Shown piece after piece: positions 1 through 64,000 of a stretch of DNA of 64,000 bases. The notes beneath the pieces are model-generated. The model was not told the DNA's origin, made no database searches, and worked only from the letters and a program-made list of their open reading frames with translations. Source of the stretch: a virus; IMG/VR virus record IMGVR_UViG_3300035190_000190, positions 1 through 64,000 of that record; one strand, written 5' to 3'. Position 1 is the first letter of the stretch, and every line of letters begins with the position of its first letter. A program made the position numbers and the translations under genes.

Positions 1-1
1 T

Positions 2-124
2 GATCCTAACATGCGTATTAAGAAATCTAATCCAGCACGTCGCAAGTCATTTAGAGCACGTCATAACTGTGCTAACCCAGGACCAAGAACATCTGCCAGA
101 TATTGGAGCTGTCGTAAGTGGTAA
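2..124 (+). CDS. C-terminal end of a probable phage structural/head protein (partial)
   Basis: An open frame enters from the left edge and ends with TAA at 122-124. The visible tail is very basic and carries an RxSFRARHxC motif followed by PGPRTSARYWSC and a terminal K-W. From memory, tails of this kind (SFRARH, ARYWSC) end virion-assembly proteins of large T4-like marine phages; I cannot name the protein. The two cysteines and terminal tryptophan suggest a small folded or metal-binding tail. The next gene starts 1 base after its stop, so the two are probably co-translated. The N-terminus is outside the window. Confidence 0.6.
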   Translation, partial: DPNMRIKKSNPARRKSFRARHNCANPGPRTSARYWSCRKW

Positions 125-125
125 T

Positions 126-545
126 ATGACCAATTGGGAAACTTACGTTAAAGAATCCTATGAGCTTATTAAAGAAGCAGAAACAGCACTTTCAATTACA
201 TTAGAACATAATGTTGAAGCATACGTTGTACACTTATTTGCGCATTTCCTAGATAAACCACAGGTTAATACAGAACCTGTGGGTATTAAACTAATGGCCA
301 GTGCCAACTTACCAGTAGCTCAACGCAAAGTATTGCTTAAAGATGTAGGTGATGAATGCTTACTAATTAACGCAATGGAATGGAACAAGCGCCGTTGGCC
401 CAGTGACACTTACTATGCTGAAATGGGTCAATCTGCTTATGTTACACGTGCGTTTGTAGTTAGGCCTGTAGAAGATATCTACGATGATTTAGCCTTGGAA
501 TTCACAACAGTTACCAAAGTTCTACGGAAATGTAGAATATCTTAA
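126..545 (+). CDS. conserved hypothetical protein, 139 aa
   Basis: I choose the ATG at 126, one base after the upstream stop, rather than the GTG at 69, which would run through the end of the preceding gene. The protein looks mostly helical and acidic at the N-terminus. The middle part holds GDECLLI and, later, YYAEMGQSAY; this resembles, from memory, a bacterial and phage family of unknown function with a CLL...YF..LGQ.AY signature. No signal peptide or membrane segment is seen. It lies between a structural gene end and a DsbA-like gene. Function unknown. Confidence 0.65.
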   Translation: MTNWETYVKESYELIKEAETALSITLEHNVEAYVVHLFAHFLDKPQVNTEPVGIKLMASANLPVAQRKVLLKDVGDECLLINAMEWNKRRWPSDTYYAEMGQSAYVTRAFVVRPVEDIYDDLALEFTTVTKVLRKCRIS

Positions 546-581
546 CCATACCGCTTGACTCTAATAAGTAATTCATATACA
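545..581 (+). promoter_or_regulatory. bipartite promoter-like element upstream of the DsbA-like gene
   Basis: ACCATACCGCTTG at 545-557 is followed after 15 bases by TCATATACA at 573-581. The same two blocks with the same 15-base gap occur at 5644-5680 before the clamp gene, with a single G-to-T difference. TTGACT and TATACA inside the element are only 15 bases apart, short for a plain sigma-70 promoter, so ACCATACC may be a binding site for a phage or host activator. This is inference from two copies. Confidence 0.45.
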
Positions 582-609
582 CTATATTTTTAACTAAAGG
601 AATGACACA

Positions 610-867
610 ATGGCATTAATGTTTTCAGCTGAACAAAAGGCAAAACTTATTCAAATCGTTAACGAAGGCGTACAAGTACTGCAAGAAGTAGAAGATTTAA
701 GTGCCGGCCTTAGCGATACAATCAAAGCAGTAGCAGAAGAATTAGAAATTAAACCAGGCTTACTTAAGAAAGCAATTAAAATTGCACAAAAATCTAAATT
801 TGGCGAGACAAATCAAGATCACGAAACTGTTACTGATATTTTAGAAACGGTTGGCCGCACACTTTAA
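610..867 (+). CDS. DsbA-like double-stranded DNA-binding transcription factor (tentative)
   Basis: 85 aa, close to T4 DsbA (about 89 aa). The central part (AVAEELEIKPGLLKKAIKIA) resembles the conserved helix-turn-helix-like core of T4-type DsbA, in which an acidic DELxxxxxxxxKM/LxK helix pair is followed by a short acidic C-terminal helix. T4 DsbA binds late promoters and modulates late transcription. An AAAGGA ribosome site precedes the ATG. The gene sits just upstream of polymerase, matching early/late control genes in T4-like genomes. The match is by pattern only; an unrelated small helical protein remains possible. Confidence 0.55.
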   Translation: MALMFSAEQKAKLIQIVNEGVQVLQEVEDLSAGLSDTIKAVAEELEIKPGLLKKAIKIAQKSKFGETNQDHETVTDILETVGRTL

Positions 868-1493
868 TGTCTAAATTTTCAGCTGTGGTTTATACTGCTG
901 GTCGAACAGGTTCTCATTTGATTATCAACAATCTTTGCAAAAAGGTTAATACTTGCAGAAGAAGTGATCAAGATTTTGGATTCACTGATGGTGTGGTTCA
1001 TACCCATGACCCGTTATATAAACCACCAACTGAAGATTTTATTGCTATAGTAAGTCAAAGAAAAAATCTGTTTGAATCGGTATTGAGTACAGAATTAGCA
1101 AAAGTAACTAATGAATTTACTAGTTACACAAATAAACACATAACTCCATATATTATTGACACTCAAAAATTTAAAGAATGTCTTCGACATCAAAAAATGT
1201 TTTATCAGGTTATTGATAGAACAAAGTTTAAACAGGTAGTTGATGTGTATTACGAAGATTTACTCTCAGATCCATATTGCCTAATGAAAGATTTTGGTAT
1301 TGTGGTTGATGTGTCTAAGGGTAAATCACCTTATAACTATTATAACTTGATTATTAATGTTAACGAGTTAATAGAAGTATATCATCAATCAGAAAGAGAA
1401 ATATTTAGCCAACAAGATCTTGATCATTTTAGGCAGACAATTGAAGCAAACCTTCAAGACATACGAGTAAATTTTAATGGAAACAGACCATGA
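867..1493 (+). CDS. sulfotransferase-like P-loop protein
   Basis: 208 aa; its ATG overlaps the preceding stop (TAATG). Residues 9-19 (YTAGRTGSHLI) form the 5'-phosphosulfate-binding loop typical of sulfotransferase-fold proteins, and the RKNLFESVLS segment near residue 70 fits the second, 3'-phosphate-binding helix. An expected role is transfer of sulfate from PAPS to a sugar, lipid or protein hydroxyl. The size is on the small side for the family. An APS-kinase-like protein (49214-49615) and a SulP anion transporter (10746-11933) elsewhere in the window would suit sulfation, but the acceptor is unknown. Confidence 0.65.
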   Translation: MSKFSAVVYTAGRTGSHLIINNLCKKVNTCRRSDQDFGFTDGVVHTHDPLYKPPTEDFIAIVSQRKNLFESVLSTELAKVTNEFTSYTNKHITPYIIDTQKFKECLRHQKMFYQVIDRTKFKQVVDVYYEDLLSDPYCLMKDFGIVVDVSKGKSPYNYYNLIINVNELIEVYHQSEREIFSQQDLDHFRQTIEANLQDIRVNFNGNRP

Positions 1494-1777
1494 TAGATTA
1501 CCATAAAACAATTAATTTTATTAAACGTGATTGGCATAGTCATCCTGTAAGACTTTGTTTAGAAACTTTTAATTGGTTTTTGAATATCATCGTTGTTGTT
1601 ACATTTGCTGTAACCGTGCCCGATGTACCATTCTTAGTAGTCTATCCACTTTTCTTTTGCTGTTTAGCGATAAGCATTTACTCAGCATGGAGTCGTGGAA
1701 GTTTTGGTTTACTATTAACAAGTTCAACCATTTTTATCATTGACTTGTTTGGTTATTTTAAGTTATTATTAACATAG
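1490..1777 (+). CDS. small integral membrane protein, three predicted helices
   Basis: 95 aa; ATG overlaps the stop of the sulfotransferase-like gene (ATGA), so it is translationally coupled. After a polar 24-residue start there are three hydrophobic stretches: about 27-45, 47-66 and 72-94. No lipobox or cleavable signal peptide is evident. I do not recognise the family. Coupling to the sulfotransferase-like protein could mean it anchors that enzyme at the inner membrane, which is inference. Confidence 0.7.
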   Translation: MIDYHKTINFIKRDWHSHPVRLCLETFNWFLNIIVVVTFAVTVPDVPFLVVYPLFFCCLAISIYSAWSRGSFGLLLTSSTIFIIDLFGYFKLLLT

Positions 1778-1836
1778 TTTCGCTCACATTACGAGCATGT
1801 AGAAAAGTTAGCCAGCTATAAATGGCAGGAGAGTAA

Positions 1837-4500
1837 ATGAGTTATGTAGACGCACTATTCGATCGTGCTAAAGATCGTATCCATATCGTTGAACGCAACA
1901 ACGGTGTCAGAGAATATAAAGAATATCCAGCAAACTATGTGTTTTATTATGATGACCCTAGAGGCAAACATCGTACTATCTACGATACACCTGTAAGCCG
2001 TTTTAGTACACGCATCGGCAAAGAGTTTCACAAAGAACTACGCATTAATGGCAACAAACGTATTTGGGAAAGCGATATCAATCCTGTATTTCGTTGTTTA
2101 TCAGATAACTATCTCGGCGCCGATTCTCCTAAGCTACAAACTGCGTTCTGGGATATTGAAACAGACTTTGACCCAGCACGTGGGTATGCGCCAACAAGTG
2201 ATCCATTCAATCCAATCACAGCCATATCAGTGTACTTAGATTGGCTAGACAAGTTAGTTACACTAGTTATTCCGCCCAAAAGCTATAGTTGGGAAACTGC
2301 ACAAGAAATATGTGACCAATATGAAAACTGTTTTATGTTCGAACGTGAAGCAGACATGTTGGATACATTCCTTAATCTAATTGATGATGCAGACGTACTA
2401 AGTGGCTGGAACAGTGAAGGCTATGATATTCCATATACTATTGGGCGTGTTACACGTGTGTTAAGCAAAGATGACACTAGACGCTTTTGTCTATGGGGGC
2501 AGTACCCAAAACAGCGTGAATTTGAACGTTTTGGTGCCGCAAACATCACTTTTGACTTGATTGGTAGGGTGCATTTAGACTATATGCAACTATACCGTAA
2601 ATACACCTATGAAGAACGTCATAGTTATAGTTTAGATGCTATTGGTGAATATGAGTTAGATGAGCGTAAGGTTGCCTATGAAGGTACATTGGATCAGTTG
2701 TACAACAAAGACTTTCCTAAGTTCATCGACTATAACCGCCAAGATACTATGTTACTAGGCAAACTAGATAAGAAACTACGCTTCTTAGACCTCGCTAACG
2801 AACTAGCACACGATAACACAGTGCTACTACAAACAACAATGGGTGCTGTAGCAGTTACAGAACAGGCTATTATCAATGAAGCACATCAACAGGGTTTAAT
2901 TGTTCCCAATCGTAAGAATAGAGATGACATGGGTGATACACAAGCGGCTGGTGCTTATGTAGCTACTCCAAAAGCAGGCATGCATGATTGGATTGGGTCA
3001 GTTGATATTAACTCATTATACCCAAGTGCTATTCGTGCGCTTAACATGGGCCCAGAGTCAATTATCGGACAGATACGTCCTATCATGACAGACCATTACA
3101 TCAATGAAAAGATGGCTAATAAGTCAAGTTTTGCCGATGCCTGGGAGGGCTTGTTTGCTACTTTAGAGTATACTGCGGTTATGGAGGGCAAGGAAGGCGT
3201 TGAACTTACCATTGATTGGGAAACGTCTGGTGAAAGTACTGTACACAGTGCGGCAGAAGTATGGAAGTTGATATTCGATAGTAATCAACCATGGATACTT
3301 AGTGCCAACGGTACTATCTTTAGCTTTGAGAAAGAAGCAGTTGTTCCAGGATTACTAAAACGTTGGTATGCTGAACGTAAAGAACTGCAGGCCAAGATGC
3401 GTTCATGCACTGACTCAGAAGAGATTGCGTTCTGGGATAAGAGGCAGTTGGTTAAGAAGATTAACTTGAACAGTTTGTATGGTGCCCTACTTAATCCGGG
3501 CTGTCGTTTCTTTGACAAGCGTATTGGACAGTCAACTACACTTACTGGTCGAACTATCGCTCGACATATGGATGCGTTTATCAATGAATGTATTACAGGT
3601 GTGTATGATCACACTGGTGATGCTATTATCTACGGTGATACCGACTCCTGTTACTTTAGTGCGTGGCCAATGATCAAAGATGAAGTTGCCGCAGGTAATA
3701 TGGAATGGAATCCTAGTATTGCTATTAAGTTATATGATGACATTTCGGATCAGGTCAATGAGAGCTTTCCTGCTATGATGGAACGTAGATTTCATGTACC
3801 ACGCAGTATGGGCAGTGTAATTAAAGGCGGGCGTGAGCTGGTTGCAAGTAAAGGTTTGTTTATTAAAAAGAAACGCTATGCTGTACTGATTACAGACTTA
3901 GATGGTAAACGAATGGATACACATGGCAAGCCCGGTAAAGTTAAAGCTATGGGCTTGGATTTGAAACGTAGTGATACACCCAAAGTTGTACAAGACTTCC
4001 TGAGTGAGATTTTGCTAGCGGCACTTACTGGTGTAGATAAAACTGCTATTATTGACATGGTACGCGAGTTTAAACTAGCATTCCAAGACAGACCTGCTTG
4101 GGAGAAAGGTACACCTAAACGTGTAAACAATCTAACCAAGTTTACCAAAGCAGAAGAACGTGAAGGTCGTGCTAACATGCCCGGACATGTACGTGCAGCC
4201 ATGAACTGGAATAACTTAAAGCGTATGCATGGTGATAACTATTCAATTAGTATTGTCGATGGCATGAAGACTATTGTGTGTAAACTTAAAGATAATCCAA
4301 TCGGGTTTACTAGTGTGGGTTATCCAACAGATGGCACTCATATTCCGCAATGGTTTAAGGACTTACCGTTTGATAATGACCTAATGGAATCGACAATTGT
4401 TGATCAAAAAGTAGAAAACTTACTAGGTGTGCTTAAATGGAATATTACAGAAAGCACAGACATTAAAACTACATTCGATGCATTGTTTAGTTTTGACTAA
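1837..4500 (+). CDS. 43: family B DNA polymerase, T4 gp43-like
   Basis: 887 aa, near the 898 aa of T4 gp43. The proofreading exonuclease domain is shown by DIET at residues 106-109. The polymerase domain has motif A DINSLYPS at about 390-397, motif B KKINLNSLYG from about 540, and motif C YGDTDS at 599-604, followed by a KKKRY motif. All catalytic aspartates are present, so it should be an active replicative polymerase with 3'-5' proofreading, working with the clamp at 5712-6443. A GGCAGGAGAG ribosome site precedes the ATG. It is uninterrupted: no intron, intein or split is seen, unlike some phage polymerases. Confidence 0.97.
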   Translation: MSYVDALFDRAKDRIHIVERNNGVREYKEYPANYVFYYDDPRGKHRTIYDTPVSRFSTRIGKEFHKELRINGNKRIWESDINPVFRCLSDNYLGADSPKLQTAFWDIETDFDPARGYAPTSDPFNPITAISVYLDWLDKLVTLVIPPKSYSWETAQEICDQYENCFMFEREADMLDTFLNLIDDADVLSGWNSEGYDIPYTIGRVTRVLSKDDTRRFCLWGQYPKQREFERFGAANITFDLIGRVHLDYMQLYRKYTYEERHSYSLDAIGEYELDERKVAYEGTLDQLYNKDFPKFIDYNRQDTMLLGKLDKKLRFLDLANELAHDNTVLLQTTMGAVAVTEQAIINEAHQQGLIVPNRKNRDDMGDTQAAGAYVATPKAGMHDWIGSVDINSLYPSAIRALNMGPESIIGQIRPIMTDHYINEKMANKSSFADAWEGLFATLEYTAVMEGKEGVELTIDWETSGESTVHSAAEVWKLIFDSNQPWILSANGTIFSFEKEAVVPGLLKRWYAERKELQAKMRSCTDSEEIAFWDKRQLVKKINLNSLYGALLNPGCRFFDKRIGQSTTLTGRTIARHMDAFINECITGVYDHTGDAIIYGDTDSCYFSAWPMIKDEVAAGNMEWNPSIAIKLYDDISDQVNESFPAMMERRFHVPRSMGSVIKGGRELVASKGLFIKKKRYAVLITDLDGKRMDTHGKPGKVKAMGLDLKRSDTPKVVQDFLSEILLAALTGVDKTAIIDMVREFKLAFQDRPAWEKGTPKRVNNLTKFTKAEEREGRANMPGHVRAAMNWNNLKRMHGDNYSISIVDGMKTIVCKLKDNPIGFTSVGYPTDGTHIPQWFKDLPFDNDLMESTIVDQKVENLLGVLKWNITESTDIKTTFDALFSFD

Positions 4501-5639
4501 TGAATGAAGTTCAGAAAAAATTAGATGAATTAATTTCGCTGCGAGACCAGATGGTTCAACTGGTTAATACAGGGAAATTTAATGACGCATTTTCTATAGA
4601 CTCTGATATTGTTTACACAGGCAAACTACACACAGTTGCAAAAAAATATCAGCGAACCTTAAAAGAAAATACTATCGAATTTAATGGCTTACGTAAGCAA
4701 AGTCAATGGTTAGCCAAAGAAAGTCAACGATTGGCTAAAGAAAGTCAACGAGTAGCTAAAGAAAGACAATGGTTAACTTCAACAAGTGTTAAATCGTTTA
4801 AGCACAAAAATGGCGTAAATGTAAATGATAGTATCAATTCGATAAAACTACTAATTTCAAAAATTGAAGAAGATATTGATCTTGTAACTACAGAATTAAC
4901 AGATTTAATCGAAATGAATAAAATTAGTAGTTTGTGTGAGTCTAACGAATTTATACAGTTATTTTTAGAAACATATTTATATCCTGGTGAAATTTTATTC
5001 AACGACACTACATTAAACACGGTATTATTTAAAATTAAAAGTCATTGCGACTGGCATTATCCTGGATTACAAATTAATCCGTTATCAAAAGAATGGGTTG
5101 ATTGTATGGTGGCTGCAGATCCGTTATATCTCATAAAACACGAATCCATTGGTGTTGACGGGCAAATTTATTCGAGAGAAAATTTAATACCGGATATAAA
5201 TATCAATTATTCTGTAGAATATCAACGACGCTTACGTTTGTATACTGTAAGGAATCAAACTTTTTCTGCCTTGCCTCAGAAACAATTCGGAGTTATTGCC
5301 TGCTGTGATTTTCTAAATTTTTTCAATATTAATTCTATCAATAATTATCTATCTGCGTTTCTAAACTTATTGCGGCCTGGCGGAAATTTAGTATGTACTA
5401 TACAGATTAAACATCCATGTATAGTCGGTACATTAGTCGAACAAAAGTATTTTAATTATGCCGCTAATTTAGTAATACAAAAATTATTTAACAATATTGG
5501 ATTTGAGATTACAGCAGTACAAGACTTGATCTCCGATACTATCAATCAGAAATGTATATTGTTAATAGACGCTCGAAAACCAGGAGTACTAGCTACATCA
5601 AAAGCACACCAGGTATTAGGTTCAATAATTAACAAATAA
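4500..5639 (+). CDS. coiled-coil protein with C-terminal methyltransferase-like domain
   Basis: 379 aa; ATG overlaps the polymerase stop (TAATG). Residues 1-140 are a long coiled coil containing a tandem seven-residue repeat of the type QR.AKES (DNA 4701-4784). The C-terminal half resembles a class I SAM methyltransferase: FGVIACCDFLNFF, then LLRPGGNLV around strand 4-5, and a terminal KPGVLxTxKAHQVLG motif that I recall from large marine phage proteins. A canonical GxGxG motif I is not evident, so it may be an inactive or divergent fold. Position between polymerase and clamp suggests an early-gene role; function unknown. Confidence 0.6.
   Translation: MNEVQKKLDELISLRDQMVQLVNTGKFNDAFSIDSDIVYTGKLHTVAKKYQRTLKENTIEFNGLRKQSQWLAKESQRLAKESQRVAKERQWLTSTSVKSFKHKNGVNVNDSINSIKLLISKIEEDIDLVTTELTDLIEMNKISSLCESNEFIQLFLETYLYPGEILFNDTTLNTVLFKIKSHCDWHYPGLQINPLSKEWVDCMVAADPLYLIKHESIGVDGQIYSRENLIPDININYSVEYQRRLRLYTVRNQTFSALPQKQFGVIACCDFLNFFNINSINNYLSAFLNLLRPGGNLVCTIQIKHPCIVGTLVEQKYFNYAANLVIQKLFNNIGFEITAVQDLISDTINQKCILLIDARKPGVLATSKAHQVLGSIINK
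4701..4784 (+). repeat. four tandem 21-bp units coding for heptads
   Basis: Units begin at 4701, 4722, 4743 and 4764; the second and third differ at only a few bases and the first and last are more diverged. Each unit codes for seven residues of the pattern (S/R)Q(W/R)(L/V)AKE, giving a regular coiled-coil heptad. The repeat is in frame and explained by protein structure, but unit-level DNA similarity implies recent slippage or duplication. Confidence 0.85.
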
Positions 5640-5643
5640 TTTT

Positions 5644-5680
5644 ACCATACCTCTTGCATTTTCTAAATACATCATATACA
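5644..5680 (+). promoter_or_regulatory. bipartite promoter-like element upstream of the sliding clamp
   Basis: ACCATACCTCTTG at 5644-5656, a 15-base gap, then TCATATACA at 5672-5680. This is the second copy of the element seen at 545-581 with identical geometry. It lies in the 72-base space before the clamp gene, where a promoter is expected. No perfect -35/-10 pair with a 17-base spacer is present, unlike the early promoters at 22-43 kb. Confidence 0.45.
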
Positions 5681-5711
5681 ATACATTATAACACTTTATT
5701 AGGAGAACTAC

Positions 5712-6443
5712 ATGCGTGATCATTTATTAGACATCGTTAAAAACACTTACGGCTTAGGTATTATCGATTTAGTTAAGATAACAGGAACAGATACAGAAAC
5801 AACCATCGAAGCAATTGCAGAGGATCGTAGTGTTATTGTACAGGCAAAAGTAAACAATCCAGTGCCAGAGTTTGTTGGTACATTTGGTATGCCAAATTTA
5901 AGCAAACTAAGCACTATTCTTAACATTCCAGAATACAAAGACGATGCTAAGATTTCATTAACTAAACAGGATCGCAATGGCGAATCAGTCCCAGTAGGCC
6001 TACATTTTGAAAACAAAGCAGGCGACTTTAAAAACGACTATCGTTTTATGAGTTCTGAAATCGTTAACGATAAACTTAAAACAGTTAAGTTTAAAGGTGT
6101 TAGATGGAATGTTGAATTCCAACCAACTGTTGCTAACATTTTACGTTTGAAATTCCAAGCAAGTGCCAACAGTGACGAAACTACGTTTACTGCTAAAACA
6201 GAAGGCACTGACTTAAAACTATTCTTTGGTGATCATAGTAGTCACGCTGGTAACTTTGTATTCCAAAGTGATGTTGCAGGCACATTAACCAAAGGTTGGT
6301 CATGGCCAGTTGCGGCAGTTATTAGTATTCTTAATTTGCCCGGCGATAAAACATTCCGTATCAGTGATGAAGGTGCGGCTCAAATCACTGTTGACAGCGG
6401 TATGGCAACATACAACTACATCTTACCAGCACAAAGCAAATAA
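5712..6443 (+). CDS. 45: DNA polymerase sliding clamp, T4 gp45-like
   Basis: 243 aa, matching the roughly 228 aa of T4 gp45. The sequence has the alternating beta-strand character of the PCNA/gp45 fold with two halves (about 1-110 and 115-243), and NLSKLSTILNIPEY near residue 60 matches the clamp's helix and strand linking region. It should form a trimeric ring tethering the polymerase and, in T4, also activate late transcription. A TTAGGAGA ribosome site precedes the ATG. Clamp-loader genes (44/62) are not in the window. Confidence 0.88.
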   Translation: MRDHLLDIVKNTYGLGIIDLVKITGTDTETTIEAIAEDRSVIVQAKVNNPVPEFVGTFGMPNLSKLSTILNIPEYKDDAKISLTKQDRNGESVPVGLHFENKAGDFKNDYRFMSSEIVNDKLKTVKFKGVRWNVEFQPTVANILRLKFQASANSDETTFTAKTEGTDLKLFFGDHSSHAGNFVFQSDVAGTLTKGWSWPVAAVISILNLPGDKTFRISDEGAAQITVDSGMATYNYILPAQSK

Positions 6444-6785
6444 ATGATTAAAAATTTAGATATTACTAGCCCGCATTTGACTAGTAGCGCATACAGCACT
6501 CCGTACATTAACAACAACGGGCAGAGTGCTGGTACTGTGCGCTACAACACCATGACACAACAAATGGAGGTGTTTGATGGTATTAGTTGGATTAACATTA
6601 GTCAAAATGCTAGTATTGGTCTAAGCTGGACTGCTGATGAAGCTATACGTTGGGCTCAGGAAAGAATGCACGAAGATCGCGATCTTAAGGCTAAGATGGA
6701 GAAATACCCAACACTTAAATCAGCTTACGAACAGTTTAAGATGATAGAAGCGTTGGTCTACGAGGAAGAAAAAAGTGGCACATGA
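6444..6785 (+). CDS. conserved phage hypothetical protein, 113 aa
   Basis: Starts directly after the clamp stop. The N-terminal half has the pattern GxVRYNTMTQQMEVFDGISWINI, a small beta motif common in phage structural or tail-associated proteins. The C-terminal half is charged and helical (AIRWAQERMHEDRDLKAKME and onward). No enzyme motif seen. It overlaps the DpdA-like gene by 11 bases, suggesting coupled translation. Function unknown; a virion component is possible but unproven. Confidence 0.7.
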   Translation: MIKNLDITSPHLTSSAYSTPYINNNGQSAGTVRYNTMTQQMEVFDGISWINISQNASIGLSWTADEAIRWAQERMHEDRDLKAKMEKYPTLKSAYEQFKMIEALVYEEEKSGT

Positions 6786-8448
6786 AATAGATAATTTAAC
6801 CAGTAAACAAAAAGACTATGCTGTCTTTTTACCTGCACTATCAGGTTTTTATGCTACCTACGTAGGCAAGCAACGTTTCCCCGATCCTGTAAAGGGATTA
6901 TATGTTGATTCTACTCGGATGCCAGCGGACTTTGAAAATGGTATAGAGGGCTTAAACTGGCTTAACCCTGATGCGGCATACTTTCCATATCACTGGAGTC
7001 TATATTCAGCAGGTCACGCAGAATTGGATGTTAATAAGTTTAGCCCAAAAGAAGATATGGTGCGTAATAGAGATCGTAGCCGTAGTTTTATCTTAGGTGA
7101 CTCGGGTGGTTTTCAGATCGGTAAGGGTGTTTGGGAAGGTGATTGGAAGAATCCTAACTGTCCTAAAGCACAGAAGAAACGTGAACTAGTTCTTACTTGG
7201 ATGGATGCATACATGGACTATGGTATGTGTTTAGATATCCCAGCTTGGGTAGCTCGTAGTCCAAATGGTCGCAAAGCAACTGGTATTAATACATACGAAG
7301 AAGCTGTACAAGGCACTTATATTAATAACGATTGGTTTATTAACAATCGTAACGGTAACTGTAAGTTTTTAAACGTATTACAGGGCGAGAATCACGCAGA
7401 TGCAGACGATTGGTATGATCGTATGAAGAAGTATTGTGATCCTAAACAATACCCAGGCCGGCATTTTAATGGTTGGGCTATGGGTGGACAGAACATGTGT
7501 GATGTACATCTAGTATTGCGCAGACTTGTTGCATTACGCTTCGATGGTTTATTAGAAGAAGGGTTGCACGATTGGATGCACTTCTTGGGCACAAGTAAAC
7601 TAGAGTGGGCTTGTTTGTTAACTGATATACAACGTGCTGTCCGTAAGTATCATAATCCTAAATTTACAATTAGTTTTGACTGTGCAAGTCCATTCCTTGC
7701 TAGTGCAAACGGGCAGATTTATACCCAGACCGAAGTTGAAGATGGTAAGAAATGGGTATATCGTATGGTTCCTAGTGTGGACAATAAAAAGTATGCACTG
7801 GATACACGTAGCTTCCGAGATGCTGTGCTACAAGATGGTAAGTTTAAATCTTTTACAGAAAGTCCAGTTAGCGCACGTATTAAAATTAACGATGTTTGTA
7901 TATATCACGATGGTGTACGTAAAACTGTTGCAGAATTAAACGGTGAACCATTTGATGTGACTAATCAAGATCATTATACTACATTACCTGCACTTAATAA
8001 GATTAACAAAGTTGGTAAAACTTCTTGGGATAGCTTTGCTTATGCTATCCAAATGGGGCACAATGTCTGGAGTCATTTGACTAGTGTACAAGAAGCTAAT
8101 CGTCAATATGACCAGGGCATCCGCCCAGCTATGTTATCAGCTATTACTGCTGATAAAAAGTCACACAGAGCATATGATTTAATCTACTTTAGAGACATTG
8201 TTGATGCTATATTTGCAATCGACAACAGAGCAGATGCAGAAGCAATGATAGAACATTACAATCAATATTGGATGACTATTCCAGGTTCGCGTGGTGCAGT
8301 TGGCAAGAAGACCATGAACACCAGTACTACATTTGGTAATTTATTTGAAGAAGTAGAGGCGCCCGAAGTTGAAGAAGAACATCATATAGATGATAGCGGA
8401 CTCGACGAAACAAATCTTAATAACCTAGAAGCTGGGATGGAGGAATAG
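6775..8448 (+). CDS. dpdA: DpdA-type DNA 7-deazaguanine transglycosylase (TGT family)
   Basis: 557 aa, GTG start. Residues 108-114 are GDSGGFQ, the hallmark of the tRNA-guanine transglycosylase barrel with its essential aspartate; later MCLDIPAW and MHFLGTSKLEW fit the other barrel strands and the GxG/substrate loop. Length and divergence from tRNA TGT fit the phage DpdA group, which exchanges guanine in DNA for a 7-deazaguanine base. The gene is supported by folE (22040), queE (24814) and queD (31761) in the same window. An archaeal or bacterial tRNA TGT is less likely given phage context and length. The C-terminal about 30 residues are acidic. Confidence 0.82.
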   Translation: MAHEIDNLTSKQKDYAVFLPALSGFYATYVGKQRFPDPVKGLYVDSTRMPADFENGIEGLNWLNPDAAYFPYHWSLYSAGHAELDVNKFSPKEDMVRNRDRSRSFILGDSGGFQIGKGVWEGDWKNPNCPKAQKKRELVLTWMDAYMDYGMCLDIPAWVARSPNGRKATGINTYEEAVQGTYINNDWFINNRNGNCKFLNVLQGENHADADDWYDRMKKYCDPKQYPGRHFNGWAMGGQNMCDVHLVLRRLVALRFDGLLEEGLHDWMHFLGTSKLEWACLLTDIQRAVRKYHNPKFTISFDCASPFLASANGQIYTQTEVEDGKKWVYRMVPSVDNKKYALDTRSFRDAVLQDGKFKSFTESPVSARIKINDVCIYHDGVRKTVAELNGEPFDVTNQDHYTTLPALNKINKVGKTSWDSFAYAIQMGHNVWSHLTSVQEANRQYDQGIRPAMLSAITADKKSHRAYDLIYFRDIVDAIFAIDNRADAEAMIEHYNQYWMTIPGSRGAVGKKTMNTSTTFGNLFEEVEAPEVEEEHHIDDSGLDETNLNNLEAGMEE

Positions 8449-9678
8449 TTGGCTAATAAAATTTTCCCTATTAATACAGCAACCGCGTGTCAATTAAAAT
8501 GGGTATGGTCAACTATCTTTCTAGCTAGCGGAACAACTGCAAGTTGTCACCGTACTAATCATCATAAATTTGATTATAATACGTTTAATTTCCATAATAC
8601 TCCTTCAAAAATTAAAGATAGAGAAAAAATGCTTGCAGGAGAGTGGCCGAATCGCGGATGTGAATATTGTAAAAATATAGAAGATAGTGGCGGAATAAGT
8701 GATCGTATTACAAATTTAGATCTGTGGGAGTTCGATCCTTCAAAAGAATTACAAGCCAATAATATAACTACTACAGTTACTCCTCAGATATTAGAAATAT
8801 ATTTTAATAATACCTGTAATCTAAAATGTACATATTGCGGTCCATATTTCAGCAGTTTATGGAATGATGAATTAAAAAGATTTGGCGACAAAACATTTGT
8901 AACTGATATAAATTATGAATCAAACAAACAAAAATGTTTTGATTGGTTAAAAATAAACATAAACGAACTTTATCAATTAAACATATTAGGCGGCGAACCA
9001 CTATATCAAGATGAGTTCGATCAATTACTTGATGTACTCGAAGATACACCTGCGCCTGAACTAACATTAACTTTTTTTTCAAACTTAGCAGTTACACCAG
9101 ATAAATTAATTTCAAAAATTGACAGAATAGAACAATTAATTAATAAAGGCCATATTAAAAAATTAATGATCACTGCCAGTTTAGACTGTTGGGGTCCCGA
9201 GGCTGAATTTGCTAGATTTCCACTTAATTTAAAAACATGGGAAAAGAATTTTAATTACATACTAGACAAGGAATGGATTAATGTAGTAATTGGTAGTACA
9301 ATTACTCCACTAACAATTAAAACCTTATATGTATTATTAGAAAAAATTAACAAATGGAATGAAGTACGACCAATATATTGGTATGGTAACAGTGTTAACG
9401 ATCCTGATTTTATGTTTATAGATATGTTTGGAGATGTATTTAGAGATGATTTTAATCGTGCTATTGACTTAATGCCAACAATGTTCCCCGAACATCAATC
9501 GATAAGGAATTACCTAATGGGTATCAGGGATCAAGCAGGTAGTACTGGAATTAACTTGACACGAATTGAAAAATTGTATATAATGTTAGAACAATCAGAC
9601 TATCGACGCAACACTAACTGGAGAAAAGTGTATCCTTGGTTAGTAAAATTATTTCAACAACATATAGGGAAGAATTAA
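8449..9678 (+). CDS. radical SAM protein with N-terminal cysteine cluster (twitch/SPASM-like)
   Basis: 409 aa from a TTG start, with GGAGGA at 8439-8444 placed to serve it. The radical SAM core has CNLKCTYC (Cys123, Cys127, Cys130) and LGGEPLY for SAM binding. Ahead of it lie Cys14, Cys33, Cys71 and Cys74, a pattern shared with the minus-strand radical SAM genes at 53.8-60.8 kb and likely ligating an auxiliary iron-sulfur cluster. Substrate unknown. It is separated from those paralogues by 44 kb, so the family has spread within the genome. Confidence 0.82.
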   Translation: MANKIFPINTATACQLKWVWSTIFLASGTTASCHRTNHHKFDYNTFNFHNTPSKIKDREKMLAGEWPNRGCEYCKNIEDSGGISDRITNLDLWEFDPSKELQANNITTTVTPQILEIYFNNTCNLKCTYCGPYFSSLWNDELKRFGDKTFVTDINYESNKQKCFDWLKININELYQLNILGGEPLYQDEFDQLLDVLEDTPAPELTLTFFSNLAVTPDKLISKIDRIEQLINKGHIKKLMITASLDCWGPEAEFARFPLNLKTWEKNFNYILDKEWINVVIGSTITPLTIKTLYVLLEKINKWNEVRPIYWYGNSVNDPDFMFIDMFGDVFRDDFNRAIDLMPTMFPEHQSIRNYLMGIRDQAGSTGINLTRIEKLYIMLEQSDYRRNTNWRKVYPWLVKLFQQHIGKN

Positions 9679-9679
9679 C

Positions 9680-9868
9680 ATGGATGCAGATAAATTGCCG
9701 CATCGTATTGCACAGTTAGAAGAAAAACACCGTGTGATTAAACAACAAATTGCTGACGGGTACACTCATTATTTAGATGATGTACATCTAGGCAAAATGA
9801 AGTTAGAAAAATTAATAATCAAACGTCAAATCGTAGAAGCAAAAACAAAACTTAAGGCACAACAATGA
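9680..9868 (+). CDS. small helical protein, DUF465/YdcH-like
   Basis: 62 aa. The pattern RIAQLEEKHRVIKQQI, a short polar loop, then KMKLEKLIIKRQI matches the helical hairpin of the DUF465 (YdcH) family, which is of unknown function and common in proteobacteria. It starts 1 base after the radical SAM stop and overlaps the next gene's ATG by 4 bases. Assignment is by pattern. Confidence 0.6.
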   Translation: MDADKLPHRIAQLEEKHRVIKQQIADGYTHYLDDVHLGKMKLEKLIIKRQIVEAKTKLKAQQ

Positions 9869-10749
9869 AAAGTTTAATCGTAGGTATGGGTATTGGTAAC
9901 TTATATAATGAAGTATTGACTAACTTAGGTCATGAGATTGTAACAGTTGACTTAGATCCAAGTAAAGCAATGTACACAAATGTGGAAGATGCTGTTGCGG
10001 CACATGAATATTTTGATACTGTACATATTTGTACTCCAAACTTTACACATGAACCTATTGCCAGAGCTGTCGCGCCATATGCCAAGATTGTGTTTGTAGA
10101 AAAACCAGGATTTAAAACTTGGTTAGAATGGAAGTCTATTTGCGAAGCATTTCCATACACACGCTTTATGATGGTTAAGAATAATCAATGGCGCGAGAAC
10201 ATTCGAGAGTTACGTAGACTTGCTAGTAATTCTGTTACTATTAACTTATTTTGGATTAACAAGAATCGCGTGCCCGGACCAGGCACATGGTTTACCACTA
10301 AAGAACTAGCCTACGGTGGAGTTAGTCGTGATTTAATGACACACTTACTAAGTTTGTTTCAAGCACTTAACTATTCATACAAGTCCACTCCACTTATTAG
10401 CGCCAGCGCAGAACAACGTTATAGCTTAGAAGATGTCAGTGACACTGAATACGGTGCTGTTAAAGCAGATGGCATCTACGATGTAGACGATGTATGTAAG
10501 TTTATATTTCAAGGTCCGCAACGTACATGGAATTTAATTGCTGACTGGCGCAGTACTAGTATCGAAGAACGTGCTATTACGTTTGAAATGGTAGATGGTT
10601 CAACCGAACGCTTTGAACTAGGTCTGTGTCCAGCAGAAGCATACCAGGCAATGATTGCAGATGCAGTAGATAACCTAGGTAATGATAGCTTTTGGGCAAA
10701 ACAACTTGAACTAGATTTATGGATACATTCTGTAGTGGAAAAAGTTTGA
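9865..10749 (+). CDS. Gfo/Idh/MocA-type NAD(P)-dependent oxidoreductase
   Basis: 294 aa. An N-terminal Rossmann fold begins with GMGIGNLY and an acidic residue after strand 2 (VDLDPSK), favouring NAD(H). HICTPNFTHEP and VEKPG are classic Gfo/Idh/MocA motifs, with the EKP lysine present. The C-terminal domain fits the family's beta-sheet substrate domain but is short (family usually 330-380 aa). Likely acts on a sugar or sugar nucleotide. It overlaps both neighbours, forming an operon with the SulP transporter and an MDR dehydrogenase. Confidence 0.8.
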   Translation: MKSLIVGMGIGNLYNEVLTNLGHEIVTVDLDPSKAMYTNVEDAVAAHEYFDTVHICTPNFTHEPIARAVAPYAKIVFVEKPGFKTWLEWKSICEAFPYTRFMMVKNNQWRENIRELRRLASNSVTINLFWINKNRVPGPGTWFTTKELAYGGVSRDLMTHLLSLFQALNYSYKSTPLISASAEQRYSLEDVSDTEYGAVKADGIYDVDDVCKFIFQGPQRTWNLIADWRSTSIEERAITFEMVDGSTERFELGLCPAEAYQAMIADAVDNLGNDSFWAKQLELDLWIHSVVEKV

Positions 10750-11933
10750 CATCAACAAATAATTTCCTATTAAGAAATACATTAGCAGGTGTCACTACTA
10801 GTTTGGCCATGGTGCCAGAGGTAGTGGCATTTGCTTTACTAGCACATGTTAATCCATTGGTTGGATTATATGCCGCATTTATACTAGGATTAGTGGCTGC
10901 AGTGTTTGGTGGAAGGCCAGGGCTTATAAGCGGTGGTGCAGGTAGTCTAGCAGTTGTTTCCGTTGCGCTAGTAGTTACACACGGAGTAGAATATCTATTT
11001 GCTAGTATTGTACTAATGGGTATAATACAATTGGCATTTGGTTACCTGCAGATGGGTAAACTAATTAAATTAGTTAGCTCGACTGTTATGACTGGTTTCG
11101 TTAATGGTCTTGCACTTGTTATTTTTCTAGCACAGTTTCATCAGCTTAAAACAAACGGAGTATGGCTACAAGGACCTCAATTATACACAACCGCAGGACT
11201 GATATTATTAACAGTTATAGCAGTAGTTGCGGCTCCAAAACTTATTAAACGTATGCCAGCTAGTTTATTTGGTATTGTTGTAGCTACTGCGGTAGCATTA
11301 ACTTTCAATCTAGATACACATTATGTTAAAGATATTGCAACTATATCTGGAGAATTTCCTAGTTTCCATATACCTAATGTACCATTTACATGGGCAACCT
11401 TAGCTATCATTGCTCCATATTCATTTATACTTGCGGCCATTGGTCTAATAGAAACCTTACTAACCGCACAACTAGTTGATGATTATGTACATCACCACAA
11501 ACCAATCGGCAGTACCCACCCAAACAAAGAAAGTATGGCACAAGGTGCAGGTAATCTGCTAACTGGATTATTTGGCGGTATGGGTGGATGTGCAATGATT
11601 GGGCAAACTGTGATTAACTTAGAAGCTGGCGGCTTTAATAGATTAGCTGGCATAGTACAATCATTATGTATACTTGCTTATATTTTATTTGCCAGTGTCG
11701 TAATTGAGAATATACCAATGGCGGCACTAATTGGAGTAATGTTTGTTGTTTGTTATCATACTTTCAATTGGAAGAGCCTAACATTAACACAGCCAAAAGA
11801 AGATATGATATTGATATTGACAGTGACTATATTAACTGTTATACTTAACTTAGCGTATGCAGTTTTAATCGGAATTGTACTAACCAGCATGTTACATTAT
11901 TGGAAACATGTTAATAAAAAGGAAGTTGCGTGA
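10746..11933 (+). CDS. SulP-family inorganic anion transporter without STAS domain
   Basis: I choose TTG at 10746, which overlaps the upstream stop (TTGA), an arrangement also seen at 27394; an ATG at 10719 would add 9 residues. The protein is almost entirely hydrophobic with about 10-12 helices. LAMVPEVVAFALLAHVNPLVGLYAAF at the start and the following GLISGGAGSLAVV segment are characteristic of SulP transporters for sulfate, bicarbonate or related anions. The usual cytoplasmic STAS domain after the last helix is missing. Substrate cannot be set from sequence. Confidence 0.85.
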   Translation: MTSTNNFLLRNTLAGVTTSLAMVPEVVAFALLAHVNPLVGLYAAFILGLVAAVFGGRPGLISGGAGSLAVVSVALVVTHGVEYLFASIVLMGIIQLAFGYLQMGKLIKLVSSTVMTGFVNGLALVIFLAQFHQLKTNGVWLQGPQLYTTAGLILLTVIAVVAAPKLIKRMPASLFGIVVATAVALTFNLDTHYVKDIATISGEFPSFHIPNVPFTWATLAIIAPYSFILAAIGLIETLLTAQLVDDYVHHHKPIGSTHPNKESMAQGAGNLLTGLFGGMGGCAMIGQTVINLEAGGFNRLAGIVQSLCILAYILFASVVIENIPMAALIGVMFVVCYHTFNWKSLTLTQPKEDMILILTVTILTVILNLAYAVLIGIVLTSMLHYWKHVNKKEVA

Positions 11934-12826
11934 GAGTAAAATTATTATGTACAGATGGCGAAGGCACATTTAGTGAAATTGCCTGGGATAAGCCAGAAAT
12001 TACAGCAGATGATATCGAAGTACGTGCTGTACTAACAGGTGTTTGTCGTAGTGATATCGATATGATGCAGGGCGAGTTCGGGCCACTGCCAATTAGTATG
12101 CACGGACACGAAGGGTTAGGTCACGTTACTAATGTTGGTGCTAATATTACTGATGTGAAAGTTGGCGATTATGTTGCTACACGTGGCGAACCTGCGTATG
12201 CTGATATGTATAACGTTAGAGCACGAGAATATGTTCAAGTACCAACCGCAGAACCTAAATACATATTAGAACCAGTTGCCTGTGGCATCAATGTAGTAAA
12301 TCAAAATTTACGTGATGTTGCTGAACGTGCCGGTGAAGGTCGACGCTTGTTGATATTAGGTAGTGGATTCCTTGCGTGGGTAGCGTATAATACATTGTTA
12401 ATCAATCATTTAGAATTTGACATTACAGTAATTGGTCGCAGTAATCAAGACTTGTGGCAGGGTAAATTATCTCAAGAAATTACTGGTGTTTATGATGTTA
12501 TTATTGATTTAACTGAGCGCACCGATTACTTACAAGGTGACTGTGTTGCAAATAATGGATTAATTATTATTGGTACAGACAAACATATTAATCAAACATT
12601 TGGACAATTGATTTGGAAAGCTGTTACTATTAGTTTTCCGAGCCCACGCACACCACGCTTTTATGAAGCAATGGTGTTAGCACGTGATTGGGTTGCTTCT
12701 GGTCAATTAACTGTTGACAAGTTCTGGACAAAGTCGTATAATAGAAAGACAGAGTGGCAATCTGCATTTGCAGATGGCGTTAATAGACCAGCAGGCTACA
12801 GTAGAGGATACATTAAGTGGGATTAA
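11930..12826 (+). CDS. zinc-type medium-chain dehydrogenase/reductase (MDR)
   Basis: 298 aa, GTG start with AAGGAAG upstream, overlapping the SulP stop. The GroES-like domain shows GVCRSDIDMMQG (catalytic zinc cysteine) and MHGHEGLGHV (zinc histidine and glutamate). A shortened Rossmann domain follows with LILGSGFLAW. The structural-zinc cysteine quartet is absent and total length is about 50 residues under the family norm, as in compact sugar-alcohol or sugar-nucleotide dehydrogenases. Probably acts with the Gfo/Idh gene on a sugar; substrate unknown. Confidence 0.78.
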   Translation: MRVKLLCTDGEGTFSEIAWDKPEITADDIEVRAVLTGVCRSDIDMMQGEFGPLPISMHGHEGLGHVTNVGANITDVKVGDYVATRGEPAYADMYNVRAREYVQVPTAEPKYILEPVACGINVVNQNLRDVAERAGEGRRLLILGSGFLAWVAYNTLLINHLEFDITVIGRSNQDLWQGKLSQEITGVYDVIIDLTERTDYLQGDCVANNGLIIIGTDKHINQTFGQLIWKAVTISFPSPRTPRFYEAMVLARDWVASGQLTVDKFWTKSYNRKTEWQSAFADGVNRPAGYSRGYIKWD

Positions 12827-13335
12827 ACACAGAAGAACGTCAGGAAGTAGTATATTTTACAGGTTATGAAGTAGAGCATACTATATGTTATGGTATGAAA
12901 ACTTTGTTTGTAGTGGGTACTCCGCCTGTAGAAGAAATACTTGAAAAAGCTCAAGCAAATGAATGTAGTCACATTTACTTTGGTACTAGTCAAAGTTTTA
13001 ATCCGCAAGCAATGACCTATGAAGAATATAAGCCTTGGGATGATGTTATTCTTGAATGTTTAAAGAATGACTACTGGGTTAGCTTAGACTTTGGTGTAGA
13101 ACACATCGAAGGTGTTATTGAAAGCGGATATTCCGAATACGCTAGATTTGTTCCTATGATTAGTGTTAAATTACCCTACATTAATCAACTTAACTACAAT
13201 GCTACACTTAAACTTGATGACATTACGTGGGGTAAAACTAATCCCGGCGTATGGACACATCATTTACAAACGCTAATGGGCAAAGATAAATTTACCTATT
13301 GGGATCAATATACTCAAGATACAGAGATCAAATAA
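12817..13335 (+). CDS. conserved phage hypothetical protein, 172 aa
   Basis: GTG start overlapping the end of the dehydrogenase gene by 10 bases. Conserved-looking motifs include YWVSLDFGVEHIEGVIESGY, MISVKLPYI and NPGVWTHHL. From memory similar proteins occur in large marine T4-like phages without assigned function. No membrane segment or enzyme motif recognised. Confidence 0.7.
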   Translation: MGLNTEERQEVVYFTGYEVEHTICYGMKTLFVVGTPPVEEILEKAQANECSHIYFGTSQSFNPQAMTYEEYKPWDDVILECLKNDYWVSLDFGVEHIEGVIESGYSEYARFVPMISVKLPYINQLNYNATLKLDDITWGKTNPGVWTHHLQTLMGKDKFTYWDQYTQDTEIK

Positions 13336-13739
13336 TGATACAAGAAGAACGTGAACAAATAGAACGTATTAAGTTTAATGGAATACGTACAACTTATATT
13401 AAAGTTAGAACTGAATTTGAAGGGTTTCATTACTACCCTAACGCAGGTACTATTGATTCGCGTATCAAATTTCTTGAGAATGAACATCGACATATATTCA
13501 AAGTTGAGGTGAAAATATCAGTTACGCACCTCGACCGTGAATTAGAATTTTTCTTAGTTAAATGGGCTTTACAAGAATTTATTAAAGCAGGCAATCAAAA
13601 TCACAAATCGTGTGAGATGATTGCTGTTAACATTTTAGAAAATCATTTAATACCATTGTATGGTAATAGATCTTATACTGTAGTAGTATCCGAGGATGGG
13701 GAATCAGATGGTATTATTGAATTTGTTCCACAGCTTTAA
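13335..13739 (+). CDS. small conserved phage protein, weakly T-fold-like
   Basis: 134 aa from the ATG at 13335 (TAATG overlap); an ATG at 13299 lies inside the previous gene and is less likely. The segment FEGFHYYPN ... EHRHIFKVEVKISV ... DRELEFF loosely resembles the H-x-H and strand pattern of 6-pyruvoyl-tetrahydropterin synthase/QueD-like T-folds, but the zinc histidine triad is incomplete, so I do not call it QueD. The 3' end overlaps the antisense HNH gene by 26 bases. Confidence 0.65.
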   Translation: MIQEEREQIERIKFNGIRTTYIKVRTEFEGFHYYPNAGTIDSRIKFLENEHRHIFKVEVKISVTHLDRELEFFLVKWALQEFIKAGNQNHKSCEMIAVNILENHLIPLYGNRSYTVVVSEDGESDGIIEFVPQL

Positions 13740-14451
13740 TTAGTTCTTCTAAAGTTATTGAACAACTTATACGTTTAGATCTATTATCAAACTTAGGTAG
13801 TAATTCTAAATTAGCATAATGCCCTATAATTTCTGGAGAAATATTTTGTTTAAACCCTTCAGTAATGCTAAATTTATGATCTAATTCAAAGTTAGCACCT
13901 CGTTCTAAATTTTGAGGATTAATTTTATTTTGATAGTGTGTCCAACTCTTATAAGTATGATTAAGGACTTGTTCTCTATACAATTCCCACTCAGTTTTTA
14001 GTTCCTTGGAAATAGCAATACCATTTTTAATTTTTGTATATGTTGCTTCGATGTAGCAAGAAGGATTTCGTTTAATGGCCTTAGCTGATTGTTTTTGTTT
14101 AGTCTCATTACTATGAGTCTTATTATACATAGGATTATTTTCGCCGGAATGCCCGCCTCTAGTAGCAATTGCTTTCGAAATTTTATTACCCTTTGTAGCA
14201 AGCCAACTACGATCGTTATGTCGTTCTTTAAGAACAGCATTTCCCCTCTCGCTCATCAGTTTTATATGAGCACGTCGTTGTTCTGGAGTAATTTTACTAT
14301 CTCTAGATGCTTGTGCTTTTTTAATAAAACCAGGGCATTGAGTAATTTTCTCAACACATCTCATTTTTTTGGAATTATAACTTATGTAAAAGGCTTGACA
14401 TCCGCACAAATAACACGTATTATTAACATTAACATTAGTAAGTTTAGGCAT
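13714..14451 (-). CDS. HNH homing endonuclease with NUMOD3-type DNA-binding motif
   Basis: 245 aa, the only clear minus-strand gene in the first 46 kb. An N-terminal zinc-ribbon-like CYLCGCQ and a later cysteine pair come first, then a GENNPMYNKTHSNETKQK segment typical of NUMOD3 repeats in phage homing nucleases. The C-terminal FELDHKFSITEGF and YANLELLPKFDNRSK match an HNH-type nuclease fold. It overlaps the convergent gene by 26 bases and sits at a gene boundary, as expected of a free-standing mobile endonuclease. Cleavage site unknown; likely inserted between 13739 and 14512. Confidence 0.82.
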   Translation of the reverse strand: MPKLTNVNVNNTCYLCGCQAFYISYNSKKMRCVEKITQCPGFIKKAQASRDSKITPEQRRAHIKLMSERGNAVLKERHNDRSWLATKGNKISKAIATRGGHSGENNPMYNKTHSNETKQKQSAKAIKRNPSCYIEATYTKIKNGIAISKELKTEWELYREQVLNHTYKSWTHYQNKINPQNLERGANFELDHKFSITEGFKQNISPEIIGHYANLELLPKFDNRSKRISCSITLEELIKAVEQIQ

Positions 14452-14473
14452 AGTTCTATCTCTCTATTGTTAT

Positions 14474-14480
14474 TATTTAT
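14474..14480 (-). promoter_or_regulatory. late-promoter-like ATAAATA upstream of the HNH gene
   Basis: On the minus strand ATAAATA lies 22 bases before the HNH start codon. T4-type late promoters use TATAAATA as their only core element. The first consensus T is a G here. A chance match in AT-rich DNA is quite possible. Confidence 0.3.
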
Positions 14481-14511
14481 CTCAGCCGTCACTATTTAAG
14501 GAGAATTTTCC

Positions 14512-14742
14512 GTGGCAAATCCAGTTTGGCTTAAAAAGTATCTTACTATGAAGCCCGAAGTAAGACAAATCTACAACGATTTAGATGCATGGTGCAACTA
14601 CTGTCGTTTCCACATGATCAAGTATGATGAGGCTGATTTATATGTTAGCCCAGCTTACAAAGAATGGCAGGAAAAACGCAAACGTCGCGAACAATGGCGC
14701 CAACAACAAGGGCAAACGCAGGGTTATCAAGGACGTAGATAG
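14512..14742 (+). CDS. small conserved phage protein, 76 aa
   Basis: GTG start with AAGGAGA about 7 bases upstream. The N-terminal half (NPVWLKKYLTMKPEVRQIYNDL) and DLYVSPAYKEW resemble small proteins of T4-like marine phages that I recall only as hypothetical. The C-terminus is basic and Q/R-rich, suggesting nucleic-acid contact. No known domain. Confidence 0.7.
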   Translation: MANPVWLKKYLTMKPEVRQIYNDLDAWCNYCRFHMIKYDEADLYVSPAYKEWQEKRKRREQWRQQQGQTQGYQGRR

Positions 14743-14743
14743 C

Positions 14744-15337
14744 ATGACTGCTTACAGCAAGTCGAATATATCGATCATTGGTGAACAAGGCGATCTCGCT
14801 AAGGCATTATATAATAAGTTGATATTAGAACACCATGTAATCTGTTATGGAAAAAATCAGTATGATTTTCTCAATAAAGATAATATTTCTACGTTAGTTG
14901 ATAGTATCCATCAAAGTGATATTATAATTAGCTGTCCTGGAGTTTTTGCTTCTGCTGACAGCTGGGAGACGTTTACTATAAATGCTCTTGCGCCAATTTA
15001 TCTATTAGAAAAATTAGTAGAAAAACAATCCAAAGCTCATGTTATAATTGTGGGTAGTCATGGTGCTATGTGGACTAGTTGGCCAGGAATCTCAATGGGA
15101 AAATTGGCTTATAATGTCAGTAAAGAAACTATACAATCTTTTACTACAGGACTAAGCCAGTCTAATTTATCTGATCTGAAATTATCTGTGTTTAATCCTA
15201 GCGTATTCCAAAGTAAAATAAATGGATATCAAGGTCATCCTATCGATATTATCGTAGATGGTATTATACATGTTATACAAGCTCCCGCTCCACTATTAAT
15301 CTACGAATATAATAATTATCAAAATGCTAGTCGATAA
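14744..15337 (+). CDS. short-chain dehydrogenase/reductase-like protein
   Basis: 197 aa from the ATG at 14744, just after the previous stop; the longer reading at 14624 overlaps that gene. The fold is SDR-like: IIGEQGDLAKAL replaces the usual TGxxxGxG loop, followed by IISCPGVF, an IIVGSHGA strand carrying the serine position, and YNVSKE (YxxxK catalytic pair). The cofactor loop is divergent, so activity is uncertain. It opens the 14.7-22 kb sugar-type cluster and overlaps the next radical SAM gene. Confidence 0.7.
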   Translation: MTAYSKSNISIIGEQGDLAKALYNKLILEHHVICYGKNQYDFLNKDNISTLVDSIHQSDIIISCPGVFASADSWETFTINALAPIYLLEKLVEKQSKAHVIIVGSHGAMWTSWPGISMGKLAYNVSKETIQSFTTGLSQSNLSDLKLSVFNPSVFQSKINGYQGHPIDIIVDGIIHVIQAPAPLLIYEYNNYQNASR

Positions 15338-16430
15338 AATATCTCAAATTGAATTAGAATTAACTACTAAATGCAATGCTCGTTGTCCGCAGTGTATACG
15401 TAATTATTATGGGTCATATACGTGGCCTAGTTTACCTATTGTTGATTTAGATATTAATACACTTAAACAATCTATTAATTCTGAAATTTGGGAAAACTTA
15501 GATCATCTGAGATTATGTGGCACTTACGGTGATCCATGTATGCATAAAGATCTTATTAAAATAGTAAAATGGATTAAAACCGTAAGCCCTGCAGCTATTA
15601 CTATCAACTCCAATGGTGGAATTAGAAACCCTAAGTGGTGGGGAGAACTTGCTGGTATACTAGATAGCGACAAAGACACAGTGGTTTTTGGATTAGACGG
15701 ATTAGCCGATACCAATCATCTCCATCGAATTGGCGTAAATTATAATAAAGTTATAGAAAATCTTAAAGCATTCAACCAAGCCGGGGGTAAATCAGTTTGG
15801 CAATTTTTGGTATTCGAACATAACGAACATCAAGTTGATATTGCTAGAGAATTTGCACTTAGTATCGGGTGCGCAGAATTTTCTTATAAATTAACCAGCA
15901 GATTTGTGGATAAAACCCATAAATTAATAGATAAAAGTCCTGTGATGAATAATCAAGGCGAACCTATTTATTTTTTAAAGCCTGCTAAAAATTCTAAATA
16001 TAAAAATCAAGGATATGATACCTTTGAAGAAACAACTAAACTATTTGATGGTTATGACAATTATTTAAAAACAACTACCATTGATTGTTTTGCAAAAAGA
16101 ATGCAATATATAGCTATCACTGCCGAAGGTTATGTTTTTCCTTGTGCTTGGCTGGCTGATAGACTATATGGATACGAAACAGAAAAACATAAAGATCACG
16201 AAACCATTTTAAAAATGATTGATAGTATAGGCGGTAAGGAAAAAATTAATTTAAAATATACAGATCTTAATAGTATTATTTCAGGGCCTTGGTTTGAGCT
16301 AGTAGAAAATAGTTGGAAAACCAATGAGTTAGAAAGATGTGCGCATATATGTGGCAGTAGAAGTGGGCTGATACAGGCCGCCAGCGAAGGCCAATTTAAA
16401 AGTTTAATTGATCCTAAGGTAAAAAAATGA
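15324..16430 (+). CDS. radical SAM/SPASM protein
   Basis: 368 aa. CNARCPQC at residues 17-24 supplies the radical SAM cluster. Late in the protein CFAKRMQYIAITAEGYVFPCAW and CAHICGS form a C-terminal SPASM-like auxiliary cluster region, the usual domain order, unlike the N-terminal-cluster group at 8.4 and 53.8-60.8 kb. SPASM enzymes modify peptides or sugars. Embedded among SDR, glycosyltransferase and aminotransferase genes, a sugar or small-molecule substrate is plausible. Confidence 0.85.
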   Translation: MLVDKISQIELELTTKCNARCPQCIRNYYGSYTWPSLPIVDLDINTLKQSINSEIWENLDHLRLCGTYGDPCMHKDLIKIVKWIKTVSPAAITINSNGGIRNPKWWGELAGILDSDKDTVVFGLDGLADTNHLHRIGVNYNKVIENLKAFNQAGGKSVWQFLVFEHNEHQVDIAREFALSIGCAEFSYKLTSRFVDKTHKLIDKSPVMNNQGEPIYFLKPAKNSKYKNQGYDTFEETTKLFDGYDNYLKTTTIDCFAKRMQYIAITAEGYVFPCAWLADRLYGYETEKHKDHETILKMIDSIGGKEKINLKYTDLNSIISGPWFELVENSWKTNELERCAHICGSRSGLIQAASEGQFKSLIDPKVKK

Positions 16431-17524
16431 CGATATTTTTAGTAGATCTAGAAGCAGTAGAAACTAGGTACACAGGGCAATGGAAGACTCATGTACCTAC
16501 GTTGCTCGAGGAACATGGGCACGAAGTTTATGTTGTTGCAGGACCTCATGATATTCCAGCGGCTACTACTCCCGGTGCTTTCCTTAACTTTGGCGGTACT
16601 AATATCTATAAAGCCAATCAAGTTGAACAAATAGCAAGACTATTCACAGAAGGTAGGATTGTCAAAGGGGATCATTTTATCTTTACTGATGCTTGGCACC
16701 CTGGCATCATTAATCTTAAGTATATGAGTGAGCTACTGGGTATTCCTGTAACTATACATGCTCTATGGCACGCTGGTAGCTATGACCCACAGGACTTTTT
16801 AGGTCGTCTTATTGGTGATGCCCCGTGGGTACGTCACGCAGAAAAGAGTTTCTTTCATGCTATCGACTATAACTACTTTGCCACTGACTTTCATATTGAG
16901 ATGTTCTTTACTAATCTATTAAATGATTATCCTACTGAAAATCCTTGGTTTGATGAAGACCTAGCAGAACTACGTGCAGGTACACTTACAGATAAGATTG
17001 TACGCAGTGGATGGCCTATGGAATATATGCCAGAAACTATTACACCTTATAAGACTGCTAAACGTGACTTAATCTTATTTCCGCATCGTATAGCACCAGA
17101 GAAGCAAGTTGAGATATTTAAAGAACTTGCGGCTGCACTACCACAGTATGAATGGATTGTATGTCAAGAGCAGAACTTGACAAAAGCAGGCTATCATACT
17201 TTACTAGGTGAAGCTAAGATGGTATTCAGTGCTAACCTACAGGAAACATTAGGTATTAGTATGTATGAAGGTGCCTTAACTGATGCTATTCCTATGGTTC
17301 CGGATAGATTGTCATACAGTGAAATGTATGCTGAGATTTGGAAGTATCCTAGTGAGTGGACTGAGTCATATAGCAGTTTCTTACATCATAAATCAGAACT
17401 ATGCAATAAGATTGTGGAGTTTATGACTGACTATGATGAATATGCTAAACTTGTTCCACAACAAGCACATAGTCTACATCATGATTTCTTTTCAGCAACT
17501 AAACTATTAGCTAATATCAAATAA
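16427..17524 (+). CDS. GT-B type glycosyltransferase (marine phage family)
   Basis: 365 aa, ATGA overlap with the preceding gene. The arrangement fits a GT-B fold: an N-terminal Rossmann-like part (MTIFLVDLEAVETRYTGQW) with GDHFIFTDAWHPG, then a C-terminal domain with FPHRIAPEKQ and QETLGISMYEGAL, the latter equivalent to the ExxGxxxxEA nucleotide-sugar motif of GT4-type enzymes. From memory, close relatives are widespread in T4-like marine phages. Acceptor could be DNA, a virion protein or host glycan; nothing in the sequence decides this. Confidence 0.8.
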   Translation: MTIFLVDLEAVETRYTGQWKTHVPTLLEEHGHEVYVVAGPHDIPAATTPGAFLNFGGTNIYKANQVEQIARLFTEGRIVKGDHFIFTDAWHPGIINLKYMSELLGIPVTIHALWHAGSYDPQDFLGRLIGDAPWVRHAEKSFFHAIDYNYFATDFHIEMFFTNLLNDYPTENPWFDEDLAELRAGTLTDKIVRSGWPMEYMPETITPYKTAKRDLILFPHRIAPEKQVEIFKELAAALPQYEWIVCQEQNLTKAGYHTLLGEAKMVFSANLQETLGISMYEGALTDAIPMVPDRLSYSEMYAEIWKYPSEWTESYSSFLHHKSELCNKIVEFMTDYDEYAKLVPQQAHSLHHDFFSATKLLANIK

Positions 17525-18111
17525 TGAATGCCTTTGATCCAATATACCAGTTTGAACAAGCATTAGGTGCGCTTACGGGTGCACCTTTTGTCGTTATGAC
17601 AGATTCGTGTACACATGCACTAGAACTGTGTCTACGTTACGACAAGGTAAAACGGTGTCGTTTTACGGCATTTACCTACCTTTCTGTGCCAATGACCATG
17701 CATAAATTAGACATTTCGTATGGTTTAGTGCCTGATAATGAATGGGTCGGAGAATATCCCATACTTGGTACACGGATATGGGATAGTGCGAGATTGCTAC
17801 GTACAGGTATGTATCGTAGTGGGCAAATGCAGTGCTTGAGCTTTGGTCACAGCAAGCCATTGGATATTGGTCGTGGTGGTGCTATCTTGCTAGACGATGA
17901 AGTTGCCTACAACAAACTTATACAGCAACGTGGCGACGGCAGAGACTTAAAGATAACACCATGGGAATCACAAAAGGTATTTGAAGTTGGCTATCATTAT
18001 CGTCCAACCATAGAAGAAGCAGTACAAGCATTAGAAAAATTACCGTTGGTTAATCAAGAATCTAAATACGTTGTGTATCCAGATCTTAGAGAGATAATTA
18101 TAAAGGATTAA
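17524..18111 (+). CDS. truncated DegT/DnrJ/EryC1-like (PLP aminotransferase fold) protein
   Basis: 195 aa, about half the usual 370 aa. It keeps the N-terminal TDSCTHALELCLR cofactor-phosphate motif and SFGHSKPLDIGRGGAILLDD, whose lysine aligns with the PLP-binding lysine, but the middle is condensed and the C-terminal domain is nearly gone. It starts exactly at the previous stop and has intact reading frame, so it looks like an evolved short form, not decay. Activity as an aminotransferase is doubtful. A full-length paralogue lies at 45119-46210. Confidence 0.7.
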   Translation: MNAFDPIYQFEQALGALTGAPFVVMTDSCTHALELCLRYDKVKRCRFTAFTYLSVPMTMHKLDISYGLVPDNEWVGEYPILGTRIWDSARLLRTGMYRSGQMQCLSFGHSKPLDIGRGGAILLDDEVAYNKLIQQRGDGRDLKITPWESQKVFEVGYHYRPTIEEAVQALEKLPLVNQESKYVVYPDLREIIIKD

Positions 18112-18112
18112 T

Positions 18113-19033
18113 ATGAAAGTTTTTATCACAGGAGCTAGTGGATTCATTGGCTCCCATTTTGTTAAAGTATTAGAAAATAACCATATGGTGCATTCGATGC
18201 AGTCGGACTTATTGGAATTTTCAAAAGTTAGACAAGAATTATTCGACTTTGACCCCGATGTGATTGTACACTTTGGTGCGAGAACCGAAGTCGAGCGTAG
18301 TTTTTACGAACAAGTTACTTTTAGTCAGGTTAATTATGTCGGTACTGTAAATTTAATCGAAAGTGCCGCTAAACTTAAAAATCTAAAAAATTTCGTATTC
18401 GCTAGTACAATGGAAGTGTACGGCTGGCAGCCAGTGAGTGATATAATTAAAGAGAAGGGATATCTCAAAGATATTCCGATATTTGACGAAAATACTATCC
18501 CAAATCCCAATGCTCCGTATGCTGTTGCCAAATATGCTTGCGAAAAATATTTAGAATATGCTCACAGAAGCTTAGGTCTTCCATTTTGTGCTATTAGACA
18601 AACCAATACATACGGTCGTAAGAAGAATGATTTTTTTGTTGTAGAACAGATTATTACACAAATGATGAAAAATCCTAATATTATTAACTTAGGATACGAT
18701 ACTCCATATAGAAATTTCTTATATATCGATGATTTACTAAATTTATGGTCTACTATCATTGAAAATCCAGATAAAGTAAGCAATGGTTATATTTTTACTA
18801 TAGGACCAAATAATCCCATTCAGATTAAAGAATTAGCAAATGTTATTGCTAAGAAATTAGATTGGCATGGCGAAATAAAGTGGAATTCAAAACCTGCTAG
18901 GCCTGGAGAAATTTATCTATTAAACAGTGGCCACGAATTGGTTACCAAAATAACTGGATGGAAGCCGACTGTAGATTTAAATAACGGGTTAGATAGAACC
19001 ATTGATCATTGGAAAATAGAGTTAAGCAAATAA
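18113..19033 (+). CDS. NAD-dependent epimerase/dehydratase (extended SDR)
   Basis: 306 aa. TGASGFIGSH at residues 6-15 is the NAD-binding motif; ASTMEVYGW carries the catalytic threonine/serine strand, and PYAVAKYACE supplies the YxxxK pair. Length and the DDLLNLW and GEI segments fit nucleotide-sugar epimerases or 4,6-dehydratases. It follows the short DegT-like gene by 1 base and precedes the B12-type radical SAM gene with no gap, so these genes are one transcription unit. Confidence 0.88.
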   Translation: MKVFITGASGFIGSHFVKVLENNHMVHSMQSDLLEFSKVRQELFDFDPDVIVHFGARTEVERSFYEQVTFSQVNYVGTVNLIESAAKLKNLKNFVFASTMEVYGWQPVSDIIKEKGYLKDIPIFDENTIPNPNAPYAVAKYACEKYLEYAHRSLGLPFCAIRQTNTYGRKKNDFFVVEQIITQMMKNPNIINLGYDTPYRNFLYIDDLLNLWSTIIENPDKVSNGYIFTIGPNNPIQIKELANVIAKKLDWHGEIKWNSKPARPGEIYLLNSGHELVTKITGWKPTVDLNNGLDRTIDHWKIELSK

Positions 19034-20815
19034 ATGCATAATGTCTATCTATTCCAGCCACAATATGCTGTAGAATTTCGAGAAGAAAAAAATTATTGGT
19101 TACCATATAGTGCTGGGTGCTTATGGAGTTATGCTAGCCAATTTACTGATATAAGAGAAAATTTTATTCTTCGAGAATTATTCTTTAAAAGACAGCCTAT
19201 CGACGAAATATTAGATAGGATCGATAATCCGAAAGTTTGTGGATTTAGTTGTTATTTGTGGAACGAACGGTATAGTCTAACATTAGCTAAAGCGATAAAA
19301 TTGCGATGGCCGGAATGTATAATTGTATTTGGTGGCGCTCAGGTCAGTGGCCGTATGCTTAAATATGAATTTATCGATTCACTGGTTATGGCAGAAGGTG
19401 AAGAAGCATTTACTAAAATTTTACAAGATATAATTGCTAAAAATCCCATAGATAAGCTAACGTCACGAGCACGGCTTCAAGATCTTAATATACCAAGTCC
19501 GTATGTCACTGGTGTGTTTGATCAATTAATTATAGATAACCCTAATACTATATGGGCAATGACATTAGAAACTAATCGAGGGTGTCCGTATGCTTGTACA
19601 TTTTGTGATTGGGGAGGTACCACTTATAGTAAAGTTAAGAAGTTCGATCTCGACAAGGTTGCGGCAGAACTAGACTGGGCAGTTAATCATCGAGTGGCTT
19701 ATATTTTTAGTGCTGATGCTAATTTTGGTATATTTAAAGAACGAGATGTTGAAATTGCTAAATTGATACGGACAGCGGCTGATAATTCAATTATCGAAAC
19801 TGTTAATTTACAATTTGCAAAGAATAGTACAGAAATTGTTTTCGAAATTGCTAAAATCATGGGGCCATATAATCGAGGTATTACAGTTAGTGTGCAGAGT
19901 ATGAATGACCTTACTTTAGAAACAATTAAACGTAAAAATCTTGAAATAAACAATATTAAATATCTATTAGAACTTAGCAAAAAGTATGACCTTAGTACTT
20001 ACACCGAAGTTATATTGGGATTACCTCACGAAACAAAAGAATCATGGATAAATGGATTATCCCAACTGTTAGAATTGGGACAACACCAAAGCATTGATAT
20101 CTGGTTTACACAATTACTCGAGAATTCAGAACTTGCCACAGAACAAAGTAGAAGAGAGTACGGTATTAAATCTATATTAGTTAAAGATTATATGAACTTA
20201 GACCAAACCGAAGATAGTATACCCGAATATACTGAAATTGTGTGCGAAACTAATACAATGTCTACTGAGGAAATGATTGATTGTTATATGTATACCTGGA
20301 TGATCATACATTTTCATATTGCCGGGTATACACAAATTATAGCCAAATATGCCAGAAATCTTGAAAATATATCATTCAAAATATTTTACGACCAATTATT
20401 TACAGAAATACAATATAATAAATCGCTCGGCGAACATTACCAATCGTTACGAAATACTGTTACTGATTATCTAACTACAGGTACCCTAACAGGAAAACTA
20501 GCCGGCGGCCATGCATTGCATGCAGTTTCGTATAAGTTTATGTACGAAAATAGATGCACCGTAGCTAACCTTGCTGTAACTGCATTAAAAAAATTAATAC
20601 CGATTGTACCATCAGATCTACTGTTACTGCAAGATTTGTTTATTATAGATATAACTACACAATATCCCCAAACCTTACAAACCAATTATAACATCGACAC
20701 TGGCAGTAAGATGATAACTACCTATGTAATAACTCAACGAATTAAAGAACAAATAGAAGATTTTTATACTATACGGAGAAAAGGGTTAATAAAAAACCTA
20801 TTATTAATATTATGA
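19034..20815 (+). CDS. B12-binding-domain-type radical SAM protein
   Basis: 593 aa. Residues 1-150 form a Rossmann-like cobalamin-binding-type domain (KVCGFSCYLWNERYSLTLA, IVFGGAQVSG, MAEGEEAF). The DxHxxG cobalamin-ligand motif is not seen, so B12 may bind without histidine or not at all. The radical SAM core has CPYACTFC (Cys184, 188, 191) and TEVILGLPHET. The C-terminal 200 residues are a helical extension. Neighbours encode an epimerase and an oxygenase fused to an LIC12192-like domain, suggesting carbohydrate or small-molecule chemistry. Confidence 0.85.
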   Translation: MHNVYLFQPQYAVEFREEKNYWLPYSAGCLWSYASQFTDIRENFILRELFFKRQPIDEILDRIDNPKVCGFSCYLWNERYSLTLAKAIKLRWPECIIVFGGAQVSGRMLKYEFIDSLVMAEGEEAFTKILQDIIAKNPIDKLTSRARLQDLNIPSPYVTGVFDQLIIDNPNTIWAMTLETNRGCPYACTFCDWGGTTYSKVKKFDLDKVAAELDWAVNHRVAYIFSADANFGIFKERDVEIAKLIRTAADNSIIETVNLQFAKNSTEIVFEIAKIMGPYNRGITVSVQSMNDLTLETIKRKNLEINNIKYLLELSKKYDLSTYTEVILGLPHETKESWINGLSQLLELGQHQSIDIWFTQLLENSELATEQSRREYGIKSILVKDYMNLDQTEDSIPEYTEIVCETNTMSTEEMIDCYMYTWMIIHFHIAGYTQIIAKYARNLENISFKIFYDQLFTEIQYNKSLGEHYQSLRNTVTDYLTTGTLTGKLAGGHALHAVSYKFMYENRCTVANLAVTALKKLIPIVPSDLLLLQDLFIIDITTQYPQTLQTNYNIDTGSKMITTYVITQRIKEQIEDFYTIRRKGLIKNLLLIL

Positions 20816-21951
20816 CATTAGACCACACACAAACAATTTTTGATAATCAAACCTTAAATTATGACTTAGAAAAATATCCATTACCTGCTATAGTATTAGA
20901 AACTATTCAACAATTTTATCCAGATGCAACAACACTGGACACATTGCACGAAGTGGTGCCGGCAAATAAAATACAACAATTAATGGTTGACACCACACAG
21001 GCTTTACTTAAGAATAAATTTTATGATTACTATGATACTATGATTCAAGATCAGATAGTATCAACGCTAGGCAAGGAAGTATTAATTCAAAAGTTTGGTA
21101 ATCTTAGAATCCTACCACCAAATCAAGACCAAATTGGAGCAGTATTGCTATTTCATCAAGGTCGGTGGGTGGGTAATGGGTTGGGTTTACGCACAATTTG
21201 GATGCCATTCACTGATTGCTATGAAAGTAATAGCATGCAAATGTTAGATTTAGACATTAGTAGAAAAATTACTAGAGAATCTGTTATAGAGAAATGGAGT
21301 TATGAAAAATTACAACAAGTCTGTGTAGATAACTGTTGGCCGGTTACATTACAGCCAGGGCAGGCACACTTGTTTTTACAAGAACATATACACGGTAATA
21401 TCCCCAATAGGACTAATAAAACTAGAGTTAGTATCGATATAAGATTGTTAATAAAAGATGAGCAACCTCATCGTAAATGGCCAGGGGCATATTTCCGCAA
21501 ATTATTCGATCGAGACTATTCCAAAACTATCCCAATCTTAGCACATGAAAAAGTATTAAATTATTGTGAATACGAAGGCGTTAAAACTAAACATATTGAT
21601 CTATATTTTCAAACATTAGTAGTCAAATCCTATTGCCAAAAACGTGGATATACTTATCCGTATCAACATGGAGACAACGAAGGATTAAACTATGCGCATC
21701 TTGAGTATTTGATATCTAGCAAGAGTGCAGATCATTTATTATTGTTTAGTATTTTTAGTTTGCCAGATGATGCTGCACATCGTATAAGATTACTGACTAC
21801 TGCATTAGATCTCGGTGTACGAATACATCTGTGCAATGAAGAAATGGTATTAGAATCTTATGAAGATCTTGAAAAAATAGAATATATTCGAAACTTTACA
21901 AATGATTGGTCGACTCCAGTCGAACAGCTTAGTAAAGAATTGAATAATTAA
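20812..21951 (+). CDS. 2OG-Fe(II) oxygenase fused to an LIC12192-like sporadic-carbohydrate-cluster domain
   Basis: 379 aa, ATGA overlap with the radical SAM gene. Residues about 100-235 look like a 2-oxoglutarate/Fe(II) oxygenase, with the cupin-like strand FLQEHIHGNIPNRT followed by TRVSIDIRL (candidate His and Arg for iron and 2OG). Residues about 255-375 (TLVVKSYCQKRGYTYPY, DHLLLFSIFSLPDDAAHRIRLL, a late NEEMVLES segment) match my memory of the sporadic carbohydrate cluster protein family named for Leptospira LIC12192. These are usually separate neighbouring genes; here they are one polypeptide. Reaction unknown. Confidence 0.72.
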   Translation: MTLDHTQTIFDNQTLNYDLEKYPLPAIVLETIQQFYPDATTLDTLHEVVPANKIQQLMVDTTQALLKNKFYDYYDTMIQDQIVSTLGKEVLIQKFGNLRILPPNQDQIGAVLLFHQGRWVGNGLGLRTIWMPFTDCYESNSMQMLDLDISRKITRESVIEKWSYEKLQQVCVDNCWPVTLQPGQAHLFLQEHIHGNIPNRTNKTRVSIDIRLLIKDEQPHRKWPGAYFRKLFDRDYSKTIPILAHEKVLNYCEYEGVKTKHIDLYFQTLVVKSYCQKRGYTYPYQHGDNEGLNYAHLEYLISSKSADHLLLFSIFSLPDDAAHRIRLLTTALDLGVRIHLCNEEMVLESYEDLEKIEYIRNFTNDWSTPVEQLSKELNN

Positions 21952-21963
21952 TTATCAAATAGT

Positions 21964-21993
21964 TTGACTAGACCTAAATAATAGTGTTATACT
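21964..21993 (+). promoter_or_regulatory. sigma-70 promoter for folE
   Basis: TTGACT at 21964-21969 and TATACT at 21988-21993 with an 18-base spacer, in the intergenic space before folE. A leader of about 40 bases carrying TAGGAGCA follows. Confidence 0.75.
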
Positions 21994-22039
21994 AATATAT
22001 CAGTCGCCAATATCCACTGGCTTAACATAGGAGCAATAA

Positions 22040-22741
22040 ATGTCAGAAATTAAATATGCAGTAAGCGAACGAATTCGCAGTAACTTAAAAGCGAAGAATA
22101 AACGCTTCTGGGCAGGTGACAACGTATCTGAATATATCACTGAAGAAGATAAACAACTATTAATCAACGAAGCCACATTGGCTTTTGAAGGAGTGCTAGA
22201 TGCACTACTAATTGACCGTGAAAATGATCCAAACTCAAAAGGCACAGCACGTAGACTTGCTAAGATGTACTATCATGAAATTATGGCAGGTAGATATGAT
22301 CCGGCGCCAGATGCAACTGCATTTCCAAATGATAGCACGGATCGCTATGAAGGTATGCTAGTGGTACGTAGTGAACTGCGTAGTATGTGTAGTCATCATC
22401 ATCAACCAGTTAAAGGTGTAGCCTATATTGGTATTATTGCTGCACAAAAACTAATTGGACTTAGTAAGTATACACGTATCGCGCAATGGTGTGCTACACG
22501 TGGCACATTACAAGAAGAATTATGTAATGATATTTCAAGAGAGATTATGAAGGCTACGGGCAGTAATGATGTTGCTGTATATATTCAAGCAACACATGGT
22601 TGCTGTGAGAATCGTGGTATTTTAGCACATAGCTCGCTCACACAAACTACAGTACTCAAAGGTGCATTTAATAATGACCCAGGTACTAAACAAGAATTCT
22701 TTGATAATGTAAAACTTCAACAACAGTTTGCACCACGATAG
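22040..22741 (+). CDS. folE: GTP cyclohydrolase I
   Basis: 233 aa, close to the family norm. Zinc and active-site motifs are present: CSHHHQP from Cys117 and HGCCENRG from about residue 186. It converts GTP to 7,8-dihydroneopterin triphosphate, the first step of both folate and 7-deazaguanine synthesis. With queD, queE and dpdA in the window, supply of DNA base precursor is the likely purpose. The gene has its own sigma-70 promoter and a TAGGAGCA ribosome site. Confidence 0.95.
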   Translation: MSEIKYAVSERIRSNLKAKNKRFWAGDNVSEYITEEDKQLLINEATLAFEGVLDALLIDRENDPNSKGTARRLAKMYYHEIMAGRYDPAPDATAFPNDSTDRYEGMLVVRSELRSMCSHHHQPVKGVAYIGIIAAQKLIGLSKYTRIAQWCATRGTLQEELCNDISREIMKATGSNDVAVYIQATHGCCENRGILAHSSLTQTTVLKGAFNNDPGTKQEFFDNVKLQQQFAPR

Positions 22742-22750
22742 GGAATAGTT

Positions 22751-23092
22751 ATGAAATGGTTAGATAATTGGATTCAGCGTTGCTACAACCGTGCTCGTGA
22801 GTGTGATGAACTTATTGAAGTTGATGATTGGGATGAACCAAAACGTAGTCGTCGTGGGCGCCTTAGTAAAGGAGGGCCTATTAGTGCTGGCACACGCAGA
22901 GTAGAGCATAACTATGATGATGACAGTGTTATTACTTTTAAAATCTACGGCGCTAATGGTGGTAAGATTGTAGAAACATCACGCTGGGATGAAAAGAAAG
23001 ATAACGAAAGTATTAGACGTTATGTCATTGACGAGAACGCAGATATGGCAGAAAGTTTAAGCAAGATTGTTACTATGGAGTATATGCGATGA
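22751..23092 (+). CDS. conserved phage hypothetical protein, 113 aa
   Basis: Acidic and basic patches alternate in the first half (ELIEVDDWDEPKRSRRGR). The second half has ITFKIYGANGGKIVE and IVTMEYM, which recall small proteins of T4-like phages of unknown role. It overlaps the phosphoribosyltransferase gene by 4 bases. No domain recognised. Confidence 0.7.
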   Translation: MKWLDNWIQRCYNRARECDELIEVDDWDEPKRSRRGRLSKGGPISAGTRRVEHNYDDDSVITFKIYGANGGKIVETSRWDEKKDNESIRRYVIDENADMAESLSKIVTMEYMR

Positions 23093-23586
23093 ATAATGTT
23101 GAAAAAGTTTATTACGATGACGTACACATCAAAGAAATGATTGGTAATATCACCATGCAAATGCATCGTGGCGGTGTATGGAAACCTGATTACATTGTCG
23201 GACTAACACGTGGCGGATTAATTCCAGCAGTGTATCTAAGTCATTATCTTAATGTTCCAATGGAAACGTTAAAAGTAAGTTTGCGTGATAATGCAGATAC
23301 TGAAAGTAATTGCTGGATGGCCGAAGATGCATACAATGGCAAAAACATTCTTATCGTAGATGATATCAACGACACAGGTGCTACACTAGATTGGATTATT
23401 AACGATTGGCAAAGTAGCTGTCATCCCTCTGATGCGCATTGGTCGAATGTTTGGGGTAATACTGTGAAATTTGCTGTGCTAGTTGATAATTTAAGCAGTA
23501 ACTTTAGTCGTACTGTAGACTATTCAGCTAAAGAGATTAACAAAGCAGACAAGGATGTATGGATTGTTTATCCATGGGAAAGGTAG
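23089..23586 (+). CDS. purine-type phosphoribosyltransferase
   Basis: 165 aa. ILIVDDINDTGAT at residues 88-100 is the PRPP-binding motif of type I phosphoribosyltransferases; VGLTRGGLIPAVYLS supplies the pyrophosphate loop. Size and sequence fit the xanthine-guanine or hypoxanthine salvage type. It would make purine nucleotides from free bases and PRPP. Lying between folE and queE, it may salvage guanine released by DpdA base exchange, which is inference. Confidence 0.85.
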   Translation: MNNVEKVYYDDVHIKEMIGNITMQMHRGGVWKPDYIVGLTRGGLIPAVYLSHYLNVPMETLKVSLRDNADTESNCWMAEDAYNGKNILIVDDINDTGATLDWIINDWQSSCHPSDAHWSNVWGNTVKFAVLVDNLSSNFSRTVDYSAKEINKADKDVWIVYPWER

Positions 23587-23590
23587 TAAT

Positions 23591-24796
23591 ATGTCTTATA
23601 CGTATTATATATCTTCTTTCAGTTACTGTATCCATCCGGCAATTTACAAAGAATGGGCTACACTATACCTAAGTAACAAAATTAAAAAAATTAAAACTCC
23701 CATTGATCAAACTGAGGTGATATTAAGTTATTGGATGGAATCTGAAATGTATATCGAAGAAACTATCGAAATTATCAAATCTTATAATTTTAAAAAAATT
23801 ACAATAATAGCGGACTTTAGTCAAAAATCTAAATGTGATCTAATAGATGGAATCGATGTTACTTATTTAAATATATATCCATTGATATTAAAAAATATGC
23901 AATCTCAACACCAAGAAGAACCACGGTGGAATCCATGTTTAGTTAAGGGATTATTGCTTGCAGGTGCTCACATTGTACGTACAAATCGAATAGTATTATT
24001 AAAAAAATTATATGATAAACAGCAATTACTAATAGATAAAATAATGTGGACCTGTCCGCATATTAAAAAATACTCCGAGGAGTTGACTAACATATTTTTT
24101 CCTAATATTAATCGCAGCGAAGTTGATAATTTTATTAATTATTGTGATGAACAGTCAGTATTTATACCCGGATTCTTTGTGAATAACGCTAACTACGAAG
24201 AAGCCAATGAATTTGCATCAACTCAAGAAGGCGATGCACTTGCTGACTTGTTTAAACAAACAAATTTTAGTATTGTAACGGAAAGTGAATACCTTAGTCC
24301 TGATATCGACAATAGTGAATTTTTTACAGAAAAAATCTACAGAGCAATTTATAATAAACATCCATTTATTTTAGTTGGGGCGCCAAAATGTTTATCTGCT
24401 TTAAAAGCAATGGGATTTAAAACATTTGAAAATTATTTACCAATACCAGAATATGATAATATTTTAGATCTATTTCCAAGATTAGATGCTATAGTAGATA
24501 ACATTGTGGCATTTCCCGATGCCATAGCACAGTATAGTAGTAATATAAATGATGATATTGACTATAATTATGCTCTATTAAATGATAATATGAATAGAGA
24601 TTTAACATTCTTGAATAATTTATGTATTAAAAAAAATCTACCCGTTGATACATTTGAGTTCTGTTTCCCTGTTAATTGGAGTGATATCAAAAAACAGATT
24701 GCAAGTGTAAAAGAATTTAATCGGCAATCTCAAGAATTAATAGCAGAAAGAATATTGACTTCAAAGTATAAAAAGTATATTGACTTTAAAATATAA
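23591..24796 (+). CDS. GT10/fucosyltransferase-like phage glycosyltransferase (tentative)
   Basis: 401 aa from ATG 23591; an ATG at 23555 overlaps the previous gene. The diagnostic region SIVTESEYLSPDIDNSEFFTEKI ... HPFILVGAPKCLSALKAMGFKTF resembles the C-terminal nucleotide-sugar site of GT10-like transferases found in many marine phages (from memory; split here by the ellipsis). The N-terminal half is not recognisable. A 25-bp tandem repeat encodes its last residues and contains the queE promoter. Confidence 0.6.
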   Translation: MSYTYYISSFSYCIHPAIYKEWATLYLSNKIKKIKTPIDQTEVILSYWMESEMYIEETIEIIKSYNFKKITIIADFSQKSKCDLIDGIDVTYLNIYPLILKNMQSQHQEEPRWNPCLVKGLLLAGAHIVRTNRIVLLKKLYDKQQLLIDKIMWTCPHIKKYSEELTNIFFPNINRSEVDNFINYCDEQSVFIPGFFVNNANYEEANEFASTQEGDALADLFKQTNFSIVTESEYLSPDIDNSEFFTEKIYRAIYNKHPFILVGAPKCLSALKAMGFKTFENYLPIPEYDNILDLFPRLDAIVDNIVAFPDAIAQYSSNINDDIDYNYALLNDNMNRDLTFLNNLCIKKNLPVDTFEFCFPVNWSDIKKQIASVKEFNRQSQELIAERILTSKYKKYIDFKI

Positions 24797-24803
24797 AAAG
24801 TAT
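24754..24803 (+). repeat. two tandem 25-bp units at the end of the GT10-like gene
   Basis: Units 24754-24778 and 24779-24803 differ at 2 of 25 positions, each starting ATTGACTT and ending AAAAAGTAT. The second copy provides the TTGACT -35 box of the queE promoter. The unit length is not a multiple of three, so the second copy is read in another frame and ends the protein soon after. Confidence 0.9.
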
Positions 24804-24808
24804 ATAAT
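24780..24808 (+). promoter_or_regulatory. sigma-70 promoter for queE with leaderless geometry
   Basis: TTGACT 24780-24785, 17-base spacer, TATAAT 24803-24808. The queE ATG follows only 5 bases later, so the predicted first transcribed base is at or next to the start codon. No Shine-Dalgarno sequence precedes the ATG. Confidence 0.75.
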
Positions 24809-24813
24809 AAATT

Positions 24814-25662
24814 ATGAAACTAAAAATCAGTGAGATATTTTATAGTGCGCAAGGCGAAGGACGTTTTATCGGCGTTCCGTCGTTATTTCTGCGTACATTT
24901 GGCTGTAACTTTACCTGCGGTGGGTTCGGTATGCCTCGCGGCGAAGTTAGTACAGAGCGCAACATAATCAAAGTTGAGCAGTATAAGACGTATAATGATT
25001 TGCCACTTGTTAATACAGGGTGCGACAGTTATGCAAGCTGGGATCCAAGGTTCAAAAGCCTGAGTCCATTGTTATCAGTAGATGAAACAGTTAAGCAAAT
25101 GCTCGATGTTGTTCCCAATAACAATTGGCAACAAGCAAATGGTAATAATGTGCATTTGGTTATCACAGGTGGTGAGCCATTATTAGGCTGGCAACGTGCG
25201 TTTCCTAAATTATTAGCACATGATGATATGTTTAACTTGCTTAACTTAACATTTGAAACAAACGGCACACAGGCATTACACGAGGACTTTGCGGCATACT
25301 TGAAGCTGTGGAAAAGACAAGCACGTGAGATTACATTTAGTGTAAGTCCAAAGTTAAGTGCCAGTGGCGAAACATGGGAAGATGCTATCAAGCCTGCGAT
25401 TGTGGCAAGTTATGAGAAGGTTGGTACAACCTATCTTAAGTTTGTTATTGAAACACCCAGCGACTTCGATGAAGTTGATCGTGCAGTAACGGCATATAGA
25501 ACGGCAGGCTTTATAGGTATGGTTTACGTTATGCCAGTTGGTGGTGTTGTCAGTGTATATGATGGTAACAAGTTCCATATCGCAGACGAAGCTATGAAGC
25601 GTGGTTATTATTACAGTCCCAGATTACATGTTGATCTATGGGGCAATAGTTGGGGCAAATGA
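24814..25662 (+). CDS. queE: 7-carboxy-7-deazaguanine synthase, phage variant
   Basis: 282 aa. The start SEIFYSAQGEGRFIGVPS and FLRTFGCNFTC are classic QueE, and HLVITGGEPLLGW, FETNGTQ and SVSPKLS follow. It converts 6-carboxy-tetrahydropterin to 7-carboxy-7-deazaguanine by a SAM-dependent ring contraction. Cys31 and Cys35 are present but the residue where the third cluster cysteine would sit (38) is Phe; the best substitute is Cys70 in TGCDSYAS, a spacing of C-x3-C-x34-C. From memory this insertion is shared by some phage QueE proteins. Active enzyme is likely. Confidence 0.9.
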   Translation: MKLKISEIFYSAQGEGRFIGVPSLFLRTFGCNFTCGGFGMPRGEVSTERNIIKVEQYKTYNDLPLVNTGCDSYASWDPRFKSLSPLLSVDETVKQMLDVVPNNNWQQANGNNVHLVITGGEPLLGWQRAFPKLLAHDDMFNLLNLTFETNGTQALHEDFAAYLKLWKRQAREITFSVSPKLSASGETWEDAIKPAIVASYEKVGTTYLKFVIETPSDFDEVDRAVTAYRTAGFIGMVYVMPVGGVVSVYDGNKFHIADEAMKRGYYYSPRLHVDLWGNSWGK

Positions 25663-25862
25663 TAGAAACAAAGAAAAGAACCATAGTTAGAATGCTTACC
25701 TATAGGCTCACAGCATGGTTATTTACAATCTTTTGGACTTGGTTAATTATGGGTGACTTAGCAACATCGACAGGATTTGCTACTATACTACATCTATTAT
25801 TAAGTATCGATTATTATGTACACGAACGTATGTGGTTAAAAATTAAATGGGGTATGAGATGA
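25659..25862 (+). CDS. DUF2061-type small membrane protein
   Basis: 67 aa from the ATG at 25659, which overlaps the queE stop (ATGA). ETKKRTIVRMLTYRLTAW at the start and YYVHERMWLKI at the end are typical of DUF2061 membrane proteins. Two hydrophobic helices lie between. The function of the family is unknown. It also overlaps metK by 4 bases, so queE, this gene and metK are translated in a chain. Confidence 0.75.
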   Translation: MIETKKRTIVRMLTYRLTAWLFTIFWTWLIMGDLATSTGFATILHLLLSIDYYVHERMWLKIKWGMR

Positions 25863-26956
25863 GTTATCTATTTACAAGTGAAAGTGTTAGTGAAGGACAT
25901 CCAGATAAAGTAGCAGATGCTATCAGTGATGCTATCTTAGATTTAGCCATGTACGGCGAAAATGTAAGTGTGCGCTGTGCCTGTGAAACATTAGTCACTA
26001 CCAATCGTGTTATCGTTGCTGGAGAATATAAAAATGTTACGCTTCATCCTGAAGAAGTCGAAAGTGTCATACGCAAAACGATTAAAGAAATTGGCTACGA
26101 ACAAACAGGGTTTGATTGGCGTACAGTTGAAATCACAAATTTATTACATGGGCAAAGTGCGGACATTGCACTAGGCACAGACACATTTGGTGCAGGTGAT
26201 CAAGGACTTATGTTTGGTTATGCGACTAATGCTACACCAAACTACATGCCGCCAGCAATTTACTGGAGTCACAAGATTGTAGAAGAACTAGCAAATCGCC
26301 GCAAAAACTTTGGTGCTACTTGGCTTGGTCCAGATGCTAAAAGTCAAATAACAATAGAATTCAATGATGATGGCACAGTAAATCATATTGCTAAAATTGT
26401 ATGCAGTACACAGCACACAGAAGAATTCAATATTCATGAAATTCGGGCGGCTGTTCATACTATTATTACTGATGTTATACCTCCTACCCTATTCAAAGCC
26501 GATACAGAGATACTTATCAACCCAACTGGCAGATTCGTTATTGGCGGACCAGATGGTGATACTGGATTAACTGGACGTAAGATTATTGTTGATACCTATG
26601 GTGGTAGTTGCCCCCATGGCGGTGGTGCTTTTAGCGGCAAAGATCCTACTAAAGTTGACCGCAGTGCTGCCTACATGGCTCGTTACCTAGCTAAAAACAT
26701 TGTAGCTAGTGGTCGTGCTAATTGGGCAACTGTACAATTAGCCTATGCCATTGGTGTAGAACAACCAATGAGTGTTTATGTCGATAGTGATGGAAATAAT
26801 ACCGAACTAACCGAGTGGATAACTACTAATGTAGACCTAACTCCTAGAGGCATTATTAACAGATTTAAACTGTTCCGCCCTATTTACAGTAGTACAACTA
26901 ATTACGGACACTTTGGTAAGGATGGTTTACCATGGGAAGAGTTAGATTTATTTTAA
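25859..26956 (+). CDS. metK: S-adenosylmethionine synthetase
   Basis: 365 aa from the ATG at 25859 (ATGA overlap). SEGHPDKVADAISDAILD, GAGDQGLMFGYA, GGPDGDTGLTGRK and GGGAFSGKDPTKVDRSAAY are the conserved MetK motifs for ATP, methionine, magnesium and potassium binding. It makes SAM from ATP and methionine. In this genome it is likely to feed the eight radical SAM genes and any methyltransferases. It sits directly downstream of queE, a SAM-using enzyme. Confidence 0.95.
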   Translation: MSYLFTSESVSEGHPDKVADAISDAILDLAMYGENVSVRCACETLVTTNRVIVAGEYKNVTLHPEEVESVIRKTIKEIGYEQTGFDWRTVEITNLLHGQSADIALGTDTFGAGDQGLMFGYATNATPNYMPPAIYWSHKIVEELANRRKNFGATWLGPDAKSQITIEFNDDGTVNHIAKIVCSTQHTEEFNIHEIRAAVHTIITDVIPPTLFKADTEILINPTGRFVIGGPDGDTGLTGRKIIVDTYGGSCPHGGGAFSGKDPTKVDRSAAYMARYLAKNIVASGRANWATVQLAYAIGVEQPMSVYVDSDGNNTELTEWITTNVDLTPRGIINRFKLFRPIYSSTTNYGHFGKDGLPWEELDLF

Positions 26957-26965
26957 GGATATATT

Positions 26966-27397
26966 ATGTGGAAAAAAATTAAAGCATCATTAGGATTAAA
27001 CAAAGCAGAGTTGGCTGCAGAAGCCGAAGCTAAGGCATTAGCCGCACTTGAAGCTGCAGCTAAACGTGCAGAAGCCAAAGCCAAAGCCAAAGTTAAAGTA
27101 GTATCAGCCAAAGATGAAGCAACTGCAAAAAATGAACCTTGGGTAGAAATTATTGGCATGGAAATAGATGAAAAGGATCCAGGACAAGGTGCGTTTGAAC
27201 TTGATTGGAATGACATATTTGTTGCTAAATTAGTTCGTGCGGGCTATCAGGGCAAAACAGACCAAGACATTGTAGATAATTGGTTTAAAACTGTATGTCG
27301 CAATGTAGTTACAGAAACATACGAACAGGATCAAGCTGATCCTGAAAAACGCAGTAATCGACGTGATCTAGGTAATGGCAGAACGGAAGTATCTTGA
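26966..27397 (+). CDS. conserved phage protein with Ala/Lys/Glu-rich N-terminus
   Basis: 143 aa. Residues 10-50 are a low-complexity, probably helical stretch rich in alanine, glutamate and lysine. The C-terminal part (GAFELDWNDIFVAKLVRAGY, VDNWFKTVCRNVV, GRTEV) is well ordered and resembles hypothetical proteins of T4-like cyanophages from memory. AAGGATAT precedes the ATG. Function unknown; no enzyme motif. Confidence 0.7.
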   Translation: MWKKIKASLGLNKAELAAEAEAKALAALEAAAKRAEAKAKAKVKVVSAKDEATAKNEPWVEIIGMEIDEKDPGQGAFELDWNDIFVAKLVRAGYQGKTDQDIVDNWFKTVCRNVVTETYEQDQADPEKRSNRRDLGNGRTEVS

Positions 27398-28122
27398 TAA
27401 TATATGTAAATGGTGATAGTCATAGTGCAGGAGCAGAGGCAGCAAATGCCTTTTGTTTTTTATCCGATGACCCTGCTATGGAGTGGGATCATTACGATAT
27501 TACGCAAACAGCCGCTGGTCGTGTTCCGCACCCAGATAATATTCGAGTTAGCTACGGACAACAAGTAGCAGATTACTACAATGCCACCTTAGTGTGCAAT
27601 GCAGAAAGTGGTAGTAGTAATCAACGTATCATACGAACTACACACGCCTACTTAGAAAATAATCCTGCCCCAGATTTAATAATAATTGGTTGGGCAACCT
27701 GGGAACGAGAAGAATTCTTTATCGATGGATATTGGCATCAATTTAGCGCAAATATGGGTATTGATAAATTATCAGCAGACGCCATTGCCATTTATAAAAA
27801 TTGGGTATTAGATCGACATAGTGTACAACAGTATTGCGATCAAGCTCAATTAGATATATGGAATTTACATCAGCATCTACTTACTAATAATATTCCGCAT
27901 CTATTCTTCAATACATTTAGTGGATTAACTCCTTCTAATAAATTAGATTGGAGTAATAGCTATTATGAACCATACAATCACACACAAACATTTTTTAAAT
28001 TATTAGCTAATTGGGGATTCCAAACTGTATCTCCAACCAGCTATCACTATGGTGTAGATGCGCATCAAGCATGGTCAAATCACTTGACAAAACTTATAAA
28101 TGAAAGTATAATAGCTACATGA
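27394..28122 (+). CDS. SGNH/GDSL-hydrolase-like protein
   Basis: 242 aa, TTG start overlapping the upstream stop (TTGA). GDSHSAG supplies the nucleophile serine block, ESGSSNQRI the Gly/Asn block, and DAHQAW the late Asp-His pair. There is no signal peptide, so it acts in the cytoplasm. Members of the superfamily are esterases or O-acetyl transferases on sugars. A sigma-70 promoter for the next gene lies inside its 3' end. One of five SGNH-like genes in the window. Confidence 0.75.
   Translation: MIIYVNGDSHSAGAEAANAFCFLSDDPAMEWDHYDITQTAAGRVPHPDNIRVSYGQQVADYYNATLVCNAESGSSNQRIIRTTHAYLENNPAPDLIIIGWATWEREEFFIDGYWHQFSANMGIDKLSADAIAIYKNWVLDRHSVQQYCDQAQLDIWNLHQHLLTNNIPHLFFNTFSGLTPSNKLDWSNSYYEPYNHTQTFFKLLANWGFQTVSPTSYHYGVDAHQAWSNHLTKLINESIIAT
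28084..28112 (+). promoter_or_regulatory. sigma-70 promoter for the 5'-3' exonuclease, leaderless geometry
   Basis: TTGACA 28084-28089, 17-base spacer, TATAAT 28107-28112, both boxes consensus and inside the 3' end of the SGNH gene. The exonuclease ATG starts at 28119, 6 bases after the -10 box, and there is no Shine-Dalgarno sequence. Confidence 0.78.
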
Positions 28123-29138
28123 GATATTTAATCGTAGACGCAGCAAACACATTCTTTAGAGCCCGACACAGTGCCCATCGTCAAAGCGACACATGGGATA
28201 AGTTGGGCTTTGCCATTCACGTTACGTTAGCTAGTATTAACAAAGCATGGCGCGATCAAAAAGCGGATCATGTTATTGTCTGCTTAGAAGGACGTAGTTG
28301 GCGTAAAGACTTTTACACTCCATATAAAGCCAATCGCGCTGTGGCACGGGCGGCTAAGACTGAAGCAGAGCAAGAAGAAGAACAGATGTTCTGGGACGCT
28401 TTTGATGCTATGAAAACATTCCTAGCTGAAAAGACTAACTGCACAGTATTGCAACATGCAAACTTAGAAGCAGATGATTTAGTAGCAGGTTGGATTCAAA
28501 CTCATCCTACCGATCACCATACTATTGTATCAAGCGATACAGACTTTTATCAACTCTTAAGTGAGAATGTTAATCAGTACAATGGTATTAGTGATGAATT
28601 GCACACGCTTACTGGTATATACGATAAGAAAGGTAAACTAGTTATCGATAAGAAAACTAAAGAGCCCAAGAAGATTCCAGACCCCAAATTCATCTTATTT
28701 GAAAAGTGTATGCGTGGTGACCCTACAGATAATATCTTTAGTGCTTATCCTGGTGTGCGTACTAAAGGTACTAAGAATAAAGTTGGTCTAGAAGAAGCGT
28801 TTGCTGACAAAGATAAACAGGGATATGCTTGGAATAATCTTATGCTACAACGATGGACCGACCATAATGGTGATGAGCATCGTGTGCTAGATGATTATCA
28901 GCGTAATGTACAACTAGTAGACTTAGCCGCTCAACCAGATGAATACAAGGTTAAAATTGAAGAAACTATTAAGACTAATGCAACGGCACTTAATCGTCCA
29001 ATGGTGGGTGCGCAGTTCTTAAAGTTTTGTGGCAAATATGATCTAGTTAAACTAAGCGACAATGCTAGCAATATGGCAGAATGGATGACGGCTAGTTACC
29101 CTGCACAAGCAGTAACATTGTATCATTTAATTAATTAG
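28119..29138 (+). CDS. 5'-3' exonuclease / flap endonuclease (T4 RNase H-like)
   Basis: 339 aa. VDAANTFFRAR at the start carries the first metal aspartate (Asp7); LEADDLV (Glu117, Asp119, Asp120) and SSDTDF (Asp140, Asp142) complete the carboxylate set, with GDPTDN near residue 200. This is the FEN/5'-exonuclease superfamily; T4 RNase H (305 aa) removes RNA primers from Okazaki fragments. An insert with KKGKLVIDKKTKEPKK lies near residues 170-190. It belongs with the polymerase and clamp in replication although 22 kb away. Confidence 0.88.
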   Translation: MRYLIVDAANTFFRARHSAHRQSDTWDKLGFAIHVTLASINKAWRDQKADHVIVCLEGRSWRKDFYTPYKANRAVARAAKTEAEQEEEQMFWDAFDAMKTFLAEKTNCTVLQHANLEADDLVAGWIQTHPTDHHTIVSSDTDFYQLLSENVNQYNGISDELHTLTGIYDKKGKLVIDKKTKEPKKIPDPKFILFEKCMRGDPTDNIFSAYPGVRTKGTKNKVGLEEAFADKDKQGYAWNNLMLQRWTDHNGDEHRVLDDYQRNVQLVDLAAQPDEYKVKIEETIKTNATALNRPMVGAQFLKFCGKYDLVKLSDNASNMAEWMTASYPAQAVTLYHLIN

Positions 29139-29149
29139 AAAGGCAAACC

Positions 29150-29680
29150 ATGCAGATTAATGTAAATTGGAATATTATTCCTACCCATACCATCGATGTA
29201 TCTACTATCGAAGTTCCGTACGATATTTCCTTAATTATGAAGGCATTTGGTATAGATAGATACTGCTATCAAATTATGTGCAAGGGAATTGTTATCAAAT
29301 ACGGTATGAGTGCTGACAATAGTAGAAACTATGGTGAGCGATTATATAGACAAATTGGCCATAGTAAGAGCTGGGGCAGCAAGCGACTAAACGGATCTAG
29401 TGGGGCAGACTGGCGTATTATCGAAGAAGACTTTTTAGATCTATATAAGTTTCCCATTGACAAAGATCATATCAAGATCAAAATTTGGGATTTAACTAAT
29501 TATCCCTTTGTTACTATTAATCCCTGGGACGAGGTTAATGCTATAGAAGCACAGTTAATTGATGCGTATGTTGCTGCCGTTGGTGAAAAACCAATTGGTA
29601 ATATTAACGATGAAGCAAATATAGTACGCAAGGCAGGCATTAGACTCGATACAATGAATCATTTATTTGAAATTTTTTAG
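29150..29680 (+). CDS. GIY-YIG-nuclease-like phage protein (tentative)
   Basis: 176 aa. A central segment, YCYQIMCKGIVIKYGMSAD followed by RNYGERLYRQIGHSKSW, suggests a GIY-YIG-like core, with EAQLIDAYVAAVGEKPIGN as a possible late Glu-bearing helix. The canonical GIY-YIG tyrosines are only partly kept. It lies between two exonuclease genes. Similar phage proteins are known to me only as hypothetical. Confidence 0.5.
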   Translation: MQINVNWNIIPTHTIDVSTIEVPYDISLIMKAFGIDRYCYQIMCKGIVIKYGMSADNSRNYGERLYRQIGHSKSWGSKRLNGSSGADWRIIEEDFLDLYKFPIDKDHIKIKIWDLTNYPFVTINPWDEVNAIEAQLIDAYVAAVGEKPIGNINDEANIVRKAGIRLDTMNHLFEIF

Positions 29681-29690
29681 AAAGTATATT

Positions 29691-30275
29691 TTGATAGAAA
29701 AATCACAGAAGTTCCTAGCGTTAGACTTAGAATTAAACCAACCTAGTGGTAAAATCATTCAGGTTGGCGTTGCCATTGGTAGTGCAAATGATAAGTTTGA
29801 AAATTACATAACTAAGAAATGGTATATTGATCCAAACGAACCAATTGATCAATTTATCATTGACCTAACTGGTATTACTGATCACGACATTAGATTAAAC
29901 TGTGTAAGTCATGTTACAGTTGCACGTGAACTTAGTGACTTAATTAAACAGCACAACACTTGGATTAATCCGATCACTTGGGGTGGTGGAGATAGTAGAG
30001 AACTACTAGATGAGTTCTGCAAAAACTATGCTGATTTTCCACACTTTGGTCGCAGATGGATTGATTGTAAAACTTTCTATACGTTTATGATGTTTGCACG
30101 TGGTAAGAATCCTAGTGGTGGGCTTGCTAGTGCTATGGGCACGTTTAAACTACAGTTCAAAGGCACAGCGCACAGAGCAGACATTGACGCAGTTAATACA
30201 TTGGCTTTGTTCTTTAAGTTCCTCGAACGACAACGTGGTCTTGAAAACTTATTACATGATGCAAGAGCTATATAA
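29691..30275 (+). CDS. DEDDh-family 3'-5' exonuclease
   Basis: About 194 aa if started at TTG 29691; TTG 29667 would overlap the previous gene. LALDLELN supplies the Asp12 and Glu14 pair of motif I, GGGDSRELLDEF fits motif II, and HRADIDAVNTL provides the His and Asp of motif III. These are the catalytic residues of DEDDh exonucleases such as the DNA polymerase III epsilon family and oligoribonuclease-like enzymes. It may trim DNA or RNA during replication. Start codon is uncertain. Confidence 0.78.
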   Translation: MIEKSQKFLALDLELNQPSGKIIQVGVAIGSANDKFENYITKKWYIDPNEPIDQFIIDLTGITDHDIRLNCVSHVTVARELSDLIKQHNTWINPITWGGGDSRELLDEFCKNYADFPHFGRRWIDCKTFYTFMMFARGKNPSGGLASAMGTFKLQFKGTAHRADIDAVNTLALFFKFLERQRGLENLLHDARAI

Positions 30276-31192
30276 TGAAACGATTGTTTACATTTGGCTG
30301 TAGCTTTACTCAGTATAGTTGGCCGACTTGGGCTGATATTATTGGGCGCGAGTATGATTACTTTGAAAATTGGGGCAAGGCTGGTAGCGGTAATCATCTA
30401 ATATTATACCTACTATCAGAGTGTATTTTAAAAAATAAATTAAATTCTAACGATTTAGTAATTATAATGTGGACTAACATAGCTAGAGAAGATCGCTATG
30501 TTAATAATAAATGGATATCTCCAGGAAATATTTTTTGTCAAAAAGAATATAGCAACGAATTAGTGGTAAAATACGCAGATGACAAAGGTTATCTCATTAC
30601 AAATTTAGCTGTAATTCATGCAGTTAAAAAAATGTTAGAAGAATACAAAATTCCTCATATATTTACGTCTATGGTAAATTTAAATAGTATAGGCCGACAC
30701 AATGAATTGACGATTGGCGGAGTTAGTCAAATTTGGAATGAGTATCTAGATATACTTAATTTTATTAGACCTAGTATGTTTGATATTATCTTTAATCAGC
30801 AATGGTCAGTTCGAACGTTGGCCGGCTATCCATTTTATGAATCAGCCTTGGAAAACAAATATAACGAACTAGCAGGAACTGATTGGCCATCTTTTGAAAA
30901 ATTTAAAACAAATAATTTTTCAGAGGTGCCCCAGTCTATTTTAACCGAATTAAACGAAGTTAAAAAATGGAATGAATTTATACAGTTTAAGAAAAAAATT
31001 AAATCTAAACGGATTGATTCTCACCCTATCCCGATGGAGCATCTTAAATATATAGAAACTGTTATTCCAGAAATTTCTATCAGTGATAGTACTAAAGAGT
31101 GGGTGGGTATTATTAATAGTAGGCTATTATCTAATAAAAAATTTAATGATCTATGGAAAGAACAACAACATGCTGCTCCGAATAGATGGTAA
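30275..31192 (+). CDS. SGNH-hydrolase-like protein, long form
   Basis: 305 aa. FTFGCSFTQYSWPTWAD carries the nucleophile serine block; GKAGSGNHL gives the Gly/Asn block; IIMWTNIAREDR the third block; DSHPIPMEHL near the end the Asp-His dyad. There is no signal peptide. It belongs to the marine-phage SGNH group that accompanies sugar genes. A helical insertion precedes the DSHP motif. Its ATG overlaps the exonuclease stop. Confidence 0.78.
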   Translation: MKRLFTFGCSFTQYSWPTWADIIGREYDYFENWGKAGSGNHLILYLLSECILKNKLNSNDLVIIMWTNIAREDRYVNNKWISPGNIFCQKEYSNELVVKYADDKGYLITNLAVIHAVKKMLEEYKIPHIFTSMVNLNSIGRHNELTIGGVSQIWNEYLDILNFIRPSMFDIIFNQQWSVRTLAGYPFYESALENKYNELAGTDWPSFEKFKTNNFSEVPQSILTELNEVKKWNEFIQFKKKIKSKRIDSHPIPMEHLKYIETVIPEISISDSTKEWVGIINSRLLSNKKFNDLWKEQQHAAPNRW

Positions 31193-31205
31193 ATGTTAAT
31201 TAACA

Positions 31206-31712
31206 ATGAAAACTTTTGTATTTTCTTTGTTAATCTGTATTGGAGTGAGTGGTTGTGCTACTCCGGAAATAACCAAACTCAGCGAGCAAGACTATAAGGT
31301 TGTGGGTAAACTTCATAAAGAAGAATACGACGAAATAATTACCATAGTCAAGCAACACCCCAACCAACCGTTGAATTTTTATGTCACGTCAATTGGCGGT
31401 ACCAGTGAAGATTTGTTAGATGCTATGGATACAGTATATCAACACGGACTAGTTAATTGGTATGCTGTAGAATATTGTGACAGTGCCTGTGCTATTATGG
31501 CCTTAGCTACTCATCACGCCAATGGTGAGTTTAAACTACATTCGTTCTATTCGCATAAGCAACATCAAATACTTGCGGCACCGGAATACAATGAACGTAT
31601 ATTAAAAAAGTTAAACTCGTACGGATACGACACAGATCGTATGCATCATATGTTTGATAGTGTAGAACATTTATGGCCAATAGTTATTGTAGATGGCAAA
31701 ATAATTGATTGA
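31206..31712 (+). CDS. predicted lipoprotein with ClpP/SppA-like fold
   Basis: 168 aa. A short lipoprotein signal peptide ends in the lipobox VSGC (Cys17), so the mature protein should be attached to the outer or inner membrane facing the periplasm. Residues 56-105 (NFYVTSIGGTSEDLLDAMDTV, then EYCDSACAIMALA with Ser93) follow the ClpP/crotonase-like layout of periplasmic COG3904-type proteins, in which this serine is the nucleophile position. Phage lipoproteins are often used for superinfection exclusion; that role is inference. Confidence 0.7.
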   Translation: MKTFVFSLLICIGVSGCATPEITKLSEQDYKVVGKLHKEEYDEIITIVKQHPNQPLNFYVTSIGGTSEDLLDAMDTVYQHGLVNWYAVEYCDSACAIMALATHHANGEFKLHSFYSHKQHQILAAPEYNERILKKLNSYGYDTDRMHHMFDSVEHLWPIVIVDGKIID

Positions 31713-31737
31713 CTTTACAGCAAAACCTAAATATAAT
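31709..31737 (+). promoter_or_regulatory. sigma-70 promoter for queD
   Basis: TTGACT 31709-31714, 17-base spacer, TATAAT 31732-31737, overlapping the lipoprotein stop codon. An AAGGAAAAC ribosome site follows before queD. Confidence 0.8.
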
Positions 31738-31760
31738 AGTAAAATAGACAAGGAAAACTT

Positions 31761-32312
31761 ATGGCACACGTAATTGATAAAACATTTGAATTCTGTTATG
31801 GACACAGAGTACACACACAAAAACTTAATGGTGAATATGCGGCAGATTTAAAGTGTGCCTGCCGTCATTTACACGGACATGAAGGTAAGATGCAGGTGTT
31901 CTTAAAGAGCCCAACAGGTCAGTTAGATCCAACTGGTATGGTTACTGACTTCCGCCATTTAGAATGGTTAAAGAAATGGATTAACGAGTATATCGATCAT
32001 CAGTTTATGCTTGATGTCAATGATCCATTGTTTGGTCAATTGATTGGCACACGTGCAATGATTCCAGTATACATTCCAGAAACAGACAAGTATGCAGGTA
32101 GTATACTTGATTTAAGTGACTTGGAACCAAACACACCAGAGTATGAATACTTCGAAGGTTTCTTTATTGTAGACTTTGTTCCCACTAGTGAAAACTTATC
32201 AAGTTGGATGGCAGAGTTAGTAGATGCTAAGATGAAGAAACTAAACGTAACAGTAGACCGCATTGACTGGTGGGAAACTCCTAAGTCACGCAGTACTTTT
32301 ATTAGAGGTTAA
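31761..32312 (+). CDS. queD: 6-carboxy-tetrahydropterin synthase
   Basis: 183 aa, slightly longer than bacterial QueD (about 120-150). FCYGHRVH and CRHLHGHEGKMQVFL (His36, His38, His40 region) give the zinc-binding histidines, a cysteine lies upstream of HLHGH, MVTDFRHL matches the VxDF motif, and PTSENLSSW with the late WETPKS is the pterin glutamate site. It converts dihydroneopterin triphosphate to 6-carboxy-tetrahydropterin, between FolE and QueE. It has its own early promoter. Confidence 0.92.
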   Translation: MAHVIDKTFEFCYGHRVHTQKLNGEYAADLKCACRHLHGHEGKMQVFLKSPTGQLDPTGMVTDFRHLEWLKKWINEYIDHQFMLDVNDPLFGQLIGTRAMIPVYIPETDKYAGSILDLSDLEPNTPEYEYFEGFFIVDFVPTSENLSSWMAELVDAKMKKLNVTVDRIDWWETPKSRSTFIRG

Positions 32313-32313
32313 T

Positions 32314-32679
32314 ATGAATACAACAGTCTTTATCTTATTGGCATTATTTGGCATTAAGCATTTTATTGCTGACTTCTTAATGCAATATGAATACATGTTA
32401 CGTGAGAAGGGTACATATGGTGCGGATGGCGGCATACATCATGCGGCGTTACATGCTACATTTACTTTATGGATTTTAGTGTTTGTAGTAGGAGATGCAA
32501 ATCTCGCTATTATGTTATCACTAGCAGATGGTGCCATACACTACCACATCGACTGGGTTAAGCAAAAACTAAATCGAGGCTTGACCTCAGCAGATCGAAT
32601 GTTTTGGGTCTGGATGGGTGCTGATCAAGGCCTGCATTACTTAACATATATAGGAATTATCTATGTCGGAACAATATAA
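32314..32679 (+). CDS. DUF3307-type small membrane protein
   Basis: 121 aa from the ATG at 32314, right after queD. KHFIADFLMQ, HHAALHATFT, a DGAIHYHIDWVK segment and DQGLHYLTY give the Asp/His pattern spread through four hydrophobic helices that marks DUF3307 membrane proteins. Function of the family is unknown. It overlaps the next gene by 17 bases. Confidence 0.75.
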   Translation: MNTTVFILLALFGIKHFIADFLMQYEYMLREKGTYGADGGIHHAALHATFTLWILVFVVGDANLAIMLSLADGAIHYHIDWVKQKLNRGLTSADRMFWVWMGADQGLHYLTYIGIIYVGTI

Positions 32680-33229
32680 ACGCTTTTGTCAATTTGAAAA
32701 AACCTGCGCAGGTGCAGATACCTGCGATGGCCCAACCTTTACGTTATTAGCAAGAACTATTGTAAAAAACAAATGTTGGGTTGTTGAAAGTGATGGCACG
32801 AAGGTTGCTACTATACTTGCCAATGATGGTAATAACGGAGTTACATTAGTACATGACGGGCAACGAGAAAGATTCAGCAGTTTGAAGTTATTAAGTGCTC
32901 GTTATAATATTATCATTGACAAGACCAAAGTAGCCAAAGTAGCCAAAGAATCACATGAGGTATATGGATATCCCTGTGAAAATAAGCCACAGAACGCCTT
33001 ATGGGACGTACAGCATAAACTACCAGTGTTTACTAAAGGTAGTAAAAGCAAAAGTTTCTTTTGTGCTGGTTACTATATTGTACAGTTTAATAATGGGTGG
33101 GTAAAAAGCTATTGTCCAAAATTAATTACTTTAAATAGGTATCCATATCAAGGTCCATTCAAAACACAAGAAGAAAGAAATATTCAATTAAAAATAGCCA
33201 ATGGAGGTCATGATGGAGAATCAACTTAG
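32663..33229 (+). CDS. conserved phage hypothetical protein, 188 aa
   Basis: ATG overlaps the membrane-protein gene. Cysteines in FCQFEKTCAGADTCDG near the N-terminus may bind metal. The second half has VYGYPCENKPQNALWDVQ, KSFFCAGYYIVQF and CPKLITLNRYPYQGPFKT, strongly patterned motifs that recall a recurrent T4-like marine phage family of unknown role. No catalytic motif recognised. Confidence 0.7.
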   Translation: MSEQYKRFCQFEKTCAGADTCDGPTFTLLARTIVKNKCWVVESDGTKVATILANDGNNGVTLVHDGQRERFSSLKLLSARYNIIIDKTKVAKVAKESHEVYGYPCENKPQNALWDVQHKLPVFTKGSKSKSFFCAGYYIVQFNNGWVKSYCPKLITLNRYPYQGPFKTQEERNIQLKIANGGHDGEST

Positions 33230-33434
33230 CCTGCATTTAAAGGCATTTAACAACCGAGTTAAGGTAATGAATCAAACTAACAGCAAAGATCTAACGCTAT
33301 CTGCCGCAGATGTTAGAAATTTGCACAACGATATATTCGAATTACTAGCACAGATTGCGGCATTAACTGCTATTAAAGAAGCAGAAGAAGCCGAAGCAGT
33401 AATTAATATAGAGATGGATGGCGGTGGTTTTTAG
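33213..33434 (+). CDS. small acidic helical protein, 73 aa
   Basis: Three in-frame ATGs lie at 33201, 33210 and 33213; GGAGG at 33203-33207 best serves 33213. The protein is helical and acidic with a C-terminal IEMDGGGF tail. It overlaps the preceding gene. No family recognised. Confidence 0.6.
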   Translation: MENQLSLHLKAFNNRVKVMNQTNSKDLTLSAADVRNLHNDIFELLAQIAALTAIKEAEEAEAVINIEMDGGGF

Positions 33435-33458
33435 TAATTATATATGTAGTTAATTGGC

Positions 33459-33465
33459 ATAAATA
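33459..33465 (+). promoter_or_regulatory. late-promoter-like ATAAATA
   Basis: CATAAATAAC in the 60-base gap before the gene at 33495, with 29 bases between the motif and the start codon. It fits the T4 late core apart from the first base. A sigma-70-like TATAAT lies close by, so the element is ambiguous. Confidence 0.3.
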
Positions 33466-33494
33466 ACTATATAATAAGAACTAGGAAACATCGA

Positions 33495-33782
33495 GTGAGT
33501 AGACCAAAGCCAACAGTACTATTAGAACATGTTAATAAAACAAATTATAAAAGTGATCAGATTCTGGATTCAGAAGGCATCTGGGCGGTTTTCTTTGATA
33601 ACCAACCAATCAATCTAAAAACACAAAATATCTTAGTAGCCTATCCAGGCCCAAAGTATAAGAAAGTTTCATTTAGTAATCCCGGTCACGCAATCAATCT
33701 CGCTAAAAAACTTAATGCGCTGTTTAAGTCAGACAAGTTTTCAGTTGTGCTACTTAAAGCTGGCGATACCATCTATCCATAA
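33495..33782 (+). CDS. conserved phage hypothetical protein, 95 aa
   Basis: GTG start; the frame has no nearby ATG that keeps the conserved RPKPTVLLEH start. IWAVFFDNQPINLKT, GPKYKKVSFSNPGHAINLAKKLN and FKSDKFSV look like a compact alpha/beta fold. From memory it is a common small protein in marine T4-like phages. Function unknown. Confidence 0.7.
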   Translation: MSRPKPTVLLEHVNKTNYKSDQILDSEGIWAVFFDNQPINLKTQNILVAYPGPKYKKVSFSNPGHAINLAKKLNALFKSDKFSVVLLKAGDTIYP

Positions 33783-33784
33783 TC

Positions 33785-34129
33785 ATGTTACAAGCAGAAT
33801 GGCAGGCTAAGTTTTACGCTTTAACTCCATACTCAGTAAGTCCTAGCAGTTGGTGGTATAATCCAACTAATCACAACAGTTTACGATTGACCCAAAGAGC
33901 CTATTTGGAAGTGCGTAAACACACTAAATTTTACAAGTTTGAACTTAGTCACGACATACGTCCTAAAACGTTTGTACAGCTAGAGCGTTGGTTTAAAGAG
34001 CCATATTACGTACAAAATCGCAAGACTATACACATTGTCAGCGACCGTGATGCAATGATGCTATCATTACATGCCAACAACCTACAACAATATTTAGATA
34101 ACCAATCAATTGACAATCAAGAACTTTGA
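33785..34129 (+). CDS. conserved phage hypothetical protein, 114 aa
   Basis: Starts 3 bases after the previous gene. Aromatic and basic: SPSSWWYNPTNHNSLRLT, KFYKFELSHDIRPKTFVQLERWF and VSDRDAMMLSLH are the patterned parts. No domain or membrane segment recognised. A strong sigma-70 promoter for the next gene is embedded in its last codons. Confidence 0.65.
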   Translation: MLQAEWQAKFYALTPYSVSPSSWWYNPTNHNSLRLTQRAYLEVRKHTKFYKFELSHDIRPKTFVQLERWFKEPYYVQNRKTIHIVSDRDAMMLSLHANNLQQYLDNQSIDNQEL

Positions 34130-34138
34130 TAGTATAAT
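34110..34138 (+). promoter_or_regulatory. consensus sigma-70 promoter
   Basis: TTGACA 34110-34115, 17-base spacer, TATAAT 34133-34138: both boxes perfect. It drives the exported protein at 34164; AAGGAG follows in the leader. Confidence 0.85.
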
Positions 34139-34163
34139 GATACATATTAATAAGGAGTAAGAC

Positions 34164-34457
34164 ATGAAGAAGCTATTACTAGCAACACTGTTATTATCAC
34201 TTAGCACTACTGCAGCCGCAGATGGCTATCACAATCGAAACTATCATGGCAACGGTAATGACGTGTTACTCCCGTTAATTGTTGGCGGCACACTTGGTTA
34301 TATCATAGCCCAACCTCGCACAGTGGTAGTACAACAACCACAATACACACTGCTACCGAGCTATGTGCCTGCTAACAACGAACCAATCTATCAATATCAG
34401 AACATATATGACGGTAATTGTGCTTGTTATCATCGAGTTTTAGTTCAAATTAACTAA
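34164..34457 (+). CDS. small exported protein with Sec signal peptide
   Basis: 97 aa. MKKLLLATLLLSLSTTAAADG is a textbook Sec signal with likely cleavage after the alanines near residue 19 (shown as MKKLLLATLL... in short). The mature part has a Gly-rich hydrophobic stretch (LPLIVGGTLGYIIAQ), a Q/P-rich middle and two cysteines in NCACYH. It is transcribed from a consensus early promoter with a strong ribosome site, suggesting abundant early synthesis. Role in the envelope, for example exclusion of other phages, is inference. Confidence 0.75.
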   Translation: MKKLLLATLLLSLSTTAAADGYHNRNYHGNGNDVLLPLIVGGTLGYIIAQPRTVVVQQPQYTLLPSYVPANNEPIYQYQNIYDGNCACYHRVLVQIN

Positions 34458-34460
34458 GCA

Positions 34461-34467
34461 ATAAATA
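34461..34467 (+). promoter_or_regulatory. late-promoter-like ATAAATA before the GIY-YIG-like gene
   Basis: AATAAATAC lies 5 bases before the ATG at 34473. If used as a T4-type late promoter it would start transcription at or next to the start codon. The short distance matches the leaderless geometry of queE, the exonuclease and thyA. Single AT-rich motif, so weak. Confidence 0.3.
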
Positions 34468-34472
34468 CATAT

Positions 34473-35054
34473 ATGAAAATTAATGAAGTGATAACGTATA
34501 CTCTATTAGACGGTGCTAAACAGGCATTTACAGAGCTCGGTATTCCTTATATCGAACCTTATCAAGCTACTGTTAAAGACCTGCACCAAGGCAGTGTAGG
34601 CAAGCATCGCGGGTTATACTTTATATTTGATTATGAACCTAATAATACTACCCCTTATTATATTGGTATTGCCACAGCCGGTAATACTATTCATAATAGA
34701 TTCCAACCACATTATGCTAAACTTACGGTTAATCTAGCGGCTATGTTTGGAGATGTTAATCGTCCAAGAAAAGAAACTCGTTGGCAGTTTCCTAAGAATT
34801 GGCGTAAAGGAATGAAACAGCATTTCTTAGACAATCCAGATGATATTCCAGATTACTGGGTAGGTAGACAAAAGCATGATGTTCTACAACCTGCGAACTT
34901 AGACTGGAAGCCTATCTTTAAGAAAGAGGTAGATAAGTTGCCTGTGTTGGCTTGGAATCTCACCAACCTGGACAGCAAACAAATAGATGCCTTAGAAACA
35001 GCATTTATTCGTGCATATCGTCCTATATTCAACGGATCTAAAACACGAATTTAA
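34473..35054 (+). CDS. GIY-YIG-like nuclease-domain protein
   Basis: 193 aa. GLYFIFDYEPNNTTPYYIGIATAGNTIHNRF matches the GIY ... YIG core with the following Arg (written here as GLYFIF then YYIGIA), and the late QIDALETAFIRAYRPIFN gives the catalytic Glu helix and Asn. Free-standing GIY-YIG proteins in phages are homing or repair nucleases. ATAAATA ends 5 bases before the ATG, so a late leaderless transcript is possible. No NUMOD DNA-binding repeats are seen. Confidence 0.68.
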   Translation: MKINEVITYTLLDGAKQAFTELGIPYIEPYQATVKDLHQGSVGKHRGLYFIFDYEPNNTTPYYIGIATAGNTIHNRFQPHYAKLTVNLAAMFGDVNRPRKETRWQFPKNWRKGMKQHFLDNPDDIPDYWVGRQKHDVLQPANLDWKPIFKKEVDKLPVLAWNLTNLDSKQIDALETAFIRAYRPIFNGSKTRI

Positions 35055-35055
35055 C

Positions 35056-35083
35056 TTGACTTCTACTACAAAGAGTGTATAAT
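35056..35083 (+). promoter_or_regulatory. sigma-70 promoter for the HD-domain gene
   Basis: TTGACT 35056-35061, 16-base spacer, TATAAT 35078-35083, in the gap between genes. AGGAG follows before the ATG at 35112. Confidence 0.82.
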
Positions 35084-35111
35084 AGCACTATTAGTTAAGT
35101 AGGAGTTAATC

Positions 35112-35642
35112 ATGACAGATCTTGTAGCCAGAGCAGATGCATTCGCTGCTGCCGCACATGGTGCAATCAAACACAAACGAAAATACACAGGTGACGACTA
35201 TATTGTTCATCCTCGTGAAGTTGCGGCAATAGTTGCAACTGTTCCTCACACCGACGAAATGCTTGCGGCGGCCTTATTACATGACACAGTAGAAGACACC
35301 GGTGTTACTATCGAAACTATCCGTGCAGAGTTTGGTCCAATTGTTGCAATGTATGTAGCAGACCTAACTGATGTTAGCCGTCCCAGTGATGGTAGTAGAG
35401 TAGTGCGCAAGGCTATTGATTTGGCGCACACTGCTACTGCTTGTGCTGATGCTAAAACAATTAAACTTGCCGACTTGCTGTCAAACACTGCCAGCATCGT
35501 TGCACACGACCCGGGCTTTGCACGTGTGTATCTTAAAGAAAAAGCCGCAATGCTCGAAGTAATGACTGATGGTGATGCGACACTGTTGGCTCGTGCTAAG
35601 GCTACACTAGCGGCTGGACTTGCTAAATTGGATGGCAAATAA
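35112..35642 (+). CDS. MESH1/SpoT-like HD-domain hydrolase
   Basis: 176 aa. AAAAHGAIKHKRKYTGDDYIVHPREVAAIV and LAAALLHDTVEDTG are the HD-domain signatures of (p)ppGpp hydrolases: His in IVHP, the HD pair in LLHDTVED, and the ED motif; a later LADLLSN gives the final Asp/Asn. It is single-domain, without a synthetase or ACT domain, like small alarmone hydrolases. It may lower host alarmone levels during infection or hydrolyse another nucleotide. It has its own early promoter. Motif strings are given in pieces for length. Confidence 0.8.
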   Translation: MTDLVARADAFAAAAHGAIKHKRKYTGDDYIVHPREVAAIVATVPHTDEMLAAALLHDTVEDTGVTIETIRAEFGPIVAMYVADLTDVSRPSDGSRVVRKAIDLAHTATACADAKTIKLADLLSNTASIVAHDPGFARVYLKEKAAMLEVMTDGDATLLARAKATLAAGLAKLDGK

Positions 35643-35645
35643 CGG

Positions 35646-35674
35646 TTGACTTTTGGTAAAATTGACTGTATAAT
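35646..35674 (+). promoter_or_regulatory. sigma-70 promoter for the gene at 35708
   Basis: TTGACT 35646-35651, 17-base spacer, TATAAT 35669-35674. AGGAGT follows ahead of the ATG. Confidence 0.83.
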
Positions 35675-35707
35675 GCTATACATACACTAACAACACAGGA
35701 GTAATAA

Positions 35708-36118
35708 ATGGCTTATATTAGCGCACAAGATGTAAAAGCAATACGTGACGAACTTAAAGCAACATTTCCTAAATTCAAATTTGGTGTACGTAAAGGTTAT
35801 GCGGGCAGTTCAGTTGATGTAACTATTAAGCAAGGTCCAGTTGACTTTGCTGAAGTGTTTGATGATGGTCATTTGCCTACTAAACGTAAATATGTTCAAA
35901 TCAACGAATTCCATTTAGACTTCTACGGTAAGTACGAAGCGTTCTTTGAACAGGTATTAGAAATTATCAAGTGTGCTCCAGCTCGTGCTGGTGGTCGTGC
36001 TTGGTTTGATAAAAGCGATAGTATGACAGATTATTTCCACATTGCATACTATATTCATTTAAACGTAGGTGAATGGGATAGTCCTTATACCTGCACAAAA
36101 CAAAAGGAGTTTGCATAA
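35708..36118 (+). CDS. LPD29-like small protein (tentative)
   Basis: 136 aa. DVKAIRDELKATFPKFKFGVRKGYAGSSVDVTI with GP after it resembles the LPD29 domain of polyvalent mobile-element proteins (helix, then FSVR..SG.SSIDV strand). The rest (HLDFYGKYEAFFEQVLEII, SDSMTDYFHIAYYIHL) is consistent with a compact alpha/beta fold. It has its own early promoter and is coupled (TAATG) to a tiny membrane-protein gene. Function unknown. The longest motif is quoted only in outline: DVKAIRDEL ... KFKFGVRKG ... GSSVDV. Confidence 0.55.
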   Translation: MAYISAQDVKAIRDELKATFPKFKFGVRKGYAGSSVDVTIKQGPVDFAEVFDDGHLPTKRKYVQINEFHLDFYGKYEAFFEQVLEIIKCAPARAGGRAWFDKSDSMTDYFHIAYYIHLNVGEWDSPYTCTKQKEFA

Positions 36119-36282
36119 TGAGTAAAAATTTACAACGTATTTTAATTTCAATAATGTTAATCATCGGTTATGTAACATTAGGATTACTTGGTGAGAATGG
36201 TTTGATGTTACATGACCTATTAGGTAACTTTGCTGTCGGTTGGATAGTTTGGGAAATTGCCACTGGTATTGTTGGTGATTAA
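36118..36282 (+). CDS. tiny membrane protein, 54 aa
   Basis: ATG overlaps the previous stop (TAATG) and AAGGAG lies about 10 bases upstream. Two hydrophobic segments (about residues 8-24 and 35-52) are separated by a short polar loop containing GENGLMLHD. The frame ends with TAA at 36280-36282, just before the next promoter. Small double-helix membrane proteins of phages include holin-like and host-takeover proteins; no specific role can be given. Confidence 0.65.
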   Translation: MSKNLQRILISIMLIIGYVTLGLLGENGLMLHDLLGNFAVGWIVWEIATGIVGD

Positions 36283-36289
36283 ACAGTAC

Positions 36290-36318
36290 TTGACAAAACA
36301 AGAATTTGATAGTATAAT
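36290..36318 (+). promoter_or_regulatory. consensus sigma-70 promoter for the MoxR-like gene
   Basis: TTGACA 36290-36295, 17-base spacer, TATAAT 36313-36318: perfect boxes. TTAGGAGCT precedes the ATG at 36357. The 13 bases leading into the -10 box are identical to those of the promoter at 34110. Confidence 0.86.
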
Positions 36319-36356
36319 CTGTTTTGTTACATTTAATAATTAATTAGGAGCTACAC

Positions 36357-37454
36357 ATGGCAACAATAACTGAAAATAGAACTGTTACAGCAACAGAAGC
36401 AAAGGCAGCAATTTTACGTTGCTTTACAAAACAACGCCCACTATTTTTATGGGGCCCTCCTGGTATTGGTAAAAGTGAATTAGTAGAAGGCATTACTAAA
36501 GACATGGGCGGGTTGATGATTGACTTGCGCTTGGCACAAATGGACCCGACGGATATACGTGGTATTCCTTACTTTAACAAAGACTTAGGCGTGATGGATT
36601 GGGCTCCGCCAATTGATTTGCCCACAGAAGAAATGGCTGCACAATATCCGATTGTGGTGTTGTTTTTAGATGAGATGAACAGTGCAGCGCCAAGTGTGCA
36701 GGCAGTTGCTTATCAACTTGTATTGAACAGACGTGTGGGCAAATATAAACTGCCTGATAACGTTGTGTTGGTAGCGGCAGGTAACAGGGACGGTGACAAA
36801 GGTGTTAGCTACAGAATGCCAAGTCCACTTGCTAACAGGTTTGTGCATTTGGAAATGCGTGTGGACTTTGAGAGCTGGTTAGGTTGGGCTACTGAAAATC
36901 GTATTAACAAAGATGTAATTGGTTACATTAGTTTTGCTAAACAAGACTTGTATGACTTTGATCCAAAAAGCTCAAGCCGTAGTTTTGCAACACCTCGTAG
37001 CTGGACTTTTGTTAGCGAGTTGTTAGATGACGGTATGGCAGATAGCACCACTACAGATATTGTAGCAGGTACTATTGGTGAAGGTACTGCGGTTAAGTTT
37101 ATGGCGCATAGAAAAATTTCTGCCAAAATGCCTAATCCAAGTGACATTTTAAATGGTAAGGTTACAGAACTTGCTGTTAAAGAAATTAGTGCTATGTACA
37201 GTTTGACAATGAGTATGTGTTACGAATTGAAAGATGCGTACACTAAAATTGGTAAAGAAGACAATGCTAAATGGCACACTATGGCAGATTACTTCTTTAA
37301 GTTTATGATGGAAAACTTTACTACAGAAGTTACTGTTATGGGCGCACGTGTAGCGTTAACAACTTTTAATTTGCCTTTTGTGCCTAACAAGTTGAAAAAC
37401 TTTGATGAGTTCCACAAACGCTTTGGCAAATATGTTGTGGCTGCGGTCGCATAA
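36357..37454 (+). CDS. MoxR/CbbQ-type AAA+ ATPase
   Basis: 365 aa. Walker A GPPGIGKS at residues 33-40, Walker B VVLFLDEMNSA with Asp105-Glu106, then GNRDGDKGVSYRMPSPLANRF for sensor 1 and the arginine-finger region. MoxR-type ATPases act as chaperones with von Willebrand A partners to insert metals or remodel protein complexes; the partner is encoded at 37857-39128. It has its own consensus promoter and is followed by the only strong intrinsic terminator I see. Confidence 0.88.
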   Translation: MATITENRTVTATEAKAAILRCFTKQRPLFLWGPPGIGKSELVEGITKDMGGLMIDLRLAQMDPTDIRGIPYFNKDLGVMDWAPPIDLPTEEMAAQYPIVVLFLDEMNSAAPSVQAVAYQLVLNRRVGKYKLPDNVVLVAAGNRDGDKGVSYRMPSPLANRFVHLEMRVDFESWLGWATENRINKDVIGYISFAKQDLYDFDPKSSSRSFATPRSWTFVSELLDDGMADSTTTDIVAGTIGEGTAVKFMAHRKISAKMPNPSDILNGKVTELAVKEISAMYSLTMSMCYELKDAYTKIGKEDNAKWHTMADYFFKFMMENFTTEVTVMGARVALTTFNLPFVPNKLKNFDEFHKRFGKYVVAAVA

Positions 37455-37460
37455 TAAGGA

Positions 37461-37482
37461 AAAGCCCCGCAAGGGGCTTTTT
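37461..37482 (+). terminator. rho-independent terminator
   Basis: AAAGCCCC (37461-37468), GCAA loop, GGGGCTTT (37473-37480) and a run of T to 37482. An 8-bp perfect stem with a GNRA-type loop, directly after the MoxR-like gene. Confidence 0.92.
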
Positions 37483-37488
37483 ACATGT

Positions 37489-37800
37489 ATGAGTAATTAT
37501 AAAATAACTAAGATGGATGGTAGACATACAGGTCACGAACTGTTTAATCATTATATAAATTATAATGTTTATACTCGTAGAAACTTTAATCCTGTCTCTG
37601 AGAATGAAGTAAACTTTCTCAAAGCCCGTGTTTGGTTTTGGGAAAAGTTTGGTCCAAGTAGCGAACTTGGTAAATGTCATCGACTAAACAGTATCGATCA
37701 CCAAACCCCATTATGGGCTTGGCAAACTGAACATAACCTACTAAGAATATATGTATCAGAAAAGGCCCTAGACTTCTTTCTGTTAACACATTCAACTTGA
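37489..37800 (+). CDS. conserved phage hypothetical protein, 103 aa
   Basis: I place the start at ATG 37489, after the terminator; the longer frame from 37402 overlaps the ATPase and terminator and is unlikely. No ribosome site is obvious. Aromatic, basic protein with ARVWFWEKFGPSSELG and DHQTPLWAWQTEHNLLRIYV. Being just behind a terminator with no visible promoter, it may depend on read-through. Family not recognised. Confidence 0.55.
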   Translation: MSNYKITKMDGRHTGHELFNHYINYNVYTRRNFNPVSENEVNFLKARVWFWEKFGPSSELGKCHRLNSIDHQTPLWAWQTEHNLLRIYVSEKALDFFLLTHST

Positions 37801-37825
37801 CAAACTTCACATTTGAATGTATAAT
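37797..37825 (+). promoter_or_regulatory. consensus sigma-70 promoter for the HExxH/VWA gene
   Basis: TTGACA 37797-37802, 17-base spacer, TATAAT 37820-37825. TTAGGAGTAAC precedes the ATG at 37857. Confidence 0.86.
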
Positions 37826-37856
37826 AGCTGTTATAGTAAACAATTAGGAGTAACAT

Positions 37857-39128
37857 ATGGCAACAGCAACGGCAACAACTAGTGCAGAAAAGAAAAAAGT
37901 AGTTACTGTAACAGATGCACGTATTGATGCGGCTGTACGTGAAAAACTTATTACTGCACGGATTGCGTTATTACTTAAGGCGCCGTTTTTTGGTAACTTA
38001 GCGACACGTTTAAAATTAGTAAACGCAGATGAGTGGTTAAGCACAGCGGCTACAGACGGACGTAATTTTTACTACAATAGTGAATTTGTAAACAAACTGC
38101 CTCAGAAACAAGTAGAGTTTTTAGTAGGGCATGAAGTGTTGCATGTAGTTTACGATCACATGGGACGTAGACAGGATAGAGATGGACAGTTGTACAACGT
38201 TGCGGCAGACTATTGTGTTAATGCTGATTTAATTGACAGTAAGATTGGTGAGAAAATTACAAGTGTGCCTATTTTGTATGATAGAAAATATGCAGGTTTG
38301 AGCTCAGAAGAAGTGTATGACTTGCTGTATGAAAACGCTGAAAAAATTAACGTCAATGATTTGCTTAAACAATTGTTAGACGAGCATTTAGATGATGGCG
38401 ATGACGACAGCGAAGAAGGTGAAGGCGAAGGAGAAGGTGGACGTCCGGGTAAGATGACTGCTGAAGAAAAGAAAGCATTGCGTGACGAAATACGTGAAGC
38501 TGTACTACAAGCGGCAGAAGCGGCAGGTGCAGGCAACTTGCCAAAAGGTGTTAAACGTTTAATTAACAAGCTGACAAATCCACAACTAAACTGGCGTGAA
38601 CTTATTAGACAACAGGTACAAAGTTTAGTTAAAGCTGACTTTACTTGGGCACGTATGAATAGAAAAGGGCAACATTTAGATGCAATTTTGCCAGGTAGCA
38701 ACTTTGCAGAAACAATTGATGTTAGTGTTAGTATTGATGCGTCAGGCAGTATGAGTGAAAGTATGTTACGTGATATCTTAAGTGAAGTTAAAGGTATTAT
38801 GGAGTCGTTTGACGACTTTAAACTTGATGTATGGTCTTTTGATACAGATGTTTATGGTTACGAAAAATTCACACCAGATAACATTGACGATATTGACACT
38901 TACGAATTACAAGGCGGCGGCGGTACAGACTTTGAATGTAACTGGAACTTTATGCGTGAAAATGAAATTGCACCAAAATTGTTTATTATGTTTACAGATG
39001 GTTACCCAGGTGGTGGGTGGGGCGACGAGAGTTACGCAGACACATTGTTTGTAATACACGGTACTACTAGTATCGAAGCACCATTTGGTATTACAGCTTA
39101 TTATGATTTATCGAAAGGAACAAATTAA
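37857..39128 (+). CDS. DUF2201-type protein: HExxH metallopeptidase-like domain plus von Willebrand A domain
   Basis: 423 aa. VGHEVLHVVYDH gives a zinc-type HExxH (His92-Glu93, His96). A low-complexity acidic linker (about residues 178-195) follows. The C-terminal VWA-like domain has DASGSMS (from Asp294), the metal-ion adhesion motif, and a later MFTDGYPGG. This pair of domains marks DUF2201 proteins, which occur beside MoxR ATPases. Together with the ATPase at 36357 it may remodel or metallate a target. Whether the peptidase site is active is unknown. Confidence 0.85.
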   Translation: MATATATTSAEKKKVVTVTDARIDAAVREKLITARIALLLKAPFFGNLATRLKLVNADEWLSTAATDGRNFYYNSEFVNKLPQKQVEFLVGHEVLHVVYDHMGRRQDRDGQLYNVAADYCVNADLIDSKIGEKITSVPILYDRKYAGLSSEEVYDLLYENAEKINVNDLLKQLLDEHLDDGDDDSEEGEGEGEGGRPGKMTAEEKKALRDEIREAVLQAAEAAGAGNLPKGVKRLINKLTNPQLNWRELIRQQVQSLVKADFTWARMNRKGQHLDAILPGSNFAETIDVSVSIDASGSMSESMLRDILSEVKGIMESFDDFKLDVWSFDTDVYGYEKFTPDNIDDIDTYELQGGGGTDFECNWNFMRENEIAPKLFIMFTDGYPGGGWGDESYADTLFVIHGTTSIEAPFGITAYYDLSKGTN

Positions 39129-39466
39129 TGGCAACATATGAAAGTTTTAGTTATAGTCCAACAGATCTAGCTGTACAACTGTCTGGCGCGACGCAGGATA
39201 CACTTGTTTATCTGTTGAATAAAAAGTATATCACTAATGAACAGTACAATGAATTATCAGGTAAACTGGTGGTTATGGCTGTGCCTAATCGTAAAGGGTT
39301 TGGTAAGAAACTGTTGGATTATTGGTTTGGTGAGGGTAATAAGGAAGAGTCTGCTTGGGTATTTCCTATTGTAGAAGTGTCTAACCACTATGTTTCTGCT
39401 ACACCAGAAAAGCCAAAGAACGTGACTAAACTTAAAACCAAACCTAAGTTAGAGGTAGTTGAGTAA
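39128..39466 (+). CDS. hypothetical protein, 112 aa
   Basis: TAATG overlap with the VWA gene, suggesting shared control with the MoxR/VWA pair. SPTDLAVQLSGATQDTLVYLL and YITNEQYNELSGKLVVMAV look like a helix-strand arrangement; the tail is Lys/Pro-rich. Two GF/GKK motifs in the middle (KGFGKKLLDYWFGEGN). No family recognised. Confidence 0.65.
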   Translation: MATYESFSYSPTDLAVQLSGATQDTLVYLLNKKYITNEQYNELSGKLVVMAVPNRKGFGKKLLDYWFGEGNKEESAWVFPIVEVSNHYVSATPEKPKNVTKLKTKPKLEVVE

Positions 39467-39930
39467 TGAGTACAGGTAGGCTAAAAGACCAAAAAGACTT
39501 TGATCTTGAACAGATCGTTCGGGTCATTGATTCTGCATTAGAGTCAGACGATCAACGCATTAAGGACGCCTTACGTGCGCTTATGACTATAACTGTGTTG
39601 TGTACAGCAGAACATCCTGATCAAGTCTTACACAACGGTCCGCTAGCACGTGTGTTTGAAGACATGCGCAATATTAATCAACGATTAGGTCGTTTAGAAG
39701 ATGATCTAAACAAGATTAAATGGGATCAACAAAGGCGCCAAGTTGAGCCATTTACTTCGCCATACCAGCCGCCCACTGGTCCATTAGATCCCTGGGTTAG
39801 TCCAAACGATCCGACTAAACCAAAGCCCATGTGGGGACCAAGATGGAGTGCTGGTGATGATCCTAACTATAAAGGCGCAAGTTCTGGTATGCTTGCTGAA
39901 GACTTTATAAAAAAATTGGAGAAACGATAA
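39466..39930 (+). CDS. hypothetical protein with proline-rich C-terminal half, 154 aa
   Basis: TAATG-type overlap with the preceding gene. The N-terminal 85 residues are helical with a coiled-coil end (DMRNINQRLGRLEDDLNKIK). The C-terminal half is Pro/Trp/Asp-rich and probably disordered (PPTGPLDPWVSPNDP). No domain recognised. Confidence 0.65.
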   Translation: MSTGRLKDQKDFDLEQIVRVIDSALESDDQRIKDALRALMTITVLCTAEHPDQVLHNGPLARVFEDMRNINQRLGRLEDDLNKIKWDQQRRQVEPFTSPYQPPTGPLDPWVSPNDPTKPKPMWGPRWSAGDDPNYKGASSGMLAEDFIKKLEKR

Positions 39931-40376
39931 TGGCCTTAGGTTGGGAAGATGTACAGCGTGTAAAGCGTGTAGAAGCTCGAGCAGAAGAGCTTGGGTTTAA
40001 GTTTTCTTCTTCAGCTAATTATAACTATGGTGGTAACAACATTATAAGTTATATTTGTTTAAAACCTAAAGAAGATTGTTTACCACACTACAGTCGTGAT
40101 GCCGATGTCTTTATAGGTACACTTGAAGAGATTAATACCTGGTTAACTGGGGTTGAATGGGCTCGTGGCTACGAAGAAATGCTTAAACTTGGCAATGATA
40201 AGAAACGTAAGGAAAAAGAACAAATTGAGCGTAATCGACAGTTGTTGCGTACTATTAAGTCTGGACGAAAAGTTGAAGGAATACTTGGCGCAACAGACAT
40301 CAATGAATGGCGAACACAATTAGATGAAGAGTACGATATCGACGACGAAGTTGATTACCGTGAAATACCATTTTAG
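39930..40376 (+). CDS. conserved phage hypothetical protein, 148 aa
   Basis: Overlaps the previous gene by 1 base. VKRVEARAEELGFKF begins the fold; DADVFIGTLEEINTWLTGVEWARGY and MLKLGNDKKRKEKEQIERN are the strongest motifs and resemble a small protein of T4-like marine phages known to me only as hypothetical. C-terminus is acidic. Confidence 0.7.
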   Translation: MALGWEDVQRVKRVEARAEELGFKFSSSANYNYGGNNIISYICLKPKEDCLPHYSRDADVFIGTLEEINTWLTGVEWARGYEEMLKLGNDKKRKEKEQIERNRQLLRTIKSGRKVEGILGATDINEWRTQLDEEYDIDDEVDYREIPF

Positions 40377-40386
40377 GAAAAATACA

Positions 40387-40860
40387 ATGACCAAAGTAAT
40401 GACTATGACAAAAATAATTGAATCTTTACCCTATGAATTAAGTGAGTGTACACCTGAACAAGCACCGTGGACTACGTTGGTAGAAGAAGACTTTCACATT
40501 GCTATTTTTAAAGATGGCTTTCCTGTTAGCCACGGACATTTGCTGTTTGTGCCCAAATATAATACTGTAGACGTATTAGCAGATGCCGTGGCTGATGCTA
40601 TCGCACACGGACAACGTATGGTTGCCGAGGGTAACTGTGATGGGTATAACATTGGTATTAATGTTGGAGAGGCTGCTGGACAAACAGTTGCTTGGCCACA
40701 TGTACATATGATTCCGCGACGCACAGGTGATGTCACTGATCCACGTGGTGGTGTGCGTAATGTTATTCCTCATTTAGGTAATTATAAGAGCAAAGGAATT
40801 GGGGATGCCTACGACGAAGTAAATAAATGGTACGGCGACTTTGGTGATGCTAGAGACTAG
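40387..40860 (+). CDS. HIT-family nucleotide hydrolase
   Basis: 157 aa from ATG 40387; the ATG at 40324 lies inside the previous gene. FPVSHGHLLFVPKYN and WPHVHMIPRR are the HIT-family strand and histidine triad (the triad's final histidine is replaced in HVHMIPR, a common variant). HIT proteins hydrolyse dinucleotides or nucleotidyl conjugates such as AppppA or AMP-lysine. It may clear by-product nucleotides in infection. No separate promoter seen. Confidence 0.85.
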   Translation: MTKVMTMTKIIESLPYELSECTPEQAPWTTLVEEDFHIAIFKDGFPVSHGHLLFVPKYNTVDVLADAVADAIAHGQRMVAEGNCDGYNIGINVGEAAGQTVAWPHVHMIPRRTGDVTDPRGGVRNVIPHLGNYKSKGIGDAYDEVNKWYGDFGDARD

Positions 40861-40864
40861 ATAA

Positions 40865-41155
40865 ATGCTCAAACATAACGAACCAAATCCACTCAACATA
40901 CACGGACTAAGACAACTAGGTCATTGTCCGCCACACTTCACACCTGTGTTATTTGATCTTGCTGTACAAGACAAGGATTTAGTCGACTGGCTGTATGAAA
41001 ATTTAGAAGGACGCTTCTACTCCGGACAAATTGACGTTAAACAACCCTCTGGCGTTATTGCACGTCAACAATGCATTGCCTTTGAATTAGCTGCAGAAGC
41101 CAGTTACTTTGCCTTATTCCTACCTCAACTTAATCAATCCAGTATTATGTGGTAA
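40865..41155 (+). CDS. conserved phage hypothetical protein, 96 aa
   Basis: Starts 5 bases after the HIT gene. KHNEPNPLNIHGLRQLGHCPPHF and DWLYENLEGRFYSGQ, CIAFELAAEASYFALFLPQL are the patterned parts. No known domain; a small virion-associated or regulatory protein cannot be distinguished. Confidence 0.65.
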   Translation: MLKHNEPNPLNIHGLRQLGHCPPHFTPVLFDLAVQDKDLVDWLYENLEGRFYSGQIDVKQPSGVIARQQCIAFELAAEASYFALFLPQLNQSSIMW

Positions 41156-41216
41156 TAAAATATTTCCACCTGTTTAGACCATGGTAAATAAAGTTATCCC
41201 AAGGAGAACTTTTTTA

Positions 41217-41474
41217 ATGGCCAAAGCAGAAACAACCGCAACAGAAGATTCAACGCCTGTTGCATCCACAGAAGCACAACAACCGGCAGTACCAAGTTTA
41301 ACACTACAAGACTTAATTCTTGTAGCACAAATCATCCAACTTACTAGTCAACGTGGTGCGTATCGTGCCGAAGAGTTAGCCAACGTTGGTGCGTTATACA
41401 ATAAATTAATTGCATTTTTAGACAGCGTTGGTGCAATTACTAAGCCAGACGAAACCGCTGCACAGGAGCAATAA
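41217..41474 (+). CDS. conserved phage hypothetical protein, 85 aa
   Basis: Start at 41217 is set by AAGGAGA at 41201-41207. A polar, Ala/Thr-rich N-terminus precedes a helical core (LTLQDLILVAQIIQLTSQRGAYRAEELANVGALYNKLIAFLDS, quoted by outline: LQDLILVAQII ... SQRGAYRAEEL ... ALYNKLIAFL) that recalls small proteins of large marine phages. Function unknown. Confidence 0.68.
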   Translation: MAKAETTATEDSTPVASTEAQQPAVPSLTLQDLILVAQIIQLTSQRGAYRAEELANVGALYNKLIAFLDSVGAITKPDETAAQEQ

Positions 41475-41475
41475 G

Positions 41476-42180
41476 ATGATTAAGCACGTAGGTAGACATA
41501 ATAACAAGCGAGTTGTTATTGCATATAGACAAGTTCCAGATGAAGATCATATGTGTTTGGTAATTTACAGTGAAACATTACCCATGCGCATTCATGATGA
41601 AGTAATGAAAGTATTAGAAAGCGACATTGGTCAACAGGCCAATGATTTTGCAGACGCACTATTCCGTCATACTATGGCAGATGGTGTTAATTGTTTAAAT
41701 GCAATTCATCGTGGTGGACTATTATCTAAAGTACCAACTAACCAAGTTATTGTAACACCAACTTCAGCTAGTTCAGTACGCTTAGATGAATTAAACACCT
41801 TACTAAATGAAATTGCCAAAGGTGAAGCCGCAACTGAGAAATTAGCCAAGGCAGATGCAGGACAAAGATGGGAAGGTAGAGAGTTAGGTGAACCAGCAAG
41901 AACTACAGCAGAAAGTGTAAATACTACATCAGCTAGTGTTAATACGGATGGCGTGTTGTCTGATGCTGATATTGCAAATCAACGTTTAGCACAAGCTACT
42001 AAAATGGAAGCCGAAGCTAAAACTTTATTAGCAGAAGCAAAACGTTTAAAAGAAGAAGCAAACGCACTGGCACCTAAGGTAACTAAGGCAAAAGTAGCAA
42101 AAGCAACTACAAGTACAACAACACCTACGAAGAAAACAAATGCCAGAAAACCTACCACAACCAAAAAAGCCGCGGCGTAA
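41476..42180 (+). CDS. conserved phage protein with basic Lys/Thr-rich C-terminal tail, 234 aa
   Basis: ATG 41476 is served by AGGAGC; it begins just after the previous stop. The N-terminal domain (HVGRHNNKRVVIAYRQVP, DHMCLVIYSETLPMRIHD, KVPTNQVIVTP, SSVRLDELN) is patterned like a T4-like marine phage family of unknown function. A coiled-coil segment follows (MEAEAKTLLAEAKRLKEEAN) and the last 35 residues are a Lys/Thr/Ala tail similar to histone-like proteins. DNA association is plausible but unproven. Confidence 0.72.
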   Translation: MIKHVGRHNNKRVVIAYRQVPDEDHMCLVIYSETLPMRIHDEVMKVLESDIGQQANDFADALFRHTMADGVNCLNAIHRGGLLSKVPTNQVIVTPTSASSVRLDELNTLLNEIAKGEAATEKLAKADAGQRWEGRELGEPARTTAESVNTTSASVNTDGVLSDADIANQRLAQATKMEAEAKTLLAEAKRLKEEANALAPKVTKAKVAKATTSTTTPTKKTNARKPTTTKKAAA

Positions 42181-42496
42181 AGCTACGCCAGGCAAGAAAG
42201 TCAACATGAGTGTTAAGAAACGTTGGCAAGACATTGTTAGAGACGTTGATAAAAAAGAAATACCAGTCACGGTGCTACAACGTATTATTGTTAAGCTCAT
42301 TGATGGTACTGATCTTAGTATTGATGTTAAACAATTACTTGATGACGGGCAACATCCTGACGAGATCGAAGAATTACTCAATGCCAAGTTTCAAGACTTG
42401 GATGAGTATATTGAAAACGTTGACTTCTTTATTGATATTGATAAAGTAGTTGGTGCTGTTCAACCCGAGACCGACAAGGTACTTAAGAATCTATGA
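42140..42496 (+). CDS. conserved phage hypothetical protein, 118 aa
   Basis: Overlaps the previous gene by 41 bases in another frame; the coding is real because motifs continue well beyond the overlap. Basic start (PQPKKPRRKATPGKKV), then VKKRWQDIVRDVDKKEIPVTVLQRI and DEIEELLNAKFQDLDEYI. Small, charged, no known domain. It overlaps the DHFR gene by 4 bases. Confidence 0.68.
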   Translation: MPENLPQPKKPRRKATPGKKVNMSVKKRWQDIVRDVDKKEIPVTVLQRIIVKLIDGTDLSIDVKQLLDDGQHPDEIEELLNAKFQDLDEYIENVDFFIDIDKVVGAVQPETDKVLKNL

Positions 42497-42996
42497 TTAT
42501 ATCAATTTTAGCTAGTACTAATACCGGCGGTATTGGTAATAGAGGTACCTTGCCTTGGCCACATAATAAAGAAGATATGAAGTGGTTTGCTAATCATACT
42601 ACGGGTAATATTGTAGTCATGGGCCGCAACACATGGGATGATCCTAAGATGCCTAAACCACTACCTAATCGTGAAAATTATGTTGTCAGTAGTCGACATG
42701 TAGCACAACAATATCAACATCTGGTAAAGTGGATTCCCAGCAATCCCGTAGAGAATATTGTACAGTTACAAAAGGACAACCCTAACAAAGATGTTTATGT
42801 TATCGGTGGTCGTCAGTTATACGAAGCAACAGAAAGCATTGTTGATAGAGTATATCTTACACGTATCAAAGGTGCTTGGTTTACTGATACACGTATTCAA
42901 CTTGAAAGTATGCTTGCATGTTTCCAAATTAAATCAGTTAAGCCCGGTGAGAATTGTACCTACGAAACGTGGGACCGCATAATGTTTTTTAAATAG
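42493..42996 (+). CDS. folA: dihydrofolate reductase
   Basis: 167 aa. ISILASTNTGGIGNRGTLPWPHNKEDMKWF gives the start strand and Met20-type loop (in outline: IGNRGTLPW, KEDMKWF), VVMGRNTWDD binds NADPH, and VIGGRQLYE is the GG-motif. The expected substrate acid is the Glu/Asp in the KEDM helix. It regenerates tetrahydrofolate used up by thymidylate synthase, the next gene. No frameshift or loss of key residues is seen. Confidence 0.93.
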   Translation: MIISILASTNTGGIGNRGTLPWPHNKEDMKWFANHTTGNIVVMGRNTWDDPKMPKPLPNRENYVVSSRHVAQQYQHLVKWIPSNPVENIVQLQKDNPNKDVYVIGGRQLYEATESIVDRVYLTRIKGAWFTDTRIQLESMLACFQIKSVKPGENCTYETWDRIMFFK

Positions 42997-43025
42997 TTGA
43001 CTTATAGAACTATCTCTGTTATACT
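42997..43025 (+). promoter_or_regulatory. sigma-70 promoter for thyA with leaderless geometry
   Basis: TTGACT 42997-43002, 17-base spacer, TATACT 43020-43025. The thyA ATG begins at 43032, 6 bases after the -10 box, with no Shine-Dalgarno sequence. Confidence 0.75.
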
Positions 43026-43031
43026 AATAAT

Positions 43032-43865
43032 ATGAAAACATATCTTGATTCTTTAAAATTTGTCCTAGACAATGGTACAATAAGACCAGACCGTACATCA
43101 ACAGGTACAATTGGTGTGTTTGGTATGCAACAACGCTACGATTTAAGTAAGGGCTTTCCGGCCGTTACTACCAAGCGTCTTGCGTTCAAAGCCTGTCTCA
43201 GTGAGTTGTTGTGGTTTATCGAAGGTTCAGGTGATGAAAAGCGCCTACGAGAGATATTACATGGTAGTAGGGACTCTGAAAAGAGTACCATCTGGACTGC
43301 CAATGCCACAGCAACTTACTGGACTCCCAAAGCAAAGTTTGATGGTGACCTGGGTCGTGTCTACGGAGTACAATGGCGTGACTTTGGGGGTGTTGATCAA
43401 CTACTTAAATTAGTAGAAGGTATTAAACAAGATCCATACGGACGTAGACATATCCTAACTGCGTGGAACCCAGGCGAGTTAGATCAAATGGCTTTACCTC
43501 CATGTCATTGTTTTGCACAGTTTTATGTATCAGCAGATAATAAGTTGTCGTGTCAAATGTATCAGCGATCATGCGATATGTTCTTAGGAGTTCCTTTTAA
43601 CATAGCATCCTACAGCCTGCTAACGCATATGGTAGCCCAAGTGTGTGGCCTTGGGGTAGGCGAATTCGTTCACGTACTTGGTGATGCACACATATATTTG
43701 AATCATGTAGATCAGGTAAACGAACAATTGCAACGTGAACCATTACCTGCACCACAACTTTGGATCAACCCAGACATTACTAATATTACTCAATTTACCA
43801 TGGAAGACTTTAAACTAAATGGCTATGAATCACTCGCAAGCATTAAAGCACCAATGGCAGTCTAA
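43032..43865 (+). CDS. thyA: thymidylate synthase (ThyA type)
   Basis: 277 aa. PDRTSTGTIGVFG near the start, the catalytic LPPCHCF with Cys158, CQMYQRSCDMFLGVPFNIASY and HVLGDAHIY are all present. The Asn in GVPFNIASY is the residue that marks dUMP specificity; dCMP hydroxymethylases have Asp there, so this enzyme should make dTMP and not hydroxymethyl-dCMP. It works with dCMP deaminase (48802-49224) and DHFR. Confidence 0.95.
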   Translation: MKTYLDSLKFVLDNGTIRPDRTSTGTIGVFGMQQRYDLSKGFPAVTTKRLAFKACLSELLWFIEGSGDEKRLREILHGSRDSEKSTIWTANATATYWTPKAKFDGDLGRVYGVQWRDFGGVDQLLKLVEGIKQDPYGRRHILTAWNPGELDQMALPPCHCFAQFYVSADNKLSCQMYQRSCDMFLGVPFNIASYSLLTHMVAQVCGLGVGEFVHVLGDAHIYLNHVDQVNEQLQREPLPAPQLWINPDITNITQFTMEDFKLNGYESLASIKAPMAV

Positions 43866-44139
43866 GAAACCCGAAACCCATCGTGTAAGATTCTTTACCA
43901 GCACATTCACTGATGATGTTGACACACAAATGTCTGACAGATTTTGGCGGATTGCTGAAGAATTTAAATTAACTCCACAGGCCCAATGGGTTAAAGATAA
44001 TGATATTACTCTAGCGTGGGCGGAAGACGACATATACTATTCATTTGGTAAGATGTGTATTATATACGGTGACTTAACTGAAAGACAATATGTAGATTAT
44101 AGTTTACGATTCTTTCAACACCAATCGGATTGGAAATGA
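43819..44139 (+). CDS. conserved phage hypothetical protein, 106 aa
   Basis: The start is uncertain: ATG 43819 overlaps thyA by 47 bases, and ATG 43825 is equally usable. HRVRFFTSTFTDDVDTQMSDRFW and AEDDIYYSFGKMCIIYGDLTERQY are patterned. It overlaps the epimerase by 4 bases. Function unknown. Confidence 0.6.
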   Translation: MAMNHSQALKHQWQSKKPETHRVRFFTSTFTDDVDTQMSDRFWRIAEEFKLTPQAQWVKDNDITLAWAEDDIYYSFGKMCIIYGDLTERQYVDYSLRFFQHQSDWK

Positions 44140-45122
44140 AAATCCTAATCACAGGCGGTGCAGGGTTTATTGGACACAATGTAACTCGTATATTAGAATC
44201 ACAAGGTCACGAATGTTATGTCATTGACACCGCAACAGACTATGGCTTTATACCAAAAAAGGAATTAACTTATCTCAAATCTTCGCGTAAAGAACGTTTT
44301 AAATCACGTGTTATACATACTGATATATGCAGCGTTAATCATATCGACAGTATTTTTAGCGCAGTACGTCCAGAGCTAGTAATACATCTCGCTAGCTTTC
44401 CTAGACAAAAAATAGTCAGTCAGGATCCAATACTTGGGTCAGAAGTAATGACCACTGGATTGATTAATCTTCTGGAAGCCAGCACACGTTATAACATCAA
44501 TAAGTTTGTCTACATTAGTTCAAGTATGGTCTACGGTGACTTCAATAATGAATCGTTTGATGGTATCGGTGAATATGTTGACTGTAATCCAATCGGGCAG
44601 TATGGCATTATGAAATACATGGGCGAGAAACTTGTAGCTGATTATACTCGACGCGGTTGCTTTGCGCATACTATTATTCGTCCTAGTGCTGTATACGGAC
44701 CTTGGGATGTCGAGGATAGAGTTGTTAGTAAGTTTATGCTGGCGGCCCTACGTGGAGAAGTATTAAAAGTTAAGGGTGCTAACGAAGTCTTAGACTTTAC
44801 CTATGTTGAAGATACTGCCATGGGTATTGCACAGGCCGCACTCAGTGATAATGCCAACAATAAAATTTACAATATAACACGTTCGTCGGATGTAGAATAT
44901 ACACTGCTGGATGCTGCTCGTCTTGCTGTTGATATTGCAGGTCGAGGTAGTATAGAAATTGCAGATCGAGACTTGGCATTTCCCACACGTGGTAGATTAA
45001 ACATTGCTAGTGCAAGAGCGGACTTTGGATATAATCCCACAGTTGATGTAGAGAATGGATTTGCTCTTTACAGTAGATGGTTTACTACATCACCTTATTG
45101 GACCAAACAACTCGCAAAATGA
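44136..45122 (+). CDS. NAD-dependent sugar epimerase/dehydratase
   Basis: 328 aa from the ATG at 44136 (ATGA overlap). TGGAGFIGHNV binds NAD; YISSSMVYGD gives the serine strand and QYGIMKYMGEKL the YxxxK pair. The C-terminal VEDTAMGI and PTRGRLNIASARADFGY regions match nucleotide-sugar 4-epimerases or 4,6-dehydratases. It is coupled to a full-length aminotransferase, the usual pair for making amino-sugar nucleotides. Confidence 0.9.
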   Translation: MKILITGGAGFIGHNVTRILESQGHECYVIDTATDYGFIPKKELTYLKSSRKERFKSRVIHTDICSVNHIDSIFSAVRPELVIHLASFPRQKIVSQDPILGSEVMTTGLINLLEASTRYNINKFVYISSSMVYGDFNNESFDGIGEYVDCNPIGQYGIMKYMGEKLVADYTRRGCFAHTIIRPSAVYGPWDVEDRVVSKFMLAALRGEVLKVKGANEVLDFTYVEDTAMGIAQAALSDNANNKIYNITRSSDVEYTLLDAARLAVDIAGRGSIEIADRDLAFPTRGRLNIASARADFGYNPTVDVENGFALYSRWFTTSPYWTKQLAK

Positions 45123-46210
45123 TTCCATTCTTTGGTGTAGACCGTCAATACAAAACAATCCGTGAAGAAATACTCGATGTAACAGATCTTGTCTATTCGA
45201 GCGGACAGGTATTAGATGGTGAATATACTAGAACCTTTGAACAAACTCTTGCTAAAATGACAGAACGTAAGTATGCTGTTGCTGTTAATAGTTGTACACA
45301 GGCTTTGGTCTTTGCACTGCGAGCAATTGACTTTTATTCCTTATTCCATAAAAACAAAGTATTAATTCCCAGTCAAAGTTTTGCCGCCACAGTTAATGTT
45401 GTGTTCGAAGCTGGCTATGAACCTGTATTCTGCGATGTTGATCCTATCTCGGGATTAATCGATCTCGACAGTATACCAGTTAAGCCAGATGAAGTTGCGG
45501 CTGTTATGTATGTAAACTTGTTTGGTAATATTATTGACTATGATAAGTTACAAACGTATGTTACATTCTTTAATAGTCATCGCATACCTGTAATCGAAGA
45601 TGCCGCACAATCGTTTGGTGCTTACTATCGCGGAGTACCTAGTGGCAAGTTAGGTGATATTAGTTGTTTAAGTTTTGATCCTACTAAGAATTTTCCCAAC
45701 TACGGATCTGGCGGAATGATACTCACAGACGACTACGAGCTAGCCGAGCTGTGCATTAATATGCGTGACAACGGCAAGGTGTCGGAGCATTACACAGTTG
45801 GCACCAACAGTAAGATGAGTGAAGTTGATTGTGCGCAGATGTTAGTTAAACTAAGACACTTCGATGATTGGCAACAACGTCGTAGGAATATTGCAGAATA
45901 TTATACGGAAGAACTAGATGGCCCTGTGCAGATGATTCCCGTGTATCATAATGTCGAACATGCATGGCATAAGTTTGTTATACACTATCCAGAACGTTCG
46001 CGTTTATTTTCAGATTTACACTATATGGGTATAGAAACTAAGATACATTATACAGCACCATTGCACATGATGGGTGTTGTCGGTGGACACGAAGTTCTAG
46101 TAGGTGCTGAACAGTTCAGTAAAACGTGTTTAAGTTTGCCTATCTATCCAGAGATGACTGATGCAGAAGTCGAAGCAGTTGTTGATGCTATTAAAGAGTG
46201 TACTTGGTAG
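45119..46210 (+). CDS. DegT/DnrJ/EryC1/StrS-family PLP aminotransferase
   Basis: 363 aa from the ATG at 45119 (ATGA overlap), full length. FFGVDRQY at the start, SGQVLDGEYTRTFEQTLA, AVNSCTQALVFALRA, EDAAQSFGAYY and SFDPTKNFPNYGSGG (PLP lysine) are the family motifs. Such enzymes transfer an amino group to a keto-sugar nucleotide, fitting the adjacent epimerase/dehydratase. The last gene of the plus-strand half; its end overlaps the minus-strand 872-aa gene by 20 bases. Confidence 0.93.
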   Translation: MIPFFGVDRQYKTIREEILDVTDLVYSSGQVLDGEYTRTFEQTLAKMTERKYAVAVNSCTQALVFALRAIDFYSLFHKNKVLIPSQSFAATVNVVFEAGYEPVFCDVDPISGLIDLDSIPVKPDEVAAVMYVNLFGNIIDYDKLQTYVTFFNSHRIPVIEDAAQSFGAYYRGVPSGKLGDISCLSFDPTKNFPNYGSGGMILTDDYELAELCINMRDNGKVSEHYTVGTNSKMSEVDCAQMLVKLRHFDDWQQRRRNIAEYYTEELDGPVQMIPVYHNVEHAWHKFVIHYPERSRLFSDLHYMGIETKIHYTAPLHMMGVVGGHEVLVGAEQFSKTCLSLPIYPEMTDAEVEAVVDAIKECTW

Positions 46211-48809
46211 CGTAATACTGTTTTAGCCAATTCCATTCAAACGTAAGCATTAGTTGATCCATATCACCAGCAACATCATTGTAGTATTCTAGTGCGTCCT
46301 GTGCACCTTGTAAACTTGATTCAGCGCAGTTACCTTCAGCTGTTGTTAACCATACGTCCAATCGATAACGACTTTCGATACTGCCTGTACGCTCTACGTC
46401 ATCTTTAAGTTTAATACACTCTCTAAACGCAGTGCGCCATGTTAGCTCAGGTGTAGTATTATAATGCGCTGTAGCACTTAGTAGAGGCACTACAGCGTGT
46501 GCAGCACTCAGTGTAAAGTCTAACCCTGTATTAGTTGTAGCCAGTGTTAACCGCTTGTTATACGCAATTACACCCATGTGTCCGTACTCTAATCCGTTTA
46601 CTGGATTCTTAGCATGGAATATGTAGTGCTTAGGGCCCTGCAAGTAGTCTGGTTGCCAATCCCAATCAAAGTCGGTGTTAACTTCTAACTTAGCAAACAC
46701 AGCAAAGAACCAAGGTGTTGTGCTAGCTTCAGCGGCTGCTTTGTAAGCGTTAGCTCGACCATCGACATTTTGCACACGTTTAACTGATCTACGTGTTTGG
46801 TCTACTGTACTAATCAAATGTTCGTACCAACGTTCTGCATCTGGTTCACCATTGCTGATATAGATGATATCTAGTGCATGCTCATTAAACATAGAGTTTT
46901 TAGCAATATACGGATAATCGTATGCTTGTGTATTGATAGCAGATTTAGCGTCTCTAGGAGCTAAAATGTAGCTATTTCCGGCTGAAAAACCAACAATTTG
47001 CCTGTCTTTTGCGTACCAAATGCTTGGGTTATACTGTACACCACGATCGTAATTAAAAAACCACGTATAAGGATGTTTAAAATCGTGCGACTTAATTGCT
47101 GCAATTAAATCGTCGCCTGTGTACTGATGGCTAGGAATAGGTAGTCGCGGAACACGTTGTTCTTCGCAGTAGTTAATAACGTTAAACCAATCTAACAGTT
47201 CAAGTTCAACCATTTGCTGTTTAAAACTTTCTACGTGTATATAGAATGTATCACCGCGTGCTTGATTAGCACTAGGGAACACGTGTATCATTTCTTTCTG
47301 CCAGGGTTCGGGCTGCCAGCTAAAGTCAAAGCGTGCATAGTCACATAAGCTACTAATTATCCACACGTGTTCTGTTGCAGCAGTTGCCATAATACGTTTA
47401 AAGGTATCAAGGTAGTTGTCAACATAGCGAGTTGTTTTAATATCAGGGTGTTTCTTTTGTAGTTGTTCAATTTGATCATTATCATTGCCATGATCCACAA
47501 AGTAGATGTCATGCAGGTCATCTGGTATGACAATACTTTGATCTTGTACAAAGTTTAGGTTTGGAAATTCTTCTAAGCTGTTAGCCCATGCGGATGTACG
47601 TTCAAATTCCCAACGGTTAATTAAATAGGTATCACTCCACTTTTGATGTTGCGAACCAAATACATGTGTCATATAACTTTGCCACGGTTCAGCATGCCAG
47701 GCAAAATTAAAATCATCGTAGATGTTTTCACTGCTGACTACCCAAAACTTACTGGTCTTTGCTCGTGCTACGCAACGACGAATTGTGTCAATCATTGAAT
47801 TAACATAGCGTACTCGTTGTACCTGTGGATACTGTTCAACTAATTTTTCATATCGTGCTGTAGAACTAGCATTGCTCCGGTCAATAAAGAATATATCTAA
47901 TACTTGTATTACTGGGTTATCGTGTTGTCCTATAACAGGGATATCTCCAGCAAACTTAACTTCGGTTGCACCAGGAACAGTATAGGTCAATCCGATACTA
48001 GATTGAAACTCTGAGCCAAAGTGATATATGTAGGGAGGATCCTGCGGATGTGGTACCCAACCAAAGTCTACAGTATCCGCATTAACTTCTTCTGGTATAG
48101 TCCATAAGGTACGGTCAGGTAAGGTACGTGCTACTACTACATCAATATACTTTTCTTGTGTAGCACCCGGTACGTGATATTCAGGACCGCCTACTGAATT
48201 CCACACTGTAGGGAATTTATATATGTAGGGTTCTTCTGCTGGATGTGGTGCCCAACTAAAGTCAAATGATTCTTTGTCTATGTTAACAGGTACCTGCCAA
48301 CGGCTCATGTCACTTAAGGTACGAGCAAAGAAATCATCTACAAACTTAACAGCAGATGCACCAGGTACACGATACTCCGGGCCGCCAATACGATCCCATC
48401 CCCACTTAACAGGAAACTGATATATGTAAGGTGGATCTAATGGATCAGGTGCCCATCTTTGATCAATGCTAGTAGGATCTATGTTATCGGGTACATGCCA
48501 ATAGTCTAAATTAGGCAGACGATGTGTGTATGTTTCTTTATGATAGTTGTGTACTTTATCTTGTACAGTATACTTGTTAGCAAAGTGAGTGCCGCCATCC
48601 TGTTGCCATTGATTTGGCCATGTATGTATTTGATGTTGTTCCCAAGGCATTGCCTGAAAGCTAAAATCAAATCCGGTGTAATCATTTTGTCCATCGACGA
48701 ACCAAAAGAACTTGGTACGACTTAAACTAGCAGCTTCCGCTAGTGTATCGGCTGGCAGTTCAAATGGAAATAAGCCAGGCTTTGGGCCTGTGTAGAACAC
48801 ATCAAACAT
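46191..48809 (-). CDS. 872-aa repeat-built glycosyltransferase-like protein
   Basis: About seven copies of one module carry a core such as FDFSWxPxPxxPxYIYxF...GGPEYxVPGAT or PWQ...HVFxxxxQ...DTYxI. Three tight copies of about 65 residues lie at roughly residues 105-300; looser copies lie before and after. Preceding each full module is a strand like TSKFWVVSSEN, which looks like the DxD-region strand of a GT-A fold. The C-terminal part (about 640-800) resembles the separate protein at 60792-61688. It starts the minus-strand half. Sugar and acceptor unknown. Confidence 0.6.
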   Translation of the reverse strand: MFDVFYTGPKPGLFPFELPADTLAEAASLSRTKFFWFVDGQNDYTGFDFSFQAMPWEQHQIHTWPNQWQQDGGTHFANKYTVQDKVHNYHKETYTHRLPNLDYWHVPDNIDPTSIDQRWAPDPLDPPYIYQFPVKWGWDRIGGPEYRVPGASAVKFVDDFFARTLSDMSRWQVPVNIDKESFDFSWAPHPAEEPYIYKFPTVWNSVGGPEYHVPGATQEKYIDVVVARTLPDRTLWTIPEEVNADTVDFGWVPHPQDPPYIYHFGSEFQSSIGLTYTVPGATEVKFAGDIPVIGQHDNPVIQVLDIFFIDRSNASSTARYEKLVEQYPQVQRVRYVNSMIDTIRRCVARAKTSKFWVVSSENIYDDFNFAWHAEPWQSYMTHVFGSQHQKWSDTYLINRWEFERTSAWANSLEEFPNLNFVQDQSIVIPDDLHDIYFVDHGNDNDQIEQLQKKHPDIKTTRYVDNYLDTFKRIMATAATEHVWIISSLCDYARFDFSWQPEPWQKEMIHVFPSANQARGDTFYIHVESFKQQMVELELLDWFNVINYCEEQRVPRLPIPSHQYTGDDLIAAIKSHDFKHPYTWFFNYDRGVQYNPSIWYAKDRQIVGFSAGNSYILAPRDAKSAINTQAYDYPYIAKNSMFNEHALDIIYISNGEPDAERWYEHLISTVDQTRRSVKRVQNVDGRANAYKAAAEASTTPWFFAVFAKLEVNTDFDWDWQPDYLQGPKHYIFHAKNPVNGLEYGHMGVIAYNKRLTLATTNTGLDFTLSAAHAVVPLLSATAHYNTTPELTWRTAFRECIKLKDDVERTGSIESRYRLDVWLTTAEGNCAESSLQGAQDALEYYNDVAGDMDQLMLTFEWNWLKQYYATKYTL

Positions 48810-49224
48810 CTAGTTGCTCTACTTCAATACCCGAAGATTTAAGGAAATTAATCCCGGAATTATCGCGGTAAGCAGTAGCATAGAATACTCGTTTAATACC
48901 ACTCTGATATATGAGCTTGGCACAATCCAAGCAAGGACTATGAGTAACAAATAAATCAGCATCAAGACCAGACTCAGTACTTCTAGCCAATTTCGCAAGT
49001 GCATTAGTTTCTGCATGTAATACCTCTGGTCTAGTTTTAATATTTCCATCTTCTAAATCATATTCACAGTTGTTGTCCCATCCACTAGGCATACCATTGT
49101 AGCCAATTGATACAATTCTATCATCTTTAACAACAAGTGCGCCTACTTTAAGTCTACGTGCTGTGCTTAGTTCAGCGTAGATGTGTGCAGCTCGCATGTG
49201 TGCTGTTTGATGTTTAGGCTTCAT
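48802..49224 (-). CDS. deoxycytidylate (dCMP) deaminase
   Basis: 140 aa. HAE at residues 70-72 supplies the zinc histidine and catalytic glutamate, and PCLDC (Cys98, Cys101) the zinc cysteines. YNGMPSGWDN is typical of dCMP deaminases. It converts dCMP to dUMP for thymidylate synthase. It overlaps the 872-aa gene by 8 bases and the upstream kinase-like gene by 11, so it is in the same minus-strand operon. Confidence 0.93.
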   Translation of the reverse strand: MKPKHQTAHMRAAHIYAELSTARRLKVGALVVKDDRIVSIGYNGMPSGWDNNCEYDLEDGNIKTRPEVLHAETNALAKLARSTESGLDADLFVTHSPCLDCAKLIYQSGIKRVFYATAYRDNSGINFLKSSGIEVEQLDV

Positions 49225-49615
49225 TTATTTCCTTGGCAATGATAGCTGCCCAACGTTCGGCATCTTGTTCTGTTACCCGTACATCGTAATGCTCTGGTGG
49301 TTCGAACACCTTATTTGTATCTTCAAATCTACCTAGTTTAATTGTATCTATCCATACAACATAGTCGGCATCAAAGATATCACGTATCTCTTTAGTAGGA
49401 GCAACAAAGTCACATATAACGTGACCGTTGCTGTCATCGGCTAACTTTTTCATACGTGTTGCTTGGCGTAGTCTACCTTCTTTGGAAAAGTCCCAATCAT
49501 TGTATTTGCTTCTAACTGCATCGGCATTGTACCATATACAATCTATCAATGTTGATAGTGCGTGTGCAAGTGTAGTTTTGCCCGAGCCTGGTAGACCACA
49601 AATTAATATTCTCAT
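49214..49615 (-). CDS. adenylylsulfate kinase-like P-loop kinase
   Basis: 133 aa. Walker A GLPGSGKTT at residues 7-15; WYNADAVRSKYNDWDFS EGRLRQATRM (shown with a break) and VICDFVAPTKEIR correspond to the D-x-x-R and FxxP/R regions of APS kinase, and VWIDTIKLGRFEDTNKVFEPP resembles the lid and end of phage CysC-like proteins (break after GRFEDTN). Shorter than bacterial CysC (about 200 aa). It would phosphorylate APS to PAPS or a related nucleotide. It may supply the sulfotransferase-like protein at 867. Confidence 0.75.
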   Translation of the reverse strand: MRILICGLPGSGKTTLAHALSTLIDCIWYNADAVRSKYNDWDFSKEGRLRQATRMKKLADDSNGHVICDFVAPTKEIRDIFDADYVVWIDTIKLGRFEDTNKVFEPPEHYDVRVTEQDAERWAAIIAKEINEA

Positions 49616-51108
49616 GATAAAACTTTAACTCCGTATAGCTGTTCAAATCGATCTGCGTCAGCTCGATCATTTACCATCGGTTCGCCACGTATGTTTAAAC
49701 TTGTATTAAGTAACATCGGACACCCTGTCCATGTATACCATAAGCACAATAGTTCACGTATACCACTACCATCACGTGGAACAGTCTGTACACGACTTGT
49801 ACCATCTATATGTATTATAGCAGGAAATTCATCAGGACGCAAGCACTTTGCAGTGGTCTGCATGTATCTGCTTGTGGCAAATCCGTTGGGCATTTCGAAA
49901 TACTCATCGACAAATTCTTCAAGTATAATAGGAGCAAAGGGTCTAAACTGCTGACGACGTTTGATTTCATTTACCTTATCTTTAATATCAGGTCCACGTG
50001 GATCTGCCAGCAAACTTCTATTACCCAATGCCCGTGGGCCAAACTCTGCGCGGCCGTTGGCAACGCCAACAATCTTGTTGGTCATTAGCTCGGATACAAT
50101 ATCGGTGCAAGGATAAGGGCCACTAATATCATGGCCAAGAAAAGCATTATTCCAATTAAGTCGACCCCCGTGTGCCAATGCCGCCGCTCCAAGACTGCTA
50201 CCAGCATCACCAGGATTAGGCATAATCCATACGTTATCAAAGTATTCTCCCAAATCTCTATTAGCACTACAATTAAGCGCGACTCCGCCTGAATAGACTA
50301 GATTACTATTGGGTGCTAGCTTCATTGCCTTATACATTATATTATGTATTAAGTTTTCTGCTAATGTCTGCGCTGCATTAGCAATTTCAAATTCAGTCCA
50401 CTTAGCTTGCATATCATTATCGGGCAGGCCAACATGTAGATTGTGTTTTAATGTTAGATTAAACTCATGATCAACTAGCCAAGTCGACAGTTGATCACTC
50501 AGACGTGTGGTATTTTGTTTTGCCCAGCCTGCCATGCCCATCAAGATGTATTCTTCATCTAGGGGTTTAAGTCCAACTTCTTTAGTAAATGCACTGTACA
50601 TCAAACCGATGCTGTGTGGATATAGTTGTCGCCATACTCGGGTGTATTCAGCACGGCCATTAACATACTCGGCTTTCCATATACTAATAGTATCCCATTC
50701 ACCAATGGCATCGATTACCACAACTGTTGCGCTGTCAAACGGGCTAGTTTGAAAGCCAGCCGCTGCATGACTTAAATGATGATTGTATGTATTAATAGGA
50801 AGATGATGTATCGGAGCGTCCGGTACCATCTTTTCAAGCATACCGCGTACTGTCCACGGCGTGGTTAATTCACTATATTGACCAGCGTAAAGTTGACGTG
50901 TCTTTTTAATCCAAGGTCTTTCATAGTAGGCAATTTGGTCAGGCAAGCCATATGTTAGTGCATCTGATATCAAAGCATTGTTTAAATTTTGATCGTGTTT
51001 AATCTTACTGTAACGTTCAGCATGACCCGCAAAGACAATGTCATCGCCTTTGATTAATGTAACTGCTGCGTCATGAAACCCAGCACTAATTCCGAGAATA
51101 TTTTTCAT
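49612..51108 (-). CDS. carbamoyltransferase (NodU/TobZ/HypF-C type)
   Basis: 498 aa. GISAGFHDAAVTLI opens the ASKHA-fold N-terminal domain; NHHLSHAAAGF supplies the metal-binding histidines; SGGVALNC and GRAEFGPRALGNRSLLADPR (split as GRAEFGPRAL, GNRSLLADPR) mark the carbamoyl-adenylate site; FAPI follows. Enzymes of this type put a carbamoyl group on sugar or antibiotic hydroxyls using carbamoyl phosphate and ATP. Relatives occur in marine T4-like phages, from memory. Target unknown. Confidence 0.9.
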   Translation of the reverse strand: MKNILGISAGFHDAAVTLIKGDDIVFAGHAERYSKIKHDQNLNNALISDALTYGLPDQIAYYERPWIKKTRQLYAGQYSELTTPWTVRGMLEKMVPDAPIHHLPINTYNHHLSHAAAGFQTSPFDSATVVVIDAIGEWDTISIWKAEYVNGRAEYTRVWRQLYPHSIGLMYSAFTKEVGLKPLDEEYILMGMAGWAKQNTTRLSDQLSTWLVDHEFNLTLKHNLHVGLPDNDMQAKWTEFEIANAAQTLAENLIHNIMYKAMKLAPNSNLVYSGGVALNCSANRDLGEYFDNVWIMPNPGDAGSSLGAAALAHGGRLNWNNAFLGHDISGPYPCTDIVSELMTNKIVGVANGRAEFGPRALGNRSLLADPRGPDIKDKVNEIKRRQQFRPFAPIILEEFVDEYFEMPNGFATSRYMQTTAKCLRPDEFPAIIHIDGTSRVQTVPRDGSGIRELLCLWYTWTGCPMLLNTSLNIRGEPMVNDRADADRFEQLYGVKVLS

Positions 51109-51744
51109 TTAAATCCATCCCAAAGACCTAATATGTTCATAAATTTTATCCGCTACTATTGCATGCCCTTCTTCTAAAAAATGACCGCCTGGGCCTTTCG
51201 GAGTATTATATGTCCAATCCATCATCGATTGGTTAGGCCATCCTACAAAATATTGGGTATCAATTTGAGAGGTAAGAGGTTTACATAATGATATTGTTCG
51301 TCTAACTACATCGCCAACCGAATTAAGTACAATTAACTTCTTATTGATATGCTGTATATAAGATTGCAATAAGATTATATTTAACAGATATTGTTTATAT
51401 AAGTAATCATCGGAATGATAACGATTTATATAATCCATCAATTCTGTTCGGAATGATACTTCCCCGGTAAACATGCGACCACGATGTCCCGGCCATGTAT
51501 CATATATTCCGTATTCATCAGCAAATTCAATTCGAGCAAAGTGGCTCCAAGCTACAATAATCAAATCATAATCAGCAGCATTTTCTACCACATTTCGAAC
51601 CATGCTAGTGTTACCTGTAGCAGGTTTTCCTAGATTAGTTAATTCACAGGATAGTTTATTTTGTAATATGTACGGCCAGGCTTGTTTAATGTCAGCTAAT
51701 TCATCGCCATACGTAAAACTATCACCGACAGTTAATATACGCAT
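51109..51744 (-). CDS. SGNH/GDSL-hydrolase-like protein, 211 aa
   Basis: LTVGDSFTYGDEL has the nucleophile serine, GKPATGNTSMV the Gly/Asn block, IVAWSHFARIEF the third block and LEEGHAIVADKI the late His. No signal peptide. It stops right before the carbamoyltransferase start and its ATG overlaps the stop of the tiny gene at 51744-51845 (TAATG). Probably an O-acetyl-transfer or esterase type on sugars; substrate unknown. Confidence 0.8.
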   Translation of the reverse strand: MRILTVGDSFTYGDELADIKQAWPYILQNKLSCELTNLGKPATGNTSMVRNVVENAADYDLIIVAWSHFARIEFADEYGIYDTWPGHRGRMFTGEVSFRTELMDYINRYHSDDYLYKQYLLNIILLQSYIQHINKKLIVLNSVGDVVRRTISLCKPLTSQIDTQYFVGWPNQSMMDWTYNTPKGPGGHFLEEGHAIVADKIYEHIRSLGWI

Positions 51745-51845
51745 TATTTATAGATAAATGGGTCACGCTTGCGTAATTCTTTTAATTTCTTACGATAGTT
51801 TATTTCTAATTTAATTCTATTATATAAATTCTTTAACCAATTCAT
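51744..51845 (-). CDS. tiny basic protein, 33 aa
   Basis: Reads MNWLKNLYNRIKLEI ... LRKRDPFIYK and ends in TAA overlapping the next ATG (TAATG). AAGGAGA lies 7 bases before its ATG, a strong ribosome site in a position that serves no other gene. From memory, tiny proteins ending in KELRKRDPFIYK occur in T4-like cyanophages. Amphipathic and basic; function unknown. It overlaps the end of the preceding SGNH gene by 26 bases. Confidence 0.72.
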   Translation of the reverse strand: MNWLKNLYNRIKLEINYRKKLKELRKRDPFIYK

Positions 51846-52638
51846 TATAGTTCTCCTTAATGTATTTTGCAGCATCTACGTGTGCAGGCTCCAACGGATG
51901 AGTTGTAGCAAACGGATATTTAAAATCTCGTGCCCATGTGTAAAATCCTTGATTGTTTGGAAATGTTACCCACCGATCAAAATCAATTTGATTATACAGT
52001 GTGGTTATGTTTTCGTCATTCATTAGATATGTACAGTTATTTAACAGTGCTTCGTCTACCATTGAAAATATATATGGTATCTTTTTTAACTGTAGGTATT
52101 GTTGCAACATAGTAATTTCTGTTAGCGAATTATATGTTTCCCAATATTGTGTTCTACCAACGTGTTTATAGAATGTTTTAGCAAAATCACTAGTACCTGT
52201 TTGTTTAGCTCGTAATAAATGCTTGGTATGATGTTGTAATATCAAGTGATTATCTGCTTTAAATTCTTTTTTTATATCATCTACATTGTCTATAATTGAC
52301 CATGGAGTTAAATTATACCAATGCCCCCAGCGTTCTTCTGTATCATAATTAAATCTAAATTCATATCTGCCAGGAAATGTCCAAGTTACAAATACTAATC
52401 CAACATCTTGTACACGTTCACAAACATTCATTGTGGTTCGACGAATAGCACTGTTGCTAAATCCAGGATAGGCTGCACATTCATACTGCATTCCGAAATC
52501 TTTAGCCAGCAGTGCTGGGAAAGTACTTTGACTGACTATCTGTAATGCAGGATTAGGATTAGTGGTATCTTTGTGTGTAACACTATCAGCTAATTCACTG
52601 CCGTAAGTAAAACTATCACCCCCTGCTACTAAAATCAT
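51820..52638 (-). CDS. SGNH/GDSL-hydrolase-like protein, 272 aa
   Basis: VAGGDSFTYGSELAD carries the serine block, YPGFSNSAIRRTT the Gly/Asn block, FVTWTFPGRYEFRF the third block and THPLEPAHVDAAKYI the late Asp/His pair. No signal peptide. It overlaps the genes on both sides and the tiny gene at 51744-51845, so it belongs to the minus-strand operon. Substrate unknown. Confidence 0.8.
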   Translation of the reverse strand: MILVAGGDSFTYGSELADSVTHKDTTNPNPALQIVSQSTFPALLAKDFGMQYECAAYPGFSNSAIRRTTMNVCERVQDVGLVFVTWTFPGRYEFRFNYDTEERWGHWYNLTPWSIIDNVDDIKKEFKADNHLILQHHTKHLLRAKQTGTSDFAKTFYKHVGRTQYWETYNSLTEITMLQQYLQLKKIPYIFSMVDEALLNNCTYLMNDENITTLYNQIDFDRWVTFPNNQGFYTWARDFKYPFATTHPLEPAHVDAAKYIKENYNELVKEFI

Positions 52639-53791
52639 ATCCAGTTCTCATTGTTGCTATCTGTTGTTGTTTATAATCTGCATCTGTCCAACAGTAGTCA
52701 AATATTTTCTTAACTCCGTCAACTTCTATACTGTAGATGTCTAAATGATTACTTAATTTATCCCATATTTCAAACATGTCGGAAGTACCAAAACTCGTAA
52801 CTAAATCAATTTGTCCTACTGGTAAGTATCCTAAACTTAACTTAGAATCTTGAGGATCTAAACCGTTTTCTATTAGCCAAAGTTTAAAGTCATGTTGTTC
52901 TTTATCATGCCAGGGATACTCCATGCCTATTGCAACATCTCTAGCCCATTCAACATCAAACTCTCCACTGTAGTACTCTAAGTGTGTAATTGCTTCGCAT
53001 ACTGTGTCAGTTAGCTCAGGGGCGCCTTCATCGCGCCATACTTCAAATAATGTTTTACCAATTTGGGTCCAATGCATGTATACTGTACCAAATCTGCGAT
53101 CATATCCGTTAGTTGAAAATCCCTGTCTATGTTCGTCAGTTAACGTATAGCGGTCTGCGTGCAAAAATGTGGTAATTTGACTAGGACGAATCCATTCAGG
53201 AATAACCACAGCTTTACGCTGACTTAAAATAAGAGTTTCCATTTCGTGACATAAGATGTTTAATTGTCTAATAGCATACTTTGTTTCGTGATCTGCCACA
53301 CAATAATATTTGCTTAAATTTGATACTGTTCCTTGAAGGCGTTCAAAATGATTATGTAATTGATTCAATACAGTGTGCTTAGGATGAAGTCCAATTTTTA
53401 ATCGATGAGAGAGATGGGCTTCAACACTATCTCCTCGCACCCGATCTTCTACTGCATACGAATCCGGAAAACGCACTGTATTAGGATGGAACCATTCTTC
53501 AATAATATAATTTTCAAGCCCGTGTTTAGTAAAGTCAAAATTATTAATTTGTTCAACTGCCGCATTGGCCGCCTCGCATAGGTATTCTAATGTGCGGGCA
53601 GTTTTAGGAAATCCCATAAAGCAATAATTTTTCTCTATTAGATTGCCGCTGATTAACAACTCCTTTAGTGCTATTAACCAATCTTTAGATAATTGTGTAT
53701 TATTCGGAATAATATAATATTCTATTAGATCAGTTTTGTCTAACGGATTACGTAGAGTTACTGTTACTTTAGATTGATTGGTACCATTCAT
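52616..53791 (-). CDS. conserved phage hypothetical protein, 391 aa
   Basis: No motif I can tie to a known enzyme. Patterned segments: KNYCFMGFPKTARTLEYL, YKFTK-like HGLENYIIEEWFHPNTVRF, RRFGTVYMHWTQIGKTLFEV and SLGYLPVGQIDLVTSFGTSD (each written under 20). No signal peptide or membrane helix. It recalls a large protein found near radical SAM genes in marine phages; a sugar- or nucleotide-related role is inference from neighbours. Confidence 0.6.
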   Translation of the reverse strand: MNGTNQSKVTVTLRNPLDKTDLIEYYIIPNNTQLSKDWLIALKELLISGNLIEKNYCFMGFPKTARTLEYLCEAANAAVEQINNFDFTKHGLENYIIEEWFHPNTVRFPDSYAVEDRVRGDSVEAHLSHRLKIGLHPKHTVLNQLHNHFERLQGTVSNLSKYYCVADHETKYAIRQLNILCHEMETLILSQRKAVVIPEWIRPSQITTFLHADRYTLTDEHRQGFSTNGYDRRFGTVYMHWTQIGKTLFEVWRDEGAPELTDTVCEAITHLEYYSGEFDVEWARDVAIGMEYPWHDKEQHDFKLWLIENGLDPQDSKLSLGYLPVGQIDLVTSFGTSDMFEIWDKLSNHLDIYSIEVDGVKKIFDYCWTDADYKQQQIATMRTGYDFSSRG

Positions 53792-55055
53792 ATACAGCCG
53801 GTCTCTCTTTTAATATGTCTGCTAGGGTATAGGTATCTTTACGTATACTTTCTAATTGTAGCACACGAGCCTTGCCTTTTGCAAGACTTACTTTATATGT
53901 ATCCTGCCACTGCTCATCGAACGTTGGTCGTGATTTTAACTGTACAAGTATATCCTGCATAGCACCAGAAGTCTCGGGTATTAGTTCGTCTAACCATGGG
54001 TGTAATAACTCGCGTGGGAGTGCAAGTGGACTAAGGATAATATCAGGGCTAAAGCTAAAAATAACTTTAGCTAAGATGTCTACACCTTCTTTTTCAGCAA
54101 GCTGGGTAATATTTTGTACTTCGAATAATCCCGGGAGGGTAAGCGTGAAGTCAATTCGCATTTGGCGTCTGTGACCTGCGATTCTAACTCCTTCACGGAA
54201 GTTTGTAAGCCATGAATTATAGTCAAGTCCTGTTCTAATATATTCTCCAATTGCTCCAGTTCCGTCGAGGCTGGCGCAGATTTGCCAGTCACGTAGCCCA
54301 GATAGAATATCCCTATAGAGATTGACGCCACGATAGTCGACGCGACTAAGATTTGTATTGTATCTTGCGTAAACATTTTTACCATCTCCTAGTTCAACAA
54401 TGCGTCGCATGTAACGCCAATGTTGTTCGTACATTAGTGGCTCACCGCCGACCCAATATACTTCCTCAACTTGATGATCGTCGACTGCTTGAGCAAACTC
54501 CTGTTCTATTTGACTATCTTGAAATTTTGATATTTCTTCTCGTATGTCTGGCTTCATCCAATTGTTCTTTGGGTTATGCCAGTTAATCATATTATGTTGA
54601 CGTTGTTCGGTTTCCCAAGCACTTGATAACATATCACCACACATACGACATTTAAAGTTACATAAGTTACTAAATCTATAATCCCAACTTACCGGGCGCA
54701 TAGTTGTGTAACCTGTTGCATCTGTTGTTTCTGTTACTTGTAAATATTTATTACCAAAGAGGCTATCAAAATAACTACGGTAAACGGATGTATTAAGCAA
54801 CTTATCATTGCACACTTCACATTCGGGTAATGTTTCGCCTGCCATCATACGTCGGCGCACTGACTTCATGTGGTCACTGTTCCAATGTTCTTCTAACGTA
54901 ATCGGAATGTATTTGCCTGTGCCAGCACTAGTATCTATATACTGTTCAAAGTTCTGTGCAGGCTCGCGTGAGGCACAACACATACGCCTTTCAGTTTGAG
55001 GACTAAGATATGTATGTACCCATGGTGCTAGGCAAAGTGTACTAGGTTTTTGCAT
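53769..55055 (-). CDS. radical SAM protein with N-terminal cysteine cluster
   Basis: 428 aa. The radical SAM core has CNFKCRMC (Cys132, Cys136, Cys139) and WVGGEPLM; ICASLDGTGAIGEYIRTG is the later SAM/substrate strand. Ahead of the core are Cys8, Cys26, Cys27, Cys79 and Cys82, the N-terminal cluster pattern shared with five other modules in this window. Order of domains is opposite to standard SPASM enzymes. Substrate unknown; neighbours are SGNH and radical SAM genes. Confidence 0.85.
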   Translation of the reverse strand: MQKPSTLCLAPWVHTYLSPQTERRMCCASREPAQNFEQYIDTSAGTGKYIPITLEEHWNSDHMKSVRRRMMAGETLPECEVCNDKLLNTSVYRSYFDSLFGNKYLQVTETTDATGYTTMRPVSWDYRFSNLCNFKCRMCGDMLSSAWETEQRQHNMINWHNPKNNWMKPDIREEISKFQDSQIEQEFAQAVDDHQVEEVYWVGGEPLMYEQHWRYMRRIVELGDGKNVYARYNTNLSRVDYRGVNLYRDILSGLRDWQICASLDGTGAIGEYIRTGLDYNSWLTNFREGVRIAGHRRQMRIDFTLTLPGLFEVQNITQLAEKEGVDILAKVIFSFSPDIILSPLALPRELLHPWLDELIPETSGAMQDILVQLKSRPTFDEQWQDTYKVSLAKGKARVLQLESIRKDTYTLADILKERPAVYEWYQSI

Positions 55056-55524
55056 TAAATATGTCTGCTACTTGTTGATGCCATGTATGATCGTAATGAT
55101 GCCCTAATTTTGATAGTGGCCACCGATCAGCATGATCCATATACGGAATTAAATCGTATAAAGTCATATCGATCAATGTTATATCTTTACACAATTGTTT
55201 AACTGTGTTTACTTGTTTGTTGAAATTTTCATGTAACCACTCGTCAGTGGCTGTATCCATAAAGTATATTCTATTAGCATCAGTAGCCAGTGACTGCGTA
55301 ATCTTTCCGTGTTCTGCATATTCAAATCGGCTCCAATCAGGCCATAATACATAAACAATTGCCGGGGTATGCTCGGCTAATAGTGCAGGCATGATTCTTG
55401 CAATTAAATCACTACTACATCCAGGAACACCACAGTTAGTTGCTCCTAATAGTGCCGGCCACGCCTCATGTGGCTGAACCCCAATACCATATGTATGACT
55501 ACAGCCAAATGCAAGATTATTCAT
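55042..55524 (-). CDS. SGNH/GDSL-hydrolase-like protein, short form, 160 aa
   Basis: LAFGCSHTYGIGV gives the serine block; GVPGCSSDLIARI the Gly/Asn region; VLWPDWSRFEY the third block; HHYDHTWHQQVADIF the Asp/His end. Shortest of the SGNH set. It overlaps the radical SAM genes on both sides by a few bases, so the three are co-expressed; the radical SAM product may be its partner or substrate source. Confidence 0.75.
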   Translation of the reverse strand: MNNLAFGCSHTYGIGVQPHEAWPALLGATNCGVPGCSSDLIARIMPALLAEHTPAIVYVLWPDWSRFEYAEHGKITQSLATDANRIYFMDTATDEWLHENFNKQVNTVKQLCKDITLIDMTLYDLIPYMDHADRWPLSKLGHHYDHTWHQQVADIFNAKT

Positions 55525-58066
55525 AACCCATTGCTACGGCAATTTCTTTATGTGTGGTTAACATACTCTGCTCACGATAGGTATCAGTCTGTTGCATTTT
55601 TTGTACAAATGCTGTGCCATCACTACCTTCGCCATTTTCAATGAATTGAATTATTTTATCAATTTCAACACGATGCTTAACATTAAATGGATAAGCAGTT
55701 AATCTATCAATTACTAACTTCTGTGCCGCAGGTGTCATACGATTAATGCACATAACATTTGGATCATGTAACATATTAAAATGCACCATATCAAATTGTT
55801 GAGTATTGACCCAATCACAAAGTTCCGGTAGATAATAAACATTTTGTATGTTTATAGTCATACAAACCTGTGTCTGAATTAAATTAGTTCGCATCGCGTT
55901 AAATTTTATAACATTAGTTTTTACTTCCTCCCACACCGCACCGTAACGTTCATATTCGAAACGTGCTTCGGTATTGTCGATACTAATAGCAATCTCAACG
56001 TTTCTAAATTTACCCCACAATGCAACTTCTTCATCACTAGGATACACTGTACCGTTGGTATTATAATGTATATCAATACGCTTGCTATAACCATGCTCTA
56101 CTGCATAGCGTAATAGTTTAAAATGTTCTTCAATTAAGAATGGCTCACCACCAGTAAATTCAAAATACTTAATGTTAGGTAGTAATTCTTTTAAATTTTC
56201 CCAAAACACTTCGCTTTCACGTGGCCACGTACCTTCTTGTAAGAATGTATATGCACTATGCTTTTTACGGTCGTACCCTTGTACATCTTTGTATTTTTTA
56301 GATTCATAATCAATTTCTTCTTTGGCCCATTTACTACTAGACCACGATCCACATATACGACATTTAAGATTACAGATGTTACCTAGTTTCAAATCAATGA
56401 ACCAAAGTTGATCTGGAGTATCGTTTTTCCAATCTACAATAGGATAAAACTCTTTTAGTCTAATTCTACTATTAATACGCTTACTAACTATGCCAGCATC
56501 TTCTTCACTCCAACAGCGATTACATGTACTAGGCTTTTCTCCACGTCGAAATTGTTGACGTAGGTCCTGCATATATTCGCTGTTGTAAATTTCTGCTAGT
56601 GAATTTTCTCTAAGTTTGTATGGAGTACCATCAGGTTTAGTTATTTCATCTTTAGCTAAACAACACGGACGAGCTGTACCTACCGGACTTGCTTCTATAC
56701 TGACCCAAGGTAACATACAGATACTATCGTGCGTTTTGTTAATACCTAAGTGATCACGCAATTCTCGATACTCTGGAAACACTTCTTCAAATGTTTCTTT
56801 TCTAAATTCATCTGTTTGATCATTTATCTTAAAAAATTCTTTTAATAGATGACTCTTATCATCTTGGTACATAAATGTAATGATAGCTCGATAACCTGAT
56901 ATAGCTCGCTGTAAATGATCTTGTGGTTCAAGCCATGCTATATGCTCTTCGACACGTTGTTTAATTCTATCTTTAAACTGTATAGGCAATACATCGATTC
57001 GATCACGTTCTGGACTTTGTAGAATGTTGACATTCCAATCCATTGCTTTAATCAAGCCAAGTTCAACCCATTCTCGATGAAATTCAGTTAAATGCCAAGC
57101 ATTAAGTATACTAACTGTACTGCTGACATAAAAGTCTACATTAGGACAAATTTCAATCATTTTGCGACGATTATCTACTGTTTCTTCCCAGTCTGTACCT
57201 TTGCGAATGTATTCCCCACGAAGATATGAATCATCTAAACTTGCACCCACACTAACTACATCAAACAGTTTCCAATATTCAAACACCATTTTGTCTTTAA
57301 GACGTATGTGACTAAAGTTTGTATTGTAGATTAATCGTACATGGAACATCTCACGACGAACTAGTTCTTCTAAGATGCGATAATGTTCTTCCATGATCAA
57401 TGGTTCGCCGCCAGCAAAGTAAATCTGTTCTAGATAGGGAATGTGTTCCTGCATCTGTTCCCACATGTCATCTTTATTTTTACCTGCAAACATAATCTGT
57501 GGATGATTTAGTTTACCGAATAGTTTAGTTTCTTCTGCAAACCAACTACTGCTAAACAAACTTCCGCAGGTGCGGCAACTAAAGTTACAGAGGTTACTAA
57601 AGCGCACATCATAGTAACGTAGTTTAAAGTCATTTAAACTACCGTCGACATTAGTTTTATCTGCTAGTGCAATATGATGCCCAAAGTTTTTATTTTGACT
57701 ATTGCGCATACTAAAGAATCCATTGTCTTCTTGCTCATAGCATCGCGTACATTCTTTACTGGGTTTATCCTCTAACATATTTAGACGCATCTGTTTGTAT
57801 GGGGTTCCATTCCATACTTCGGCCATGGTATTTTCTTTGAAGTTACCAATAGGCAAATGCATTTCACCCAAACAACAAGGATATGCACGACCATCAGGAA
57901 TTCCATGCATGTGCGTCCATGGTATCATACAGAAGTGCTTGCTTTCTATTAGTTTATATGTTTGGTCTTCTGTTAAATCATCTTCGTGTATGTACACAGG
58001 TTTGCGTGTATTGTAATTGTGATTTTTATGATGTACTGTTAATTTTTTGCTTGGCTCATCGCTCAT
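55517..58066 (-). CDS. tandem double radical SAM protein, each half with an N-terminal cysteine cluster
   Basis: 849 aa made of two complete modules. Module 1: Cys46, Cys64, Cys65, Cys106, Cys109 then core CNFSCRTC (160, 164, 167). Module 2: Cys450, Cys468, Cys469, Cys515, Cys518 then core CNLKCRIC (565, 569, 572). Both have FxGGEP motifs. The two halves are clearly homologous but diverged, so the fusion is old. One half may act on the other's product or on a dimeric substrate. No frameshift between halves. Confidence 0.88.
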   Translation of the reverse strand: MSDEPSKKLTVHHKNHNYNTRKPVYIHEDDLTEDQTYKLIESKHFCMIPWTHMHGIPDGRAYPCCLGEMHLPIGNFKENTMAEVWNGTPYKQMRLNMLEDKPSKECTRCYEQEDNGFFSMRNSQNKNFGHHIALADKTNVDGSLNDFKLRYYDVRFSNLCNFSCRTCGSLFSSSWFAEETKLFGKLNHPQIMFAGKNKDDMWEQMQEHIPYLEQIYFAGGEPLIMEEHYRILEELVRREMFHVRLIYNTNFSHIRLKDKMVFEYWKLFDVVSVGASLDDSYLRGEYIRKGTDWEETVDNRRKMIEICPNVDFYVSSTVSILNAWHLTEFHREWVELGLIKAMDWNVNILQSPERDRIDVLPIQFKDRIKQRVEEHIAWLEPQDHLQRAISGYRAIITFMYQDDKSHLLKEFFKINDQTDEFRKETFEEVFPEYRELRDHLGINKTHDSICMLPWVSIEASPVGTARPCCLAKDEITKPDGTPYKLRENSLAEIYNSEYMQDLRQQFRRGEKPSTCNRCWSEEDAGIVSKRINSRIRLKEFYPIVDWKNDTPDQLWFIDLKLGNICNLKCRICGSWSSSKWAKEEIDYESKKYKDVQGYDRKKHSAYTFLQEGTWPRESEVFWENLKELLPNIKYFEFTGGEPFLIEEHFKLLRYAVEHGYSKRIDIHYNTNGTVYPSDEEVALWGKFRNVEIAISIDNTEARFEYERYGAVWEEVKTNVIKFNAMRTNLIQTQVCMTINIQNVYYLPELCDWVNTQQFDMVHFNMLHDPNVMCINRMTPAAQKLVIDRLTAYPFNVKHRVEIDKIIQFIENGEGSDGTAFVQKMQQTDTYREQSMLTTHKEIAVAMGYE

Positions 58067-59415
58067 AGTGTTTCATACCAGTTAATTAATTGTGTAAATG
58101 TGTATTTAAAGTCTTTACCACGACGCTGGTCGTATTGTTGATAAAACTGTTTAAAATCGTTTTGCAGTGTAGGCAAATCAAATGCTTCGCTGTGTGGAGT
58201 ATCCACCATAGTCAAGTATTCAATTAGTCGTTTAATATGTTCGAGTTCATGTTCATGTAATACTGTATTCTTTTTATTGTTGGATAAAAATTTTTCAAGT
58301 TCTAAACTATATTTTGTACGTAATTCCACTGGCAATATTAAGGGACTTTGAAAGCTAGGGAAACGTAGAATGTTTAAGGTAAACGACAACGAATCGCGCC
58401 CGTACTTTTCTTTAAGTTTCATTAAATTGTACAAAAATTCACTCAGACTTGGTAAGCACAGTGCATTGATTGTGCCCATAACATGTACTCCACGTACTTG
58501 TTTAGACTCTAATAAAAATACTAAATTTTCAACCCATTGAGTCCATTCCAATCCATCACGTATATACTCTGCTTGGCCACCCATGGCTTCATTACTGGTA
58601 TAGATATCAAGTTCAATACCCTGTGTGCTGTCAAGCAAGCGTTCGAGTACATCACGTTTAAAGCCAAGATTACTATTAATTGCAAGACGTGTAGTACTGG
58701 CGCCTCTATGTTCTTTAAACCAATCTATTAGACGCCATGTATATCCTGACATTAAGGGCTCACCGCCTGTGATGCGCAGTTCTTTTAATGTTTTGTGTAG
58801 ATCCGACTCCCACCACGCAAAGAACGCTTCCACATAAGGATTAACTTCATTGAGTGTGTAAAGTTGACTACTATCATGAACATGAGTAAAGTGATTCCTA
58901 CCGTCTGATACCAAGTTTGTGTAAGCACCATTTGTTTTAATATCTCTAACCCAGGCGCTACTAAAAGCAGGATTGCAGTAACTACAAGCAAATTGACAAG
59001 TACGGTCAAAAGAAATTTCCAATGTCTGCAGATCCACGTCTTGATCTGCGGGTAAATTGTATGCATAATCTAAATCCTCATCTTTATAAATTACAGTTTT
59101 GTACACACGGTCACTGACTGCATCTGTGCCCATGTCTTCAATCTTCCAGCAGTATTCACAGCCCGCAGGTCGTTCGCCCTGTTGCATCATACGACGTTCT
59201 TCTTTCTTACGTATGCTGTTATGCAGGGCTTTGGGATTGGCAGCAATATCTTCGAGTGATACTTTGTGCGGTAATGGATGATGACAGCTAGTAGTCATAC
59301 CAGAACCCAACCATATAGTAGCATTGTACCATTTGGCCGCACAGAATGATGCTGACTTAATGTCAATTACTCTACGCTTATATTCTAAGTCTGTTTCGTT
59401 ATTAATTTTCGGCAT
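58063..59415 (-). CDS. radical SAM protein with N-terminal cysteine cluster
   Basis: 450 aa. Core CQFACSYC (Cys140, 144, 147) with RITGGEPLM and a later LDIYTSNEAMGGQAEYIRDG strand. N-terminal Cys25, Cys44, Cys86 and Cys89 (TSCHHP, GCEYC) repeat the family pattern, most like the 8449-9678 and 59402-60799 proteins. It overlaps the double radical SAM gene by 4 bases. Substrate unknown. Confidence 0.85.
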   Translation of the reverse strand: MPKINNETDLEYKRRVIDIKSASFCAAKWYNATIWLGSGMTTSCHHPLPHKVSLEDIAANPKALHNSIRKKEERRMMQQGERPAGCEYCWKIEDMGTDAVSDRVYKTVIYKDEDLDYAYNLPADQDVDLQTLEISFDRTCQFACSYCNPAFSSAWVRDIKTNGAYTNLVSDGRNHFTHVHDSSQLYTLNEVNPYVEAFFAWWESDLHKTLKELRITGGEPLMSGYTWRLIDWFKEHRGASTTRLAINSNLGFKRDVLERLLDSTQGIELDIYTSNEAMGGQAEYIRDGLEWTQWVENLVFLLESKQVRGVHVMGTINALCLPSLSEFLYNLMKLKEKYGRDSLSFTLNILRFPSFQSPLILPVELRTKYSLELEKFLSNNKKNTVLHEHELEHIKRLIEYLTMVDTPHSEAFDLPTLQNDFKQFYQQYDQRRGKDFKYTFTQLINWYETL

Positions 59416-60799
59416 GATATTTGCATTCGTTCCAAAATTCTCGCATCTGAGGGAATATGTCTGTAAAATGTCCTATGTCAGTTTCGTATGCGCCTCGACG
59501 TTTGTCGTATTCGCTAAAGAAACGATAGAAATCTGCACGTTGTAGTGTAACATACTTGGGCTCTAGTTTGCTACCATCCCTCATCCAAAGTAAGTTGCGT
59601 TCCATACGCTGTATTTCATAATCTTTAAAGCCAACAAAACTATCGTTGGGCATCAGATTATCCTTCATAAATGCTATGACATCTTCCAACACTGCGTAGT
59701 AACTGTTGGGTAGTATCTGTAGACTCTGCCAAGTTGGACTACGCAGTAATGGTGTATCAAACCAAACACGTTGATAAGTGTCGCTATACAATTCGCGTTG
59801 ATCTAATATAGTCTGCAATAATTGTTTTAGACCTAAAATATTTAAATTACTCATTGTGATGATATAGGTTAGGCTATTGCGATAAGGTATATGTGTAAGA
59901 TAACGATGTACATATGAATTTACTCTATGCTGATTTAAACCACGACGAATATACTCTGACTGTCTGGTATCGCCCGAATCTAAACTAACATACTGCATGA
60001 AGTGTTCAATGCGCTCACCTTCGCATAGTTGTTTTACTTTGTCTAGGTACTTGTCAAACAGTTCAGGCTCGACACTAAAGTTACTAGTAACATCAACGTG
60101 TAAATCGCTTTTAGGCAAGGCTAAGATATAATCAAACACGCGATGTGTATTCTTATCCATCAAAGGTTCGCCACCAGTCATACGAAAGTGTTTTAAGCTG
60201 CCGTATAGTTCAGGCCACCAAGCCCAAAATGCATCTACATATGGATTAGCTTCACGTACAGGAATAGGCTTACGTCTACCTTCGAAGTGTTCAGGCGCAT
60301 TGTGTGGGGTGCTGGTAGGATATGCTCCCCATCGGTCAATATCTTTGCCCCACTTTGTACTGTACTGCGGACTACAATAGCTACAGGCTAGGTTACAACC
60401 ATGACTGAAGTTTACTTCAACATAACTCGGCACAACATCTTGGTCCCAAGGTGCATTTACTATTGTGTCGTAGTGGTCAGCCGCCCATGGCTCGCCGCTG
60501 CGATAGTGACGATCACTTAGTTGGTTGTTATCTTCTGCACTCCAACAATAGCTACATTCTGCCGGGCGTGTTTGCTCTAGCATAAGTTTACGTTGTTGTT
60601 TCTTGTAGTCGGTATTATGTAAGGCACCGGGATTGAACAGCAACGGCGCACTGTCAATCTCATGTAATGGTGGGTGGTAGCAACTGTTAGTTAGTCCAGT
60701 TGGTAAGTGTAGACTTACCTGTTGCCATTTCGCCAGACAGAGTGCAGGACCTAACTTGTCCTTCATTTCCTCTGCACTTGACATAAAATTACTACTCAC
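59402..60799 (-). CDS. radical SAM protein with N-terminal cysteine cluster
   Basis: 465 aa. Core CNLACSYC (Cys135, 139, 142), RMTGGEPLM and YVSLDSGDTRQSEYIRRG. N-terminal Cys21, Cys40, Cys82, Cys85 (TNSCYHPP, ECSYC). Closest in this window to 58063-59415, including the TEDIGHF-like end, suggesting duplication. It overlaps both neighbours by a few bases. Confidence 0.85.
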   Translation of the reverse strand: MSSNFMSSAEEMKDKLGPALCLAKWQQVSLHLPTGLTNSCYHPPLHEIDSAPLLFNPGALHNTDYKKQQRKLMLEQTRPAECSYCWSAEDNNQLSDRHYRSGEPWAADHYDTIVNAPWDQDVVPSYVEVNFSHGCNLACSYCSPQYSTKWGKDIDRWGAYPTSTPHNAPEHFEGRRKPIPVREANPYVDAFWAWWPELYGSLKHFRMTGGEPLMDKNTHRVFDYILALPKSDLHVDVTSNFSVEPELFDKYLDKVKQLCEGERIEHFMQYVSLDSGDTRQSEYIRRGLNQHRVNSYVHRYLTHIPYRNSLTYIITMSNLNILGLKQLLQTILDQRELYSDTYQRVWFDTPLLRSPTWQSLQILPNSYYAVLEDVIAFMKDNLMPNDSFVGFKDYEIQRMERNLLWMRDGSKLEPKYVTLQRADFYRFFSEYDKRRGAYETDIGHFTDIFPQMREFWNECKYHAEN

Positions 60800-61688
60800 G
60801 TGACATCAGGCCTCGGTTTTTAAACACACTCTTGTAATGATGCTTAAAGAATTTACTCTGATCTGCTGTAAAATGTGGAGCAGGTAAGCCTAATTTTACG
60901 CTTAATGTATGCGACATTTCACTGCATTCTTCTACTAGATTTAATACTTTGTTTTGATGCCAAATTTTGTTTAACGCATCAAAGTCCTGCACTTCTCTAT
61001 AATCCCAATCTGTAATCATAGTCATATAGGTGCCTAGTTTAGCACCATACATTGCCCAGTCACCATTCTCTACATCCATACCTACATTGTGCCATATGTT
61101 TAAATGATCGTAGTTGCGTTCATGTACACGTCGTTCAAATTCTTGTAGTGAGGGTTTAGCACCACGATCTAAACACATTTTAACGCCTTCCCTGAAGCCT
61201 GCTCGCCATGCTTGATACGGACTTTGATTTGGGTATGTTGTGCTATAGCAATCATTCATTGCCCAATAGCGCGAGTCAAAGCAAAACTCAACTGCTGTGT
61301 CATCTGCACCATCGCTGGCTTCGTGTGTGCGCATGTTGTTGACAAAGTCCTTAGTCCAACAACTCATGCCACCGTTGCCGTACATAAGTCCGTTGATGTG
61401 ATTACGTGCCTTCCATCGAAATACTACATCTCGATTGGTATCATCTAATGTAAGTTGTAGGTTAAAGAATTCTGGATCGGGTAAGTTGTCGCCATCAATT
61501 AATACAAATCGTTCAGTATCACTTGCGGCTGCGGCTGCTTTGTGTGCAGCATCACTGCCTTTGACTCCATCTACACGTTTGGCCCACGGCACCATGTTTT
61601 GAATTTTAATCCAAAACTCTTCTTTTTTAGGTTCATCGTAACTTAGGTAGATGCAGTCTAAATCTGCTATATCAACGATTTGTGTCAT
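60792..61688 (-). CDS. GT-A glycosyltransferase-like protein
   Basis: 298 aa. AAAASDTERFVLIDGDNLPDPEFF holds a DGDN motif, a likely DxD metal/nucleotide-sugar site (quoted in part: RFVLIDGDNLP). ARNHINGLMYGNGGMSCW and FCFDSRYWAMNDCYST follow, and AWRAGFREGVKM matches AWRT/AFRECIKL in the 872-aa protein, so the two share a fold. It overlaps radical SAM and small-gene neighbours. Substrate unknown. Confidence 0.72.
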   Translation of the reverse strand: MTQIVDIADLDCIYLSYDEPKKEEFWIKIQNMVPWAKRVDGVKGSDAAHKAAAAASDTERFVLIDGDNLPDPEFFNLQLTLDDTNRDVVFRWKARNHINGLMYGNGGMSCWTKDFVNNMRTHEASDGADDTAVEFCFDSRYWAMNDCYSTTYPNQSPYQAWRAGFREGVKMCLDRGAKPSLQEFERRVHERNYDHLNIWHNVGMDVENGDWAMYGAKLGTYMTMITDWDYREVQDFDALNKIWHQNKVLNLVEECSEMSHTLSVKLGLPAPHFTADQSKFFKHHYKSVFKNRGLMSRE

Positions 61689-62028
61689 AGTATTCTATAT
61701 CCTGATAGGTGTCAGTTGGTTCTATTATTAGTCCTGCATGTTTCTTTACTGTGGCATAGCCCGTAATGCTACTAGTTAATTGTACACGATAACCAGGATT
61801 GACGTCAATCTTTTTCAGTTTGCCGGCGGCAATGGTATAGCGGAAATAACTATCATATTCATCTCGACTAACAACAACATACTGCGTATCTGTTGGATGA
61901 TTCATCATCGTACACATTGTAATGATTCCATCTTCATTGTAGTGTAATCTATATTCTTTAACTTCTTCTACAATAGGTTTAAGCATTGCCAATGCTTTTT
62001 CAAATTCACTTAAAGAGTTCATGTTCAT
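61672..62028 (-). CDS. conserved phage hypothetical protein, 118 aa
   Basis: Small alpha/beta-looking protein: HYNEDGIITMCTMMNHP, QYVVVSRDEYDSYFRY, NPGYRVQLTSS. No enzyme or membrane motif. It overlaps the glycosyltransferase-like genes on both sides and is therefore part of the same transcript. Function unknown. Confidence 0.62.
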   Translation of the reverse strand: MNMNSLSEFEKALAMLKPIVEEVKEYRLHYNEDGIITMCTMMNHPTDTQYVVVSRDEYDSYFRYTIAAGKLKKIDVNPGYRVQLTSSITGYATVKKHAGLIIEPTDTYQDIEYYDTNR

Positions 62029-62863
62029 ACTCCTTGACTAATTCATCTGTCACCCAAGACTTTTCATGATAGTGAATAGGGTGATATTGATTGGTGTTAG
62101 CAATACGTATCATTGGCAAGTCAGTTTCACACACGACTAACTCAGGCCAGGGCGTACTAGTCCATGCGTTAATTGCCGGCTTCATATGTACAAAATTAAT
62201 AAAATCTAAGCTGGGTAGTGTGCAATCTTCTACACCAATTAACTTTGCAGTTAAGGCATAAACAACGTCGGTAGTAGGATTATCATCGCGACAGTTGAGT
62301 AATACATTGTCACGTAGATAGGCCCAATTTTTAAATATTTGTTCTGCTAGGATAAAGAATTGGGTTGCTTCACGTGTATATCTAAAATACATTAATCCAT
62401 TGTAGGTATCAGGTAATTCATTGTCGTCAAACAATTTTCTATATTCACGCGATGTGCTCAACTCTTGCTGATAGTTTCTACATCCAGTGCTTAATACAAC
62501 ATTCTTTAATCTAAACGCATGCCACCAATGTTGAATGCTTCTTGTAAACACAATGTCGCTTTCAAGTTTAATTGTTTCTTTGAATGGGGTGAGATAAAAT
62601 GTCTGCCACTCATTTGATAACTTCCAAGTTTCGTCTTGGGCTAGGTCATTGTCAATAGTAACTACATAATCGAACACCCGGCGGTGTTGTTCTGTTACCT
62701 GTTCAAGTGTATTTTTATCAACTGCTACTGCGTATAAACTATCAGGCATGGTCAGTTTAATACTCATTGCTTGTACGTAAGCAAGCTGTAAGTAATCAAC
62801 CTCTGCTGTATTCTGCGCAATGGTCATAAAACCCTGCTGTGCTTGATGTGGTGTTATGCGCAT
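62006..62863 (-). CDS. GT-A-like glycosyltransferase, paralogue of the next gene
   Basis: 285 aa. YAVAVDKNT then TPFKETIKLESDIVF with an ESD in place of DxD, and a late YNGLMYFRYT strand; this fits the nucleotide-sugar half of GT8-like enzymes. The neighbour at 62854-63630 has the same order with DSD (ETILLDSDYL), so the pair arose by duplication. ESD may weaken metal binding. Acceptor unknown. Confidence 0.65.
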   Translation of the reverse strand: MRITPHQAQQGFMTIAQNTAEVDYLQLAYVQAMSIKLTMPDSLYAVAVDKNTLEQVTEQHRRVFDYVVTIDNDLAQDETWKLSNEWQTFYLTPFKETIKLESDIVFTRSIQHWWHAFRLKNVVLSTGCRNYQQELSTSREYRKLFDDNELPDTYNGLMYFRYTREATQFFILAEQIFKNWAYLRDNVLLNCRDDNPTTDVVYALTAKLIGVEDCTLPSLDFINFVHMKPAINAWTSTPWPELVVCETDLPMIRIANTNQYHPIHYHEKSWVTDELVKEYEHELFK

Positions 62864-63630
62864 ACTGTATCTACCAACCGATCAAAGTCTGCACTTAATA
62901 AGTAGTCTTTATCCATTATGTGTACGTTTTGCTTGGCAATGACATGTGCAGAATTTTCCTCACGTATAATCATCTTTTTGCCTGTTATTTCAATGTTTTT
63001 AATTAGTTTATCCAAGGTTAACATGGTAAAAGGTATACTTTGTGTGGTGTTAGTAGTGTACCCATTAATAATGTTGTTGGCAATGGCAAACGCATAATCA
63101 TTGCGGAAATTACGTTCTCTTAAGTGATATAGTTTTTGATAGTAAGCATAGTTACGTTCAATACGACCAACTAGATCAAATAACATTTGTGTTTTATCTG
63201 TACGTTTGAATGTTAGAGCAGTGGCCCATATATAATCTAAACTTAACTGACCCATGTTGCCCGACATCGACTGTTTAGGACTTTGATTGTTATGCATTAA
63301 TTTATAATCAACTGTGGTTTCAAGTATGGTTAATAAACTTGAGTCTAACTGTAGATAATCACTGTCAAGTAATATAGTTTCATCATAGGGACTAAGTTCA
63401 TATGCACGATATCTACCACCGTTCTTCCATTCTGTGCCACCGGCATAGCCAGTACGATAGTTACTTAAACTAGGTACGCCCGGATCTGTGATAATAGTAG
63501 TAGGTAAGTTTAATGTATGTTTTATTAGTCGTGCGGCTTGCTCAGCGATTCTAACATAATCGACTGCGGCAGTGTTAACAGCAAATAGTACAACACCTTT
63601 AGACTTTGCGGGCACGTCGAATTTCTTCAT
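62854..63630 (-). CDS. GT-A-like glycosyltransferase
   Basis: 258 aa. VVLFAVNTAAVDYVRIAEQ opens a Rossmann-like start, SPYDETILLDSDYLQLD gives a DxD-type DSD motif, and ATALTFKRT follows. It pairs with 62006-62863 (same layout). It overlaps the small gene at the right end. Nucleotide sugar and acceptor are unknown. Confidence 0.66.
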   Translation of the reverse strand: MKKFDVPAKSKGVVLFAVNTAAVDYVRIAEQAARLIKHTLNLPTTIITDPGVPSLSNYRTGYAGGTEWKNGGRYRAYELSPYDETILLDSDYLQLDSSLLTILETTVDYKLMHNNQSPKQSMSGNMGQLSLDYIWATALTFKRTDKTQMLFDLVGRIERNYAYYQKLYHLRERNFRNDYAFAIANNIINGYTTNTTQSIPFTMLTLDKLIKNIEITGKKMIIREENSAHVIAKQNVHIMDKDYLLSADFDRLVDTVCA

Positions 63631-63916
63631 ATTGAATATGCCATGCGTTCATTACTTGTTGATAGTGTTGTCGACACAATTCTAAAAATGCTAGTCGTTG
63701 TATTTCTATAGGATTTTCGTAGGTATCTTCAAGATATACAGTATCAGCAGTCCACGTTGCTAGGAACGCTATAAGTTCCGGTGTTACTTTAAAGAGTCCG
63801 TTGTTATACGGAACATGTAAATCTGTTTGTATTTTCTCTTTAAGTATGCGTTTGTTAGTTTGATAATCCGTTGCTTGTTTTATTTGAGCAACTAATTGAG
63901 TAATTTCTGTTGTCAT
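63599..63916 (-). CDS. conserved phage hypothetical protein, 105 aa
   Basis: I start it at the ATG ending 63916; the longer 116-aa reading adds a hydrophobic stretch without support. QATDYQTNKRILKEKIQTDL, HVPYNNGLFKVTPELIAFL and EIQRLAFLELCRQHYQQVMN recall a small T4-like marine phage family of unknown role. First gene of the minus-strand run visible here; a sigma-70 promoter lies just upstream. Confidence 0.7.
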   Translation of the reverse strand: MTTEITQLVAQIKQATDYQTNKRILKEKIQTDLHVPYNNGLFKVTPELIAFLATWTADTVYLEDTYENPIEIQRLAFLELCRQHYQQVMNAWHIQYEEIRRARKV

Positions 63917-63963
63917 AATAGTAATTAGCCATAAAAATAGGTAAGTCAAAATAACTTACCTAT

Positions 63964-63992
63964 AGTATAAGACATTTGTATTAAGTTGTCAA
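63964..63992 (-). promoter_or_regulatory. sigma-70 promoter reading into the minus-strand operon
   Basis: On the minus strand TTGACA (63992-63987), 17-base spacer, TATACT (63969-63964). It is placed to transcribe the genes from 63916 leftwards. Leader of about 45 bases to the ATG. Confidence 0.8.
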
Positions 63993-64000
63993 CTAAGTTA

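Follow-up and report, generated by a model that had tools for sequence, protein, structure and literature searches.

The window analysed here (a 64,000-nucleotide stretch of DNA from a virus whose DNA polymerase has its nearest cultured relatives, at 45-51% identity, among rhizobial jumbo phages) contains a compact run of same-strand genes (14624-21951), in which consecutive genes overlap or lie 1-2 nt apart. The run starts with a short-chain dehydrogenase-like (SDR-like) protein (14624-15337; phrog_3142, E=5.2e-6), followed by a radical SAM protein in the first half of the coupled cassette (15324-16430; PF04055, E=8.6e-10; phrog_21308) and a glycosyltransferase-like gene (16427-17524), which matches PF13439 weakly (at E=0.2 only) and is conserved in close position in the related contig L004. 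Next come a DegT/DnrJ/EryC1-type aminotransferase (17524-18111; PF01041, E=1.4e-10), a nucleotide-sugar epimerase/dehydratase of the SDR type (18113-19033; PF01370, E=8.4e-40; phrog_540) and a B12-binding radical SAM protein (19034-20815; PF04055 and PF02310), whose KedN5-family match (E=3e-54) is far under the cut-off of that family. The last gene (20812-21951, plus strand as all of the above) has an ATG start that overlaps the stop codon of the gene before it (ATGA, 20812-20815) and encodes a protein of 379 aa, the subject of this analysis.

A few minor features of the run were recorded. The aminotransferase, at 195 aa, is about half the usual length, and similarly short homologues occupy the same place in L004 (950-1528, 192 aa) and L006 (4163-4765, 200 aa). 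Both of these contigs have a small 2OG-oxygenase-like gene (L004 1525-2031, L006 4819-5331) between the aminotransferase and the SDR; it is absent from the window, where the aminotransferase ends at 18111 and the SDR starts directly at 18113. Just before the cassette, an opposite-strand ORF (13714-14451, minus strand) has by eye the look of a homing (HNH-type) endonuclease.

The earlier note had read the last gene of the run as a one-chain fusion of an oxygenase-like and an LIC12192-like part, and this reading was borne out by profile comparisons. In the NCBIfam hmmscan, residues 38-232 (20923-21507) matched TIGR04324, the SpoChoClust_2 2OG-Fe oxygenase family, with 99.8 bits (E=1.7e-28; curated cut-off 150 bits), and residues 249-359 (21556-21888) matched TIGR04323, the SpoChoClust_1 or LIC12192 family, with 49.9 bits (E=2.7e-13; curated cut-off 55 bits). 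Both scores are thus below the curated cut-offs; that of TIGR04323 is passed by two bacterial fusions, L062 (55.9 bits) and L063 (61.5 bits). Profile-profile alignment (hhalign) with separate bacterial members backed each half, giving E=6.1e-13 for the N part and E=1.7e-16 over 102 columns for the C part. The LIC12192-type segment had been placed at residues 255-375, and a TIGR04323 match was indeed found there; within the full virus record of 75,122 bases, the profile search located this family in a single place, 21556-21888 (E=2.3e-15). The protein had no match in Pfam and no usable match in PHROGs, and a search of the open literature under the TIGR04323 and TIGR04324 family names found nothing, including no paper on the LIC12192 family. 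An assembly artefact was ruled out by the recurrence of the fusion in many independent contigs (39-100% identity to the window protein in viral contigs, 29-37% in bacterial genomes). Two sporadic-carbohydrate-cluster families are here fused in one chain.

TIGR04324 and TIGR04323 are partners outside the fusion as well. In Alphaproteobacteria, as had been proposed for the bacterial homologues, each has its own gene; the two genes follow one another in the domain order of the fusion, with TIGR04323 as a separate protein of ~130 aa just after the stand-alone oxygenase rather than as a C-terminal domain. At 27 of the 28 separate-TIGR04323 loci a TIGR04324 gene lies directly upstream, with measured intergenic gaps of -8 to +32 nt. 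Among 398 Pseudomonadota genomes, TIGR04323 was found in seven, six of them with an over-cut-off TIGR04324 and one with a fusion (five of the six pair genomes are near-identical, so that the sample holds about three independent cases); among 367 alphaproteobacterial genomes, an over-cut-off TIGR04323 was found in 25, separate in 24 and fused in one. One bacterial pair is flanked by an SDR, a PseC-like aminotransferase and a methyltransferase, which is a sugar-island setting. The functional link proposed between the families is supported by this strict co-occurrence and, since the fusion keeps the bacterial gene order, a shared function is well supported. The fusion is in effect a Rosetta-stone case, in which two families of sugar islands, both uncharacterised, are linked to a single function.

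The fusion is not specific to phages. IMG/VR was scanned twice with the C-domain only, yielding 159 loci, and all 143 of those with enough upstream sequence to be assessed were fused, with no stand-alone case. On the other hand, four fusion loci turned up when 84,980 genomes of bacteria and archaea were scanned. One is in Roseivirga, on a 957 kb contig, where it adjoins polysaccharide export and GDP-mannose dehydratase genes; the second is within an exopolysaccharide locus of a gammaproteobacterium, and the third is in a Hyphomicrobiales MAG. The fourth (L060), on a 13 kb contig of a 'Candidatus Pelagibacter' MAG, probably represents virus DNA that was binned with a bacterium, because the IMG/VR contig L114 encodes the same protein at 100% identity. 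With the Roseivirga, gammaproteobacterial and Hyphomicrobiales loci at hand, a phage-only distribution was rejected, and the fusion cannot simply be called an invention of phages. No match to the fusion protein was found by tblastn in INPHARED phages or PLSDB plasmids.

What is new, along with the predicted recombinase fold of the partner domain described below, is a strict link, in all sequences whose motif could be read, between the fusion and loss of the iron-binding carboxylate. The first iron histidine of the window protein, His115, is followed by glutamine and glycine (H115-Q-G117, 21154-21162), the glycine replacing the aspartate ligand, while the distal iron histidine and the 2OG-binding arginine and serine, assigned these roles by family homology, lie in the segment H194-G ... 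R205-x-S207 (21391-21432). All 27 separate TIGR04324 homologues examined have H-x-D (HAD, HSD, HTD or HCD; 26 by pattern, and H-T-D of L366 read directly). In contrast, 17 of 17 diverse fusions, viral and bacterial, have H-Q-G or H-T-G in the ligand column, and all of another 80 viral fusions had HQG. The latter were found partly via an HQG-containing pattern, so that the C-domain-only set provides the unbiased test: H-x-G was found at 143 of 143 loci (140 HQG and one HKG by pattern, one HQG and one HKG by eye), and an artefact of pattern bias was rejected. The hhalign alignment sets FHQG opposite THSD with no gap; against PtlH (1-deoxypentalenic acid 11-beta hydroxylase), HMMER instead places a gap of one residue at the aspartate, and the carboxylate is absent under either alignment. 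The only invariant Asp or Glu of the N-domain in fusions is D209, which was rejected as a replacement ligand on the grounds that PtlH has both HQD and the same Asp. In the tree the separate homologues lie on branches so long that neither the root nor the number of HxG origins could be placed.

His194, Arg205 and Ser207 are invariant in both fusions and separate homologues, and together with His115 they persist in fusions whose identity to the window protein ranges from 29 to 100%. The product is very probably an Fe(II)/2-oxoglutarate enzyme of a two-histidine type that lacks the carboxylate. The earlier assignment of the N part to the 2OG-Fe(II) oxygenases stands as to family, by the TIGR04324 match, but not as to an ordinary type, since the aspartate ligand is a glycine in fusions. 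An oxygenase of ordinary chemistry acting on a carbohydrate, with the fusion as mere operon streamlining, would agree with the domain order, which is that of bacterial genes that often overlap, and with the SDR and aminotransferase genes nearby; it would leave the fused subfamily without a carboxylate that all separate relatives examined have kept, and we regard it as very improbable. A scarcely better prospect is that the Asp-to-Gly change ended catalysis and left a protein whose remaining task is ligand binding or pathway scaffolding. Enzymes of this kind are often inactivated when a metal ligand is lost, as in prolyl 4-hydroxylase, where the D414G variant had neither halogenase nor hydroxylase activity (PMC2767507), but the four invariant residues need not persist in a dead enzyme. 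The split between H-x-D in separate and H-x-G in fused proteins predicts a changed chemistry.

In the AlphaFold model (34 sequences; pLDDT 93.7, pTM 0.89) the N-domain has the double-stranded beta-helix fold of the Fe/2OG halogenase group, and the best five PDB matches of the model in Foldseek are all of the CurA halogenase (E=2.6e-9 to 6e-9), with SyrB2 at ranks 18, 26, 28 and 31; the TM-scores of the PDB matches are low (0.3-0.4). The fold search does not discriminate, however, as the hydroxylases ThoJ, PtlH and GriE score within 1-2 orders of magnitude of CurA, and the hydroxylase EctD and the 2OG epimerase SnoN are also close fold neighbours. In the sequence-profile comparison PtlH comes out as the top PDB match (E=0.0014); it has HQD where the fusion has HQG, and the following match, to the halogenase CytC3, is not significant (E=0.23).

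In the Fe(II)/2OG halogenases (CurA Hal, SyrB2, CytC3, WelO5, BesD, AdaV and DAH) the carboxylate ligand is likewise missing, and within the SyrB2, CurA, WelO5, AdaV and DAH groups HxG/A accompanies halogenation. AspH, an HxG two-histidine 2OG enzyme like the fusion, sits on another branch of the superfamily. The missing carboxylate gives a halide room at the iron (PMC11186838, PMC2767507); the HxG/A motif has been used for mining halogenases (PMC11186838), and DAH, a halogenase of plants, arose with a D-to-G change (PMC12346261). In the window protein, His115 and His194 would hold the iron and Arg205 and Ser207 the 2OG, and chloride or bromide would fill the place of the missing aspartate. 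Reaction of O2 with 2OG would then produce an Fe(IV)-oxo species abstracting a hydrogen from the substrate, and the substrate radical would take up the halide, which is the chemistry of halogenases. By analogy with these enzymes, halide rebound is a plausible but tentative proposal for the fusion, which has in addition a recombinase-fold domain and a sugar-cassette context; it is a candidate halogenase only.

A hydroxylase of the AspH kind (or a desaturase or epimerase), with water in the place of the aspartate and a product that is oxidised rather than halogenated, is a serious possibility, only slightly less likely than halogenation. Human AspH is a natural HxG two-histidine hydroxylase, and the Asp-to-Gly variant of FIH retains some activity (PMC10947486). 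The hydroxylases and the epimerase among the fold neighbours, as well as the HxD type of the separate homologues, which presumably hydroxylate, are in line with this alternative. The position of AspH in another branch argues against it, as does the company of HxG/A and halogenation in the groups named above (a pattern documented in part by PMC11186838 and PMC12346261) and the fact that the fused subfamily shows the Asp-to-Gly change without exception. A phage 'halogenase' described previously (PMC10611076) is an unrelated homologue of tryptophan-7-halogenase.

The C-terminal domain, when modelled alone (pLDDT 84.7), has a serine-recombinase-like alpha/beta fold. The best 20 PDB matches of the model are all catalytic domains of serine recombinases, among them the TP901-1 integrase (E=3.7e-5), and this recombinase-like fold provides a first structural lead for the LIC12192 family. 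The invariant residues of the domain are Gln267, Tyr274, Cys275, Ser313, His339, Asn342 and Glu343 (Q22, Y29, C30, S68, H94, N97 and E98 in domain numbering); its alignment has no conserved serine near the first strand or before the first helix and no conserved set of arginines. Unlike serine recombinases, the fusion also has no DNA-binding domain. A working recombinase was rejected on the absence of conserved catalytic Ser and Arg residues, and the domain is likely a recombinase fold turned to other use. We infer a role in substrate binding, in which the domain might bind or present the substrate to the iron site.

As to the nature of this substrate, the earlier note had proposed that both families act on one carbohydrate, which fits the cassette of the window but extends less well to the relatives. 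In related viruses, the gene most often found next to the fusion is that of an SDR nucleotide-sugar epimerase/dehydratase, located directly upstream on the same strand in 40 of 80 clade-2 contigs (many of the others being truncated) and in the group of the window itself. A B12 radical SAM gene is near the fusion in a minority of relatives (13 of 46 clade-1 and 5 of 80 clade-2 contigs). In the freshwater phage contigs L034 (7317-13091) and L025 (7413-13100), the fusion has no adjoining sugar genes and stands just before a gene that, as read from the sequence, encodes a tail-fibre-like protein of ~1,900 aa. In L118 (4023-9950), where gene names were assigned in the same way, aminotransferase-like and amidinotransferase-like genes precede the fusion and more 2OG-oxygenase-like genes follow it; this cassette resembles one for small-molecule biosynthesis.

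Such neighbourhoods would suit a virion protein (a fibre of the tail, for example) or a small molecule derived from an amino acid as the substrate, an alternative compatible with any of the chemistries above. It is set against the SDR genes upstream of so many fusions and the polysaccharide loci in which the bacterial relatives sit, and we hold it to be a real but minority prospect. For the family at large, with its non-uniform context, action on a carbohydrate is a possibility; for the window protein a sugar-type substrate is somewhat more likely than not, and most likely a sugar or nucleotide sugar from the cassette at 14624-20815 with its SDR, aminotransferase, radical SAM and B12 radical SAM genes.

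Overall, these data are best explained if the fusion works as an Fe/2OG enzyme with two histidine ligands, and possibly as a halogenase, on a sugar-type compound that the neighbouring cassette produces; to this explanation as a whole we assign a probability of about 40%. A broader proposal is a widespread family of so far unrecognised halogenases, encoded by viruses and bacteria alike, which would add chlorine or bromine to a sugar or nucleotide sugar on its way to surface or virion glycans and would each be fused to a recombinase-fold domain for substrate handling; it is speculative and, on present evidence, unlikely. A search of the halogenated-sugar literature found no natural surface halosugar. 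If halide is used, many aquatic viruses would carry, in the fusion, an unusual source of halogenated glycans.

Elsewhere in the window there is a second set of sugar-modification genes, comprising a NodU-like carbamoyltransferase (49612-51108, minus strand; phrog_1601), a full-length DegT aminotransferase (45077-46210) and a second SDR-like gene (44130-45122).
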